Shown in pieces: positions 1 to 47,144 of a stretch of 47,144 nucleotides of DNA; the stretch's first letter is position 1; each line of letters starts with the position of its first letter. Both the position numbers and the translations under genes were made by a program. The notes under the pieces were generated by a model. That model saw only the letters and a program-made list of their open reading frames with translations. It was not told the DNA's origin and did no database searches. This DNA is from Anaerolineales bacterium. Its GTDB lineage: Bacteria > Chloroflexota > Anaerolineae > Anaerolineales > RBG-16-64-43. The DNA lies in contig JAFGCU010000060.1 in assembly GCA_016932475.1 (NCBI GenBank), forward strand, positions 1-47,144, written 5' to 3'.

Positions 1-175
1 CCGGCATGACGGTCGAATAATGATCGTCATCCCGGCGGGATCTTGGCCGGGATCCATGATGTTCTCAAACATGACCTTGCCAGTTAAAAAAAACCAAATC
101 CCTGGATGCCGGCTAAATACACGCCGGCATGACGGGATGCCGGCTGAGTCCGCGCCAGCATGACGGTCCGCCTTC
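1..175. repeat. Dispersed GCCGGCATGACGG-type intergenic repeat, degenerate copies
   Basis: The motif CCGGCATGACGG occurs at 1-12 and again near 124, with a third variant (CCAGCATGACGG) near 155. The inverted form (GTCATCCCGGCGGG) lies near 26. The segment TCTTGGCCGGGATCCATGAT at 41-60 is matched at 18 of 20 positions by 35021-35040, so this is a dispersed repeat and not local low complexity. No coding frame here looks real. It lies downstream of the V4R gene and may act as its transcription end, though no clear T-run hairpin is visible. Confidence 0.6.
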
Positions 176-208
176 ATTTTGTTGGGATGGGTTTTCGAAA
201 AGGGGAAC

Positions 209-889
209 TCAGGCGGAGGATTTACTTTTGACCCGGAACGTGCAGCTGGGATCGCCTTTCGCGCGGCAGGTGATTTCCTCGACCGTATACTGCCTTGCGC
301 TGCAAGCCCACGCCAGCCCTTCCTGGAGCGCGCCGACCGGCAGCTGACAGCACGGAGACGACTTCTCCAATTCCCAGCAGTGGGGACATCGTTCATTGAT
401 CAACAGGATTTCCTGCTCGCATTTCTCGATTCGCACCCTCTGGTCGCTGTAGTGATTTAAGGTCCAGGCCAGCAGATCCATACCGCGGAGGACCTTCTGG
501 GCGGGCGGGAGCAACCGGAAACCGCGGTGGGAAAGCCCGAGGATTCCGGAAAAGGCGCGCAATCCGCGCCGGAACATCACCCGACCGGTGCGCAGGCAGA
601 TCCCGCGCGCGGTTTGTTCGCCGTAAATCTCCTCCAAAGCCTGGTAGATCCTGGCCGGCGCGCCAAACGGCAGGTCCGGGACTTTATTCGCGGCGAATTC
701 CAATCCCGCCTGATGCAGGGCGAGCGCGAACTTTTGCCCGCCGAGAACCTCTTCGTACGCGGACATCATCAGGCCCCCGATTTTGGCGGGGTAGATATCC
801 GGCAGGGCTTGCGGCGGAACAGGCCACGAGGCGGCGATGTCCATTGGTGTGTGAGCGGTTCCCGTTCTGGATGCGGATCGATTTTTCAA
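209..889 (-). CDS. V4R (4-vinyl reductase) domain protein
   Basis: 226-aa protein whose C-terminal half fits the V4R small-molecule-binding fold, ending in the family-typical Gly-Asp-Pro-x-Cys-x-Phe segment (about residues 211-217). It is Cys-rich between residues about 160 and 210, which fits a metal- or ligand-binding pocket. There is no signal peptide, so it should be cytosolic. It is the last gene of a three-gene minus-strand operon, starting 4 nt after the stop of the GTPase gene, so it probably works in the same signalling module as a ligand sensor. The start is uncertain: TTG at 889 is tightly coupled to the upstream stop, while ATG at 844 lacks an obvious ribosome binding site. The ligand cannot be inferred. 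Confidence 0.75.
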   Translation of the reverse strand: MKNRSASRTGTAHTPMDIAASWPVPPQALPDIYPAKIGGLMMSAYEEVLGGQKFALALHQAGLEFAANKVPDLPFGAPARIYQALEEIYGEQTARGICLRTGRVMFRRGLRAFSGILGLSHRGFRLLPPAQKVLRGMDLLAWTLNHYSDQRVRIEKCEQEILLINERCPHCWELEKSSPCCQLPVGALQEGLAWACSARQYTVEEITCRAKGDPSCTFRVKSKSSA

Positions 890-893
890 GGGA

Positions 894-1436
894 TCAGGAT
901 TTGTCGCCGGTTTCGATTTCCTGCAGGATGCCGCCGAGGAGCTCCAAGAGGATGACCTTGACCTTTTCCTTGTCGTTGGCGACGCAGGGAATGCATTTGA
1001 CGCTTGGATCGAGTTTCAGCGCGATCCGCAGGTCGTCCACCGGCCAGGCCTCGGGGGCGTCCTGCTTGTTGGCGGCCACCACGTACGGGGTGGGGGCGTA
1101 CGCGCGGAAGGTATCCAGGATGAACCGCGCTTCGCGGAAAGTCTCCGGCCGGGAGCTGTCGACGATGACGACGAACCCGAGCATGCCCTCGGAGAGGATC
1201 TCCCACATGAAGTCGAACCGCTTCTGCCCGGGGGTGCCGAACAGGTACAGGACCAGATCGTCGTCCACCGTGATCCGTCCGAAATCCATGGCCACCGTCG
1301 TGGTCTCCTTCACCTTCTCCACTTCCAGGGAGATTTTCCGTTCGGTCGAGACGACTTCGATCTCGCTGATCGAACGGATGAAGGCGGTTTTGCCTGAGTT
1401 GAACGGTCCGGTGACCACCATCTTGACTGTCTGCAT
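894..1436 (-). CDS. Small GTPase of the MglA/CvnD (conservon) type
   Basis: 180-aa Ras-like GTPase. The P-loop is GPFNSGKT (residues 10-17), the base-recognition motif is NKQD (about 123-126), and switch II reads FGTPGQKRF. In most small GTPases switch II begins with Asp (DxxG). The Gly in this position is, as I recall, typical of the actinobacterial CvnD and MglA-like group, so it is probably not a defect. The protein lacks membrane segments. It sits between a DUF4388 protein (15 nt upstream) and a V4R protein (4 nt downstream), so it is likely the switch of a three-component cytosolic signalling module. No roadblock/LC7 GTPase-activating protein is encoded next to it. Family assignment is firm; partner and output are inference. 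Confidence 0.9.
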   Translation of the reverse strand: MQTVKMVVTGPFNSGKTAFIRSISEIEVVSTERKISLEVEKVKETTTVAMDFGRITVDDDLVLYLFGTPGQKRFDFMWEILSEGMLGFVVIVDSSRPETFREARFILDTFRAYAPTPYVVAANKQDAPEAWPVDDLRIALKLDPSVKCIPCVANDKEKVKVILLELLGGILQEIETGDKS

Positions 1437-1451
1437 GTTGGGAAGCGCTCC

Positions 1452-2270
1452 TTATAACGAGCGGATACGATCGGCCAGGCGTTTGATCAACCCGGCCTGC
1501 TCGGGAGTCTTGGGCATGGGCTGGATCTTGGCCAGCGAGGGCGGCGGCGGCAGGCCTTCGGGCAGCAGGATCTCCACAACGCCGGCCTGTATCAGCCCAT
1601 AGACTATTCGGCGCAGTTCGATCTCGCTCAACCGGTTGGCGCGCGCGATCTGGCGCATCGTGTTTTTCGGCGAGATGTAAGACACCACCCGCCACTCTTC
1701 GACGCTCAGGTTGATGTTGCGCAGCCGCGCGTCCGGGCGGTCGGTGAATTTTAGCGCGTAATCCAGATTGGGAATCTCCTCCTGCAGCTGCTCGAATTCC
1801 CGCATCCGGCGCGCGCCCTCCATGATCAGGTTCTCCAGGTCGATGCGCACGGTGATGCGGTCGTCGGGCGGGAGGATGCCCAGGTAAAACTGGAAAATTC
1901 CCTCGTTCCAGGTGAACAGACGGAAGACCAGGTCGTTGAGGTATTTGTGCAGAGATTGAAGGATCGCCTGCTGGGTCAGGTAATTCGCATGGATCAGCAG
2001 CAGCCCCAGTTCCTTGTCGTTCGCCGCCTCCGGACGGGTCTGCAGCGTGGCGGCCTGCTCTTCGGTCAGAAGGTGGTTGTAGCGGAGGATCGATATCAGG
2101 CGCCCGCCTTCGTCTCCGCGCTGCCCGTATATTAATTTGCCGTCCAGGAATGCGAGACTCGCCAATTCGTTCGGGCCCTGGATGGTGAGGGTGCCGCTTT
2201 TCTTGGCAATATGAATCAGGTTCAGCAGTTTGGTGACGCTGAAATCGCGCAGGTTGCCCTGAAGGGCCAT
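1452..2270 (-). CDS. DUF4388 (PATAN-like) domain protein
   Basis: 272-aa protein opening with a DUF4388 domain (residues 1 to about 100: MALQGNLRDFSVTKLLNLI, then a KSGTLTI strand and a GKLIYG turn). A middle region and a winged-helix-like C-terminal segment (about residues 175-235, with PKNTMRQIARANRLSEIELR) follow. DUF4388 proteins accompany two-component systems and small GTPases and are thought to be protein-interaction modules. This is the first gene of the operon, 55 nt after the predicted transcription start, with a weak Shine-Dalgarno (GGAAAA). Its likely role is adaptor or effector for the downstream GTPase. That is inferred from position. Confidence 0.85.
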   Translation of the reverse strand: MALQGNLRDFSVTKLLNLIHIAKKSGTLTIQGPNELASLAFLDGKLIYGQRGDEGGRLISILRYNHLLTEEQAATLQTRPEAANDKELGLLLIHANYLTQQAILQSLHKYLNDLVFRLFTWNEGIFQFYLGILPPDDRITVRIDLENLIMEGARRMREFEQLQEEIPNLDYALKFTDRPDARLRNINLSVEEWRVVSYISPKNTMRQIARANRLSEIELRRIVYGLIQAGVVEILLPEGLPPPPSLAKIQPMPKTPEQAGLIKRLADRIRSL

Positions 2271-2331
2271 GCCGTTTTCCGATCTTACAAAATGTTGGTG
2301 TCCCGCAGTATCCCCGGTAGCTCGACAGCGG

Positions 2332-2361
2332 ATTATACCCGCAACGTTCCGGGAAGGTCAA
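2332..2361 (-). promoter_or_regulatory. Promoter of the DUF4388-GTPase-V4R operon
   Basis: Read on the minus strand, TTGACC (2356-2361) is followed after 18 nt by a perfect TATAAT (2332-2337). The predicted start is near 2325, which leaves a leader of about 55 nt before the DUF4388 start codon. Confidence 0.7.
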
Positions 2362-2749
2362 ACGGGAGCATCTACCGCGAAGGATTTGATATCAATATCG
2401 TCCAACTTGGGATTATTTACCGTAAAAAGGAGGGGAAGATCTCTGTGGCCGGATCCGGGAGGGGATGAAATCGGCGGGTATTCCAGTCTCCCGATTCATG
2501 TCTCTTTTTTGGAAGGCTCGACCTGGGCCGCCGTGCCGATCGCCTCGGGCGATGACCGCATAATTTCCGGTTGAAAAACTCGATTTTTCGGCGTTGTATT
2601 TGCGTTTCCGCGCTGTCCGTTGAGATGAAATGCTTCGACTCTGCACCGGCAATTCTCCGGTTTGCCACAAGCAAAAAAGGTCGAATTAATCCCAATTCCA
2701 TTTTGGCGCTGATTATTACGATCCTCCAATATCTCCATTTAAATGTGGT
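2362..2749. other. Gene-free spacer
   Basis: No reading frame here has a credible start, ribosome binding site or recognisable protein. The base composition is noticeably more AT-rich than the flanking genes. I see no repeat or hairpin of note. Confidence 0.5.
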
Positions 2750-2778
2750 TTGACCGGCGGTGAAGGGGATGCTAAAAT
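2750..2778 (+). promoter_or_regulatory. Promoter of tRNA-Glu
   Basis: TTGACC (2750-2755), a 17-nt spacer, then TAAAAT (2773-2778) preceded by TGC, giving an extended -10. The predicted start is about 2785, only 7 nt before the mature tRNA 5' end. Confidence 0.8.
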
Positions 2779-2791
2779 GCAGCCCGATCAA

Positions 2792-2864
2792 GCCCCCGTT
2801 GTCTAGCGGCCTAGGACGTGGCCCTCTCAAGGCCAAAACACGAGTTCGAACCTCGTCGGGGGCA
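2792..2864 (+). tRNA. tRNA-Glu (anticodon CTC)
   Basis: A 73-nt cloverleaf. The acceptor stem pairs GCCCCCG (2792-2798) with CGGGGGC (2857-2863), with discriminator A at 2864. The anticodon arm is TGGCC/GGCCA around loop CTCTCAA, with anticodon CTC at 2826-2828. The T arm carries GTTCGAA. The D-arm start (GTCTAGCGGCCTAGGAC) is typical of tRNA-Glu. The 3' CCA is not encoded (the next bases are CCT), so it must be added by the CCA enzyme encoded at 5357-6874. Confidence 0.95.
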
Positions 2865-2924
2865 CCTCGCCTGAAAACCGGTACGAAAAGGGACCTTGCA
2901 GGGTATGGAAATTTTTAAATTTTT

Positions 2925-2933
2925 TGGTATACT
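2925..2933 (+). promoter_or_regulatory. Extended -10 promoter of a short transcription unit
   Basis: TGG followed by TATACT (2928-2933) is an extended -10. A plausible weak -35 (TGGAAA, 2906-2911) lies 16 nt upstream. The predicted start is about 2940, directly before the hairpins ending at 3002. A second overlapping -10 candidate, TATGAT (2933-2938), is also present. Confidence 0.45.
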
Positions 2934-2939
2934 ATGATC

Positions 2940-3002
2940 TGGTACGGGGGGTTTCCCCTACGACCAGGCGCCGGCCGCCCCCCTCGGCTGGCGCTTTTTT
3001 TT
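2940..3002 (+). ncRNA. Candidate small RNA or attenuated leader
   Basis: About 62 nt between an extended -10 and a strong terminator. The 5' part can fold as GGT...GGGG-loop-CCCC...ACC (2941-2965), and the 3' part is the terminator hairpin. No reading frame fits. It could be an independent small RNA, an attenuator in the leader of the phosphatase gene at 3158, or just the distal terminator of tRNA-Glu. It matches no riboswitch class that I recognise. Confidence 0.3.
2968..3002 (+). terminator. Intrinsic terminator
   Basis: Arms GCGCCGGCCG (2968-2977) and CGGCTGGCGC (2985-2994) form a 10-bp stem with one G-T wobble, followed by a run of eight T (2995-3002). It can end transcription from tRNA-Glu and from the short unit at 2940. 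Confidence 0.85.
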
Positions 3003-3157
3003 AACCCCTTTCGGAAGGATTTCCGCAGTCCGCCAAATGTCCGAAACCGTACCCGGCCGCGTCCGGGATTGATTCCCAGACACCGATAAACCTGTTATCA
3101 TAAACGCTTGGCGGTAACCGCCTGTAAAAAGACATCCAATTCTTGGGAGAAGAAGGC

Positions 3158-4918
3158 ATGACGATACCCAGTTTTCTGCGTTCCCGTTTCTTTATTACAG
3201 CATGTATTTTCATCGCCGTGGGCGTCACTGCGGTCACCTGGGCGATGAAGTTGATGGATTCCACATATGCGTACCGGTCGCCGCTCCGATCGCAGCCGCC
3301 GACCGCCCAGGAACCGCTCGGGCACGCCGTCTCGCAGCGGATGATCATCATCCTGGTGGACGGCCTGACCGAAGCGACTTCGCAGGATGCGGAACTCATG
3401 CCCTATCTGCAGACCCTGCGCGACAAGGGCGCATGGGCTACGATGCACAGCCGGCCGCCTTCCTACTCCCAGCCGGGGTATTCCACGCTGCTGGTCGGCG
3501 CCTGGCCGGATCTCAACGACGGACCCGCCCTCAACCTGGATTACGAAAAAATTCCATACTTCACACAGGATAATCTGTTTACCGCCGTGCACCGGGCGGG
3601 CGGAAGAACGGCCATCGCGGCGCACCACGCCTTCGAAAAGCTGATCCCGCTGCCGGATGTGAGCGAATCCTTCTACACCGAGGACTGCAACCGGGCGGGA
3701 GACGAGCAGATCTTCCCCAAAGCCATGGACTGGGTGAAGACCGGCGGCCAGTCGCTGGTCCTCGTGCACTTCTGCCAGGTCGATGAAGCCGGCGACATCC
3801 TGGACGGCACGAACAGCCCCGAATGGGGGGAAGCCGCAACCCGTGTCGACGGCATGATCAAGCAGCTCGCCGCTAAAATGGATTTCACCAAAGACACGCT
3901 GATGATCCTCAGCGATCATGGGCATTTGGATTCGTTCGGGCACGGCGGACCCGAAGCGGCGAATCTGGTTGAACCGTTCATCCTGGTCGGGGCGGGGGTC
4001 TGGCCGGGGTATTTCGGCAACATGCAGATGGTCGATGTGGCCCCCACCGCGGCCGTCATGCTGGGGGTGTCCATCCCGGCCAGCGCCCAGGGGCGCGTCC
4101 TCACCTGGATGCTCACCCTGCCGTATGAAGTCCTGACCGCGCTTCCGGACTCGACCGAAGCGCAGCAGGCGGCGTTGTACAACCGGTATGCGATCATGAT
4201 CGGCACGAGCGCCACCCTGAATGAAGAGGAGACGGACCCGGTTTTGAAGTATCAGGCCGGCATCGAACGCGCCCGGGAGAACCGCCTGGGCGGAGAGATC
4301 ATGGGCCGAGCGTTCCTCTTGCTCATCCCGGCCGCCGTCGCGGTGTATTTCGTCTGGAAATACCGCGGGCGGAATCTCCTCGACCGTATCCTGCTGTTCG
4401 TGCTGTACGGGGCGGTGTTCACCGCGGTGTATATGCTCTTGTTCCACCAGACTTTCTCCCTAAGCCACGTGCCATCCGTATCCGGGTTGATCGTCGCGGT
4501 CTTTGCCTCCTCGGCGGCCGGGTTCCTCGCCGCCTGGCTGGCGAACGCGTATTGGAAGCGCTTCTTCTCGGAAGGGATCGAAGCCATCGCGGATAACACG
4601 CTTGCTCTGGCGGGTGTGTTCATGGCGATCCTTTCGCTGTTCGTGGCCGCGCACTTCGTCGTAAACGGGACAGTGGTCCGCTGGACTCTTCCGGAAATGA
4701 ACACCGCCTTCTTCGGGCTGCTTTCCATGCTGTTGATCCTTTCGCTGGCGGTTTTGGGGGGATTGCTGGCGGGGGGGGCGGCGCTGATCAACCTGGCTGC
4801 CGTCCGGCGTTCGGAGGGGGAATCGGGCCGCAGTATTACCGCTGCACCGGCAAAGAAATCGCCCGTGCAACGCGCCGCGCAGAGACGAAAACGCACCGGC
4901 CGCGGCGGCCGAAAATAA
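3158..4918 (+). CDS. Membrane-anchored alkaline phosphatase superfamily (phosphodiesterase-type) protein
   Basis: 586-aa protein starting at ATG 3158 with AGAAGG upstream; an in-frame TTG at 3143 is unlikely. An N-terminal membrane helix (about residues 10-30) is followed by an extracytoplasmic catalytic domain of the type I phosphodiesterase/sulfatase fold. Its markers are the first metal-binding Asp in IIILVDGL, the nucleophile region PSYSQPGYSTLL, HFCQVDEAGD, and the metal ligands in SDHGHLDSFGHGG. The C-terminal third carries four to five hydrophobic helices, then a basic Ser/Arg/Lys-rich tail. This layout resembles phosphoethanolamine or phosphoglycerol transferases and GPI-anchor-type enzymes, but the substrate cannot be read from the sequence. 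It is monocistronic, with a terminator 23 nt downstream. Confidence 0.85.
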   Translation: MTIPSFLRSRFFITACIFIAVGVTAVTWAMKLMDSTYAYRSPLRSQPPTAQEPLGHAVSQRMIIILVDGLTEATSQDAELMPYLQTLRDKGAWATMHSRPPSYSQPGYSTLLVGAWPDLNDGPALNLDYEKIPYFTQDNLFTAVHRAGGRTAIAAHHAFEKLIPLPDVSESFYTEDCNRAGDEQIFPKAMDWVKTGGQSLVLVHFCQVDEAGDILDGTNSPEWGEAATRVDGMIKQLAAKMDFTKDTLMILSDHGHLDSFGHGGPEAANLVEPFILVGAGVWPGYFGNMQMVDVAPTAAVMLGVSIPASAQGRVLTWMLTLPYEVLTALPDSTEAQQAALYNRYAIMIGTSATLNEEETDPVLKYQAGIERARENRLGGEIMGRAFLLLIPAAVAVYFVWKYRGRNLLDRILLFVLYGAVFTAVYMLLFHQTFSLSHVPSVSGLIVAVFASSAAGFLAAWLANAYWKRFFSEGIEAIADNTLALAGVFMAILSLFVAAHFVVNGTVVRWTLPEMNTAFFGLLSMLLILSLAVLGGLLAGGAALINLAAVRRSEGESGRSITAAPAKKSPVQRAAQRRKRTGRGGRK

Positions 4919-4940
4919 CCATGGAAGTTGGATAAAAAAA

Positions 4941-4967
4941 TCCCCCGCTGTCTTGGCGGGGGATTTT
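4941..4967. terminator. Bidirectional intrinsic terminator
   Basis: Arms TCCCCCGC (4941-4948) and GCGGGGGA (4956-4963) are perfectly paired around a 7-nt loop, with seven A before and TTTT after. It ends the phosphatase transcript and could also stop minus-strand transcription. Confidence 0.85.
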
Positions 4968-4972
4968 GATTC

Positions 4973-5042
4973 CACTCCACGAAGGGTACGAAGGGAAAAC
5001 CGAAGATCACGAAAAAAACCACGAAGGAAACGAAGGAAAATC
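4973..5042. repeat. CACGAAGG-type intergenic repeat cluster
   Basis: A purine-rich run built from variants of (C)ACGAAGG(G/A), for example CCACGAAGGGTACGAAGG and CCACGAAGGAAACGAAGG. An inverted counterpart (TCGTGTCTTTCGTGG) lies at 5337-5351. Related clusters occur near 37462, 40682, 44744 and 46728. Confidence 0.6.
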
Positions 5043-5055
5043 GGAAGAGTAAGTG

Positions 5056-5156
5056 TTCGCCATTCCCGCGCCTGCTCTCGCGGAGATTTCCCATTCGCAT
5101 CTGGTTTCGAGCGAGATTGGGTACGATGCGAGAGTGCACTTGGCGGGAATGGCGAA
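5056..5156. repeat. Nested inverted repeat of about 100 bp
   Basis: TTCGCCATTCCCGC (5056-5069) is perfectly complementary to GCGGGAATGGCGAA (5143-5156). Inside, CTCTCGC near 5075 pairs with GCGAGAG near 5128. No protein-coding frame is credible. The rest of 5157-5336 shows nothing recognisable. The form suggests a non-autonomous repeat or a structured RNA. Confidence 0.5.
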
Positions 5157-5356
5157 GGCGCGAGGAGATCAACCCTCAGCCCCGCCGTCCCCCGGCGCTT
5201 CCTTCGCAGCAATTCTCCACACCCGCGTCGAATTTTTTTTCGTGAAGCGCTGGGAGAAGGCGGCCGGGGGCTGGATCAGGGGCAGGCGCGGGCACGACGA
5301 TCCAATAGGCACATTCCCGGTTCTTCGGGTTTTTCCTCGTGTCTTTCGTGGAGGAA

Positions 5357-6874
5357 TTATTTGCGCCCCAAACCCCGTTCGACGAGGGCAACCGCGTCTT
5401 CGCGGCTGCCGACTTCCCCTGCCGCCTGCGCCTCCCGCAATGCATCAAGCAGTTCGCCGATTTGCGGTCCGGGCGAGAGATGGAAATCCCGGATCAGGTC
5501 GTCCCCCGTCAGCAGCGGTGTCGGGCGGATCATCTCCTCCGGGCGTTCGAAATACCCTTCCAGAAGGGAATGGGCCGTTTCCACCGCAGTCTGCCATTTT
5601 CCCGGAGACGGTTCCGCCGCGGCGTTTGCCAGCGTATCCGCCAGGAAAAACAGGCTCACGGCAACGCCGCAGGGACCCGTCGCACGGAAGAATCGGAAGA
5701 CTGCCCGCCGCGTGACCGGAGGGCTGGATTGCAGCAGAAGCGGCCGCATGTGGTTGCGGACTATCTTGGAAATGAAATCCGCTTCGTCCTTGGAGAACCG
5801 GAGCGCGATCGCGCGGCGCAGCGCCCAATCCGCGCCGAGCTGCTCGTGGCCCAGGAAGTGGATTTCACCGAGCGTATTGACGCTGCGCGTTTCCGGCTTG
5901 GCTGCGTCGTGCAGGATGGCCGCCAGGAAGAGCAACCCGCGCAGCGGGCGCTCGTCGCACAGGGGGCGAGCCAGATGGTCGGCAAGGGAGGCCTGGAAGC
6001 GGCCGAGCTGGGCGCGCGCCAGGCCCATCGCCGGATCGCCCGTGCGTCCGGCGCCGGGTTCGCGCGCCAGGACATCGCATACCGTCTCCAGCTTTTCCAG
6101 CGCCGCAAGCGTATGATCCCATACGGCGCTGCGGTCGCGCCCGGCGGGATCACCTCCGGCCAAGCCGGCCGTTTCCGGAAGGATCACCCGCAGCAGGCCG
6201 AGCGATTCCAGCGAATGGATCGCCGCCGCGACTTTGCGGCCGGACAGGATCCGGAACAGCTCATCGCGGATCCGTTCGGCGGAAATTTTCGCCAATGTGG
6301 ACGCACCCGACCGGCATTGCTCCTTGGTCTCCTTCTCGATCCGGAATCCGAGTTGGGTGGCGAGCCGGATGGCGCGAACGGCCCGCACCGGATCGTCCGC
6401 GATCGCGTGCGGGGAGCAGGCGCGCAGTATCGCGTCTTTCACATCGCGCTCCCCGTGGAGCGGGTCGATTAATGCCGTCTCCGGCGCGAGCGGCAGGGCG
6501 ATCGCATTGACGGTGAAATCCCGGAGGGCCAGATCCTGTTCGATCGACGATTCCCTGAGCGCGGCGAAATCCAGCGTGTAGCGGCTTTTTCCGCGGACGA
6601 GAATCACGCGGCCGATTTCGCGCTCCGGATCCAGCGGATAAAAAGCCGCGCCGAGCGCATTGGCGACCGTGCGCGCCGCTTCCACGCCGCTGCCGCGCAG
6701 GACGATATCGATATCCAGAACCGGCCGGCTTAGTAGAGAATCGCGTATTACTCCGCCGACGAGGTACGATTCCGGAAACGCCAGATGCGGCCGGATCTCC
6801 GCCACGATCGGGGGCAGGGTGAACCCGGGCGGGGCTGTGTTTTTTTTATTCTCCAAACTGGATTCCTGACCCAT
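5357..6874 (-). CDS. cca: CCA tRNA nucleotidyltransferase with HD domain
   Basis: 505-aa class II nucleotidyltransferase that builds or repairs the 3' CCA of tRNA from CTP and ATP. The head carries the YLVGGVIRDSLL motif (about residues 37-48) and the catalytic LDIDIV Asp pair (about 53-58). RDFTVNAIA and the RAIRLATQLGF neck helix follow. The C-terminal half contains an HD-type motif (LAAILHDAAKP, about residue 295) and is longer than the minimal enzyme, as in HD-containing bacterial forms. It starts 6 nt after the hpt stop, so it is the last gene of tdk-hpt-cca. The tRNA in this window lacks an encoded CCA, which agrees with a CCA-adding rather than a repair-only role. Confidence 0.93.
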   Translation of the reverse strand: MGQESSLENKKNTAPPGFTLPPIVAEIRPHLAFPESYLVGGVIRDSLLSRPVLDIDIVLRGSGVEAARTVANALGAAFYPLDPEREIGRVILVRGKSRYTLDFAALRESSIEQDLALRDFTVNAIALPLAPETALIDPLHGERDVKDAILRACSPHAIADDPVRAVRAIRLATQLGFRIEKETKEQCRSGASTLAKISAERIRDELFRILSGRKVAAAIHSLESLGLLRVILPETAGLAGGDPAGRDRSAVWDHTLAALEKLETVCDVLAREPGAGRTGDPAMGLARAQLGRFQASLADHLARPLCDERPLRGLLFLAAILHDAAKPETRSVNTLGEIHFLGHEQLGADWALRRAIALRFSKDEADFISKIVRNHMRPLLLQSSPPVTRRAVFRFFRATGPCGVAVSLFFLADTLANAAAEPSPGKWQTAVETAHSLLEGYFERPEEMIRPTPLLTGDDLIRDFHLSPGPQIGELLDALREAQAAGEVGSREDAVALVERGLGRK

Positions 6875-6880
6875 AAGTTC

Positions 6881-7429
6881 TCACGCCGGACCGGCCGGTT
6901 TCTCCTTCCACACCGCCACATGCGGGAGGTTCCGGTAATACTCGTCGATGTCGAGCCCGAACCCGAAGACGTACCGGTCGGGGATGGAAAAGCCGCGGTA
7001 CCGGATCGGGATCATCACTTCCCGCCGCTCGGTTTTATCCAGCAGGACGCACACCTCGAGCGAGCGCGGTTGGCGGGCGCGCAGAAGGTCGAGCACGGAA
7101 GCCAGGGTGCGGCCGCTGTCGATGATATCCTCGACCACCAGAACGTTGCGGCCGGTGATCGACGATGCCAGGTCGAAGGTGATCCGCACCTGGCCCGAGG
7201 ATTCGCGCGCGCCGGCGCCGTACGAGGAGACGGCCATGAACTCCACGGTATGCCGGAGGGTCAGGGCGCGCATCAGATCCGCCAGGAAGATCACCCCGCC
7301 GCGCAGGATGCACAGCAACATCAGGTCCTTCCCGGCGTAATCCCGGTCGATCTGTGCGGCCAGCTCCCGGACCTTGGCCTGGAGTTCGGCAGCCGAGAGC
7401 AGCACTTCCATTCCGGGCGCGGAGATCAT
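6881..7429 (-). CDS. hpt: Hypoxanthine phosphoribosyltransferase
   Basis: 182-aa purine salvage enzyme that transfers phosphoribose from PRPP to hypoxanthine or guanine in the cytosol. The PRPP-binding loop reads [14 protein letters not shown] (about residues 95-108). Upstream is the [17 protein letters not shown] segment, and the purine-binding C-terminal region holds [17 protein letters not shown]. The length is normal for the family. Its start overlaps the tdk stop by 4 nt, so translation is probably coupled, and cca follows 6 nt downstream. Confidence 0.95.
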
Positions 7430-8004
7430 TCCCGGGGCACCTTGTGGTGAGCCCGGCAGCGCGCCTCATACAATTCGCCCGCGCCGACGACGACCACCGG
7501 ATCGTGGGCGCCGGCCGGTTTGCCTCCGATGAGCCGCTGGGTTCGCGAAGCCGGTTCTCCGCATTGCATGCAAATGGCCTGAAGTTTATCCAGCCGTTCC
7601 GCCTGGGCCATTAACGCGGGGACGGGGCCGAACGGTTCGCCGCGGAAATCGGTATCCAACCCGGCCGCGATGACGCGCACGCCTCCCGCCACGAGCCGCT
7701 CGACGACGCGCAGGATATCGTCGTCGAAAAACTGCGCTTCATCGATCGCCATCACGCTGGTGTCGTCCTCCACCAGCCGCAGTAGATCCTGCGCGGCACG
7801 GACCGGTGCGGCATCGAACTCGGCACCGGCGTGCGACGTCACCTTTCCGAACCCGGATTCGGCGTAGCGGGAATCCACCGCCGGATAGAAGACCTGAACC
7901 TTCTGGCGCGCGATGCGCGCGCGTCGCAGCCGGCGGATCAGTTCGTCGGTCTTTCCACTGAACATCGGACCGGTTATCACTTCCAGCGAGCCTGTGGCGG
8001 GCAT
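7426..8004 (-). CDS. tdk: Thymidine kinase (TK1 type)
   Basis: 192-aa salvage kinase that phosphorylates thymidine with ATP. The P-loop is GPMFSGKT (about residues 12-19), the catalytic region is [11 protein letters not shown], and the zinc-binding lasso region has a CMQC pair and a CRAHH end (about residues 145-188). A ribosome binding site (GAGGA) lies 6 nt before the ATG. It is the first gene of the tdk-hpt-cca operon. Placement beyond a ribosomal gene cluster that includes rpmE is also seen in other bacteria, where rpmE and tdk are often neighbours. Confidence 0.95.
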
Positions 8005-8512
8005 ATGCTATCCTCGGGAAAACCGGCACAAGTGTACCGCAGAATATTTTTTCTGTTTTTGACCCAACTCCTCCCGGCCTTCGGCCAACCTCCCCGACAC
8101 AATGCAGAACGGTTCACGAAGCAAAAAGAAAATCGTCTCTGCCCGGCCCGGAAATGCGCCCACGGGAGTAGTAAAAATTATTCTTCCGGCGTCTTCCGCT
8201 CTTTTTGGCGTTTGGGCATACCCGGAGTTGCCTCGGGCTGAGTATTTTCCGAATTATTATAACTACTCGGTCCGGAAAACGCACACCGAAACACCGAGTA
8301 AATCCGATGGCGCCGGATAATTATTATTTCGATCTCAGACGCTAGGATTTGGGTAAAGGGGGAAACCAAATGTTTTCCGGTGTGCTCGGTTCTTTTCGGC
8401 GCCCGCCGCGGGAGCGGTATCGGCGAACGGGGTCATCCGTGTGCCAAGAAACATGATCGGCCGGGTAGATACAAAAAACCTCATTGCATTGGGGCGGGTG
8501 AGGTAATAGGGG
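8005..8512. other. Gene-free region upstream of tdk
   Basis: It carries the unidentified promoter region of tdk and sequence downstream of rpmE. Short frames (for example 8178-8369 minus) have no family signature, ribosome binding site or coding composition. AT-rich stretches lie near 8037-8060 and 8250-8270. No repeat or mobile element is apparent. Confidence 0.5.
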
Positions 8513-8547
8513 GAAAATAAAACCGGGCAGTCATTTCCTGCCCGGTT
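8513..8547 (-). terminator. Terminator of the rplU-rpmA-rpmE operon
   Basis: AACCGGGCAG (8521-8530) pairs perfectly with CTGCCCGGTT (8538-8547) around a 7-nt loop. On the minus strand the hairpin is followed by a T-rich stretch (TTTTATTTT at 8512-8520). It lies 27 nt beyond the rpmE stop. Confidence 0.85.
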
Positions 8548-8574
8548 TTGGAGTCTTCGTGGTCAAGCCGTCGA

Positions 8575-9072
8575 TTACGCCGCCTTGGTTTCTTCCGCGG
8601 CTTCGGGTTCCGCTTCGGCATCGCCCGGAAGGGCGAACCCGCGCGAGCGCAGGCGCTTCTTCATGTCGATCAGGCTCTTGCGGCCGAAGCCCTCGATGGC
8701 GAGCAAAGCCTCGTCGCCCAGGGCGAGTTTTTCCAGAGCCTGGCTGATTTTTTCGATCCCTGCCTTCCTTAGCGCGCCCTCGGCCCGTTCGCCGAGTTCG
8801 AGGATGGCCATCGGCTGATCGGTCGAAGTCTTGGCGGTTTCGCGCGCCCTGGCCTCGGCGACGTACTGCGTGCGTGCTTCCAGCTTCTTGTAGAAGCGGT
8901 CGACCTGCCCTTCGGTGTCGACGATGCGCTGCTCGCCGGTGAAGAGCGGGTGGCACTTGGAGCAGATGTCTGTGTGAATCGTCTCGACCGTCGACCCGGT
9001 ATGCCAGGTGTTGCCGCAGGCGCAGACGATGGTGGCGTTCGGGAAATATTTCGGGTGGATTTTCGGTCTCAT
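8575..9072 (-). CDS. rpmE: Ribosomal protein bL31 fused to an RNA polymerase alpha-CTD-like domain
   Basis: Residues 1-64 are a complete zinc-type bL31: the KIHPKYFPNA start, zinc Cys 17, 19, 37 and 40 (the last two in CSKCHP), then FTGEQR and QVDRFYKKL. Standard bL31 ends near residue 70, but this protein is 165 aa. After a charged linker (65-87), residues 90-150 match the C-terminal domain of RNA polymerase alpha: the ELGERAEGALRKAGI helix, then EGFGRKSLIDMKKRLRSRGFAL. The equivalents of E. coli alpha R265, G296, K298 and S299 are kept (R96, G130, K132, S133), while the N268 position is Gly. A short acidic tail follows. It is the third gene after rplU and rpmA, 86 nt downstream. The bL31 call is certain and the alpha-CTD-like call is strong. 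What the domain binds is unknown. Confidence 0.93.
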   Translation of the reverse strand: MRPKIHPKYFPNATIVCACGNTWHTGSTVETIHTDICSKCHPLFTGEQRIVDTEGQVDRFYKKLEARTQYVAEARARETAKTSTDQPMAILELGERAEGALRKAGIEKISQALEKLALGDEALLAIEGFGRKSLIDMKKRLRSRGFALPGDAEAEPEAAEETKAA

Positions 9073-9158
9073 CGGATTTCTCTTTCCTTCCAGAACCCGT
9101 AGTGGAACCGGGCTGCTGGGGATTGGGAATGGCGGGCGCAGCGCCGCTGCGCCCCTGC

Positions 9159-9428
9159 TCAGGCGGGTTTGGCTTCCTGCGGCAGGACGCTGACCTTGCG
9201 CCGTCCGCCGCGGGCGGGTTCGAATGTGACGACGCCGTCGATCGTGGCGAAGAGGGTATCGTCCTTGCCCTTGGCGACGTTCACGCCGGGGTGGATGTGG
9301 GTGCCGCGCTGGCGGATGATGATCGTGCCGGCGTGGATGAACTGGCCGCCGTAGCGTTTCACGCCCAGGCGCTGGGACTGGCTGTCGCGGTTGTTCCGGC
9401 TGGAGCCGGCGCCTTTCTTATGAGCCAT
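9159..9428 (-). CDS. rpmA: 50S ribosomal protein bL27
   Basis: 89-aa large-subunit protein near the peptidyl transferase centre. The typical [20 protein letters not shown] start is present with no cleavable N-terminal extension of the Firmicutes kind. LGVKRYGGQ, the [10 protein letters not shown] core and the [13 protein letters not shown] end follow. It begins 2 nt after the rplU stop, as in the common rplU-rpmA pair. The usual neighbour obg is absent and rpmE takes its place. Confidence 0.97.
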
Positions 9429-9430
9429 GG

Positions 9431-9766
9431 TTAATCCTCCGATCCCTTCTTGCCGGGGGTGATTTTTTCCACGCGCACCCGGGTGTAATCCTGGCGGTGG
9501 CCCTGGGTCTTGCGGTATCGCATTTTATTCTTGTAGTGGAAAACGCGCACCTTGGGGCCGCGGACGTGTTCCAGGACGACGGCTTTAACCTTCGCCCCGG
9601 TAACTGTCGGCGCGCCGACGTGCACCTTGCTCTCGTCGGCGATCATCAGGACTTCCTCGAACTGATAGGATTTTTCGGGTTCGGCGGCGAGGCGGTCGAC
9701 TTCGAGGATGGAGCCTTCCGAGACGCGGTATTGCTTGCCGCCGCAAAGAACAATGGCGTACTTCAT
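9431..9766 (-). CDS. rplU: 50S ribosomal protein bL21
   Basis: 111-aa 23S rRNA-binding protein with the family pattern: [18 protein letters not shown] start, [15 protein letters not shown] middle, and the [20 protein letters not shown] signature near the C-terminus. AAGGAG lies about 8 nt before the ATG. It is the first gene of the rplU-rpmA-rpmE operon, about 100 nt after a strong promoter. That leader contains GCCCCGGGGC and related self-complementary GC stretches and could hold an autoregulatory structure, which is an inference. Confidence 0.97.
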
Positions 9767-9875
9767 ATCGTTCGCTCCTTCTTGTACCGGCGGTCACGCC
9801 GCATGAGGCGCGGGCGCCGGGGGAGTGGATTCACGCAGATGCCCCGGAAATGCTGCCCCGGGGCAAAGCGCAGGG

Positions 9876-9903
9876 ATTATACCAGCCCGGGGACGGGTGT
9901 CAA
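9876..9903 (-). promoter_or_regulatory. Consensus promoter of the rplU-rpmA-rpmE operon
   Basis: On the minus strand a perfect TTGACA (9898-9903), a 16-nt spacer ending in TGG, and a perfect TATAAT (9876-9881) form a very strong promoter with an extended -10. The predicted start is about 9869, about 100 nt before rplU. A periodic palindrome array begins 34 bp upstream of the -35. Confidence 0.9.
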
Positions 9904-9936
9904 CGGGCGTCCCGGCCAGGATCCCGCGGATGACAG

Positions 9937-10001
9937 ACCGACGCGGTTGGCAGGACCGACGCGGTCATGGGAACCGACGCGGTACGCCAGACCGACGCGG
10001 T
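9937..10001. repeat. Array of four ACCGACGCGGT palindromes at 18-bp spacing
   Basis: ACCGACGCGGT occurs identically at 9937, 9955, 9973 and 9991, exactly 18 bp apart, with unrelated 7-bp linkers. Each copy is a dyad ACCG-ACG-CGGT. The last copy extends to CAGACCG/CGGTCTG, and GACAGACCG (9932-9940) pairs with CGGTCTGTC (9998-10006) across the whole array. A divergent fifth dyad, ACCG-CGC-CGGT, lies at 10030-10040. Relative to the rplU start the dyad centres fall near -73, -91, -109 and -127, the position of upstream regulator sites. Too short-unit for CRISPR. No matching regulator is known to me. Confidence 0.85.
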
Positions 10002-10034
10002 CTGTCAAGCTCGCGTGATCTGGGCGGGTACCGC

Positions 10035-10062
10035 GCCGGTCTGGGGAAATCCCCAAACCGGC
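10035..10062. repeat. GC-rich hairpin
   Basis: GCCGGTCTGGGGA (10035-10047) and TCCCCAAACCGGC (10050-10062) pair over 13 bp with one mismatch and a 2-nt loop. There is no T-run. It lies between the palindrome array and the terminator of the HEAT gene. Confidence 0.5.
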
Positions 10063-10071
10063 GGAAAAGGC

Positions 10072-10104
10072 AATAAAACAGGGCGGATCGGAAGATCCGC
10101 CCTG
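10072..10104 (-). terminator. Terminator of the HEAT-repeat gene
   Basis: CAGGGCGGATC (10079-10089) and GATCCGCCCTG (10094-10104) are perfectly complementary around GGAA. On the minus strand the hairpin is followed by TTTTATTG. It lies about 50 nt after the gene's stop and insulates the rplU regulatory region. Confidence 0.85.
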
Positions 10105-10155
10105 CCGGAGATGGCGTCATTCGGGGAGAGGCGATCCAGTGGACCGCCCCTGCCA

Positions 10156-13086
10156 CTATTTGCTGCCGATCGGGATCACCGAAAGGATCCGCTGCTTGAC
10201 CGCGTCGTCGAGCGGGGCGTTATGGGAGAGCGAGATCAGCCCCCAGGCAACCGACTTGCGCACGTCGTTGTCTTCATCATCGAGCGCCGCGATCAGCGGC
10301 TCGATCGCGCGCGCGTCGCCGATCTTGCCCAACACCTCGGTCGCCGCCTTGCGCATCCGCCATTCACGGTACTGCAACGCGGAGATGAGCGGCTCGACGG
10401 AGGGCGCGCCGATCTTGATCAGGCTTTCCGCCGCGGCCTCGCGAACCTTGAAGTATTCGTCCTTCAGAATCGGGATCAGCGGTTCGACCGCGCGCGGGTC
10501 GCCGATCCGGCCGAGCGCCTCGGCGGCCGCCTTGCGGATCATATACCAGCCGCCGTTCTTTAATGCGGCAATCAGCGGTTCGACCGCGCGCGGGTCGCCG
10601 ATCCGGCCGAGCGCCTCGGCCGCCGCCATGCACACGCCGTAATACTCGTCCGAAAGCGCGGCGATCAGGGGCTTCACCGCCGGCTGGCCGATCTGTCCGA
10701 GCGCGTCCACCGCCGCCTTGCACACATCCTCGGTCTCGTAGCGGAGGGCGGTGATAAGCGGCCCGACCGCCGGTTCGCCGATCCGTCCCAGCGCCCGGAC
10801 CGCCTGCTGGCGCTCCTGCCATTCGTCGCTGCCCACGGATTCCTGGTCCTTGAGCGCGGTGATGAGCGGCTCGACCGCCGGTGCGCCGATCTCCATGCAC
10901 TCATCCCACTGCCGCTTGACGATCCAATAATAGGCGCCGGCTTCATCCTTCTCGGGCTTCCAATCCAGCTTGGTCAGAATGGCGATCGCGGCCATGCGCA
11001 CGCTTTTGTTTTCAAACTTGAGCGTTTTGACCAGCGGGTCGATGGCCGGGGCCCCGATCCGGACGAGGGCGACCGTCGCGGCTTCGCGGACCGAATCCGA
11101 TTCGTTTTTCAGCGCACCGATCAGGGGTTCGACGGCGTGCGGGTCGCCGATCTTCCCGAGGACCTCCACCGGCGAGAGGAGCACGTCGCCGTTTTCCTGT
11201 TTGAGGACGTCGATCAGCGGCGCGACCGCAGCGGCGCCGAGTTTGACCAGGGCCTCGGCGGCCGATTCATGGACGTCGACTTCGCGGTCTTTGAGGGCGT
11301 CGATCAGGGGATCGACCGCGCGGGCGTCGCCGATCCGGCCGAGCGCTTCGGCGGCTGCCTCGCGCACGTTGCGCGAGATATATTTCATCGCGGCGATCAG
11401 AGAATCGACCGCGCGGGCATCACCGATCCGCCCGAGCGCCTTCGCGGCCGCCTCGCGGATGAAGACGTACTTTTCGACCAGCTCGTCGATGATCTCCTTC
11501 TCGGAACGGGTATCGGTGAGCTTCTGGCGGGCGAGAGCGGCTTCGAACAGCTCGTAATAATCCCACTCGAGGGCGCCGATCAGCGGCTCCACGGCGCGCG
11601 GATCCCCGATCCGTCCCAGCGCCTCCGCGGCGAACTTTCGCAAATCCTCCTGCTCGTCTTTGAGCACCGCGATCAGGGGCTCGACCGCCTGGATGTGTCC
11701 GATCCGGCCGAGCGCTTCGGCGGCCACCTCGCGCACGTGACCGGCCTCGTCGTTCAGCGCGGCGATCAGCGGCGCCAGGACGCGTTCGTCCCCGAGGCGG
11801 CCAAGGGTTTCGGCCGCGGCATCGCGCACGGTCCAATCCGGATCGCGCATGGATGTGAGCAGCGGATCGATGGCGCGGGTGTCGCGCAGCCAGCCCAGGC
11901 ATTCGGCCGCCGCGGCGCGCACCGGCGCATGCTCGTCCGCGAGGGTGGCCACCAGGGGCTCGAACGCGCGCATGTCGCCGATCTTGCCGAGGCACACCAC
12001 GCACGCCTTGCGCACATCCGGATCGCGGTCCGACAGCATCGCCACCAGCGGATCCACGGCGGCCGCTTTAATGGCGGTGCAGCGATCCCAATTCCGTTTG
12101 GCGATCCAATATCCCGTGCCGGCGGCGTCGTTCGAAGGCTGCCAGCCGAGTTTGTCGAGCGCATCGGAGGCGGCGCGGCGCGCGTCTTTATCCGGATCGC
12201 GCAGCGCGGCGATCAACGGTTCGATCGCCATTCCATGGAAGCGGCCGATCGCGTCCACCGCGGCGGCCCGCACGCCGTAATTCTCGTCGCGCAGGGCGTT
12301 GATGAGCGCCGGCACGGCGCGCGGATCGACGATGTTGCCGAGCGCATGGGCCGCGTGCGCGGCTACCGCCCGATCCTTGAGCGCGGCGATCAAGCTCTCG
12401 ACCGCCGGGGAACCCAGCTTGCCGAGCGCGGCCGCGGCCGCCTGGCGGACGTCTTTATCCGCATCGTTCAACATGGCGCACAGCGGTTCCACCGCCTGCG
12501 GATCGCCGATCCCGCCCAGGGCGCGGACGGCGGCCAGACGGACATCGGTGACCGGGTCCTGCAGAAGCGCCAGCAGTTGAGCGGCGCCTTCGGGTCCCAT
12601 GCCGCTTAACGCCTCGGTCGCCGCGTTCCCGATGAATCCCCATCCGGATTCCCGGATCGAGGCGATCAGATGCGGGATGGCCTGTGGATCGCCGATTTTT
12701 CCGAGCGCCGCGGCCGCGGCGCGGCAATCCGCCTGTTCCCGTTCCGCCAGAACCCGGATCAGCGGCGACACGGCGGAAGCGCCGATCTCCGCGCAGGCGG
12801 CGATATTTTTTTTGGAAATCCAGTAATAGGCGCTGGCCTCATCCTTGTGGGGAACCCAATGCAGCGCTTCCAGGGCTTCGGCCGCGGCATGACGGACGTC
12901 CTTATCTTCATCTTTAAGCGCGATGGTGAGGGGTTCAATCGCCCGGATATCGTTAAGCTTGCCCAGCGCTTCGGCGGCGGCCTTGCGCACGAACCAGGCT
13001 TCGCGATAGCCGAGGGCTTTGGTCAGCCCCCGGACGTTGCGGGCGGCCAGCAACCGTTCGATGTTGGGAGGTCCAAATAGCGGCAT
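10156..13086 (-). CDS. Large HEAT-repeat (PBS-lyase-like) protein
   Basis: 976 aa made almost wholly of 30-31-residue HEAT repeats (consensus AVEPLIAALKDEDxxVRxAAAEALGRIGDPR), roughly 28 units, with no signal peptide or membrane helix. Such solenoids are scaffolds for protein interaction; no enzyme domain is visible. Three repeats carry a special module with Trp, DEA-x-AYYWI, a basic pair, W/N-x-x-C and EIGA, at about residues 77-102, 315-342 and 709-736. Another insertion sits at about 508-546. The PBS-lyase link is by fold only; no phycobiliprotein genes are near. GAGGAGAGGG precedes the ATG, and the gene is monocistronic with its own terminator. Function unknown. Confidence 0.9.
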   Translation of the reverse strand: MPLFGPPNIERLLAARNVRGLTKALGYREAWFVRKAAAEALGKLNDIRAIEPLTIALKDEDKDVRHAAAEALEALHWVPHKDEASAYYWISKKNIAACAEIGASAVSPLIRVLAEREQADCRAAAAALGKIGDPQAIPHLIASIRESGWGFIGNAATEALSGMGPEGAAQLLALLQDPVTDVRLAAVRALGGIGDPQAVEPLCAMLNDADKDVRQAAAAALGKLGSPAVESLIAALKDRAVAAHAAHALGNIVDPRAVPALINALRDENYGVRAAAVDAIGRFHGMAIEPLIAALRDPDKDARRAASDALDKLGWQPSNDAAGTGYWIAKRNWDRCTAIKAAAVDPLVAMLSDRDPDVRKACVVCLGKIGDMRAFEPLVATLADEHAPVRAAAAECLGWLRDTRAIDPLLTSMRDPDWTVRDAAAETLGRLGDERVLAPLIAALNDEAGHVREVAAEALGRIGHIQAVEPLIAVLKDEQEDLRKFAAEALGRIGDPRAVEPLIGALEWDYYELFEAALARQKLTDTRSEKEIIDELVEKYVFIREAAAKALGRIGDARAVDSLIAAMKYISRNVREAAAEALGRIGDARAVDPLIDALKDREVDVHESAAEALVKLGAAAVAPLIDVLKQENGDVLLSPVEVLGKIGDPHAVEPLIGALKNESDSVREAATVALVRIGAPAIDPLVKTLKFENKSVRMAAIAILTKLDWKPEKDEAGAYYWIVKRQWDECMEIGAPAVEPLITALKDQESVGSDEWQERQQAVRALGRIGEPAVGPLITALRYETEDVCKAAVDALGQIGQPAVKPLIAALSDEYYGVCMAAAEALGRIGDPRAVEPLIAALKNGGWYMIRKAAAEALGRIGDPRAVEPLIPILKDEYFKVREAAAESLIKIGAPSVEPLISALQYREWRMRKAATEVLGKIGDARAIEPLIAALDDEDNDVRKSVAWGLISLSHNAPLDDAVKQRILSVIPIGSK

Positions 13087-13501
13087 GTCATCCCTCTCCT
13101 CGCGGCGGATACCTGATCACCCGGTCCGGCTGTAAAATCGCCGAAACGGTAAAATGGAAAAGCCGTCCCCTGGTTGGGGGAAGAATCGTCCGATTTTTGG
13201 AAAAACCCAAAAATAGAATGATGCCAAAAGGTGGTTGCAGAGTTACTGTATCATGCCGGTCGGCATTGGTAGTATAGGAGAAAAGTAGTAAGAGAGACAT
13301 TAACCCCGCCGGGAGGACGGGGGCGGGATTATTGCAGTTGAATTTCCGGGCCGGGGACAGCGGCAATTCATTCGCCATGGAAATGCATGGAATGATGCGC
13401 CGCCCGGGAGCGGTTTTTCCCTTCGCGGAGGTTTAGAAGGAAATGGCGCCGCGGAACCGCGGCCGGACAGCGGCAAGCCTCCGCTGCTCCGCCAACCGCA
13501 G
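13087..13501. other. Spacer between ABC permease and HEAT gene
   Basis: 415 bp holding the leader of the HEAT gene and the end of the marR-ABC operon. A small perfect hairpin GCCGCGG-AA-CCGCGGC (13448-13463) follows the permease on the minus strand but lacks a good T-run. A possible weak -10 for the HEAT gene (TATACT, minus, 13271-13276) is present. No gene is credible. Confidence 0.5.
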
Positions 13502-14335
13502 TTAATAAGCCACCTGCGGATACACCGCGGCGGCGATCCAAGTGAAGACTCCCACCACAACCAGCAGGATGGCGATATCCCAGCCGATGCCGTACGCGCT
13601 GACCGCGCCTTCGAGCATCAGCGCGCGCAGCGCGTCCACTTCGTACGTCAGCGGATTGACGCGGGAGAAGACCTGCAGCCAGCCCGGCATGAGCGAGATC
13701 GGGTAAATGGCGTTGCTGGCGAAGAAGAGGGGCATGGTCAGGACCTGGCCGATGCCCATGAACCGCTCGCGGGATTTTACGATGCAGGCGATGATCAGCG
13801 AAAAGGTGGAGAAGACCGCGGATCCGAGGACGATCACCACCAGCACCCCGAGCAGCGCCAGCGGATTCCAGTTGATGCGCACGCCGAGCAGCAGGGCCAG
13901 GATATAAATGAAGACCGCCTGGGTGAAACTGCGCACCGCGGCGGAGAGCGACTTGCCAAGCACGAGCGCCGCGCGCGGGGTCGGGCTGGCCAGGAATTTG
14001 TGCACGATGCCGAGATCGCGCTCCCAGATGATGGAAATGCCGTAAAAAATGGAGACGAACAGAACGCTCTGGGCGAGAATTCCGGGCGTCATAAAATCGA
14101 TGTAGCGGAACTCGCCGGTCGGGATGGCGCGGATCCGGGTGAAGACCTGGCCGAACACCAGCAGCCACAGCGCGGGCTGGAACGCGCGGGTCACCAGTTC
14201 GGTCGCGTCATGGCTCAATTTGCGGATTTCCAATTCCGCCATGACCAAAGTTTTCCCGACGAACCGGATGGCTCCGTCGGGCGGCACGGGATCACCCGAG
14301 GCGGCGGGCGGTGCGCCGGGTCCTGGATATCTCAT
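13502..14335 (-). CDS. ABC-2 type transporter permease (drug/daunorubicin exporter-like)
   Basis: 277-aa integral membrane protein with six hydrophobic segments in the ABC-2/DrrB pattern. It includes the LVFGQVFTRIR stretch, the FMTPGILAQSVLF segment and the NAIYPISLMPGWLQVFSRVNPLTYEVDALR region typical of these permeases. ATG 14335 is chosen because GGAGGG lies 8 nt upstream; the longer frame to 14356 lacks one. The start overlaps the end of the ATPase gene by 44 nt, so translation is probably coupled. With the ATPase it should form an exporter at the cytoplasmic membrane, controlled by the MarR protein of the same operon. The substrate is not deducible. Confidence 0.9.
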   Translation of the reverse strand: MRYPGPGAPPAASGDPVPPDGAIRFVGKTLVMAELEIRKLSHDATELVTRAFQPALWLLVFGQVFTRIRAIPTGEFRYIDFMTPGILAQSVLFVSIFYGISIIWERDLGIVHKFLASPTPRAALVLGKSLSAAVRSFTQAVFIYILALLLGVRINWNPLALLGVLVVIVLGSAVFSTFSLIIACIVKSRERFMGIGQVLTMPLFFASNAIYPISLMPGWLQVFSRVNPLTYEVDALRALMLEGAVSAYGIGWDIAILLVVVGVFTWIAAAVYPQVAY

Positions 14336-15092
14336 GATACGTCCCTCCGGATTCAAGCTGGCTGCCGGTGCAGCGGATGAACACGTCGTCGAGGGTGGCT
14401 TTGGGTTTGCGGAGCCCTTTTTTCAATCCGGCCGGCGTGCCGATCGCGGCCACGGCCCCGCGGTTCATGATCGCGACCCGGCGGCAGAGCCGGTCCGCCT
14501 CTTCCATCAAGTGGGTGGTGAGGAGGATGGTCATCCCGAAATCCTCCCGCAGGCGGCGGATGAGCTGCCACACCGTCCGGCGCGCGACCGGATCCAGCCC
14601 GGTGGTGGGTTCGTCGAGGAAGAGCACCCGCGGACGGTGGAGCATCGATTGCGCGACCTCCAGGCGGCGGATCATCCCGCCCGAATATTCGCGCACAAGC
14701 CTGCCCCCGAAATCCTGCAAGCCCATGAACTCGAGCGCTTCGTCGACCCGCCGGTGCAGATCCCGGCGGGGAATATCGTGCAGCAGGCCGAGGATTTCAA
14801 GGTTTTCGCGCCCGGTCAGCGTGCCGTCGGCGGAAAGCAGCTGCGGGACGTAGCCGATCACACGGCGGACCTCGCCGGGCTGCCGGCGCAAATCGAAACC
14901 CGCAACGGAAGCGCCGCCCGAGGTGGCCGGGAGCAGGGTGGCGAGCATCTTGATCGTGGTTGTTTTCCCCGCGCCGTTCGGCCCCAGCAGACCGAAGGTT
15001 TCACCGGCCCCGACCGCAAGCGAAAGCCCGCTTACCGCAGTCAGCGATCCGAAACGGCGGGTGAGGGAGAAGGTTTCCAGCGCGATCGACAT
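14292..15092 (-). CDS. ABC transporter ATP-binding protein (DrrA-like)
   Basis: 266-aa ATPase with Walker A GPNGAGKTT (about residues 38-46), Q-loop YVPQ, signature YSGGM, Walker B VLFLDEPTTGLDP and switch His in TTHLMEEAD. The Asp-Glu-Pro-Thr-Thr-Gly-Leu-Asp-Pro string and the C-terminal tail before DDVFIRCTG place it with antibiotic-exporter ATPases. ATG 15092 follows GAGGAAAT; the longer frame to 15197 is not supported. It lies 176 nt after marR and overlaps the permease gene. Confidence 0.93.
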   Translation of the reverse strand: MSIALETFSLTRRFGSLTAVSGLSLAVGAGETFGLLGPNGAGKTTTIKMLATLLPATSGGASVAGFDLRRQPGEVRRVIGYVPQLLSADGTLTGRENLEILGLLHDIPRRDLHRRVDEALEFMGLQDFGGRLVREYSGGMIRRLEVAQSMLHRPRVLFLDEPTTGLDPVARRTVWQLIRRLREDFGMTILLTTHLMEEADRLCRRVAIMNRGAVAAIGTPAGLKKGLRKPKATLDDVFIRCTGSQLESGGTYHEISRTRRTARRLG

Positions 15093-15268
15093 ATTTCCTC
15101 GCAAGAAGGGCGGTCGAGTAGCCCGCGAAAGACCAGCGGCCCCTTGCCGGCTTGGCAAGATAGTCACCGGTCGGGCGGGTTCATCCCGTCCGTGCACACT
15201 CCATTGATCAACCTCATCCGGGCTGGGAACTCCATCCCACCATGTGGCGGCACAACGGCGCTGCGCGC

Positions 15269-15724
15269 CTACTCGCCCGTCTTAATTCCTTTGCCCTGCA
15301 GCGCTCTGCGCAAGGATTCGAGGGCCGCAATCAAATTCTCCTGCTCATCAGCGCGCATTTTTTCCAGACGCACCGCGAAATTGGAAATGGTTTCTCCGCG
15401 CACACGGACGATGAGTGCGCTCCCGCGCGCCGTCAGTCGCAGTTCCACCCGCCGGCGGTCCACGGCGGATCCCGGACGTTCGATCAAACCGCGCGAAGAG
15501 AGGCCGTGAATCATTTTGGAGACGGTCGGCGGCGTGAGTCCGAGGTGATCCGCAACCTGGTGAAGCGCCGCGCCCGGGGTTCTCTGAAGGAATAGCAGTG
15601 TCCGGAATTGCGGGAGGGTGATATCCGAACTGCGGTGACGGCGCATCTCTTCACGGATAAGGCCCATCGCGAAGGGGACGGCTTCCAGTATCTCGCGGGC
15701 AAGGGCTTCGGAGGTATCTTTCAT
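15269..15724 (-). CDS. MarR family transcriptional regulator
   Basis: 151-aa winged-helix repressor. The recognition region reads ALHQVADHLGLTPPTVSKMIHGL and the wing carries RRRVELRLTARG with the family Asp-Arg-Arg. Long helices at both ends form the dimer interface. It heads the marR-ATPase-permease operon, whose upstream DNA holds two palindromic boxes. The simplest model is autorepression relieved by a compound that the transporter exports. Confidence 0.93.
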   Translation of the reverse strand: MKDTSEALAREILEAVPFAMGLIREEMRRHRSSDITLPQFRTLLFLQRTPGAALHQVADHLGLTPPTVSKMIHGLSSRGLIERPGSAVDRRRVELRLTARGSALIVRVRGETISNFAVRLEKMRADEQENLIAALESLRRALQGKGIKTGE

Positions 15725-15728
15725 GTAG

Positions 15729-15757
15729 TTAGATATCCTAATAGTTAGATATGCTAA
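15729..15757. promoter_or_regulatory. Double palindromic MarR-type operator
   Basis: TTAGATATCCTAA (15729-15741) and TTAGATATGCTAA (15745-15757) are two 13-bp dyads (TTAG-N5-CTAA) 16 bp apart, starting 5 bp upstream of the marR start codon. Symmetry, AT-richness and position fit an autoregulatory MarR operator. The boxes also lie about 80 bp upstream of gyrA. Confidence 0.75.
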
Positions 15758-15820
15758 TTATATATCGATAACCCGGGATTGACGAGGAGGCCGGTAATAT
15801 AAGGAAAAAGCGGCATGGAT

Positions 15821-15829
15821 TGGTATAAT
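15821..15829 (+). promoter_or_regulatory. Extended -10 of gyrA, leaderless arrangement
   Basis: TGG followed by a perfect TATAAT (15824-15829). The predicted start falls at about 15836, one base before the gyrA ATG at 15837. No convincing -35 is seen at the right distance, as is common for extended -10 promoters. Confidence 0.65.
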
Positions 15830-15836
15830 TCAACCC

Positions 15837-18371
15837 ATGCCCGAGAAAAATGATCAAGAAAAACCCATGATTTTCGCGGGAAAGGTCCGCGGAGTGGATA
15901 TCGACGAGCAGGTACGGCACGCCTACATCGATTATGCGATGAGCGTGATCGTCGCCCGCGCGCTGCCCGACGCCCGCGACGGGCTCAAGCCCGTTCACCG
16001 GCGGATTCTGTTCGGGATGCACGAGCTCGGGGTGCGGGCCGGCAGCTCTTATAAGAAGAGCGCCCGCATCGTCGGAGAGGTGCTGGGGAAATATCACCCG
16101 CACGGCGATATGTCGGTCTACGACGCGATGGCGCGGCTGGCGCAGGATTTCTCGATGCGCTATATGCTCGTCGACGGACAGGGCAACTTCGGCTCGATCG
16201 ACGGCGATGCGCCGGCGGCCATGCGGTATACCGAGGCCCGGCTGAACAAGCTGGCCGAGGAAATGTTGCAGGATATCGACAAGGACACGGTCGATTTTAC
16301 CGACAACTTTGACGGCACGCTCAAGGAACCGCTGGTGCTGCCGTCCCGGGTTCCCAACCTTCTGCTGAACGGATCCTCCGGCATCGCGGTCGGCATGGCC
16401 ACCAACATTCCGCCGCATAACCTGCGCGAGCTGACCGCCGCCATCCGCTACCTGATCGACCGCTACGATGAGATGGACGAGGTGACGGTCGAAGACCTGA
16501 TGCAGCACGTCCACGGACCGGACTTCCCGACCGGCGGGATCATCATCGGGACGGAGGGGATCCTCTCGGCCTACGGCACGGGCCGCGGGCGGATCGTGGT
16601 GCGCGGCAAAGCCCATATCGAAGAGATGTCCGGCGGTCGCTACCGGATCCAGATTACCGAAATCCCCTACCAGGTCAACAAGACCGCGCTGATCGAACGG
16701 ATCGCCGAACTGGTGCGCGAGGACCGGATCGATGCGATCTCGGACCTGCGCGACGAAAGCGACCGGCGCGGGATGCGCATCATCATCGAGCTCAAGCGCG
16801 GCGCGGCGCCCAAGCCCGTGCTCAACCAGCTGTATAAATACACGCCGCTGCAAAGCACCTTCGGGGTGCAGCTGCTGGCGCTGGTCGAAGGCGAACCGCG
16901 CCTGCTCTCGCTCAAACGCGCCCTGCAGATTTACATCGAACACCGGCAGGTGGTGATCACCCGCCGCTCGAAATTCGAACTGGAACGCGCCCGGGCGCGC
17001 GCCCACATCCTCGACGGGCTGCTGATCGCCCTGGCGAACCTGGACGCGGTGATTAAGACGATCCGCGAATCCAAGGATGCCGATCAGGCCAAGGAACGCC
17101 TGATGAGCCGCTTCCGGCTGAGCGACCTTCAGGCGCAGGCGATCCTCGACATGCAGCTGCGGCGGCTGGCCGCGCTCGAACGGCAGAAGATAGAAGACGA
17201 ACACAAGGAAGTCCTCAAGACGATCGCCTTCCTCGAGGACCTGCTGGCGCATCCGAAAAAGATCCTGACCGTGATCCAGGGCGACCTGGAGGAGCTGGCG
17301 GCGAAGTTCGGCGACGAACGCCGGACGATGATTGCCGGCGGCGCCACCGAGGAATTGCGCGAGGAAGACCTGGTGCGCGAGGAAGCGGTGTTGGTGAGCA
17401 TCACCACGCGCGGCTACATCAAGCGCGTCGCGGCGCGCGTCTACCGGACCCAGGCTCGGGGCGGCAAGGGCGTGACCGGCCACGATCTGCGCGAGGAGGA
17501 CGAGGTCGAATTCCTCTTCCCGGCCCGGACCCTGGATACGATCCTGTTCTTCACCGACAAGGGCAAGGTTTACAGCGAAAAGACGCACCGTATTCCGCAG
17601 GCGGACCGCAACGACCGCGGCAGCCCGGTGGCGAATGTCCTGTCGGTATCCCCGGGCGAGACGGTGACCGCGGCGGTGGCGGTGCCGTCGTTCGCGGGGG
17701 GCGCGTTTTGCACGATGGTCACCCGGCGCGGAAAGATCAAACGCGTCTCGCTGCAGGAATTCGAGGACGTCCGTCCTTCCGGGCTGGTTGCCATTACGCT
17801 GGAAAAAGGGGACAGCCTGGATTGGGTGCGGGCGACGACCGGCGCGCAGGAAGTAATCCTGGTCACGGAACGCGGCCAGGCGCTGCGCTTCTCGGAAAAG
17901 CAGGTGCGGCCGATGGGCCGCCCGGCGGCCGGCGTGGCGGGGATCCGGCTCAAGCCGGGAGATTCCGTCACCAGCGCCGAGGTGGTCGATCCGGAAGGCG
18001 ATCTTCTGGTCGTCACCACCAAGGGCTTCGGGAAGCGCACACCGCTCTCGGAATACACGCCCAAGGGCCGCGCCACCGGCGGCATCGCGACCATCGCGCA
18101 GAAGAGCATGGACGCCACCGGGCCGATCGCCGCGGCGCGGGTGGTGCGGGAGGGGGACGACCTGACCGTGGCCACCTCCGGCGGCGTGGCGTTGCGCACG
18201 GAAGTAAAAGAGATCCGGCGCGCGGGCCGGGCGACGATGGGCACGCATTTGATCCACCTAAAAGCGGGCGACACCGTCGCGTCGATCGCGCGCATCTCGG
18301 CCGCGGACCTCAAGGAAGCCGAGATCGAAACCGACACAAAGGAAAAAACCACCCCTGAAAAAAGCGGTTAA
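15837..18371 (+). CDS. gyrA: DNA gyrase subunit A
   Basis: 844-aa breakage-reunion subunit that introduces negative supercoils with Gyr[15 protein letters not shown], the quinolone region [14 protein letters not shown], and catalytic Tyr131 in AAMRYTE are present. The C-terminal beta-pinwheel contains a GyrA box of the form QARGGKG (about residues 540-546), which marks it as gyrase, not topoisomerase IV. The position equivalent to E. coli Ser83 is Met92, while Asp87 is kept as Asp96. No Shine-Dalgarno is visible, and a -10 box 7 nt upstream implies a leaderless mRNA. A second possible start is ATG 15867. The gene is followed by a strong bidirectional terminator; gyrB is not nearby. Confidence 0.97.
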
Positions 18372-18450
18372 TCCATCCGGGGAAATTCATATTCCGCGGA
18401 CCGGAAAGTTCCGTAAGTATTCTGAGGGGGAGGGGAAAAACAACAAAAAA

Positions 18451-18489
18451 AAAAGGACCTGGCGGAAGTTCCAACCGCCAGGTCCTTTT
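18451..18489. terminator. Bidirectional terminator between gyrA and the lipoprotein gene
   Basis: A 15-bp perfect stem, AAAAGGACCTGGCGG (18451-18465) with its complement at 18475-18489, has a 9-nt loop, an A-run on the left and TTTT on the right. It serves the two convergent genes. Confidence 0.92.
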
Positions 18490-18492
18490 GGC

Positions 18493-19437
18493 TTATCCGT
18501 TGCAGGGTTTGACCTGCAGATTCTGGTACACGTCCGAACGGTAGATGATCGCTCCACCCTGGTCGGAAATCGCAAATTGATACAGGACGGTGGCCGGGAT
18601 GTAGGGCCAATACGTTTCCGGCTGGGTGGATAACCGTTTCACCATGTGGGCCGTGGAGAAGCCCCGTCCGTACAGACCGCTCGGAAATTTCTCCAGCCAC
18701 AGGCCGGTCGTCCACCAGTTCCACAGTGTGCCGGTGGATGTCTCCATCGGGCGGAAGAAGATCATCACGCCGCCGATCTCATTCGGGCTGAGGCCGGAAA
18801 CCTTGACGATGACGCTGTTTTGCTGCGGCTCGCAGGTGGACCCGTAGCGGTACATCTGCAGGTAGGTGAAGGTCCAATCGAGGGAGACTCCGGAGAGCGT
18901 GGGAGTGGACGGCAGGTCCGGGCCGCTCGGCGTTTCGGTGGAGGTATCCGGCGTGGCGATCACATCCGTGGGTTCAGCCGTCGGTTGAGGTTCCTCGGTG
19001 GGAAGCACCTCGAGGGTCGGAGTTTCGGCCGGGACCTCTTCCGGAGAGACCGCCAGTTCCAGGGAGGCGAAATCACCCCAGGTGCCGGCGGTGTTCTGGG
19101 CATGGGCCTGCAGGACGTAATTGCCCGGGGCGGACGGCTGCCAGGTGTAGCCGATGATCACGGAGGAGGCGGCGGTATCCGGGCTGGTTATGGTGGCCAC
19201 AGACACGCCGTTGACCAGCACTTCGGCCTGGGATGTGCCTTTGAGATCCTCGGAAAGGATCATGACCTGGACCGGTCCGAAGGGGACGGTCGCTCCCGGA
19301 TCGGGCGAGGCAAAGGCCACCTTTGGTCCCGAATCCACCGCGGGGGTTGTGCCCGTCTTGGCCCCGGATTGGGGGGCGCAGGCGGAAACCAGGAGGGCGA
19401 CCAGGATAATCAGAAGAGCGCCAAATAATCGCTTCAT
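18493..19437 (-). CDS. Lipoprotein with an Ig-like domain, function unknown
   Basis: 314-aa secreted lipoprotein. A signal peptide with lipobox ending at Cys20 (LLVSAC) is followed by an Ig-like domain (about residues 35-135, with VAFASPDPGATVPFG and the WQPSAPGNYVLQAHAQNTAG strand pattern). A Pro/Thr/Glu-rich linker (about 135-190) leads to a C-terminal Trp/Tyr-rich beta domain (190-314) that I do not recognise. It should be displayed outside the cell membrane. ATG 19437 follows AAGGAG; the frame to 19473 is too long. It is monocistronic, with a clear promoter and shared terminator. Confidence 0.8.
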   Translation of the reverse strand: MKRLFGALLIILVALLVSACAPQSGAKTGTTPAVDSGPKVAFASPDPGATVPFGPVQVMILSEDLKGTSQAEVLVNGVSVATITSPDTAASSVIIGYTWQPSAPGNYVLQAHAQNTAGTWGDFASLELAVSPEEVPAETPTLEVLPTEEPQPTAEPTDVIATPDTSTETPSGPDLPSTPTLSGVSLDWTFTYLQMYRYGSTCEPQQNSVIVKVSGLSPNEIGGVMIFFRPMETSTGTLWNWWTTGLWLEKFPSGLYGRGFSTAHMVKRLSTQPETYWPYIPATVLYQFAISDQGGAIIYRSDVYQNLQVKPCNG

Positions 19438-19458
19438 AAGGAATTCTCCTTCTTCTTT

Positions 19459-19486
19459 ATTATATGGGAACACACGGATTTGTCAC
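19459..19486 (-). promoter_or_regulatory. Promoter of the Ig-like lipoprotein gene
   Basis: Minus strand GTGACA (19481-19486), a 16-nt spacer, then TATAAT (19459-19464). The predicted start is near 19452, just upstream of the AAGGAG ribosome binding site. Confidence 0.7.
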
Positions 19487-19785
19487 CTTGCCATTGGTAG
19501 TGCACCCGGGAGGGAGGGGTGAGCATCCAATTCCGTCCGGTCCGGGTGCGCGGCTGGAATGAACACACAGGAAGGAGTGCACGTTCAATGCCAGGGCGGG
19601 GGGCTGGAATGACAGACTGCGTGTCATTCCGAGGAACATTGCCGAAGGCAGGGTGACGAGGAATCGGGTGCGAATGATCCCATAGCGGGATTAGTTAAAA
19701 ATGACGGGCATCCATTCCTGCCTTGCCGATTTCTCGCACTTGCCTTCGGCTCGGGCTCGGAATGACATACAAAGACCGTATTCCT
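19487..19785. repeat. Intergenic region with GGAATGACA/TGTCATTCC repeats
   Basis: No gene. GGAATGACA (19606-19614) pairs with TGTCATTCC (19622-19630), followed by GAGGAACATTGCCGAAGGCAG. Near the end an inverted relative, GCCTTCGGCTCGGGCTCGG then AATGACA (19743-19767), reads the other way. This looks like a dispersed repeat of the TGTCATTCCGAG type, unrelated to the first repeat family in this window. Confidence 0.5.
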
Positions 19786-19794
19786 TGCTATAAT
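19786..19794 (+). promoter_or_regulatory. Extended -10 promoter of acnA
   Basis: TGC followed by TATAAT (19789-19794). No good -35 at 16-18 bp. The predicted start near 19801 gives a 26-nt leader containing CGGAG, 8 nt before the acnA ATG. Confidence 0.6.
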
Positions 19795-19826
19795 CCGCCG
19801 GAATTACTTCCCCCCGGAGAAAAACC

Positions 19827-22499
<2,673 letters not shown>

Positions 22500-22507
22500 C
22501 CCCTCCC

Positions 22508-22564
22508 GGTCATCACCTCGAAAAATCGTCGAGGTGATGACCACCCTCCCCAAAATGGGGAGGG
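22508..22564. terminator. Two tandem hairpins after acnA
   Basis: First, GGTCATCACCTCGA (22508-22521) with its exact complement at 22529-22542. Second, CCCTCCCC (22544-22551) with GGGGAGGG (22557-22564). No strong T-run follows, so termination is likely but not certain; they may also be repeat-derived. Confidence 0.5.
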
Positions 22565-22651
22565 AAGGGAGGGGTTCGGTATTAATCGTATTGTATTTAT
22601 TTCGGATTTGGAGCGTCGCAGCGCTTGCGCAAGGGGGGAAAACAGGGGAGC

Positions 22652-23110
22652 TTACGGCAGGCGTTTTTCATAGAAATGCGAGAGCGGATCGGGCAGGTAT
22701 TCCCCGAAGGCTTCGATCCGTGTATATCCCATCCGGTCATACAATCCGATCGCCTCCGCTTGAAGGATGCCCGTCTCAAGGCGGAGCACCCGGATGCCGC
22801 GCTCGGCGGCGTGATCTTCAAGGTGCTCCATGATTGCCCGGCCAAGCCCCAGCCCGCGGAACGGCGGGCGGACATACATGCGCTTGATCTCGGCATAATC
22901 CGGCTCGTAACATTTTATGCCCCCGCAGCCGGCCGCCACACCTTCGCAGCGCGCGATGAGAAATTCCACGTCCTCGGCGATCAATTTCTCGACGGGGTAT
23001 CCGTGGTGGCTGGCGGGCGGATAGAGGGGGATCAGGTAGGCGTCGAGCTCGGCGATCAACGAGCGGGCGTCGGCCGTATCGGGCCGTTCAGGGGAAATGG
23101 CGACGGGCAT
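22652..23110 (-). CDS. GNAT family N-acetyltransferase
   Basis: 152-aa acetyl-CoA-dependent acyltransferase. The acetyl-CoA loop reads VRPPFRGLGLGRAIMEHLEDHA (Arg-x-x-Gly-x-Gly-x-Gly, about residues 80-92), with the following LRLETG strand and IGLYDRMGY motif near the C-terminus. ATG 23110 is preferred over TTG 23143. A TAAAAT box ends 7 nt before the ATG and there is no Shine-Dalgarno, which suggests a leaderless transcript. The acceptor substrate is unknown. Confidence 0.88.
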   Translation of the reverse strand: MPVAISPERPDTADARSLIAELDAYLIPLYPPASHHGYPVEKLIAEDVEFLIARCEGVAAGCGGIKCYEPDYAEIKRMYVRPPFRGLGLGRAIMEHLEDHAAERGIRVLRLETGILQAEAIGLYDRMGYTRIEAFGEYLPDPLSHFYEKRLP

Positions 23111-23117
23111 GGTGGGG

Positions 23118-23123
23118 ATTTTA
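23118..23123 (-). promoter_or_regulatory. -10 box of the GNAT gene, leaderless arrangement
   Basis: TAAAAT on the minus strand; the predicted start is about 23111, one base before the ATG, the same geometry as gyrA. The -35 is not evident. Confidence 0.4.
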
Positions 23124-23133
23124 CCCCGACTAG

Positions 23134-23199
23134 CCCTCCCCAAATCAACGATTTTTAATCATCCCATTGGATCCGGTTTTTTCGTCGATTGGGGGAGGG
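23134..23199. repeat. Inverted repeat with CCCTCCCC arms
   Basis: CCCTCCCCAAATCAACGA (23134-23151) pairs with TCGTCGATTGGGGGAGGG (23182-23199) at 16 of 18 positions. Arms of the same kind occur after acnA (22544-22564) and in weaker form at 43809-43860, suggesting a dispersed hairpin repeat. It could also end transcription of the downstream-facing substrate-binding protein gene. Confidence 0.55.
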
Positions 23200-23215
23200 T
23201 TGGGGAGCGGCGGGA

Positions 23216-24292
23216 TTAATACCTTCTCGAACCGATAATGCCCGCCGCGTCTTCTGCCCAGAACACCTCTTCGCGGGACGGGATCCACTTGGGCAGATCT
23301 TCGCCGTTCAGCGCCATGAGCGCCGCCTCAAACACCTGCGGGGCAAGCCACGGGCTGCACTCGACGGTCACGTTCAGATCGCCGTCGACCATCGCCTTGA
23401 ATGCGCCGTACGTGCCGTCGACCGAGACGAGCTTGATATCCGCCCCGGGATCCATACCGGCGTCCTGGATGGCCGTGATCGCGCCGATCGCCATCTCATC
23501 GTTCTGCGCGAATACTCCCTGGATATCGGCCGACTTGTTCAGGAAGCCCCGCATCACCTGCTCCCCCTCCGCGGCGCTCCAGTTGGCGGTTTCGGATTGG
23601 GTGATGGTAATCCCGCACTTCCCCATATTCTCCCGGAAGCCCTGGCCGCGGTATCTTGCGGCGGAGGAGCCTACGTTGCCGACGAGTTCGACGACATTTT
23701 TCTTCGAGCTGCCGTCAAGCAGCTGGCACATGGCGTCGGCCGCCTTGCGCCCTTCCTCGGTGAAATCGGATCCGACGTAAGTGGCGTACAAATCCTCCGG
23801 CGCGTCGATCCGGCGGTCTTCGATGACGACCACTTTCCCGGCTTCCTTTGCATCTCGCAGGAGATTGTCCCAGCCGGTGGATTCCAGCGCGGCCAGAACG
23901 ATGACATTGATCTCCGCATCATCGATGTAGTCGCGAAACGCGGCTTTCTGATCCTGGTAGTCGTTGTTGGATTGGTGGAATTTCAGCAAGATCCCGAGTT
24001 CCGCGGCGGTTTCCTTGAAAGATTCGGAATTGGCTTTGCGCCATCCGCCTTCGGGGCCGGTTTGGAGAAAGCCGGCCACCATGTCACGGTAGGTGTAGCG
24101 CTTCCCGGAGGACGAATCGTCCGCCGGCTGCGGTTCCAAGGTTGCGGTGGGTTCCACATGCGCAGATTCTGCGGCCGACACGGTATCCGGGCTGATGACG
24201 GAGGGGGCGCCCATCAGCGTGGTGCACCCGAAAAGGACAACAGCCATACCCGTGAAAAATAAACGAAGGAAATGATGGGATTTGCGATTCAT
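23216..24292 (-). CDS. Sugar-type ABC transporter substrate-binding lipoprotein
   Basis: 358 aa. A signal peptide with lipobox Cys23 (VVLFGC), a Pro/Thr linker, then a periplasmic-binding-protein type I fold (about residues 65-355) like ribose/galactofuranose (YtfQ-like) binders: GYxQTGPEGGWR-type start, DDAEINVIVLAALESTGWDN, IGAITAIQDAGMDPGADIKLVSVDG. GGAGG precedes the ATG. No permease or ATPase gene is adjacent on either side, so it is an orphan binding protein that either serves a transporter elsewhere or feeds a sensor. The ligand is probably a sugar, by family. Confidence 0.88.
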   Translation of the reverse strand: MNRKSHHFLRLFFTGMAVVLFGCTTLMGAPSVISPDTVSAAESAHVEPTATLEPQPADDSSSGKRYTYRDMVAGFLQTGPEGGWRKANSESFKETAAELGILLKFHQSNNDYQDQKAAFRDYIDDAEINVIVLAALESTGWDNLLRDAKEAGKVVVIEDRRIDAPEDLYATYVGSDFTEEGRKAADAMCQLLDGSSKKNVVELVGNVGSSAARYRGQGFRENMGKCGITITQSETANWSAAEGEQVMRGFLNKSADIQGVFAQNDEMAIGAITAIQDAGMDPGADIKLVSVDGTYGAFKAMVDGDLNVTVECSPWLAPQVFEAALMALNGEDLPKWIPSREEVFWAEDAAGIIGSRRY

Positions 24293-24357
24293 GAATCCTC
24301 CGTCATGGAAAACCTTATTGAACGGTTCCGCGCCGCGGCGGTTTTTTCCCGAAGCGT

Positions 24358-24386
24358 ATTATATCCGGATTGACCCCGGCGTTTCA
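24358..24386 (-). promoter_or_regulatory. Probable promoter of the substrate-binding protein gene
   Basis: Minus strand TATAAT (24358-24363) with a weak -35 TGAAAC (24381-24386) at 17 bp. The predicted start near 24351 leaves a leader of about 60 nt. Confidence 0.45.
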
Positions 24387-24566
24387 TGGGTGAATGCGCA
24401 AATCTCCTTTTTCCATCGCTCGATAAAGGAAGTAGAATACGCTTTGGAACGCCGGAAATTCACCGTCCGGCGGGTATCACGGTCCATCGGACCGATGATT
24501 GTTCCGCAGGCCACGCCCAAAAATTTTGGTGACGGATTGGTCGGCATGCCAAAGGGAAATGGAAAG

Positions 24567-25790
24567 ATGAAGATCGCGGTGATCGGCGCGGGGCCCGCGG
24601 GGATGGCGGCGGCGCTCGAGGCGGCGCGGCAGGGCGCGGCGGTGACGCTGTTCGAGCGGAATGCCGATATCGGGCGGAAACTGCTTGTGACCGGAAGCGG
24701 GCGCTGCAACCTCACCAACGACGCGGTGGCGCCGGAGAAATATACTTGCGCCGACCCCCAATGGATGCATGCTCTGCTGGGCGCTTTCGGCGTGCGGGAA
24801 TTGACCGGGCTCCTCCGGAAAACCGGTATCCCGGTATACAAAACGGCGGACGGCTGGTATTACCCGCTTTCCAATTCGGCGCATTCGGTTGCGGACGCTT
24901 TTCACCAGGCGCTGCTCCTGGCGAATGTTTCTGTCCGCATGAAGGCCATGGTCCGGGAAATCCAATCCGCGGAAAAGGGATTCCTCCTCGCGCTGGCCGG
25001 GGAAGAATCCGCCGGGAGCGCCGGTTTTCAGAAGGTGATCATTGCGGCAGGCGGAACGGCGCAACCGAAGTTCGGCTCCCGCGGTGAACTGTTCCCCGTC
25101 CTGGAAAGGCTCGGGCATACGCTGCTGCCCAAACGGCCCGCGCTGGCGCCGGTCGAAGCGGACCTGCAATCCCTCAAACATCTGTTGGGGGTCCGGATGG
25201 ATGCCGGTGTCGAGCTTTGGAACGGCGCACAACGCGTGGCGGCTTCCGCCGGCAACATCATTTTCACCGAGTGGGGAATCAACGGACCCGGCGTGATGGA
25301 TATCAGCCATTTCATCTCGGCCGATCCGGGCGCGAAATTTGAATTGTCGCTGGATTTCCTTCGGTTTGTGGAAACGGAATTTCTGGGATTGTTTGCGGAA
25401 AAGCGGGGCAGCTCCGTTCCGCTGAAGGTGTTCCTGGAGGGATTCTTTCCCCCAAAAACCGCCTCGCTGCTGCCGCAGCTCGCGGGATTTTCGGAAGGGA
25501 TTCCTTTGAACCGGATCGAGGAAGCCGAGCTTCCGAAGATGGTGCAATCGTTGCGGAGTGTCCGGCTGAAAGTCCGGGGGGTGAAGGGGTTCGACGTGTG
25601 CCAGCTTTCCGCGGGCGGTGTTCCGGTGACGGAGGCCGATCCGCTTACGCTCGAATCACGGATGGTGAAAGGGTTGCACCTGACGGGGGAGACGCTGGAT
25701 GTCGCGGGTCCGTGCGGCGGGTTCAACCTGCACTTTGCTTTTTCCAGCGGCGCTTTGGCGGGCCAGGCGGCGGCGAAAGAACTCGTTTGA
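24567..25790 (+). CDS. NAD(P)/FAD-dependent oxidoreductase, BaiN/HI0933 family
   Basis: 407-aa flavoprotein. N-terminal Rossmann GxGxxG in MKIAVIGAGPAGMAAALEAA, then the family hallmark GRKLLVTGSGRCNLTN (about residues 37-52). VIIAAGGTAQPKFGS is mid-protein and CGGFNLHFAFSSGALAGQ at the C-terminus. The start is ATG 24567, 10 nt after AAAGGG; the frame stays open upstream but has no support. Family members include the putative flavoprotein YhiN and BaiN of bile-acid metabolism, but substrate cannot be called. Monocistronic, convergent with the methyltransferase gene. Confidence 0.9.
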   Translation: MKIAVIGAGPAGMAAALEAARQGAAVTLFERNADIGRKLLVTGSGRCNLTNDAVAPEKYTCADPQWMHALLGAFGVRELTGLLRKTGIPVYKTADGWYYPLSNSAHSVADAFHQALLLANVSVRMKAMVREIQSAEKGFLLALAGEESAGSAGFQKVIIAAGGTAQPKFGSRGELFPVLERLGHTLLPKRPALAPVEADLQSLKHLLGVRMDAGVELWNGAQRVAASAGNIIFTEWGINGPGVMDISHFISADPGAKFELSLDFLRFVETEFLGLFAEKRGSSVPLKVFLEGFFPPKTASLLPQLAGFSEGIPLNRIEEAELPKMVQSLRSVRLKVRGVKGFDVCQLSAGGVPVTEADPLTLESRMVKGLHLTGETLDVAGPCGGFNLHFAFSSGALAGQAAAKELV

Positions 25791-25963
25791 AAAAAACGCC
25801 GTGACAGCTCAGCCGGGGAGAACCGGTACACGGATTTCGCGGAACACCCCTTTGAAAAATTTCCGGTAAATTTCATCCCCTCCGAGCTATCCGTCCTGGT
25901 CGGCAAAATCCAAGTACATTTTATCCGATCACGGTTTCATCGGCGGGCGGAATCAGGCCGTTT
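25791..25963. other. Convergent intergenic region
   Basis: 173 bp between two converging stops. No clear terminator hairpin is visible; the only candidate is GC-rich sequence near 25940 followed by TTTTTATTTT. No gene. Confidence 0.35.
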
Positions 25964-26854
25964 TTATTTTCGGAAGAAACGGACAAAAACGCCGAGCGGC
26001 AGTTTGTTTCCCGCCCGGTCCGGCAGATACAATTCACCCGCTTCGGTTTCCCGTACGCCCTGAAAATATTTTTTAATGAGGTTCTCCGCGATCAACGGGG
26101 AAAAACCCAAAGAATAGAGGTTGAGCACCAGGAAGGAATGCTCTTTTGCCAGCAGCAGGCTGGAAAGGTTAATCAACTCATCGATCCCTTCTTCCAGAAC
26201 CCACCGTTCGCCCGCCGGGCCGTGCCCGTATGCCGGCGGATCCAGAATAATGCCGTGGTAGGATTTGCCCCGTTTTACTTCGCGGCGCATGAATTTCATC
26301 GCATCTTCTACAACCCAGCGGATGCCATCCAGACCACTCGCCGTCTGATTATCCGCCGCCCAGTCGATGACCCGCCGGACGGAATCCACATGGACCACGT
26401 CCGCGCCGGCGGCCTTGGCGGCCAGCGACGCCCCGCCGGTGTAGGCAAAGAGGTTGAGGACGCGCGACATCTCCACCGGATTATCCCTGACATGCTGAAA
26501 AATATAATTCCAATTTTCCGCTTGTTCGGGGAAAACCCCGATTTGTTTCCAGGAGGTCAATCCCAGGCGCAATTTAAGTTTTAGGGCTGTCCACTCATAT
26601 TCGATCAACCAGCGATCGGGCATATCCGGTTTCCGACTCCACGCGCCCTTTTCCGCCTCGCGCTGCGCGCTTCCTTCGAGTGTGAACTTGGCGGATGCCT
26701 TTTGACTCCAATCCTTTTCCGGCAGGGATTTTCCCCAAACCGCCTGGGGTTCCGGACGGCGGAGGAGGTAACGGCCGAACCGCTCCAATTTCTCGCCGCC
26801 CCCGGTATCCCAGAGTTCGTAATCACGCCAAGCGGTTGGTGTCAGTAACGTCAT
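25964..26854 (-). CDS. Class I SAM-dependent methyltransferase (RlmI/RlmK-like)
   Basis: 296-aa methyltransferase of the family that modifies cytosine in 23S rRNA. The SAM-binding strand is VLNLFAYTGGASLAAKAAGADVVHVD (split: VLNLFAYTGG then the acidic VVHVD loop end). The catalytic-site motif LDPPAYGHG is in place of the usual DPPxF/Y. It lacks the N-terminal PUA domain of E. coli RlmI, so the target could differ. GGAAG precedes the ATG. Monocistronic. Confidence 0.85.
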   Translation of the reverse strand: MTLLTPTAWRDYELWDTGGGEKLERFGRYLLRRPEPQAVWGKSLPEKDWSQKASAKFTLEGSAQREAEKGAWSRKPDMPDRWLIEYEWTALKLKLRLGLTSWKQIGVFPEQAENWNYIFQHVRDNPVEMSRVLNLFAYTGGASLAAKAAGADVVHVDSVRRVIDWAADNQTASGLDGIRWVVEDAMKFMRREVKRGKSYHGIILDPPAYGHGPAGERWVLEEGIDELINLSSLLLAKEHSFLVLNLYSLGFSPLIAENLIKKYFQGVRETEAGELYLPDRAGNKLPLGVFVRFFRK

Positions 26855-27249
26855 TGCTCTTTCTTCCTTGAAAAATGTGAGGGCCGGATCCGGAAAAACC
26901 CCGCCGGGATTTTCCTTATGGATTGCGATGCTATCTTAACAGGGAAACCGCCGCATATCAAATTGGGGCCGTCGCAGATTGCCGGCCTCCCGTCGCTTTC
27001 CCTCGCTCCGCTCGGGACAGGCGCTCCGGGACAGGTGCGGCGCCCCCAAATCAGCGAAAGAACATCCGGTTCCTGGACGCCCGCTAAATCCACCCTCGCT
27101 CCCCATTCATTCCCACGTAAAACCAGATTCGCGCGGGAATGCTTCGCCCTGGCAGGCGCGGGGATGACGGACCCCATTAACGTCCTCGCCGGCAGCACTT
27201 TCTTTGCCGGAAAAGGATTGGGATGGGTGGGGTGGGAGTAGAGTGAGCC
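26855..27249. other. Gene-free region with degenerate dispersed repeat
   Basis: The stretch around 27060-27175 (TTCCTGGACGCCCGCTAAATCC, GCGGGAATG, GCGCGGGGATGACGG) resembles the repeats at 1-175 and 34886-35090. CGCTCGGGACAGGCGCTCCGGGACAGG near 27010 contains a short direct repeat (GGGACAGG). It otherwise includes the leader of the methyltransferase gene. No gene is credible. Confidence 0.45.
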
Positions 27250-28200
27250 TTAAGCAACGATATGGGTTCCGGTCAGACCGATCAGGGCGCGCAGCATGTT
27301 TTGGGTATCGGTGATGATCACGTGCTGCCCGCCGTGTTCCAGAAAGTCAACGGCCGCCTCGATTTTCGGCTCCATGCTCCCCTTGCCGAATTGTCCCTGG
27401 GCGAGATAGCGTCCGGCTTCCTCGACGGATAACCGGTCCAGCCAACGGACATTCGGCTGCTTGAAATCCAAAGCCACTTTTTCCACATCGGTCGAGATCA
27501 GCAGCAGATCCGCGCGGATGGAATGCGCCAGCAGGGCGGAGGCCCGGTCTTTGTCGATCACCGCTTCCACCCCGATCAGCCCGCCGTGTTCATCCTCGAC
27601 CACCGGTATTCCGCCGCCCCCGACCGCGATCACGGTGAACCCGGCGTTGGCGAGGGTCTGGATGACGTCCTGCTGGACGATGCGGATCGGCGCCGGGGAG
27701 GGCACCAGGCGGCGCCAGCCGCGGCCGGCATCTTCGCCGACCGTCCAGCCGTCCTTGTTACGGCGCACCTTGGCGGCCCGGACATCCATGAAGGACCCGA
27801 TCGGCTTGGATGGATTGGCAAATGCGGGATCGTTTTTATCCACCAGGGTCTCGGTAACGACGGTTGCGGCGTGGTTCTTCATCCCGCGCCGGCGGAACTC
27901 GTTGATCAGCGCCATCTGCAGCATGTACCCGATCGAACCCTGGGTGTTGGCGCCGCAATGGTCGAGCGGGATGGTGAACAATTCGTGCTCGGTCAATTCC
28001 GAGCGCCGGAGGATGAACCCGACCTGCGGGCCGTTGCCGTGGGTGATGATGACGTCCCAACCGGCCTGGATGATCGAAGCGATCCGGGCCATCGCCGTGC
28101 AGGCGGCCGCGTACTGGTCCGGGAGGGCTTCCTTCCCCTTCCCGCTGATCAGCGCATTCCCGCCGACGGCGACGACCGCAAGCTTCTTCTTCATCATCAT
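27250..28200 (-). CDS. arcC: Carbamate kinase
   Basis: 316-aa amino-acid-kinase-fold enzyme that makes ATP from carbamoyl phosphate and ADP. AVGGNALI at the start, THGNGPQVGFILRR, GSFMDVRAA, VIAVGGGGIPVV, the VEAVIDKDRASALLA active-site segment, LLISTDVEKVAL and GSMEPKIEAAVDFLEHGG are all present. No arginine deiminase or ornithine carbamoyltransferase gene is adjacent, so its carbamoyl phosphate source is not shown here. Three ATG codons in a row start the gene. A weak TATAGG box 8 nt upstream raises the possibility of a leaderless start. Confidence 0.95.
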   Translation of the reverse strand: MMMKKKLAVVAVGGNALISGKGKEALPDQYAAACTAMARIASIIQAGWDVIITHGNGPQVGFILRRSELTEHELFTIPLDHCGANTQGSIGYMLQMALINEFRRRGMKNHAATVVTETLVDKNDPAFANPSKPIGSFMDVRAAKVRRNKDGWTVGEDAGRGWRRLVPSPAPIRIVQQDVIQTLANAGFTVIAVGGGGIPVVEDEHGGLIGVEAVIDKDRASALLAHSIRADLLLISTDVEKVALDFKQPNVRWLDRLSVEEAGRYLAQGQFGKGSMEPKIEAAVDFLEHGGQHVIITDTQNMLRALIGLTGTHIVA

Positions 28201-28208
28201 CGATTTAT

Positions 28209-28217
28209 CCTATACCA
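28209..28217 (-). promoter_or_regulatory. Possible extended -10 of arcC
   Basis: Minus strand TGG followed by TATAGG (28209-28214), predicting a start near 28202, two bases before the ATG. The last two -10 bases deviate from consensus. Confidence 0.35.
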
Positions 28218-28306
28218 GAATTCCCGATAAATCCACAAGCGCACCTTCCCATCCGCGCGTGCGGGAGAAATTTTGCGGGATGTTAATCCCGGCCCAATGC
28301 GCGCGG

Positions 28307-28315
28307 TGCTAGAAT
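28307..28315 (+). promoter_or_regulatory. Extended -10 promoter of polX
   Basis: TGC followed by TAGAAT (28310-28315). The predicted start near 28322 gives a leader of about 29 nt containing the GGAGG at 28342. Confidence 0.55.
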
Positions 28316-28350
28316 GTCCAAAGCCAACCTGGAAATTCCCCGGAGGCTCC

Positions 28351-30075
28351 ATGAACAACCGCGAACTGGCCGACACCTTCACCCTGATCGCCGATCTTTC
28401 GGAGATCAAAGGCGAGATCATCTATAAGACTCTCGCCTACCGCAAAGCCGCCGAAAGCCTGGCCGCGCTCGACCGCGATGCCAGGGATTATTGGAAAGAA
28501 GGCAAGCTGCGCGAGATCCCCGGCGTGGGGGAGGCGATCGCCGAAAAGATCGAAGAACTGCTGAAGACCGGCAAATTAAAATTCCTCACACAGTTGAAGA
28601 AAGAAGTCCCGCCCAGCCTGACCGAATGGCTGAAGATCCCCGGGCTTGGGCCGAAGAAGGCCGGCCTGATCTGGAAGTCGTTGAAGATAAAGACTCTTCC
28701 GCAGCTGGAGAAGGCGGCCCGCGCCGGGAAGCTCCGGGATCTGCCGGGGATGGGCGCCAAATCCGAAGCCGCAATCCTGGCCGGGATCGAAAGCCTGGCG
28801 CGGCGTTCGGGAAGGATCCCGCTCGGGCGGGCTTACCCGCTGGCGCAGGAAATCGCGGCCGCGCTGAAAAAAGTTCCGGGTGTGACCGCCGCGGAACCGG
28901 CCGGCAGCCTGCGCCGGATGCGTTCGGATGTCGGCGACATCGATATCCTTGTCGCAGCCGCGGATTCCAAACCGGTGATGGAGGCGTTCACGCGCCTGCC
29001 CGGCGTGGCGCGCATCCTGGGGCGGGGCGAAATTAAATCCAGCGTCGAATTCGGAGACGGCGTCCGCGCCCAGGTCTGGGTTCATCCTCCGCAACGGTTC
29101 GGCACTGCGCTGCAGTATGCTACCGGGTCGAAGGATCACAATGTCGCGCTGCGCGAGCTTGCGCTCAAAAAGGGGCTTTCCCTATCCGAACACGCGCTCA
29201 AGCGGGTGAGTGACGGGAAGGAAATCCTGTGCGCAGAGGAAGAGGCGGTCTACCGGGCGCTTAGCCTGCCGTGGATCCCGCCCGAACTGCGCGAGAACCG
29301 CGGCGAGGTGGAGGCCGCGATCGCGGGGAAAATGCCGGATCTCATCGAAATAAAGGACATTGTGGGTGATTTCCATATCCATACCACCGGCAGCGACGGC
29401 GTGCTGAGTGTTCTGGAAGTCGCCAAGGCCGCGGTCCGGCGGGGACGAAAGGTGATCGCGATAACCGATCATTCGGCTGGTTTGGGGATCGCAGGCGGCT
29501 TGGATATCGCCCGACACGGGAGGCAGGCGGAGGAGATTCGCCGGGCGCAGGAGGCGCTCGGGGATGCCATCACGATCCTGCATGGAAGCGAAGTGGAAAT
29601 CCGCGCCGATGGGACGCTGGACTATCCGGATGAATTCCTGGCGGGGCTGGATCTGGTGGTGGCTTCGCTGCATGTCGGTCTGCGCCAGCCGCGCGAGAAG
29701 GTCACCGCGCGCGCGTTGAAAGCCATCCGGAACCCGCATGTCGACATCATCGCCCATCCGACCGGCCGACTGCTTCCGGAAAGGGAAGGCGCGGATCTGG
29801 ACATGGAAGCGGTGTTCGCGGCGGCCGCGCAAACCGGGGTCGCTCTCGAGATCAACTCCCATCCGAGCCGGCTCGATCTTGACGATCCGCATGCCCGCCG
29901 CGCGAAGGAACTCGGCATCCCGATCGCGATCGACACCGACGCGCACTCCGAGGAGGATCTGGACCGGCTGTTCTTCGGGGTGGCGATCGCCCGGCGCGCG
30001 TGGCTTAAGAAGGAAGATGTGATCAATACCTGGCCGGTGGAAATACTGCTGAGTTGGTTGAAGAAAAGAACCTAA
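28351..30075 (+). CDS. polX: DNA polymerase X family protein with PHP exonuclease domain
   Basis: 574 aa in the bacterial PolX layout. Two helix-hairpin-helix motifs (about residues 55-62 and 95-102), a pol-beta palm with GSLRRMRSDVGDIDILV (Asp196 and Asp198), and a C-terminal PHP domain (from about 338) with DFHIHTTGSDG, ITDHSAGLGIAGG, LHGSEVEI and a final DTDAHSEEDL. PHP metal ligands look intact, so 3'-5' exonuclease or phosphodiesterase activity is likely. The usual third palm Asp, in the VDLRVV strand, is Gln241 here (RAQVWV), so polymerase activity is doubtful. GGAGG precedes ATG 28351. The gene converges with uppP over a very long inverted repeat. Confidence 0.93.
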   Translation: MNNRELADTFTLIADLSEIKGEIIYKTLAYRKAAESLAALDRDARDYWKEGKLREIPGVGEAIAEKIEELLKTGKLKFLTQLKKEVPPSLTEWLKIPGLGPKKAGLIWKSLKIKTLPQLEKAARAGKLRDLPGMGAKSEAAILAGIESLARRSGRIPLGRAYPLAQEIAAALKKVPGVTAAEPAGSLRRMRSDVGDIDILVAAADSKPVMEAFTRLPGVARILGRGEIKSSVEFGDGVRAQVWVHPPQRFGTALQYATGSKDHNVALRELALKKGLSLSEHALKRVSDGKEILCAEEEAVYRALSLPWIPPELRENRGEVEAAIAGKMPDLIEIKDIVGDFHIHTTGSDGVLSVLEVAKAAVRRGRKVIAITDHSAGLGIAGGLDIARHGRQAEEIRRAQEALGDAITILHGSEVEIRADGTLDYPDEFLAGLDLVVASLHVGLRQPREKVTARALKAIRNPHVDIIAHPTGRLLPEREGADLDMEAVFAAAAQTGVALEINSHPSRLDLDDPHARRAKELGIPIAIDTDAHSEEDLDRLFFGVAIARRAWLKKEDVINTWPVEILLSWLKKRT

Positions 30076-30079
30076 AAAG

Positions 30080-30182
30080 AATAGACAGGATCGACAGGAT
30101 TATTCCAGGATTTACAGGATTTTCAAGTAAGGGGCGGACGGCCGTCCGCCCTTTACTTGAAATCCTGTAAATCCTGTCTATT
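30080..30182. terminator. Very long inverted repeat between polX and uppP, probable two-way terminator
   Basis: The core TCAAGTAAGGGGCGGACGG (30123-30141) is complementary to 30142-30160. The pairing continues outward over about 20 more bp of GACAGGATTTACAGGATT-type sequence to 30080/30182, interrupted by a 1-nt bulge and one extra 20-nt unit (about 30092-30111) in the left arm. The outer arms are built from the direct repeat (GA/TT)ACAGGATT. Confidence 0.7.
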
Positions 30183-30193
30183 GCTTTTCCCCG

Positions 30194-31060
30194 TTATCGT
30201 TTAACAAGCGCCACGGCGGCGACGAGAATTGCTAATCCCCAGCGATAATATACAAACACATCGATCGGATGTTTACGGAGGAAGTTCACCAGGAAGCGCA
30301 TGCAGAAGAATCCGCTGACGGCCGCCGCGAGAAAGCCGGTTGCGAACAGGACCAGCTCGGAGGAGTTGAGCGCGCCCGTGCCTGCGTCCGAGATCACATT
30401 CCACAGGCTCTTCACGCCGGCGCCGGCGATGATCGGCGCGGACAGCAGGAAGGAGAACCGCGCGGCGTCTTCGCGTTTAATGCCGAGCGCGAGACCCGAA
30501 GCGATGGTGGCTCCCGAGCGTGAAACACCGGGAAAGATCGCCAGCGCCTGGGAGAGACCGATCAGAATCGTCTGGACCAGATTCAGCTTTTCCAGACCCT
30601 GGGTATGGCGGGCTAGCCGGTCGGCCAGCAGCAGGATCAGGCCGAAGCCAGCGATGATCGCGGCCATCACGAGCATGGCGCCGGCGGCGATCGGCGCACC
30701 GGGCTTATGGAACAGGTCGTCGATGGCGCCTTCGAACAGGAATCCCGCGATCGCTCCCGGAATAGTCCCGATGACGAGCAGCCAGGCCAGCCGGCGGTCG
30801 GGATCCGGGTTAACCCGCCGCTCCAAGAGGCTTTGAAAAAACGCGCGGATCAGTCGGACCCAATCTTTGGCAAAGAAGACCAGCACCGCGGCGAGCGTTC
30901 CCAGGTGCAGCGCGACGTCGAAGGGCAGGCTGGTGAGCGCCGGATCGGTCCACCCGAACAGCCAGGGGACGATGATCAGATGGGCGGAACTCGAGACGGG
31001 GATGAACTCGGTTGCGCCCTGGACGAGCCCGAGAATGATGGATTGGAGTATGGCGATCGG
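30194..31060 (-). CDS. uppP: Undecaprenyl-diphosphate phosphatase
   Basis: 288-aa membrane enzyme that recycles the lipid carrier for cell-wall synthesis and gives bacitracin tolerance. Family motifs are QGATEFIPVSSSAHL (about residues 15-29, with the catalytic Glu) and FPGVSRSGATIASG (about residue 175 onward, with the catalytic Arg/Ser). About eight membrane helices. GGAGGG precedes ATG 31060; the frame reaching 31147 is unsupported. Transcribed divergently from the substrate-binding protein at 31319. Confidence 0.95.
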   Translation of the reverse strand, partial: PIAILQSIILGLVQGATEFIPVSSSAHLIIVPWLFGWTDPALTSLPFDVALHLGTLAAVLVFFAKDWVRLIRAFFQSLLERRVNPDPDRRLAWLLVIGTIPGAIAGFLFEGAIDDLFHKPGAPIAAGAMLVMAAIIAGFGLILLLADRLARHTQGLEKLNLVQTILIGLSQALAIFPGVSRSGATIASGLALGIKREDAARFSFLLSAPIIAGAGVKSLWNVISDAGTGALNSSELVLFATGFLAAAVSGFFCMRFLVNFLRKHPIDVFVYYRWGLAILVAAVALVKR

Positions 31061-31225
31061 CATGGATTTGGCGTTCCCTCCAGGGGGGAAATCATAACCG
31101 AAAACCGGTCCTTCGGCGCGAATTCCGGATTGGCAGGCAAATTCCAATCCCTTACTGCCGCAAAGTGATTTTCCTCATGCGATCCGGAGTGCAGTTGGCA
31201 GTGGTTCGGCGGGTAATGCCGGATG

Positions 31226-31231
31226 TATAAT
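31226..31231 (+). promoter_or_regulatory. Possible -10 of the solute-binding protein gene
   Basis: TATAAT directly preceded by TG, about 80 nt upstream of the start codon. The -35 is weak (TGGTTC at 18 bp). Confidence 0.4.
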
Positions 31232-31318
31232 TATTTTTCGATCGGCGGCCGGCACGGCAACCCGCCGATGAGGGGCAGCATTCATCTCCATTCGAATCCG
31301 GAACCACAAGGAGAAGAC

Positions 31319-32845
31319 ATGAACAAGAGGGCAATCCTTACGTTTATCGCGCTGCTCGGCATCGCCGCCTTTGCCTGCAACAGCGTGCCCTTCCTCGCCG
31401 GGTCGACGGATGCTCCGGCGATGGCCGAAACGGCCGATACCGGGGGGGAAGAATCGGCCCGGGCGGAGAACCCAACTCCGGAGGAGGCAGCGCAACCGGA
31501 GGATACGCCTGCTCCCGAAGATGCCTGCGGTGGACAGGAGGAGGGAACGGTTGAAGTCCGTTGGTTCATCGGCATGGGCACCGGGACCGATCCGGTCCAG
31601 GTCCGGGCCGAGCAGGAAGTGGTGAAAAATTTTAACAACTCGCAGGATAAGATCCGGCTGGTAATGGAAATCGTTCCCTACGATTCGGCCAAAGACGTGC
31701 TTTCCACTCAGATCGCCTCCGGAAACGGCCCGGATATCATCGGCCCCGTCGGGTGGGGCGGTTCGAACGCCTTCCATGGACAGTGGCTGGATCTCGCACC
31801 CTACATCGAATGCTCCGGATACGATACCTCGCAGTTTAATTCGTCGCTGGTCGATATGTATGAGACCTCGGAAGGAACCGTGGGCCTGCCCTTCGCCGTG
31901 TATCCTTCGATGTTGTTCTACCGGAGGCAGCTCTTCGACGAGGCCGGCATGAATTACCCGCCGAAATCATACGGGGAAAAATACGTTATGCCGAATGGAA
32001 CGGAACTCGACTGGAATTGGGATACGCTCCGTGAGGTGGCCCGGATGCTGACGATTGATACCGCCGGAAGGAATTCGGCGGAATCCGGTTTCAATAAAAA
32101 TGCGGTCATGCAGTACGGTTTCACCTGGCAATGGCAAAACCATCCCAATTATTGGGGTTCTTACTGGGCTGGCGGTTCCATGGTGGCGGAAGACGGCAGA
32201 ACCGCCCAGGCCCCGGAGGCGTGGGTGGAATCCTGGAAATGGAGTTATGAAGGGATTTGGGGTTCACAGCCGTTCATGGGAAACGCGGCTGTGGAAGGCA
32301 GCCAGGAGTACAACGGCGGGAATCCCTTTGACAGCGGGAGAATCGCGATGATCGTCCATCCGCTTTGGTTCACCTGCTGCATCGGCAACGTCCGGGATTG
32401 GGATGCGGCTGCGATCCCGTCCTATAACGGCGTGGTCGGCGGCCGGATCGACGCGGATACCTTCCGCATCTGGAAGGGGACCAAGCACCCGCTGGCGGCA
32501 TTCATCGCGATGACCTACCTCGTGGGAGAAGGGGTGGATATCCTCATCATGGGCAGCGAGGATATACCCGCCGCCTACGGCGCGCTACCCGCCCGGACCG
32601 CAAACCAGGCAGCGTGGCGGGCGGCCAGGGAACAGCAGTTCCCCTGGGTGAAGAATTGGGACGCCGTCCTGGCGGGGTTGAGTTACCCGGATGTTCCGAG
32701 CGCGGAAAGCTACATGCCGAACTACAACGAGGCTTGGACGCGCGGCAACACCTTCGCCGACCTGCTGCGGAATACGCGAGACTTGAACCTGGACAAGGAG
32801 ATTGATACCTACCTGGCCGACCTGGATGTGATTTTCTCCAAGTAG
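31319..32845 (+). CDS. Extracellular solute-binding lipoprotein (ABC sugar type)
   Basis: 508 aa. A signal peptide with Cys20 as probable lipid-anchor site (the AFAC lipobox is not ideal), an acidic Pro/Glu-rich linker to about residue 75, then a type 2 periplasmic binding fold. The VRWFIGMGTGTDPVQVRAEQEVVKNF-type start (split: VRWFIGMGTG, then VVKNFNNSQDKIRL), SGNGPDIIGPVGWGGSNAF and a Trp-rich C-terminal lobe fit carbohydrate binders. AAGGAG precedes ATG 31319. A terminator follows directly and no permease or ATPase genes are adjacent, so it is a second orphan binding protein in this window. Confidence 0.9.
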   Translation: MNKRAILTFIALLGIAAFACNSVPFLAGSTDAPAMAETADTGGEESARAENPTPEEAAQPEDTPAPEDACGGQEEGTVEVRWFIGMGTGTDPVQVRAEQEVVKNFNNSQDKIRLVMEIVPYDSAKDVLSTQIASGNGPDIIGPVGWGGSNAFHGQWLDLAPYIECSGYDTSQFNSSLVDMYETSEGTVGLPFAVYPSMLFYRRQLFDEAGMNYPPKSYGEKYVMPNGTELDWNWDTLREVARMLTIDTAGRNSAESGFNKNAVMQYGFTWQWQNHPNYWGSYWAGGSMVAEDGRTAQAPEAWVESWKWSYEGIWGSQPFMGNAAVEGSQEYNGGNPFDSGRIAMIVHPLWFTCCIGNVRDWDAAAIPSYNGVVGGRIDADTFRIWKGTKHPLAAFIAMTYLVGEGVDILIMGSEDIPAAYGALPARTANQAAWRAAREQQFPWVKNWDAVLAGLSYPDVPSAESYMPNYNEAWTRGNTFADLLRNTRDLNLDKEIDTYLADLDVIFSK

Positions 32846-32891
32846 AGCGCGGGTTTTCCGGAAAAACACGCAGGGTATATTACAATGGAAC

Positions 32892-32921
32892 GGGCTGGAG
32901 GAAACTCCGGTCCTTTTTTTT
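32892..32921 (+). terminator. Terminator of the solute-binding protein gene
   Basis: GGGCTGGAG (32892-32900) pairs with CTCCGGTCC (32905-32913) through two G-T wobbles and a GAAA loop, followed by eight T. Confidence 0.85.
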
Positions 32922-33089
32922 ATAGGATCCAGCCCGGGTCTGCCTGACTCAGGGGGCAGGGTGGAGGCTCAAGCGGGTTGCGGAGAATTGGAGGAAGAGG
33001 GTCCGTCCCGGAAGCCAAATCGCGCGTCTGCCCCTCCGGCTCATCTCACGGGAAGGAAGGGCAGCATGTACGGGCGGACGCGCCCCGAA

Positions 33090-33950
33090 TTACGGGCAGG
33101 CTTGCCGCCACGCATCCAGATTGCGGTGTTTGAGGATCGCCTGGATCCCGAGCGCCTTCGCCTGCGGACAGAATTTCTCAAGGGTCATTCCAGTATCGGT
33201 ATATTCCGCATCCAGGACAAGTTTCCCGCTTTGCAGGAAGGGCATCAGCAATTCGCACCATCCCTGCTCGAAGCAATCCTCCGCCAGCGCGAAATCGAAA
33301 TCGAGGAATAGTTCCCGCGCCTGATCCGCGTCGTTCTTCAACGCGATCGCCAGGCCGCGCGCGTGGGCGGCCTGCGCCAGCCAGCGGTTGAACCTCAGCT
33401 GGTCTTCGGCGGTGATCGGAAATCCGGTTTCATTCTGATACCCGTCGATGTTGTCGGGCTCGATCCCATCGAAGCCTTTGGCTTTGCACAGATCCATCCG
33501 GGCCAGCAGGACCGGTTCCAACAGGTCGATGCGGCGGATATCGAGCCACTGCTCGCCCTCCCAACCCTCGTAATCCCTTCCGAGTGTTTCCGCCGGGAAT
33601 TGGGCGGCATCCGGACGCCAATCCTCCCGACTCCCCACGCTGATGTAACAGATCGCCCGCCGGCCCTGCAAATGCAGCGAGGCGACGACTTCCGCGCTGG
33701 TGTCGAAGGCATCCAGGTCGTATACATCCGCGTCAAACGAAGTGTCGACCTCGTCTCCGGCGAGCTGCCATTGCCAGCTCATCTGCGGTCCGGGCAGCCA
33801 CCGGCCGGAATCCGAGCCGGTGGGAGAGGTAGTTACGGCGGAGGGATACCCGGCACTGGCGGCCGGCGTGGACAAATCCGCCGCCGGCGCCAGCAGGAGG
33901 CAGCCTGTTTCCAGCAGGAAAAATGGGACGATCCATTTTAGGATGCGCAT
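33090..33950 (-). CDS. GH114-type secreted glycosidase (endo alpha-1,4 polygalactosaminidase-like)
   Basis: 286 aa with an N-terminal membrane or signal segment (ILKWIVPFFLLETGCLLLA) and a Ser/Thr linker. A TIM-barrel domain of the GH114 type starts at about residue 55: WQWQL, ICYISVGSREDWRPD, then GEQWLDIR and GFDGIEPDNIDGYQN, whose acidic residues are the likely catalytic ones. Family members cleave galactosaminogalactan-type exopolysaccharides. ATG 33950 is preferred to TTG 33956. No ribosome binding site is obvious. The neighbours do not form a carbohydrate cluster, so the substrate is only a family-level inference. Confidence 0.85.
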   Translation of the reverse strand: MRILKWIVPFFLLETGCLLLAPAADLSTPAASAGYPSAVTTSPTGSDSGRWLPGPQMSWQWQLAGDEVDTSFDADVYDLDAFDTSAEVVASLHLQGRRAICYISVGSREDWRPDAAQFPAETLGRDYEGWEGEQWLDIRRIDLLEPVLLARMDLCKAKGFDGIEPDNIDGYQNETGFPITAEDQLRFNRWLAQAAHARGLAIALKNDADQARELFLDFDFALAEDCFEQGWCELLMPFLQSGKLVLDAEYTDTGMTLEKFCPQAKALGIQAILKHRNLDAWRQACP

Positions 33951-34120
33951 GGTCAAGAATCCATGAAGGCGGACGGGTTACGTGGATTGTACACGGAACG
34001 GCCAACCGGGTTCTCCACCGGGGGCATCCGATGCTGTGCGGGACGCACCGCTGCAGAGACGGAAGCATGAATCTGTCCTCCGCGAACAAGGTAAAATTGG
34101 AGGCCGATGGAGGGCAGTCT

Positions 34121-34801
34121 ATGATTAAGATCAGTCCGACCTGGACATCGGAATACCCGGATGCGCACGCGGGCGTCCTCGTTCTGAAGGGCGTCATCAA
34201 TCCGGCGCACAATGCGGATTTGGACGCGCGCAAGGGCGAATTGGAGACGCGGCTGCGCAGCCGCTTCGCCGGGTTCGACCGTCCGGCGCTGCGGCAGCTC
34301 CCCGAATTGCGGGCGTACGACGCGTATTACAGCCGCTTCAAGAAAACCTATCACATCCAGCTCCAGCTTGAATCGATCGTCTTCAAGGGGAAATCGATCC
34401 CCGCCGTCGCCGCATTGGTCGAAGCGATGTTCATGGCCGAGATGGAAGACCTGCTGCTGACGGCCGGGCACGATCTGGATGCCGTGCGGCTGCCGCTCAC
34501 ACTCGATGCCTCGAACGGCGGCGAGGCCTACACGCTCCTGCGCGGCGAGGCGCAGACGCTCAAGACCGGGGACATGTACATCCGCGACGGGGAGGGCGTG
34601 ATATCGAGCATCCTCTATGGTCCGGACCAGCGCACCCAAATCCGTCCGGAAACGAAGAACGCGGTTTTCACGGCATACGCGCCGGCGGGCATACCCGCGC
34701 AGGCGGTGGATACCCACCTCCGGCACATTCGCGATAATATCCTGGTGTTCGCGCCGGAGGCGGTGACGGAATTGCTCGAGGTGTTCGGCGGGAGCGGATA
34801 A
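34121..34801 (+). CDS. B3/B4 tRNA-binding domain protein
   Basis: 226 aa, cytosolic, matching the B3/B4 domain found in the beta subunit of phenylalanyl-tRNA synthetase and in stand-alone homologues: FKKTYHIQLQLESI, a PAVAALVEAMFMAEMEDLLLTAGHD helix pair (split around FMAEM), then LRGEAQTLKTGDMYIRDGEGVISSILYG. Stand-alone proteins of this kind are suspected to edit mischarged aminoacyl-tRNA, but that is unproven here. GGAGGG precedes ATG 34121 at good spacing. Monocistronic. Confidence 0.85.
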   Translation: MIKISPTWTSEYPDAHAGVLVLKGVINPAHNADLDARKGELETRLRSRFAGFDRPALRQLPELRAYDAYYSRFKKTYHIQLQLESIVFKGKSIPAVAALVEAMFMAEMEDLLLTAGHDLDAVRLPLTLDASNGGEAYTLLRGEAQTLKTGDMYIRDGEGVISSILYGPDQRTQIRPETKNAVFTAYAPAGIPAQAVDTHLRHIRDNILVFAPEAVTELLEVFGGSG

Positions 34802-34885
34802 TCTTTCTCGCCGCCAAGCCCGCCCCGGTTGGGCCGGGCCGAGGGCGCAAAGACCATCGCGCTTTTTTTTACGGCTGCTGAGCCT

Positions 34886-35090
34886 GTCGATCGTCATGCC
34901 GGCGCCTGCCCTCCGAGCGATGAGCGCCGGCGGTTTCCCGGTGCGAAGTTCTCGCGAGCGGGGGACGGATCCCGGCTCGCTTCCGGTTCATGAGCCGGGA
35001 TGAATGCAGAGCGGGGGTGAACTTGGCCGGCATCCATGATCCGCGAAAAGCACTGGACCCCGGCTTCGAGCACGCCGGGGTGACGGAAGA
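34886..35090. repeat. Dispersed intergenic repeat, related to 1-175
   Basis: GATCGTCATGCCGGCG, GGATCCCGGCTCGC, ACTTGGCCGGCATCCATGAT (35021-35040) and CACGCCGGGGTGACGG are the recognisable blocks. The third matches 41-60 at 18 of 20 positions. It fills the gap between the B3/B4 and C25-like genes. Confidence 0.6.
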
Positions 35091-35119
35091 AACCGATAAG
35101 GAAGCAAACGGAGGGTGGA

Positions 35120-36439
35120 GTGCGGCGATACGTCGGATTCTGGATCGCGGGATCGATAGTCTGCGGATTGGCGTGCAATCTCTCCATACATATGCCGTGG
35201 ATGCCGGCAGCGATATCGCCCGCCCGGACCATTCCCGGCGCGCAAGTTTCCCCGTCCGACCCGAACGCATTCCCCGGCGCCACACCAACAACGAATCCAT
35301 TGCCCGAACAATCGATCTGCGAGGATCAACCCGCGGCGGTGGTCCTGCTGGCGGATCCCGGCCTGACGGCGGGGATCCGCGAGAACCTCGACCGGTTCGC
35401 AGCGGATCTGTGCGCCGACGGATACCGTGTGATCGAGCGGGCGCTGGATTTCCCATCGCCCCCCGATGTGCGGGCGTACCTGGCGGATGTCTATGCGCGG
35501 ACCGGGCAGACGCTCGAGGGCGCGATCTTCATCGGTTCCGCGCCGCTGGCGTACCAATCGGTGCAGGCAAAGTCGTCCCATCCGGAGAATCAGCCCCCCG
35601 CGCAGGAAGTGATCAGCTTTCAATATTATTCCGATTTGGACGGGGAGTTCTCCGCGTCCGATGGATACCGCTCACCGGGCGGGCATGCGTATTCCTTCGA
35701 CCGGCACACCGGAGAGACGGATTGGGAGATCTGGATCGGCTCGCTTCCGGTTTACCGCGGCGACGCCGCTCAAACGGTGGAGGCATTGAACCGTTTTTTT
35801 GAAAAGAATCACCGTTACCGGACGGGGCGATCTTCCATTCCCAGGGGTTTCCTGCTGATCACCGAGCACTACACCGCAAAGACGGAAGCCGAGCAGGCGA
35901 ACTTCCTGGAGTCCCTGCGCGGGGGTCAATACGCCTGGACGCCTCTGAGCAGCGAGCCCGGCGCCCGGCTCTATTTCAACGGGCCGTCTCTTTCGATCCG
36001 GGATGGATACGACGCGCTTTCAGCCGGCGTGGCGGATATCTCCGTTACCGAAACCCACGGCGATCACACGGCGAGCGGGATGATCCATATCGGCTGGGTG
36101 GAATCGCAGCCCGTCCGGACCGTTCTCTTCTGGACGGACGGATGCTCGGTCGGCAATCTCGACCATCCGGAAAATTTCCTGACATCGATCGTGTACAGCC
36201 CGACCAGCGAGGTGCTGGCGGCCAAGGGATCGACCAATGATTCCGGAGGATTGGGATCCAACGCGGAAGGGTATTACGGCCACAACGTCGCCGTCCGGCT
36301 GGCGGCGGGAAAAAATCTCGGCCAGGCGGTCCTCGGGCATGTGAACAACCCGTTGATATACCCGTGGGCGGACAGCCGGGAATTCCACTTCTCCATGCTG
36401 ATTGTTGTGGGAGATCCGACGCTGCGATTCCGGGGTTGA
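35120..36439 (+). CDS. Gingipain-like (peptidase C25 fold) lipoprotein
   Basis: 439 aa. An N-terminal signal with a possible lipobox (GLAC, Cys19), a Pro/Ser/Thr linker to about residue 65, then a caspase/gingipain-like domain. Strands VVLLADPG and LEGAIFIGSAP lead to a likely His-Cys dyad, His313 in VTETHGD and Cys342 in FWTDGCSVG. The C-terminal GQAVLGHVNN and SMLIVVGDPTLRF resemble the end of C25 domains. The start is GTG 35120 behind GGAGGG. A small membrane-protein frame begins 14 nt downstream. Proteolytic activity is inferred from the dyad. Confidence 0.7.
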   Translation: MRRYVGFWIAGSIVCGLACNLSIHMPWMPAAISPARTIPGAQVSPSDPNAFPGATPTTNPLPEQSICEDQPAAVVLLADPGLTAGIRENLDRFAADLCADGYRVIERALDFPSPPDVRAYLADVYARTGQTLEGAIFIGSAPLAYQSVQAKSSHPENQPPAQEVISFQYYSDLDGEFSASDGYRSPGGHAYSFDRHTGETDWEIWIGSLPVYRGDAAQTVEALNRFFEKNHRYRTGRSSIPRGFLLITEHYTAKTEAEQANFLESLRGGQYAWTPLSSEPGARLYFNGPSLSIRDGYDALSAGVADISVTETHGDHTASGMIHIGWVESQPVRTVLFWTDGCSVGNLDHPENFLTSIVYSPTSEVLAAKGSTNDSGGLGSNAEGYYGHNVAVRLAAGKNLGQAVLGHVNNPLIYPWADSREFHFSMLIVVGDPTLRFRG

Positions 36440-36452
36440 AGCGGATCCGAGG

Positions 36453-36829
36453 ATGGCCGCCGCGCTGCTCTTTCCGCTTCCGGCCGCCGGCGCTCTTTTC
36501 GGGTCGGCCATGCTTTTCCGGCGATGGGGCGTGCCGGAGAATCGGTTCGTCATCGGTTCCTTTTGTTTTGCGGGGCCGTTCTCGGGCTGGCATCGGCTGC
36601 TCTCTGGCCAATGGATCTGGGGGTGTATTGGAACGGGTTTGGCATTTCCGCCGGAGACTGGGCTTGCCGAACCTCGATCCGGCTCAGCGGGAATCCGAAT
36701 TCGAGTCAGGCCTATTTCACCATTCCGTGGATGGCGCGGGTGCCGCAGGTTTATGCGTGGATTTCTCCAATCACCTATGGCATAATCGGAGCGTTGATCC
36801 AAACCGGGTATGCTCTTCTGCGAAGGTAA
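36453..36829 (+). pseudogene. Small membrane protein, probably frameshifted
   Basis: From ATG 36453, 14 nt after the C25-like gene, one frame reads a hydrophobic start (MAAALLFPLPAAGALFGSAM, then LFRRWGVPENRFVIG). It then turns into Arg/Gly-rich shadow-like sequence. Another frame, open until 36829, reads GAVLGLASAALWPMDLG and later a clear membrane helix (WISPITYGIIGALIQTG) from about 36575. The switch point falls in TTCCTTTTGTTTTGCGGGG (about 36558-36576), rich in short homopolymers. Either a base was lost or gained, in the genome or in the assembly, or only the 101-aa frame from 36524 is real. No family recognised. Confidence 0.4.
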
Positions 36830-36924
36830 TCGCCATCCCGGGAGAAAAATCTTGGGAGCGCATAGACAATCGGAAGCGGCCGCGTTCCAAAGCGATCCCA
36901 ATTTGCCGAGGGAGGGAGATGGCC

Positions 36925-37398
36925 ATGCAAGCGAATCATCACCATCGGAGCAATCAAAAAATCAACCGCCGGGAATTCCTGAAAACGCTGGCCGCCTCCG
37001 GCGGAGCCGCGGCGCTGGCGGCCTTGCTCGCGGGATGCGGGGAAGCCGTCCCAACCGGCGCCGGAACCGATTCGGCGGCCGGGGTGACCCTCGACCTGGC
37101 CGCGCCCGAGAACCAAAGCCTGGCCGCGGTGGGCGGGGCGCTGGCCATTGGAGCCAACAGCCTGGATCCGAAGGGAATGCTCCTGTACCGCATGAATGAG
37201 AGCACCGTGCTGGTATTCAGCCGCAGGTGCACCCATCAGGGATGCGTCATGGGGGAATTCAAGGACGGGGTTGCGTTGTGCCCGTGCCATGGTTCGCAGT
37301 TCGATACCACCGGCAACGTGGTCAAGGGGCCGGCGACGGATGCTTTGAAAACCTATCCGTCGACACTCAACGGTTCGACGGTGACGATCGGCGGATAA
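36925..37398 (+). CDS. Tat-exported Rieske [2Fe-2S] lipoprotein
   Basis: 157 aa. A twin-arginine signal (NRREFLKTLAASGG) ends in lipobox Cys38. The mature domain has both Rieske boxes, CTHQGC (Cys102, His104) and CPCHGS (Cys121, His122), with the two disulfide Cys at 107 and 119. It folds as an electron-transfer subunit outside the membrane. It is short, with no cytochrome b gene beside it, so it may be a stand-alone Rieske protein and not a bc1 subunit. Start ATG 36925 has GGAGGG 8 nt upstream; ATG 36919 would be too close. Confidence 0.9.
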   Translation: MQANHHHRSNQKINRREFLKTLAASGGAAALAALLAGCGEAVPTGAGTDSAAGVTLDLAAPENQSLAAVGGALAIGANSLDPKGMLLYRMNESTVLVFSRRCTHQGCVMGEFKDGVALCPCHGSQFDTTGNVVKGPATDALKTYPSTLNGSTVTIGG

Positions 37399-37461
37399 TC
37401 GTTTTCGGAATTATGCCGATTGGTTGCTTCGCCTTTTGTGATTTATTCCGGGTAAAAGTGT

Positions 37462-37590
37462 AAGGCCGCAAAGGACACAAAGAGCACAAAGAAGAATATC
37501 TTAAACTCCATCTGTGCGGCCTTTGTGTTCTTTGGGGCAGAACAAAGCCTCAATTTAATAATACTCGGAGCCGCAAAGAGCACAAAAAAC
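37462..37590. repeat. GCCGCAAAGGACACAAAG-type repeat cluster
   Basis: AGGCCGCAAAGGACACAAAGAG at 37462 has an inverted relative at about 37514-37535 (TGCGGCCTTTGTGTTCTTTGG) and a third direct copy near 37572 (GCCGCAAAGAGCACAAA). It lies between the convergent Rieske and regulator genes and may serve as their transcription end. Confidence 0.6.
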
Positions 37591-37592
37591 AG

Positions 37593-38975
37593 CTACTCGT
37601 GGATTTCGATATTCGATTCGTCGATCCCTTTGCGGCGCGCGTGCACGCCCCGCGTGCCGCGGTATTTCCCCGGCGACATGCCGGTCGAACGTTTGAACAC
37701 GCGCGTGAAATAGCTCTGGTCTTTAAACCCGGTCCTCGCGCCGATCTCGGCCAGCGGGATGCTCTGCGCCTGGAGCAGGGCCTTGGCCTTCTCGATCCGG
37801 ATCCGGGTCAGGTAGGAGACGAAACTCTCCCCCGTCCCCTCGTGGAAAATCCGCGAGAAGTGCGACGGGCTGAGATGAATGAATTCGGCGACCTTCTCGA
37901 GCGAAAGCGACCCGGTGTATTGCGAGCGGATAAAGTGGATGCTCTTGCGGATCAGATCGGCGTGTTTGATCGATTTGAGCGTGAAGACGCAATCCACGAA
38001 GCGCGAGAGGATGACCGACAGCGAAGCCGAGAGGTCGTAGACCGAACGGGATTCGCGGATGCGAACCAGGTAATCGTTGTTGAGCCCGATGATCTCCTCG
38101 ATCGAAGCCCCGCCGTCGATCGCCGCGCGCGAGAGCAGGACGACCAGCTCGACTACCCGCAGTTTGATCGATTCCAGGTTGTTGTTGCTGTAAAAGAAGA
38201 TCAGGCCGAGGATCTCATTCAGGATCTTACGCGAGCCTTCGAGATCGCCTTTAGAGATGCACCCGAGGAGTTCGCGTTCCTTCGCGAGCGGATAACCGGC
38301 GGCGGGAGAAAAAAACCCGGCGGTTTCGCCCGACATCAGCAGATCCGCGGCGGCGGAATCCGGCGCGCCGGGGGGCACGGCGATCCCGCCCATTTGCCGG
38401 CCGAGATTCTGGGAAAAAGCCTGCGTGTTCAACCGCAGGATTTCCGCCAGCGAACGCACCCGGGCGGGGTCGACGTACGGAATCTCGCGGCAGGCTTCGC
38501 GCAGTTCCTCAAGACAGTCCGCGCTCAACCGGTGCGAACCGATGATATCCTCCTGAAGGAATTCCTCGGGATCCATCATCAGCACCGGGCCGCCGATCAG
38601 CGACCCGAGCGTGATCCCGTCGATCCGGACCGGCGCCGCCCAGTGGGTCATATTGCGCGGGCAGAAATAGATGTACATTCCCCCGAACCGTTCCGCCTGA
38701 TACGTCCCATAGCGGTGCACACCGGCGCAATCCACGCGCGGGAAGGAACGCAACCCGTTGAGCGCGGTGCAAAGCCGGCAGCGTTGCGGGGCCGGGTGTT
38801 TCGCATCCGAGGCGGATTCTTCGGGCGCCATCCAGCGGCCGTCCGGGGTGATGGCAATGCAATTGATCCCGGTCGCACCGCGGTAGTGCCGGGTCAGTTC
38901 GAGGATGGCGCTCTGAATGTCGACCGGAGCGGCCGGTCTGGAAAGCGCCGGAGAGCGTTTAAATTGATCTTCCAT
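37593..38975 (-). CDS. PocR-domain AraC family transcriptional regulator
   Basis: 460 aa. An N-terminal PocR sensory domain (about residues 15-185) has the family's conserved Cys (RCRLC, VDCAG, YFCPR) and GGPVLM. A helical middle region follows, then two AraC-type helix-turn-helix motifs at the C-terminus (SLSLEKVAEFIHLSPSHFSR and PLAEIGARTGFKDQSYFTRVF). PocR domains bind small diols or related ligands, and such regulators often sit by corrinoid and methyltransferase genes. It is divergent from mtaB, 231 bp apart, so it most likely activates the methanol operon. ATG 38975 is preferred; the frame to 39050 adds an unlikely N-terminus. Confidence 0.92.
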   Translation of the reverse strand: MEDQFKRSPALSRPAAPVDIQSAILELTRHYRGATGINCIAITPDGRWMAPEESASDAKHPAPQRCRLCTALNGLRSFPRVDCAGVHRYGTYQAERFGGMYIYFCPRNMTHWAAPVRIDGITLGSLIGGPVLMMDPEEFLQEDIIGSHRLSADCLEELREACREIPYVDPARVRSLAEILRLNTQAFSQNLGRQMGGIAVPPGAPDSAAADLLMSGETAGFFSPAAGYPLAKERELLGCISKGDLEGSRKILNEILGLIFFYSNNNLESIKLRVVELVVLLSRAAIDGGASIEEIIGLNNDYLVRIRESRSVYDLSASLSVILSRFVDCVFTLKSIKHADLIRKSIHFIRSQYTGSLSLEKVAEFIHLSPSHFSRIFHEGTGESFVSYLTRIRIEKAKALLQAQSIPLAEIGARTGFKDQSYFTRVFKRSTGMSPGKYRGTRGVHARRKGIDESNIEIHE

Positions 38976-39206
38976 AAGTCCAGCCGGCGTGATTCTACAG
39001 GGAAAAGCCGCATTCTCAAAGGGAATGGTTTTAACGATAAAACTCTGCAACTTTTCGATATTTTTTTCATATCCCGCGACCCGGTAAGGTGCAACAATGG
39101 GATTGCCGGTCCGTTATCCGTAGAAAGCCAAAACGAAGTAATGCCAATTACAGCCCGATACGATCGGCATTCTAATCGGTCAGGAGGAGATTCCAAGGAA
39201 CAGCCC
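38976..39206. promoter_or_regulatory. Divergent control region of the methanol operon
   Basis: 231 bp between the regulator and mtaB. A direct repeat TGCAAC occurs at 39046-39051 and 39090-39095, about four helical turns apart, a possible AraC half-site pair. CCGAT...ATCGG (39152-39178) is an imperfect dyad near mtaB. No consensus promoter is visible, which would fit activator dependence. AAGGAA near 39196 is the probable mtaB ribosome binding site. Confidence 0.45.
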
Positions 39207-40583
39207 ATGCATTTCCCCGATTTGGCGCTCAACGATCCCCGCCTGCTGATCTTCGGCAGCGCGCCCCATCCGGTGACATCGCGGCGCGGGCTCGTGATCG
39301 GCGGCGGAACAGTCTACCCGGAACTTAATTTCACGCTCCCGACGATGACGATCTGCGAGGAAACGCTGCCCGGGATCCGCCGGCGGTACGCCGAAATCGT
39401 CACCGAAGCCCTGCAACGCGCGCACCAGTTGCACAGCAACGGCCTCGTCTTCGAATTCGAAACGCTCCTCGAGATGACCCAGAATCCCAAGATCGGCGTG
39501 ATGCTGACCCGCGTGATGGCCGAGATCTGCGAGGAGTGGTACGTCAAACACGGGCTGAAATCCGAGATCCGGTTGACCCCCAACGACACGCGCGATTTCG
39601 ACCGGCCGCCCCGATTGCGCACCAGCGCCCGCACCGCGGCGATGCTCGAACTGTTCGAACAGGGCGCGCTGGCGGGCGGCGATTTCCTCTCGATCGAAAG
39701 CACCGGCGGAAAAGAGATCCATGACGATGCGCTGATGACCGGCGACATCCGCCTGGCGTTTTTCGCGCTGGTTGTCCTGGGAGTCCGGGATATGCAATAC
39801 CTGTGGAAGCGGATTGTGGATATCGCCCGGCGCACGGGCCGGACCGCGGGCGGGGATACCGCCTGCGGGTTCGCCAACACCGCGATGGTGCTCGCGGAGA
39901 AGGGATACATCCCGCGGGTGTTCGCCGCGGTCGACCGGGTGATCTCGGTCGTGCGCACGCTCGTGGCGCACGAGGAGGGGGCGCTCGGCCCGGACAAGGA
40001 TTGCGGATACGAGGGACCCTACCTCAAGGCGATCGCGGGCATTCCCATCTCGATGGAAGGCAAGACCGCCGCCTGCGCCCACGGCAGCCCGGTCGGGAAC
40101 ATCGCCTCAGCCGCCTGCGACCTGTGGAGCAACGAATCGATCCAGCATGTCAAGCTTCTCGGCGGGATGGCCACCACCATCTCCCTCGAACAGCTCGAGT
40201 ACGATGTCCGCCTGATGAACGCCGCCACCCGCCGGGGCCCCGAATACCGGAGGATGTTCCAAATGCTGACGGTGGATTCCGACGCGGCGCTCGACCCGCA
40301 GGCGGTCGTCCTCGCTCCCGAGGTCGTAATCGACATCGCCGGCAGGATTGTCGCGGGCAGGAATCCGATCGACTCGGCCAAGCGCGGCGCGCTGCGGGCG
40401 GTCGATATCCTCGAAGAGCGATCCCGCTCCGGAGCGCTTCCGCTTCCCGAACGGGAAGCCGTCTACTTCGAGCGGATGCGCGAAGACCTCACCGCCATCC
40501 CGGAGGATGAATCCGAATTTGTGGAGATGATGCTTCCCCAGCTCGATCCGGAAAAGGTGATCCTCGGGGAATATGGACTGTAA
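39207..40583 (+). CDS. mtaB: Methanol:corrinoid methyltransferase (MtaB)
   Basis: 458-aa zinc enzyme that moves the methyl group of methanol to the corrinoid protein MtaC. Conserved blocks are LSIESTGGKE, GGDTACGFANTAM, GPDKDCGYEGPYLKAIAG, MEGKTAACAHGSPVGN and CDLWSNES. Glu164 and Cys220 fall at the same numbers as the zinc ligands of Methanosarcina barkeri MtaB, and Cys266 fits its Cys269. The length is normal. ATG 39207 is chosen for ribosome binding site and family fit, though the frame remains open far upstream. First gene of mtaB-mtaC-DUF1638-RACo, facing a PocR/AraC regulator. Confidence 0.93.
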   Translation: MHFPDLALNDPRLLIFGSAPHPVTSRRGLVIGGGTVYPELNFTLPTMTICEETLPGIRRRYAEIVTEALQRAHQLHSNGLVFEFETLLEMTQNPKIGVMLTRVMAEICEEWYVKHGLKSEIRLTPNDTRDFDRPPRLRTSARTAAMLELFEQGALAGGDFLSIESTGGKEIHDDALMTGDIRLAFFALVVLGVRDMQYLWKRIVDIARRTGRTAGGDTACGFANTAMVLAEKGYIPRVFAAVDRVISVVRTLVAHEEGALGPDKDCGYEGPYLKAIAGIPISMEGKTAACAHGSPVGNIASAACDLWSNESIQHVKLLGGMATTISLEQLEYDVRLMNAATRRGPEYRRMFQMLTVDSDAALDPQAVVLAPEVVIDIAGRIVAGRNPIDSAKRGALRAVDILEERSRSGALPLPEREAVYFERMREDLTAIPEDESEFVEMMLPQLDPEKVILGEYGL

Positions 40584-40681
40584 GCCCCGCTTTGGATGCG
40601 GATTTTGCACAAACCGGTCCAAGCGCGTAAGAAAATGCAAGACGATGGGCGACAGGTTGGGTATAACCAATAATTAAAGAC

Positions 40682-40766
40682 GATTCACCGCAGAGACGCA
40701 GAGCGCGCAGAGGTTGTAATATTTGTTTTTCTCTGCGTTCTCCGCGCCTCGGCGGTGAGAAAGGTT
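40682..40766. repeat. Imperfect inverted repeat between mtaB and mtaC
   Basis: The left arm TTCACCGCAGAGACGCAGAG... (from 40682) and the right arm ending ...CCTCGGCGGTGAG (40760) match at about 23 of 29 paired positions. The type ACCGCAGAGACGCAGAG is a variant of the other CACAGAG/CACGAAG repeats in this window. It may form a hairpin in the mRNA between the two cistrons. Confidence 0.6.
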
Positions 40767-40787
40767 TTTTTCTTAGGAGGCGCAACG

Positions 40788-41462
40788 ATGCCGATACTGG
40801 ACGATATATCCACAGCCCTGCAAAAGGGACAGGCCAAGGAAGTCAAAGACCTCGTGCAGCAGGCGATCGACCAGAAGATACCGGTCGAGCAGATCCTCAA
40901 TCAGGGTTTGATGGCCGGGATGAACATCATCGGCGGCAAGTTCAAACGCAACGAGGTTTTCGTGCCGGAAGTCCTGATCGCGGCGCGGGCGATGAACGCC
41001 GGCACGGCGATCCTTAAGCCGCTGTTCGCCTCGGCCGGCGTGAAGGCCAGGGGCAAGGCGGTCATCGGGACCGTCAAGGGCGACCTGCACGACATCGGCA
41101 AGAACCTGGTCCGGATGATGATCGAAGGCAAGGGGATCGAGATCCTCGACCTGGGCGTGGATGTGCCCGCCGACCGGTTTGTCCAGGCGGCGCTCGAGGA
41201 GAACGCGGACCTGGTGTGCGTATCCGCGCTCCTGACCACAACGATGAACCAGATGAAGACGGTGGTCGACAGCTTCGCCCAGGCCGGCGTACGCGAACGG
41301 TTCAAGATCATGGTCGGCGGCGCGCCGATCACCGAGGAATTCCGGGTCCGGATCGGAGCCGACGGCTACGCGCCGGATGCCGCCAGCGCCGCCGACGCGG
41401 CGCTCAAGCTTCTTTCGCGCTCGAATGGAAAGGCGCAGCCATGCCCCGGCGCTTCCGGATGA
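40788..41462 (+). CDS. mtaC: Methanol corrinoid protein (MtaC)
   Basis: 224-aa cobalamin-binding carrier that accepts the methyl group from MtaB. A helical cap domain (residues 1-85, with VPEVLIAARAMNAG) is followed by a Rossmann-like B12 domain with the DxHxxG cobalt-ligand motif (Asp99-Leu-His101-Asp-Ile-Gly104). VCVSALLTTTMNQMK and VGGAPIT match the family. AGGAGG lies 7 nt before ATG 40788. The gene overlaps the DUF1638 gene by 22 nt. Confidence 0.95.
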   Translation: MPILDDISTALQKGQAKEVKDLVQQAIDQKIPVEQILNQGLMAGMNIIGGKFKRNEVFVPEVLIAARAMNAGTAILKPLFASAGVKARGKAVIGTVKGDLHDIGKNLVRMMIEGKGIEILDLGVDVPADRFVQAALEENADLVCVSALLTTTMNQMKTVVDSFAQAGVRERFKIMVGGAPITEEFRVRIGADGYAPDAASAADAALKLLSRSNGKAQPCPGASG

Positions 41463-42178
41463 TCGCGTGCGAGGTTTCCCAGCGGGAGGTGTGCGCGGCC
41501 GTCGAGCGCAGCCGCAGCGTCCTCGATGTCGATTTTCTCCCCAAGGGGCTGCACGACATCGGCGCGGAGCGGATGCTCGCGCGGGTGCAGGCAGCGCTCG
41601 ATGCGAAGCCGTGCGGGGAATACGAGGCGATCCTCCTGTGGTATGGGCTGTGCAATAACGGGCTGTGCGGTGTGCGCGCCCGGGTCCCGATTGTCGCGCC
41701 GCGCGCACACGATTGCATCACGCTTCTGCTCGGGTCGCGCCGGCGCTTCGCCCGATATTTCGAAGCCAACCCGGGCACCTACTACAAATCCCCGGGCTGG
41801 ATCGAGCGCGACACCGATCCGAACGACAATCCCGCCAGCATCACCGCCCGCATGAGGCTGAGCCACGAGTATCGCGAACTGGCCGAGCGTTACGGCGAGG
41901 AAGACGCCGGGTATCTCGCGCCCTTCATCGCCGACTGGTTCAAGCATTATAAAAAACTCGCCTTCATCAACACCGGGGTGGGGAACGTCGAGGAGTACCG
42001 GGCCCGGGCCGGCGCACTCGCGGCGGAACGGAAGTGGGAGTTCGAGGAGTTGCAGGGCGATCCCGGATTGCTCGACCGAATGCTGGCCGGAGAATGGAAT
42101 ACCGAAGATTTCCTGATCGTGCCGCCCGGCCAAACGATTCGGCCGTCTTTCGGAGAGGATATCATCGAATGCGGATGA
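41441..42178 (+). CDS. DUF1638 domain protein
   Basis: 245-aa cytosolic protein of the DUF1638 family: IACEVSQREV, AILLWYGLCNNGLCG, PIVAPRAHDCITLLLGS, PGTYYKSPGW and NVEEYRARA are recognisable. Genes of this family often accompany corrinoid-dependent methyltransferases, but the biochemical role is not established. The conserved Cys (Cys10, the C-N-N-G-L-C pair, Cys in HDC) could bind metal or corrinoid, which is inference. It starts inside the end of mtaC with GGAAAGG upstream, so translation is coupled and made in step with the corrinoid protein. Confidence 0.88.
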   Translation: MPRRFRMIACEVSQREVCAAVERSRSVLDVDFLPKGLHDIGAERMLARVQAALDAKPCGEYEAILLWYGLCNNGLCGVRARVPIVAPRAHDCITLLLGSRRRFARYFEANPGTYYKSPGWIERDTDPNDNPASITARMRLSHEYRELAERYGEEDAGYLAPFIADWFKHYKKLAFINTGVGNVEEYRARAGALAAERKWEFEELQGDPGLLDRMLAGEWNTEDFLIVPPGQTIRPSFGEDIIECG

Positions 42179-42223
42179 ATAAAGCCGATTGAGCAGGCCG
42201 GCCGACTCCTTCATGGTGATCCA

Positions 42224-43780
42224 ATGCCGCGCGAAGTAAACGGACAAACTGGACAGACACTGCTCGACGCAATGCGCGCGGTCTTCCCGGACGCCGAGGC
42301 ACCGTGCGGCGGCGCAGGCCGCTGCGGCCGCTGCCGGGTGCAGGTGCAGGGCGGAGCCGTGCCGCCGGATTCCCCGCCGTCGATCCTCTCCCCGGTCGGC
42401 GAAGAAGAAGCGCGCCTGCTCGGCGCCGACCGCGTGAACGCCGGCTGGCGCCTGTCCTGCCTGGCCCGTTTCGAACGGAACGGCAGCGTGCATGTGGACC
42501 GGCCCGAGCGCGCGTTTTTCCTGCCCCAGGCAAATCAAACCGCTCAACCGGAATTGGATTCCCGCGACGGCTTGTGCGCCGCGGTCGATATCGGGACCAC
42601 GACGATCAGTTGCGCCTTTGCGGATGCCGTCACCGGCCGGATCGTCGCGCGCACCGCCGCCGCCAACCGCCAGCGCAGTTACGGCCCGGATGTCATCTCG
42701 CGGATCGAGAACGGGGTCCGAGATCCGGAAACGCTCGCGGCCATGCGCAACCTCGTCCGCGGACAGGTGGCCGGAATGCTCGAGGGATTGCGGGCAGGCT
42801 TGGGCGGCGCGCGGCCGGCGCAGGTGCACATCTGCGGCAACACGACGATGATGCATTTGTGGGAAGGGGCAAGTCTGGAAGGGTTGGCGCGCATGCCTTT
42901 CCGGCCCGCGTTCCTGGGAAGCCGGGAGACGGAGCTGGCGGCCGATGGCGGGGAGAACTATCGCTGCCGGCTGCTGCCCGGAATATCCGCGTTTGTCGGC
43001 GCCGACATCACCGCCGGGATCCTCGCCCGCCATTTGCTAGCGGACACCGGCAAGCCCGAACTACTCGTCGATATCGGAACGAACGGGGAGATCGTGCTCG
43101 CGGCGGATCGCGGGCTGACGGCGACGGCGACTGCGGCCGGGCCCGCCTTCGAGGGCGCCGCGATCTCCTGCGGAATCCCGGCCGTCAACGGCGCGGTCGA
43201 CGGCGTGACGTGGAAAGAGGGTAAGTTCGCCTTCACCACGCTTGGTAATTTTCCGCCGGCGGGTTTTTGCGGCTCGGGGCTGCTCGATCTGCTCGCCTGT
43301 TTGCGGCAAGCCGGGATCCTGGATGAAAACGGCGGATTGACGATTGAGCCCGAGGCCGATGGTATCCGCGCGTTCCAGCTCCCGCTCGATCCGCCGCTGA
43401 AGTTCACACAATCGGATGTGCGCCAGCTGCAGCTGGCGAAGGGCGCGATCGCCGCGGGAATCCGGATCCTGTGCCGGCGGGCGGGCGTGGCGCTGGCGGA
43501 TATCGGACGCGTTCACCTGGCGGGCAGCTTCGGCAGCAGCATGTCTTCCGAATCGGCAATCACGGTCGGGCTGATCCCGCCCGAACTTGCGGGGCGGATC
43601 GAGGTGGCGGGGAACAGCGCGCTCGCGGGGGCTCTTCTGACCGCCTGCGATCCGGACGCGCTCGAACAATGCGCGCGAATCGCAGACGGGACCCGGGTGA
43701 TCGACCTCTCCCGCGAGGAGGGGTTTCAGGACGCATTTGTCGAGGCTATGCTCTTCCCGCCTCTTTCCTCCAGCGGATGA
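42224..43780 (+). CDS. RACo-type reductive activator of corrinoid protein
   Basis: 518 aa. An N-terminal [2Fe-2S] ferredoxin domain has Cys28, Cys34, Cys37 and Cys79 (CGGAGRCGRC then RLSC). A linker is followed by an ASKHA-type ATPase domain (from about residue 118) with AVDIGTTTISCAF, HICGNTTMMHL, LLVDIGTNGEI and VHLAGSFGSSMS. Such proteins use ATP to reduce inactive Co(II) corrinoid back to Co(I). It is RACo-like rather than RamA-like, since the iron-sulfur domain is N-terminal and [2Fe-2S]. The N-terminus is a little short of the usual first strand, and the ribosome binding site before ATG 42224 is weak. Last gene of the methanol operon. Confidence 0.92.
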   Translation: MPREVNGQTGQTLLDAMRAVFPDAEAPCGGAGRCGRCRVQVQGGAVPPDSPPSILSPVGEEEARLLGADRVNAGWRLSCLARFERNGSVHVDRPERAFFLPQANQTAQPELDSRDGLCAAVDIGTTTISCAFADAVTGRIVARTAAANRQRSYGPDVISRIENGVRDPETLAAMRNLVRGQVAGMLEGLRAGLGGARPAQVHICGNTTMMHLWEGASLEGLARMPFRPAFLGSRETELAADGGENYRCRLLPGISAFVGADITAGILARHLLADTGKPELLVDIGTNGEIVLAADRGLTATATAAGPAFEGAAISCGIPAVNGAVDGVTWKEGKFAFTTLGNFPPAGFCGSGLLDLLACLRQAGILDENGGLTIEPEADGIRAFQLPLDPPLKFTQSDVRQLQLAKGAIAAGIRILCRRAGVALADIGRVHLAGSFGSSMSSESAITVGLIPPELAGRIEVAGNSALAGALLTACDPDALEQCARIADGTRVIDLSREEGFQDAFVEAMLFPPLSSSG

Positions 43781-43808
43781 CGCAGTGCGGTTCTGCGTAA
43801 TTGTTAGA

Positions 43809-43860
43809 CCCCTCTCCCGGCGTCCGTCCAGGGCGTGGCGGGGTTCTGCCGGGAGAGGGG
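43809..43860. terminator. Hairpin repeat after the methanol operon
   Basis: CCCCTCTCCCGGC (43809-43821) pairs perfectly with GCCGGGAGAGGGG (43848-43860) across a 26-nt loop. No T-run follows. It resembles other CCCTCCCC-armed hairpins here, so it may be a repeat serving as operon end. Confidence 0.55.
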
Positions 43861-44148
43861 CGGGGGGAAATCGTATCTACCGGAGTAAACCCCCGTAAAT
43901 AGAAATCGGGCATATCCTCAAGATGTTGTGAAATAATGCAGAAATTCACTACGGCATCCGGCAAATATTTTCTGCAGGAGATCCCGGTAAAACCGCGCCG
44001 CGGCAGGCTCTGATCGCGGGAACGAGCGAGTTCCATCATGTATCCCAGACTGTGTGCACCCCTCGCTCCTCAATCAAGAAGCTTATTACTAGACCGGAAA
44101 CGCCTTGCTTCGCGCGGCTAGAATTTTGATTTTAATTCAGAGGCTTGG
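43861..44148. other. Gene-free spacer
   Basis: Nothing recognisable: no credible frame, no strong hairpin, mixed base composition. Confidence 0.4.
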
Positions 44149-44177
44149 TTGGCAAGATGTCCGCCGGCGGATAAAAT
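44149..44177 (+). promoter_or_regulatory. Probable promoter of the cupin gene
   Basis: TTGGCA (44149-44154), a 17-nt spacer and TAAAAT (44172-44177). The predicted start near 44184 gives a long leader of about 190 nt. Confidence 0.6.
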
Positions 44178-44220
44178 AACGATTGCGATACCTTATCAAG
44201 CGCAGACGAACCGGATAACA

Positions 44221-44287
44221 CCCAACTGCCAGGCATGCGCAATCCGCCCCGGCTAGAGAATTGCGCATAGCCATGCGGCAAGTTGGG
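44221..44287 (+). ncRNA. Structured leader: long stepped hairpin upstream of the cupin gene
   Basis: The outer stem CCCAACT-GCC (44221-44230) pairs with GGC-A-AGTTGGG (44277-44287). The inner stem GGCATGCGCAAT (44232-44243) pairs with ATTGCGCAT-A-GCC (44260-44272). Each side has one bulged A, giving about 22 bp in total and a 16-nt loop. It lies within the predicted 5' leader of the cupin gene. It could be a regulatory RNA structure, or an operator if it acts as DNA. No known riboswitch is recognised. Confidence 0.45.
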
Positions 44288-44372
44288 ATCCGGCGAAGAC
44301 GGCGCCAGCCGCCAAGTCCGTGCAGGCGGGTCTTCGCTATGTGAATGCGAAAGGTTGGATGAGGAGTGCTGA

Positions 44373-44732
44373 ATGATGAAGGATTTTCCGGAATTCATGA
44401 AAAACCCCGCCAACAGAATTGCTTCCCAGACGCAATATACCCGCGGCATCGAAGGTTATCTCTTCGACGGCGCCGATGGAAGCCAGATGGCTATTTGGAC
44501 AAATCATAAGGGTGAGAATTCCGAAGAGCACGTCCATGATTACGATGAATATTTTCTGGTGGTGCAGGGGCAATACACGCTAATTTTGGGCAGCCGTCGA
44601 ATTCCGATTAGCGCTGGGGAGGAGTGGTTTATTCCAAAGGGCGTCCCGCACAGGGGGGAAAGCGCCGCGGGAACGAGGACGATCCACGCTTTTGGAAAAA
44701 AACGCGCCAGCCGGGAAGGCGAAGCAGGATAA
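44373..44732 (+). CDS. Cupin domain protein
   Basis: 119-aa single-domain cupin. The first motif is HVHDYDEYFLVVQGQYTLILG with metal ligands His53, His55 and Glu59. The second motif is PKGVPHRGE with His93. Metal site intact, so it may be an enzyme or a small-molecule sensor. GAGGAG precedes ATG 44373. Monocistronic, with an unusually long and structured leader. The substrate is unknown. Confidence 0.9.
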   Translation: MMKDFPEFMKNPANRIASQTQYTRGIEGYLFDGADGSQMAIWTNHKGENSEEHVHDYDEYFLVVQGQYTLILGSRRIPISAGEEWFIPKGVPHRGESAAGTRTIHAFGKKRASREGEAG

Positions 44733-44743
44733 ATTTTCTCCAC

Positions 44744-44885
44744 GAAGGCCATGCCTTTCCCCCCATCTCCCAATGTATATTGGGAGATGGGGGAGGTTAG
44801 GGGAGAGGCTAAACCGGAAGCGCACGAAGGTTTCTAAAATATTATTTTCTTTGTGTTCTTTAGGTTTTCCTTCGTGTTCTTCGTG
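44744..44885. repeat. Intergenic repeat cluster with a perfect 15-bp hairpin
   Basis: CCCCCATCTCCCAAT (44760-44774) is perfectly complementary to 44779-44793 around GTAT. After it come GCACGAAGG (44821) and the inverted TTTGTGTTCTTTAGG...CCTTCGTGTTCTTCGTGGA (about 44850-44885), relatives of the CACGAAGG repeats elsewhere. Likely also the end of the cupin transcript. Confidence 0.6.
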
Positions 44886-45516
44886 GAGCCCCGGCTAACT
44901 ACCCTTAGGCTGGCCGGCCAGCCTTCCGAATCCCGCCGAATCTATTCCATCCGCAGTTTGGGCATCCCTTTCGGATTCGAATCGTTGGCGTGATCCCCCA
45001 TCCACAAGATCTTTCTTGGCCGACAAACCGTTTTGGCCCCGTCCCTTCCATGCGTCATGCGAGGATAGAATCCACATCCTCCCGCCTTCCATGGAATGGA
45101 ATCCGGCGCGCAAACACCGGGAAGAATCACCGCTTTGCTGCAAATAGGATCATCCCGCCGAGAATCCCAAGGGTGCGCGCGAAGCGCATGCGGATCGCAG
45201 TCCGGACGTGCGTGATCTCTATTTCCCGCCTGCCGGAGACTTCCCCTAAAATTGTTCGGGGAAATTAGTTGATTTATTACTTTTTGCCGCATGTAAAACC
45301 ATCGCTCTGCAAGAAAACCGATGCCTATCGCTCGGCGGGCGGGGGATTAATGTGGTTTTCCCGCCGACAGGTATTCCGTGGATGAAGTTGCGGGTACAAT
45401 CAGCGGGAACGGCTCTTCCATTCTGCGTTCTGAGCGGCAAGCCATCTGGAATCCGATATCTTCGGAAGAGCATAACAGGTGGCGGATCTGGCAGTCTCAT
45501 GGATAAAAGGAGAAAA
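44886..45516. other. Gene-free spacer before the 99-aa protein
   Basis: Minus-strand frames (44895-45143, 44942-45292) lack ribosome binding sites and family signatures and overlap each other, so I do not call them. No clear repeat, tRNA or promoter is seen. An AT-rich patch lies near 45255-45290. Confidence 0.45.
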
Positions 45517-45816
45517 ATGGCGATTGACGCAATAGCAAATGAAAAAGAATTGAAGCAGGTGCTGTGGGCTTGCTACAATTTTTGGGATAACGAGTCGAAG
45601 CCGGTTGACAAGCGGGAGATCTGCTATGCCTGGGTAAAGAAAGAATTTAAGAAGAGGTTTGACCGGGAATTCGACCAATCCGAACTGACCCGGTTGGCGG
45701 ATCATGGGATCTTGTCGGCCACCGAAAAATCCAGGGGCAGCAACCGGGTTTTCTACTGCTTGAACAATCCTCCGGAAGTGAGGGGAAAATTATTGATCTG
45801 GGGATTGTTTGACTGA
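45517..45816 (+). CDS. Small orphan protein with a winged-helix-like fold
   Basis: 99 aa, starting at ATG 45517 just after AAAAGGAG (ATG 45499 is less likely). The N-terminal half is helical and charged (AWVKKEFKKRFDREF). The pattern QSELTRLADHGILSATEKSRGSNRVFYCL looks like the recognition helix and wing of a winged helix (split here as SELTRLADHGIL then RGSNRVFYCL). I do not recognise a family. Composition is richer in Lys/Asn/Phe than the neighbouring genes, hinting at a different origin. Confidence 0.65.
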   Translation: MAIDAIANEKELKQVLWACYNFWDNESKPVDKREICYAWVKKEFKKRFDREFDQSELTRLADHGILSATEKSRGSNRVFYCLNNPPEVRGKLLIWGLFD

Positions 45817-46063
45817 TCTATTCAAAGCAGGCGGCCGTCTACGCGTTATTCCGGATCGCAACGTCGGACGGCATTTTTCTGAATTCCATACGGGCTTGCG
45901 GTTGCCCGGCGGAAACGGGCGAACGTGTTTATGATTATGGCGTTCAATGCACGGACGGGATTTTGCCCCGGCAATCCGGAATCCTGAAGGTTCGCTCCTG
46001 CCTGGTTCCAGGAAAATTTCCTGGATCGTTATCATGCGCAAGGGAAAATAATTGGAGAAGCCT
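45817..46063. other. Short spacer
   Basis: Contains the end of the 99-aa gene and the leader of the DUF1349 gene. TTCCAGGAAAATTTCCTGG (46003-46021) is a near-palindrome. No gene. Confidence 0.4.
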
Positions 46064-46669
46064 GTGACAACCTTTATCCTGCCCGGAATTCCCGGGGACT
46101 GCTCCTGGAATACTCCGCCCCTCGATTGGGGTTTTTCCCCGGAAAAAGGATTATCGATCACGGCCGGAGCGCGAACGGATTTGTTCATCGATCCCGCCGG
46201 CGGCCCGAACATGGATAACGCTCCTTGTGCGCTCTTCACCCCGGCGGACAATGATTTCCTCCTCAGCGCCAGGGTCTTCGTCGGATTCGGCGCCGCCTTC
46301 GATGCCGGCACAATCCAAATCCGCGTCCGGGACGACCTGTGGGCCAAGCTCTGTTTTGAATACTCGCCGCAGGGCAACCCCATGATCGTCTCGGTTGTGA
46401 CGCGCGGAGTCTCGGATGATTGCAATTCGATCACGGTGGAACGGCCGGAGGTTCATCTGTGGGTGGCGCGGACACCGCAGACGCTGGCGTTCCATTATTC
46501 ACTGGACGGCCGTTATTGGAATCTGGTCCGCTATTTCTCGCTGGGCTGGAAGAACGCCTTGCGCACCGGCTTTTCCGCCCAGTCTCCGACAGGGGAGAAA
46601 TGCACTGCGGTTTTCTCCGAGATGCACTATCGTCCGGGCGTGGTCAACGACATTCGCGGCGGGGAGTAA
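46064..46669 (+). CDS. DUF1349 (concanavalin-like) domain protein
   Basis: 201-aa beta-sandwich protein. WNTPPLDWGFSPEKGLSITAGARTDLFIDP (split: WNTPPLDW and TDLFIDP), DNDFLLSARV, FDAGTIQIRVRDDLWAKLCFEYS-type strands and VHLWVARTPQTLAFHYSLDG fit DUF1349. This is a lectin/glucanase-like fold often linked to carbohydrate recognition. No signal peptide. The start is probably GTG 46064 with GGAGA 5 nt upstream; TTG 46052 is the alternative. Confidence 0.85.
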   Translation: MTTFILPGIPGDCSWNTPPLDWGFSPEKGLSITAGARTDLFIDPAGGPNMDNAPCALFTPADNDFLLSARVFVGFGAAFDAGTIQIRVRDDLWAKLCFEYSPQGNPMIVSVVTRGVSDDCNSITVERPEVHLWVARTPQTLAFHYSLDGRYWNLVRYFSLGWKNALRTGFSAQSPTGEKCTAVFSEMHYRPGVVNDIRGGE

Positions 46670-46718
46670 TGAAAAACCACCCTTGGTTTGACAAACAACG
46701 ATTTCAGGCCCACTTATG

Positions 46719-46763
46719 CGGTTTATCCCCTGTGTTCTTTGTCCCCTTTGTGGCGATAAACCG
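46719..46763. repeat. CTTTGTG-type repeat flanked by a 9-bp dyad
   Basis: CGGTTTATC (46719-46727) and GATAAACCG (46755-46763) enclose CCCTGTGTTCTTTGTCCCC, a member of the CACAAAG repeat group. Confidence 0.5.
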
Positions 46764-46872
46764 GAAAGGTTCTAAGCAAACATTTATTTATTATAAAGAT
46801 AAATTGGCTGTCAAAAATAGCCCAGAAATATTCCTCCCCGGTTGATCGAGTCCCTGCCAAAGCGAGGCTACC

Positions 46873-47073
46873 ATGAGAAAAGTAATTTTCTCTATGTCGG
46901 TTTCCCTGGACGGCTTTATCGAAGACACAACGGGCGATTTCGGCTGGGCGGAACCCGACACGGAATTGCACCAGCACTTCAACGAACAGGAAAGCGCGGT
47001 CGACACCCTCCTCTACGGGCGCCGGATGTACGAGCTCATGACGGCATTCTGGCCGACCCCCAATTGTCTATAA
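46873..47073 (+). pseudogene. Truncated dihydrofolate-reductase/RibD-like protein
   Basis: The first 60 or so residues match the start of RibD C-terminal/dihydrofolate-reductase-like proteins: MRKVIFSMSVSLDGFIED, WAEPDTELHQHFNEQE, LLYGRRMYELMTAFWPT. Relatives run to about 180-200 aa, but here the frame ends right after WPTPN with a stop at 47071. The remaining two thirds is not found in the following 70 nt. The break falls next to sequence carrying a new ribosome binding site and start codon, so interruption by an inserted element is likely. Confidence 0.7.
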
Positions 47074-47144
47074 TCCTTAATACAACTCCCCCTCCGTAAT
47101 TAGTGTATAAAGAGGAGAGGTCAAATGAATCGACAGGAATCTGC
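47060..47144 (+). mobile_element. Possible left edge of an inserted element, cut by the window end
   Basis: Starting about TGTCTATAATCCTTAATAC (near 47063) the sequence is AT-rich and unlike its surroundings. It leads within about 60 bp to a strong ribosome binding site and an ATG, as at the left end of an insertion sequence. The opposite end lies outside the window, so neither terminal repeats nor target duplication can be checked. Confidence 0.35.
47125..47144 (+). CDS. Start of a gene running off the window
   Basis: ATG 47125 follows AGAGGAGAGG at good spacing and reads MNRQES to the window end. It is too short to identify. It may be a transposase if the preceding break is an insertion. 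Confidence 0.4.

Follow-up and report, generated by a model that had tools for sequence, protein, structure and literature searches.

The DNA analysed here, called the window below, is a stretch of 47,144 nucleotides (positions 1 to 47,144 of contig JAFGCU010000060.1, assembly GCA_016932475.1) from an Anaerolineales bacterium. It carries what is probably, at odds that we would put near 60%, a methanol-type corrinoid methyltransferase module that was gained by horizontal transfer and has its own means of reactivation. Through a second methyltransferase, the module would feed the C1 metabolism of tetrahydrofolate (THF) or methionine, and not acetogenesis.

Here, MtaB would hold zinc through Glu164, Cys220 and Cys266, polarise methanol (or some other small compound that donates a methyl group), and pass the methyl group to the Co(I) of MtaC. 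Corrinoid that had slipped to Co(II) would be re-reduced by the RACo-type activator, probably with the DUF1638 protein. The PocR/AraC protein would turn on the divergent operon in response to the small substrate.

The operon and its proteins

The original prediction described a compact set of mtaB, mtaC, DUF1638 and RACo genes, divergent from a PocR/AraC regulator, and both coordinates and profile scores agree with that description (Table 1). All five reading frames are open, and their family scores in the profile search lie far above chance. The mtaC and DUF1638 genes overlap by 22 bases; a gap of 204 bases separates mtaB from mtaC. The limits given in the original prediction, 37593 and 43780, coincide with the stop ends of the genes for the regulator and for RACo, respectively. 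For the regulator, an alternative upstream TTG start at 39050 is possible.

Table 1. Features of the operon and its regulator, in window positions
Feature	Positions	Strand	Evidence
PocR-domain AraC-family regulator	37593..38975	(-)	PF10114 (PocR) 68.5 bits, PF12833 (HTH_18) 84.9 bits
Intergenic, regulator/mtaB	38976..39206	.	Between divergent genes; likely holds both promoters
mtaB-type methanol:corrinoid methyltransferase, 458 aa	39207..40583	(+)	PF12176 506.9 bits; Glu164, Cys220, Cys266; fold
mtaC, corrinoid protein	40788..41462	(+)	Both B12-binding domains; DLHDIG at residue 99
DUF1638 protein, probable corrinoid-reactivation helper	41441..42178	(+)	PF07796 128.4 bits; genetic links with corrinoid enzymes (PMC5764234 and PMC12478193)
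RACo-type reductive activator, 518 aa	42224..43780	(+)	RACo_C_ter 216.5, Raco_middle 115.2, Fer2 34.5 bits

The PocR part of the regulator resembles that of mtaB-adjacent regulators in two Spirochaete loci, L050 (38.7%) and L099 (29.3%). Between regulator and mtaB, matches to promoter consensus are weak and inverted repeats are short; no cobalamin riboswitch was found in the window at gathering scores.

MtaC keeps the predicted DxHxxG motif. By profile scores it is closer to MtgC-type models than to those of methanogen MtaC. Its best model is MtgC_2 (218.9 bits of a 370-bit cut-off), and it gives 123.7 and 122.4 bits with NCBIfam NF040655 and NF040669, short of their cut-offs of 420 and 450. 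Structurally, it is nearer to 1y80 than to 2i2x_B. The C-terminal, middle and 2Fe-2S domains of the activator all score above cut-off, which identifies it as RACo-type, and its 2Fe-2S cysteine motif is CGGAGRCGRC (residues 28-37).

For the DUF1638 protein, matches to solved structures were at chance level, and the single-sequence model, at pLDDT 35.4, was set aside. By analogy, it is probably a helper of corrinoid reactivation: in Phaeobacter, mutants of DUF1638 and RamA-like proteins show the same phenotype as those of a corrinoid methionine synthase (PMC5764234).

MtaB, its zinc site and its substrate

The match of MtaB to the Pfam MtaB family extends over residues 3-447, at 506.9 bits against a cut-off of 25. 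Its predicted model (pLDDT 90.2) superimposes on Methanosarcina barkeri MtaB, 2i2x_A, with Z 54.6 and rmsd 2.2 over 447 aligned residues; the second-best structure reaches Z 15.9, and all matches other than 2i2x_A (Z 16 and below) were put down to common barrels. Glu164, Cys220 and Cys266, predicted as likely zinc ligands, align with residues 164, 220 and 269 of 2i2x_A, the Glu, Cys and Cys that we take to be its zinc ligands. These columns are kept in 93, 91 and 91, respectively, of the 94 alignment rows.

The original prediction also had methanol entering as a methyl-corrinoid. A methanol-type MtaB/MtaC pair with an activator is indeed present; methanol itself is an extrapolation, because the MtaB lineage stands apart from M. 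barkeri MtaB. Forty-two positions separate this lineage from both 2i2x_A and the relative L021 (three of the 42 being gaps in 2i2x_A). They include 219, 221 and 222, which adjoin the ligand Cys220, where the window protein reads GDTACGF and 2i2x_A reads GDTDCAQ. With such motif changes, specificity for methanol is putative.

Might the enzyme's main donor, then, be something else than methanol, for instance an alcohol of longer chain, a methoxy compound or some halomethane, with the residues beside Cys220 tuning this? Those lineage-specific positions would fit, as would a score of 375.4 bits with the methanol-specific equivalog NCBIfam NF040651, far under its cut-off of 720. According to PMC12450230, M. 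acetivorans MtaB is also able to activate ethanol, and in PMC9768040 a PocR domain is proposed as a dichloromethane sensor in the mec cassette. However, the zinc-site residues are all kept, and 84 positions common to MtaB and 2i2x_A are retained in at least 95% of rows of the 94-row alignment. The relatives L038 (396.8), L041 (417.4) and L021 (663) also fall below 720; since L021 groups with 2i2x_A and still misses, the cut-off may mark methanogen proteins and not substrate. We consider a different donor unlikely.

Where the methyl group could go

A second methyltransferase had been noted as absent from the window, and none was found among the window genes scanned (a subset of its ORFs). The search of the whole genome for an MtaA/MtvA-like enzyme, proposed at the same time, likewise gave none that was recognisable. 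In the host assembly (97.8% complete, 129 contigs, 2.1% estimated contamination), MetH is the only Pterin_bind match, and no separate pterin-type protein of the MtaA, MtvA or AcsE kind was found. Only MtaC and MetH carry B12-binding_2, and both of the two URO-D proteins score below MtaA cut-offs. A gene lacking from an assembly of 129 contigs may, of course, be unbinned. Because no second methyltransferase was recognised, the MtaBC pathway is incomplete as found.

Two further candidates were rejected. Sharing of MtaC with MttB-type donors fails for want of any MttB (PF06253) match in the host genome, and core-MetE, as a methyl acceptor, is likewise unmatched there. A THF C1 pathway, whose absence would have told against the original prediction, is present: the methyl branch has two MTHFR and one formate-THF ligase. 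Acetyl-CoA synthase (CdhC/ACS, PF03598) has no match in the host genome. On contig C46, formate-THF ligase and MTHFR lie ~6 kb apart, and no operon is claimed.

One alternative would have the pathway end in methionine, with methyl-MtaC as the methyl source for MetH or URO-D and the operon as a C1 supplement, not a dissimilatory system. In the host, no pterin or homocysteine corrinoid enzyme besides MetH was found, and formate-THF ligase occurs in just two of the 15 tested named-locus genomes of the lineage (searches for it and for MTHFR covered 28 genomes). Further, PMC12478193 describes a Ruegeria corrinoid protein shared by a methyl donor and methionine synthesis. Against this, MetH has its own corrinoid domain, the host does have formate-THF ligase, and it lacks core-MetE. 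We know of no MetH that docks a foreign corrinoid protein. The odds are well against methionine as the sole end, and we prefer the broader reading, in which THF or methionine metabolism would receive the methyl group.

Known systems offer partial parallels. M. barkeri MtaBC (2i2x) shares the fold, the zinc-site residues and a partner corrinoid protein; here, however, MtaB belongs to a separate lineage with its own motif beside Cys220, the corrinoid protein resembles 1y80 and the MtgC models more than it does 2i2x_B, and MtaA is not recognised. The mtaA1B1C1 genes of Moorella thermoacetica, as given in PMC13391211, likewise have adjoining MtaB- and MtaC-type genes in a bacterial host with a THF branch, but neither an MtaA gene nor ACS was found in our host. 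Ruegeria pomeroyi MtgBCD and the Phaeobacter split methionine synthase (PMC12478193 and PMC5764234) also place an MtgC-type corrinoid protein by DUF1638 and a RamA/RACo-like activator; those systems rely on donors of the MttB family together with a separate pterin methyltransferase, whereas ours has MtaB, and neither of the two was found. Brockarchaeota, compared by description only from PMC8065059, have MtaB with a corrinoid gene, a THF branch, no ACS and no recognised second methyltransferase. They are, however, archaeal, with their own reported branches in the MtaB tree.

Relatives, probable transfer and meaning

A single limited scan gave 541 stretches that encode relatives, some of them outside this MtaB lineage. 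The named loci are the best 80 of these, ranked by match to the window MtaB, and so give no measure of how widely the lineage is spread. The 396 genomes sampled from the class were chosen irrespective of whether they carry MtaB. The quick tree (94 rows) holds 12 of 14 class stretches, L033 and L034 being cut by contig ends and left out; the careful tree holds 39 of those 94 rows. Both were built without the MtaB of acetogens (Moorella, Acetobacterium, Eubacterium, Sporomusa) and of Brockarchaeota.

In these trees, the window MtaB groups with 80 loci, mainly from Bacteroidota and Spirochaetota (support 99 in the quick tree, 100/100 in the careful one), apart from other MtaBs of the host class. 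Cultivable carriers of the lineage include Sunxiuqinia indica, Draconibacterium aestuarii and Labilibacter sediminis. The phylogeny goes against the original prediction in part, as the lineage is also apart from M. barkeri MtaB. On the careful tree, the AU test rejects a single clade that joins the window MtaB to 11 class rows (p 0.0016); one with eight tested Spirochaetota-group rows is not rejected (AU p 0.209), which does not show that clade. One of those eight rows is titled Betaproteobacteria. Since the lineage is mainly that of Bacteroidota and Spirochaetota and lies apart from MtaBs of its own class, horizontal acquisition of MtaB is likely on phylogenetic grounds. No MtaB relatives were found in plasmids and viral contigs. 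Composition was rejected as a sign of recent transfer, the operon lying within the range of host slices.

The same placement, with the nearest relatives in other phyla (among the best 80 of 541), might instead reflect a contig or operon part misbinned or misassembled from another organism, and the contig number and estimated contamination allow for that. This is very improbable: the tetranucleotide distance between the rest of the window and four other genome stretches is 0.067, that of the operon is 0.175, within the 0.115-0.21 of equal slices from those four stretches, and gyrA and aconitase genes lie on the same contig.

A corrinoid protein is often encoded in the operons of relatives, along with one or another of URO-D, COG0523, RACo and a MetH-type activation protein; in the window, DUF1638 stands alongside RACo. 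In many relatives from Spirochaetota, no corrinoid gene was recognised near mtaB, a point against our main reading. Among 52 of the 62 listed ORFs in relatives' mtaB runs, GntR (8/52), periplasmic-binding-like proteins (8/52), sugar transporters (3/52), UxuA (2/52) and rhamnose mutarotase (2/52) hint at a plant-polysaccharide setting, too thinly to be used.

Methylotrophic acetogenesis by the Wood-Ljungdahl pathway, as first suggested, is scarcely credible: MtaB, MtaC, the activator, MTHFR and formate-THF ligase are all in place, but neither ACS nor, MetH excepted, any AcsE/MtvA-like Pterin_bind protein was found, B12-binding_2 is confined to MtaC and MetH, and just one of 58 genomes with MtaB has ACS (the host is among the 58; of the 80 named loci, 34 lay outside this search).

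More tentatively, and at somewhat under even odds, a widespread MtaB lineage (Bacteroidota, Spirochaetota and relatives), mostly without ACS and also acquired by this host, may carry methanol carbon to THF or methionine via an undescribed second methyltransferase, URO-D or MetH.

In anoxic settings, pectin-derived methanol is a common substrate, and the organisms that use it anaerobically are usually taken to be methanogens, acetogens and certain sulfate reducers. If this tentative reading is true, anaerobic methanol use would reach well past these groups. Heterotrophs that lack ACS and carry a methanol-type MtaB lineage would add competitors for methanol. The lineage raises the question of which enzyme takes the methyl group off the corrinoid. 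MtaB, the corrinoid protein, DUF1638 and RACo, encoded in one compact operon, lend themselves to reconstitution and to finding a function for DUF1638.

The cassette and its MtaB

The window, contig C82 in full (47,144 bases), carries the cassette. The host assembly has 3.65 Mb in 129 contigs, with 97.8% completeness and 2.1% contamination. The original prediction of mtaB, corrinoid protein, DUF1638 and RACo genes divergent from a PocR/AraC regulator is confirmed, every named Pfam match in the operon exceeding its curated cut-off. Elsewhere, positions 10159-13086 encode a 976-residue protein consisting nearly entirely of HEAT repeats.

Genes of the predicted methanol cassette
Feature	Positions	Strand	Remark
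Whole set	37593-43780
PocR/AraC regulator		-	faces the four + strand genes
mtaB	39207-40583	+
Corrinoid protein gene (MtaC)	40788-41462	+
DUF1638 gene	41441-42178	+	22-base overlap with corrinoid protein gene
RACo gene	42224-43780	+

The window MtaB matches 2i2x_A, the MtaB of Methanosarcina barkeri, at E 6.4e-74. Its structural model (25 aligned sequences; pLDDT 90.2, pTM 0.91) gives Z 54.6 against 2i2x_A across 447 residues; the next structure reaches Z 15.9. The zinc ligands of 2i2x_A, residues 164, 220 and 269, are matched in the alignment by Glu164, Cys220 and Cys266. These columns are kept in 93, 91 and 91, respectively, of 94 aligned rows.

Three observations weaken a simple transfer of function from the M. 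barkeri enzyme. The NCBIfam methanol-specific model gives the window MtaB 375 bits, below its equivalog cut-off of 720. The surroundings of Cys220 read GDTACGF, where 2i2x_A has GDTDCAQ. Further, at 42 positions (three of them gaps in 2i2x_A) the window residue occurs in at least 95% of 81 lineage rows (the window and 80 named loci) and differs in both 2i2x_A and L021, the MtaB row grouping with it. The operon is an MtaBC-like predicted methanol system whose MtaB belongs to the Pfam family but scores below the cut-off of the methanol-specific equivalog.

Genomes G238, G099 and G275, from a single family within the host's class, carry MtaB paralogues in open frames (L030:2800-4194, L031:8519-9913 and L032) that have lost both zinc cysteines. 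Cys220 is Gly in all three and Cys266 is Ser or Ala; the L031 paralogue also has Gln for Glu164. A full-site copy is present as well in G238 and G275. These paralogues are possibly a non-zinc or regulatory offshoot.

Origin and neighbourhoods

Most of the cassette was likely gained by transfer. MtaB occurs in 12 of 396 class genomes, and of the other 11 not one carries a mark of sharing the host's order or family. The best 80 of 541 relatives, from named genomes, share 57-64% identity with the window MtaB and are mainly Bacteroidota and Spirochaetota. A quick 94-row tree places the window and named loci in a starred branch (99), separate from the other class MtaBs and from 2i2x_A; a careful 39-row tree gives the same grouping (100/100). 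The window MtaB thus sits in another lineage than 2i2x_A, which makes its assignment to methanol an extrapolation. A single clade of the window and 11 class rows is rejected (AU test, p 0.0016). The smallest starred set holding the window (99/94, careful tree) adds three Spirochaetota rows and one record titled Betaproteobacteria.

For three of the window proteins, the top partners among ORFs at mtaB loci also lie in Spirochaetota loci: MtaC (54%, L099), RACo (44%, L050) and the PocR domain (38.7%, L050). L050 has the divergent PocR-AraC/mtaB pair of the window, then RACo. The best DUF1638 matches are distant (34-37%, among 30 class loci compared). A composition check found no mark of a recent or mis-binned insert at the operon. 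Downstream of mtaB in L050:8001-16131, from a Spirochaetes MAG, come RACo, another regulator of the PocR type and CobU/CobS/CobQ-like ORFs (by first residues), an order that hints at shared control with cobalamin synthesis.

Within 5 kb of mtaB, the 80 named loci (best of 541) hold a corrinoid protein in 50 cases (27 among the 40 loci flanked by 4 kb or more on each side), an AraC-type regulator in 31 (19), RACo in 27 (18), URO-D in 26 (9), a COG0523 (cobW) GTPase in 24 (18) and a MetH-type activation protein in 17 (9), where domain names come from representatives and RACo is called by likeness to the window RACo. Numerous Spirochaetota loci have mtaB with no recognised neighbouring partner, which argues against a fixed operon. 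DUF1638 and RACo fill the accessory positions in the window. Directly upstream of a contig-cut mtaB in class genome G389 (L033:5855-8576) are two ORFs resembling, by first residues, electron-transfer flavoprotein beta and alpha, a possible electron-transfer link.

In two Spirochaete loci, as in the window, a PocR-type regulator adjoins mtaB. PocR domains are reported to bind small hydrocarbons (PMC9768040); a regulator sensing a small substrate would fit.

Among the open-licence papers listed for MtaB or methanol methyltransferases together with Anaerolineae, Chloroflexota, Bacteroidetes, Spirochaetes, Prolixibacter, Ignavibacter or Tannerella, none deals with this MtaB lineage. A survey of floodplain MAGs (PMC11264602) reports mtaB in 1.6% of 1,233.

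DUF1638 and the fate of the methyl group

DUF1638 is found in 11 of the 12 MtaB-bearing class genomes versus 176 of 384 others (Fisher one-sided p 0.0015, ignoring relatedness). In Ruegeria, according to PMC12478193, a DUF1638 protein is up during growth on N-osmolytes. The host genome has no match to the MttB family, and its single-copy DUF1638 therefore very likely serves the MtaB system, or MetH. Of the 396 class genomes, 187 encode DUF1638 and 12 encode MtaB; other kinds of corrinoid methyl transfer are thus probably common across the class.

Methylotrophic acetogenesis, as originally proposed, is not supported. CdhC/ACS has no match in the host genome, and ACS occurs in one of 58 MtaB-bearing genomes searched, the named-locus genomes among them being of unstated completeness. 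The tetrahydrofolate C1 pathway is present in part (two MTHFR, one formate-THF ligase). With no ACS match, acetogenesis in the host is unlikely. One same-family genome searched has MTHFR, with no match to MtaB or formate-THF ligase. Among 15 tested named-locus genomes, 13 have MTHFR and two the ligase; oxidation to formate via that ligase is therefore unlikely to be the lineage rule.

A second methyltransferase of the MtaA/pterin type was not recognised in the host genome. The single Pterin_bind match is MetH, B12-binding_2 occurs only in MtaC and MetH, and core-MetE has no match. There are two URO-D proteins, on contigs C29 and C70. With the methylcobalamin:CoM methyltransferase model, the C29 protein scores 98.5 bits, below the 244-bit cut-off, and has no HxCG motif; the C70 protein, at 40.8 bits, contains HLHG and GTGC. 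The C29 gene lies within a same-strand ORF run that is membrane-hydrogenase-like by first residues only. Here (L035:1751-10440), it follows by 38-95 bases, depending on the start, an ORF that closes that run and resembles a hydrogenase-maturation protease, likewise called from first residues only. Contigs C18 (L037, L002) and C90 (L128) carry near-identical MetH C-terminal stretches at their ends, with a few residues differing; these are either variants between strains or a metH duplication within the assembly.

The three-component MtaABC system is incomplete as found in the host. Brockarchaeota offer a precedent: there, too, MtaB is accompanied by neither ACS nor a recognised second methyltransferase (PMC8065059). 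The missing second methyltransferase is the most valuable point here, a gap like that in Brockarchaeota and perhaps one shared by much of the bacterial lineage.
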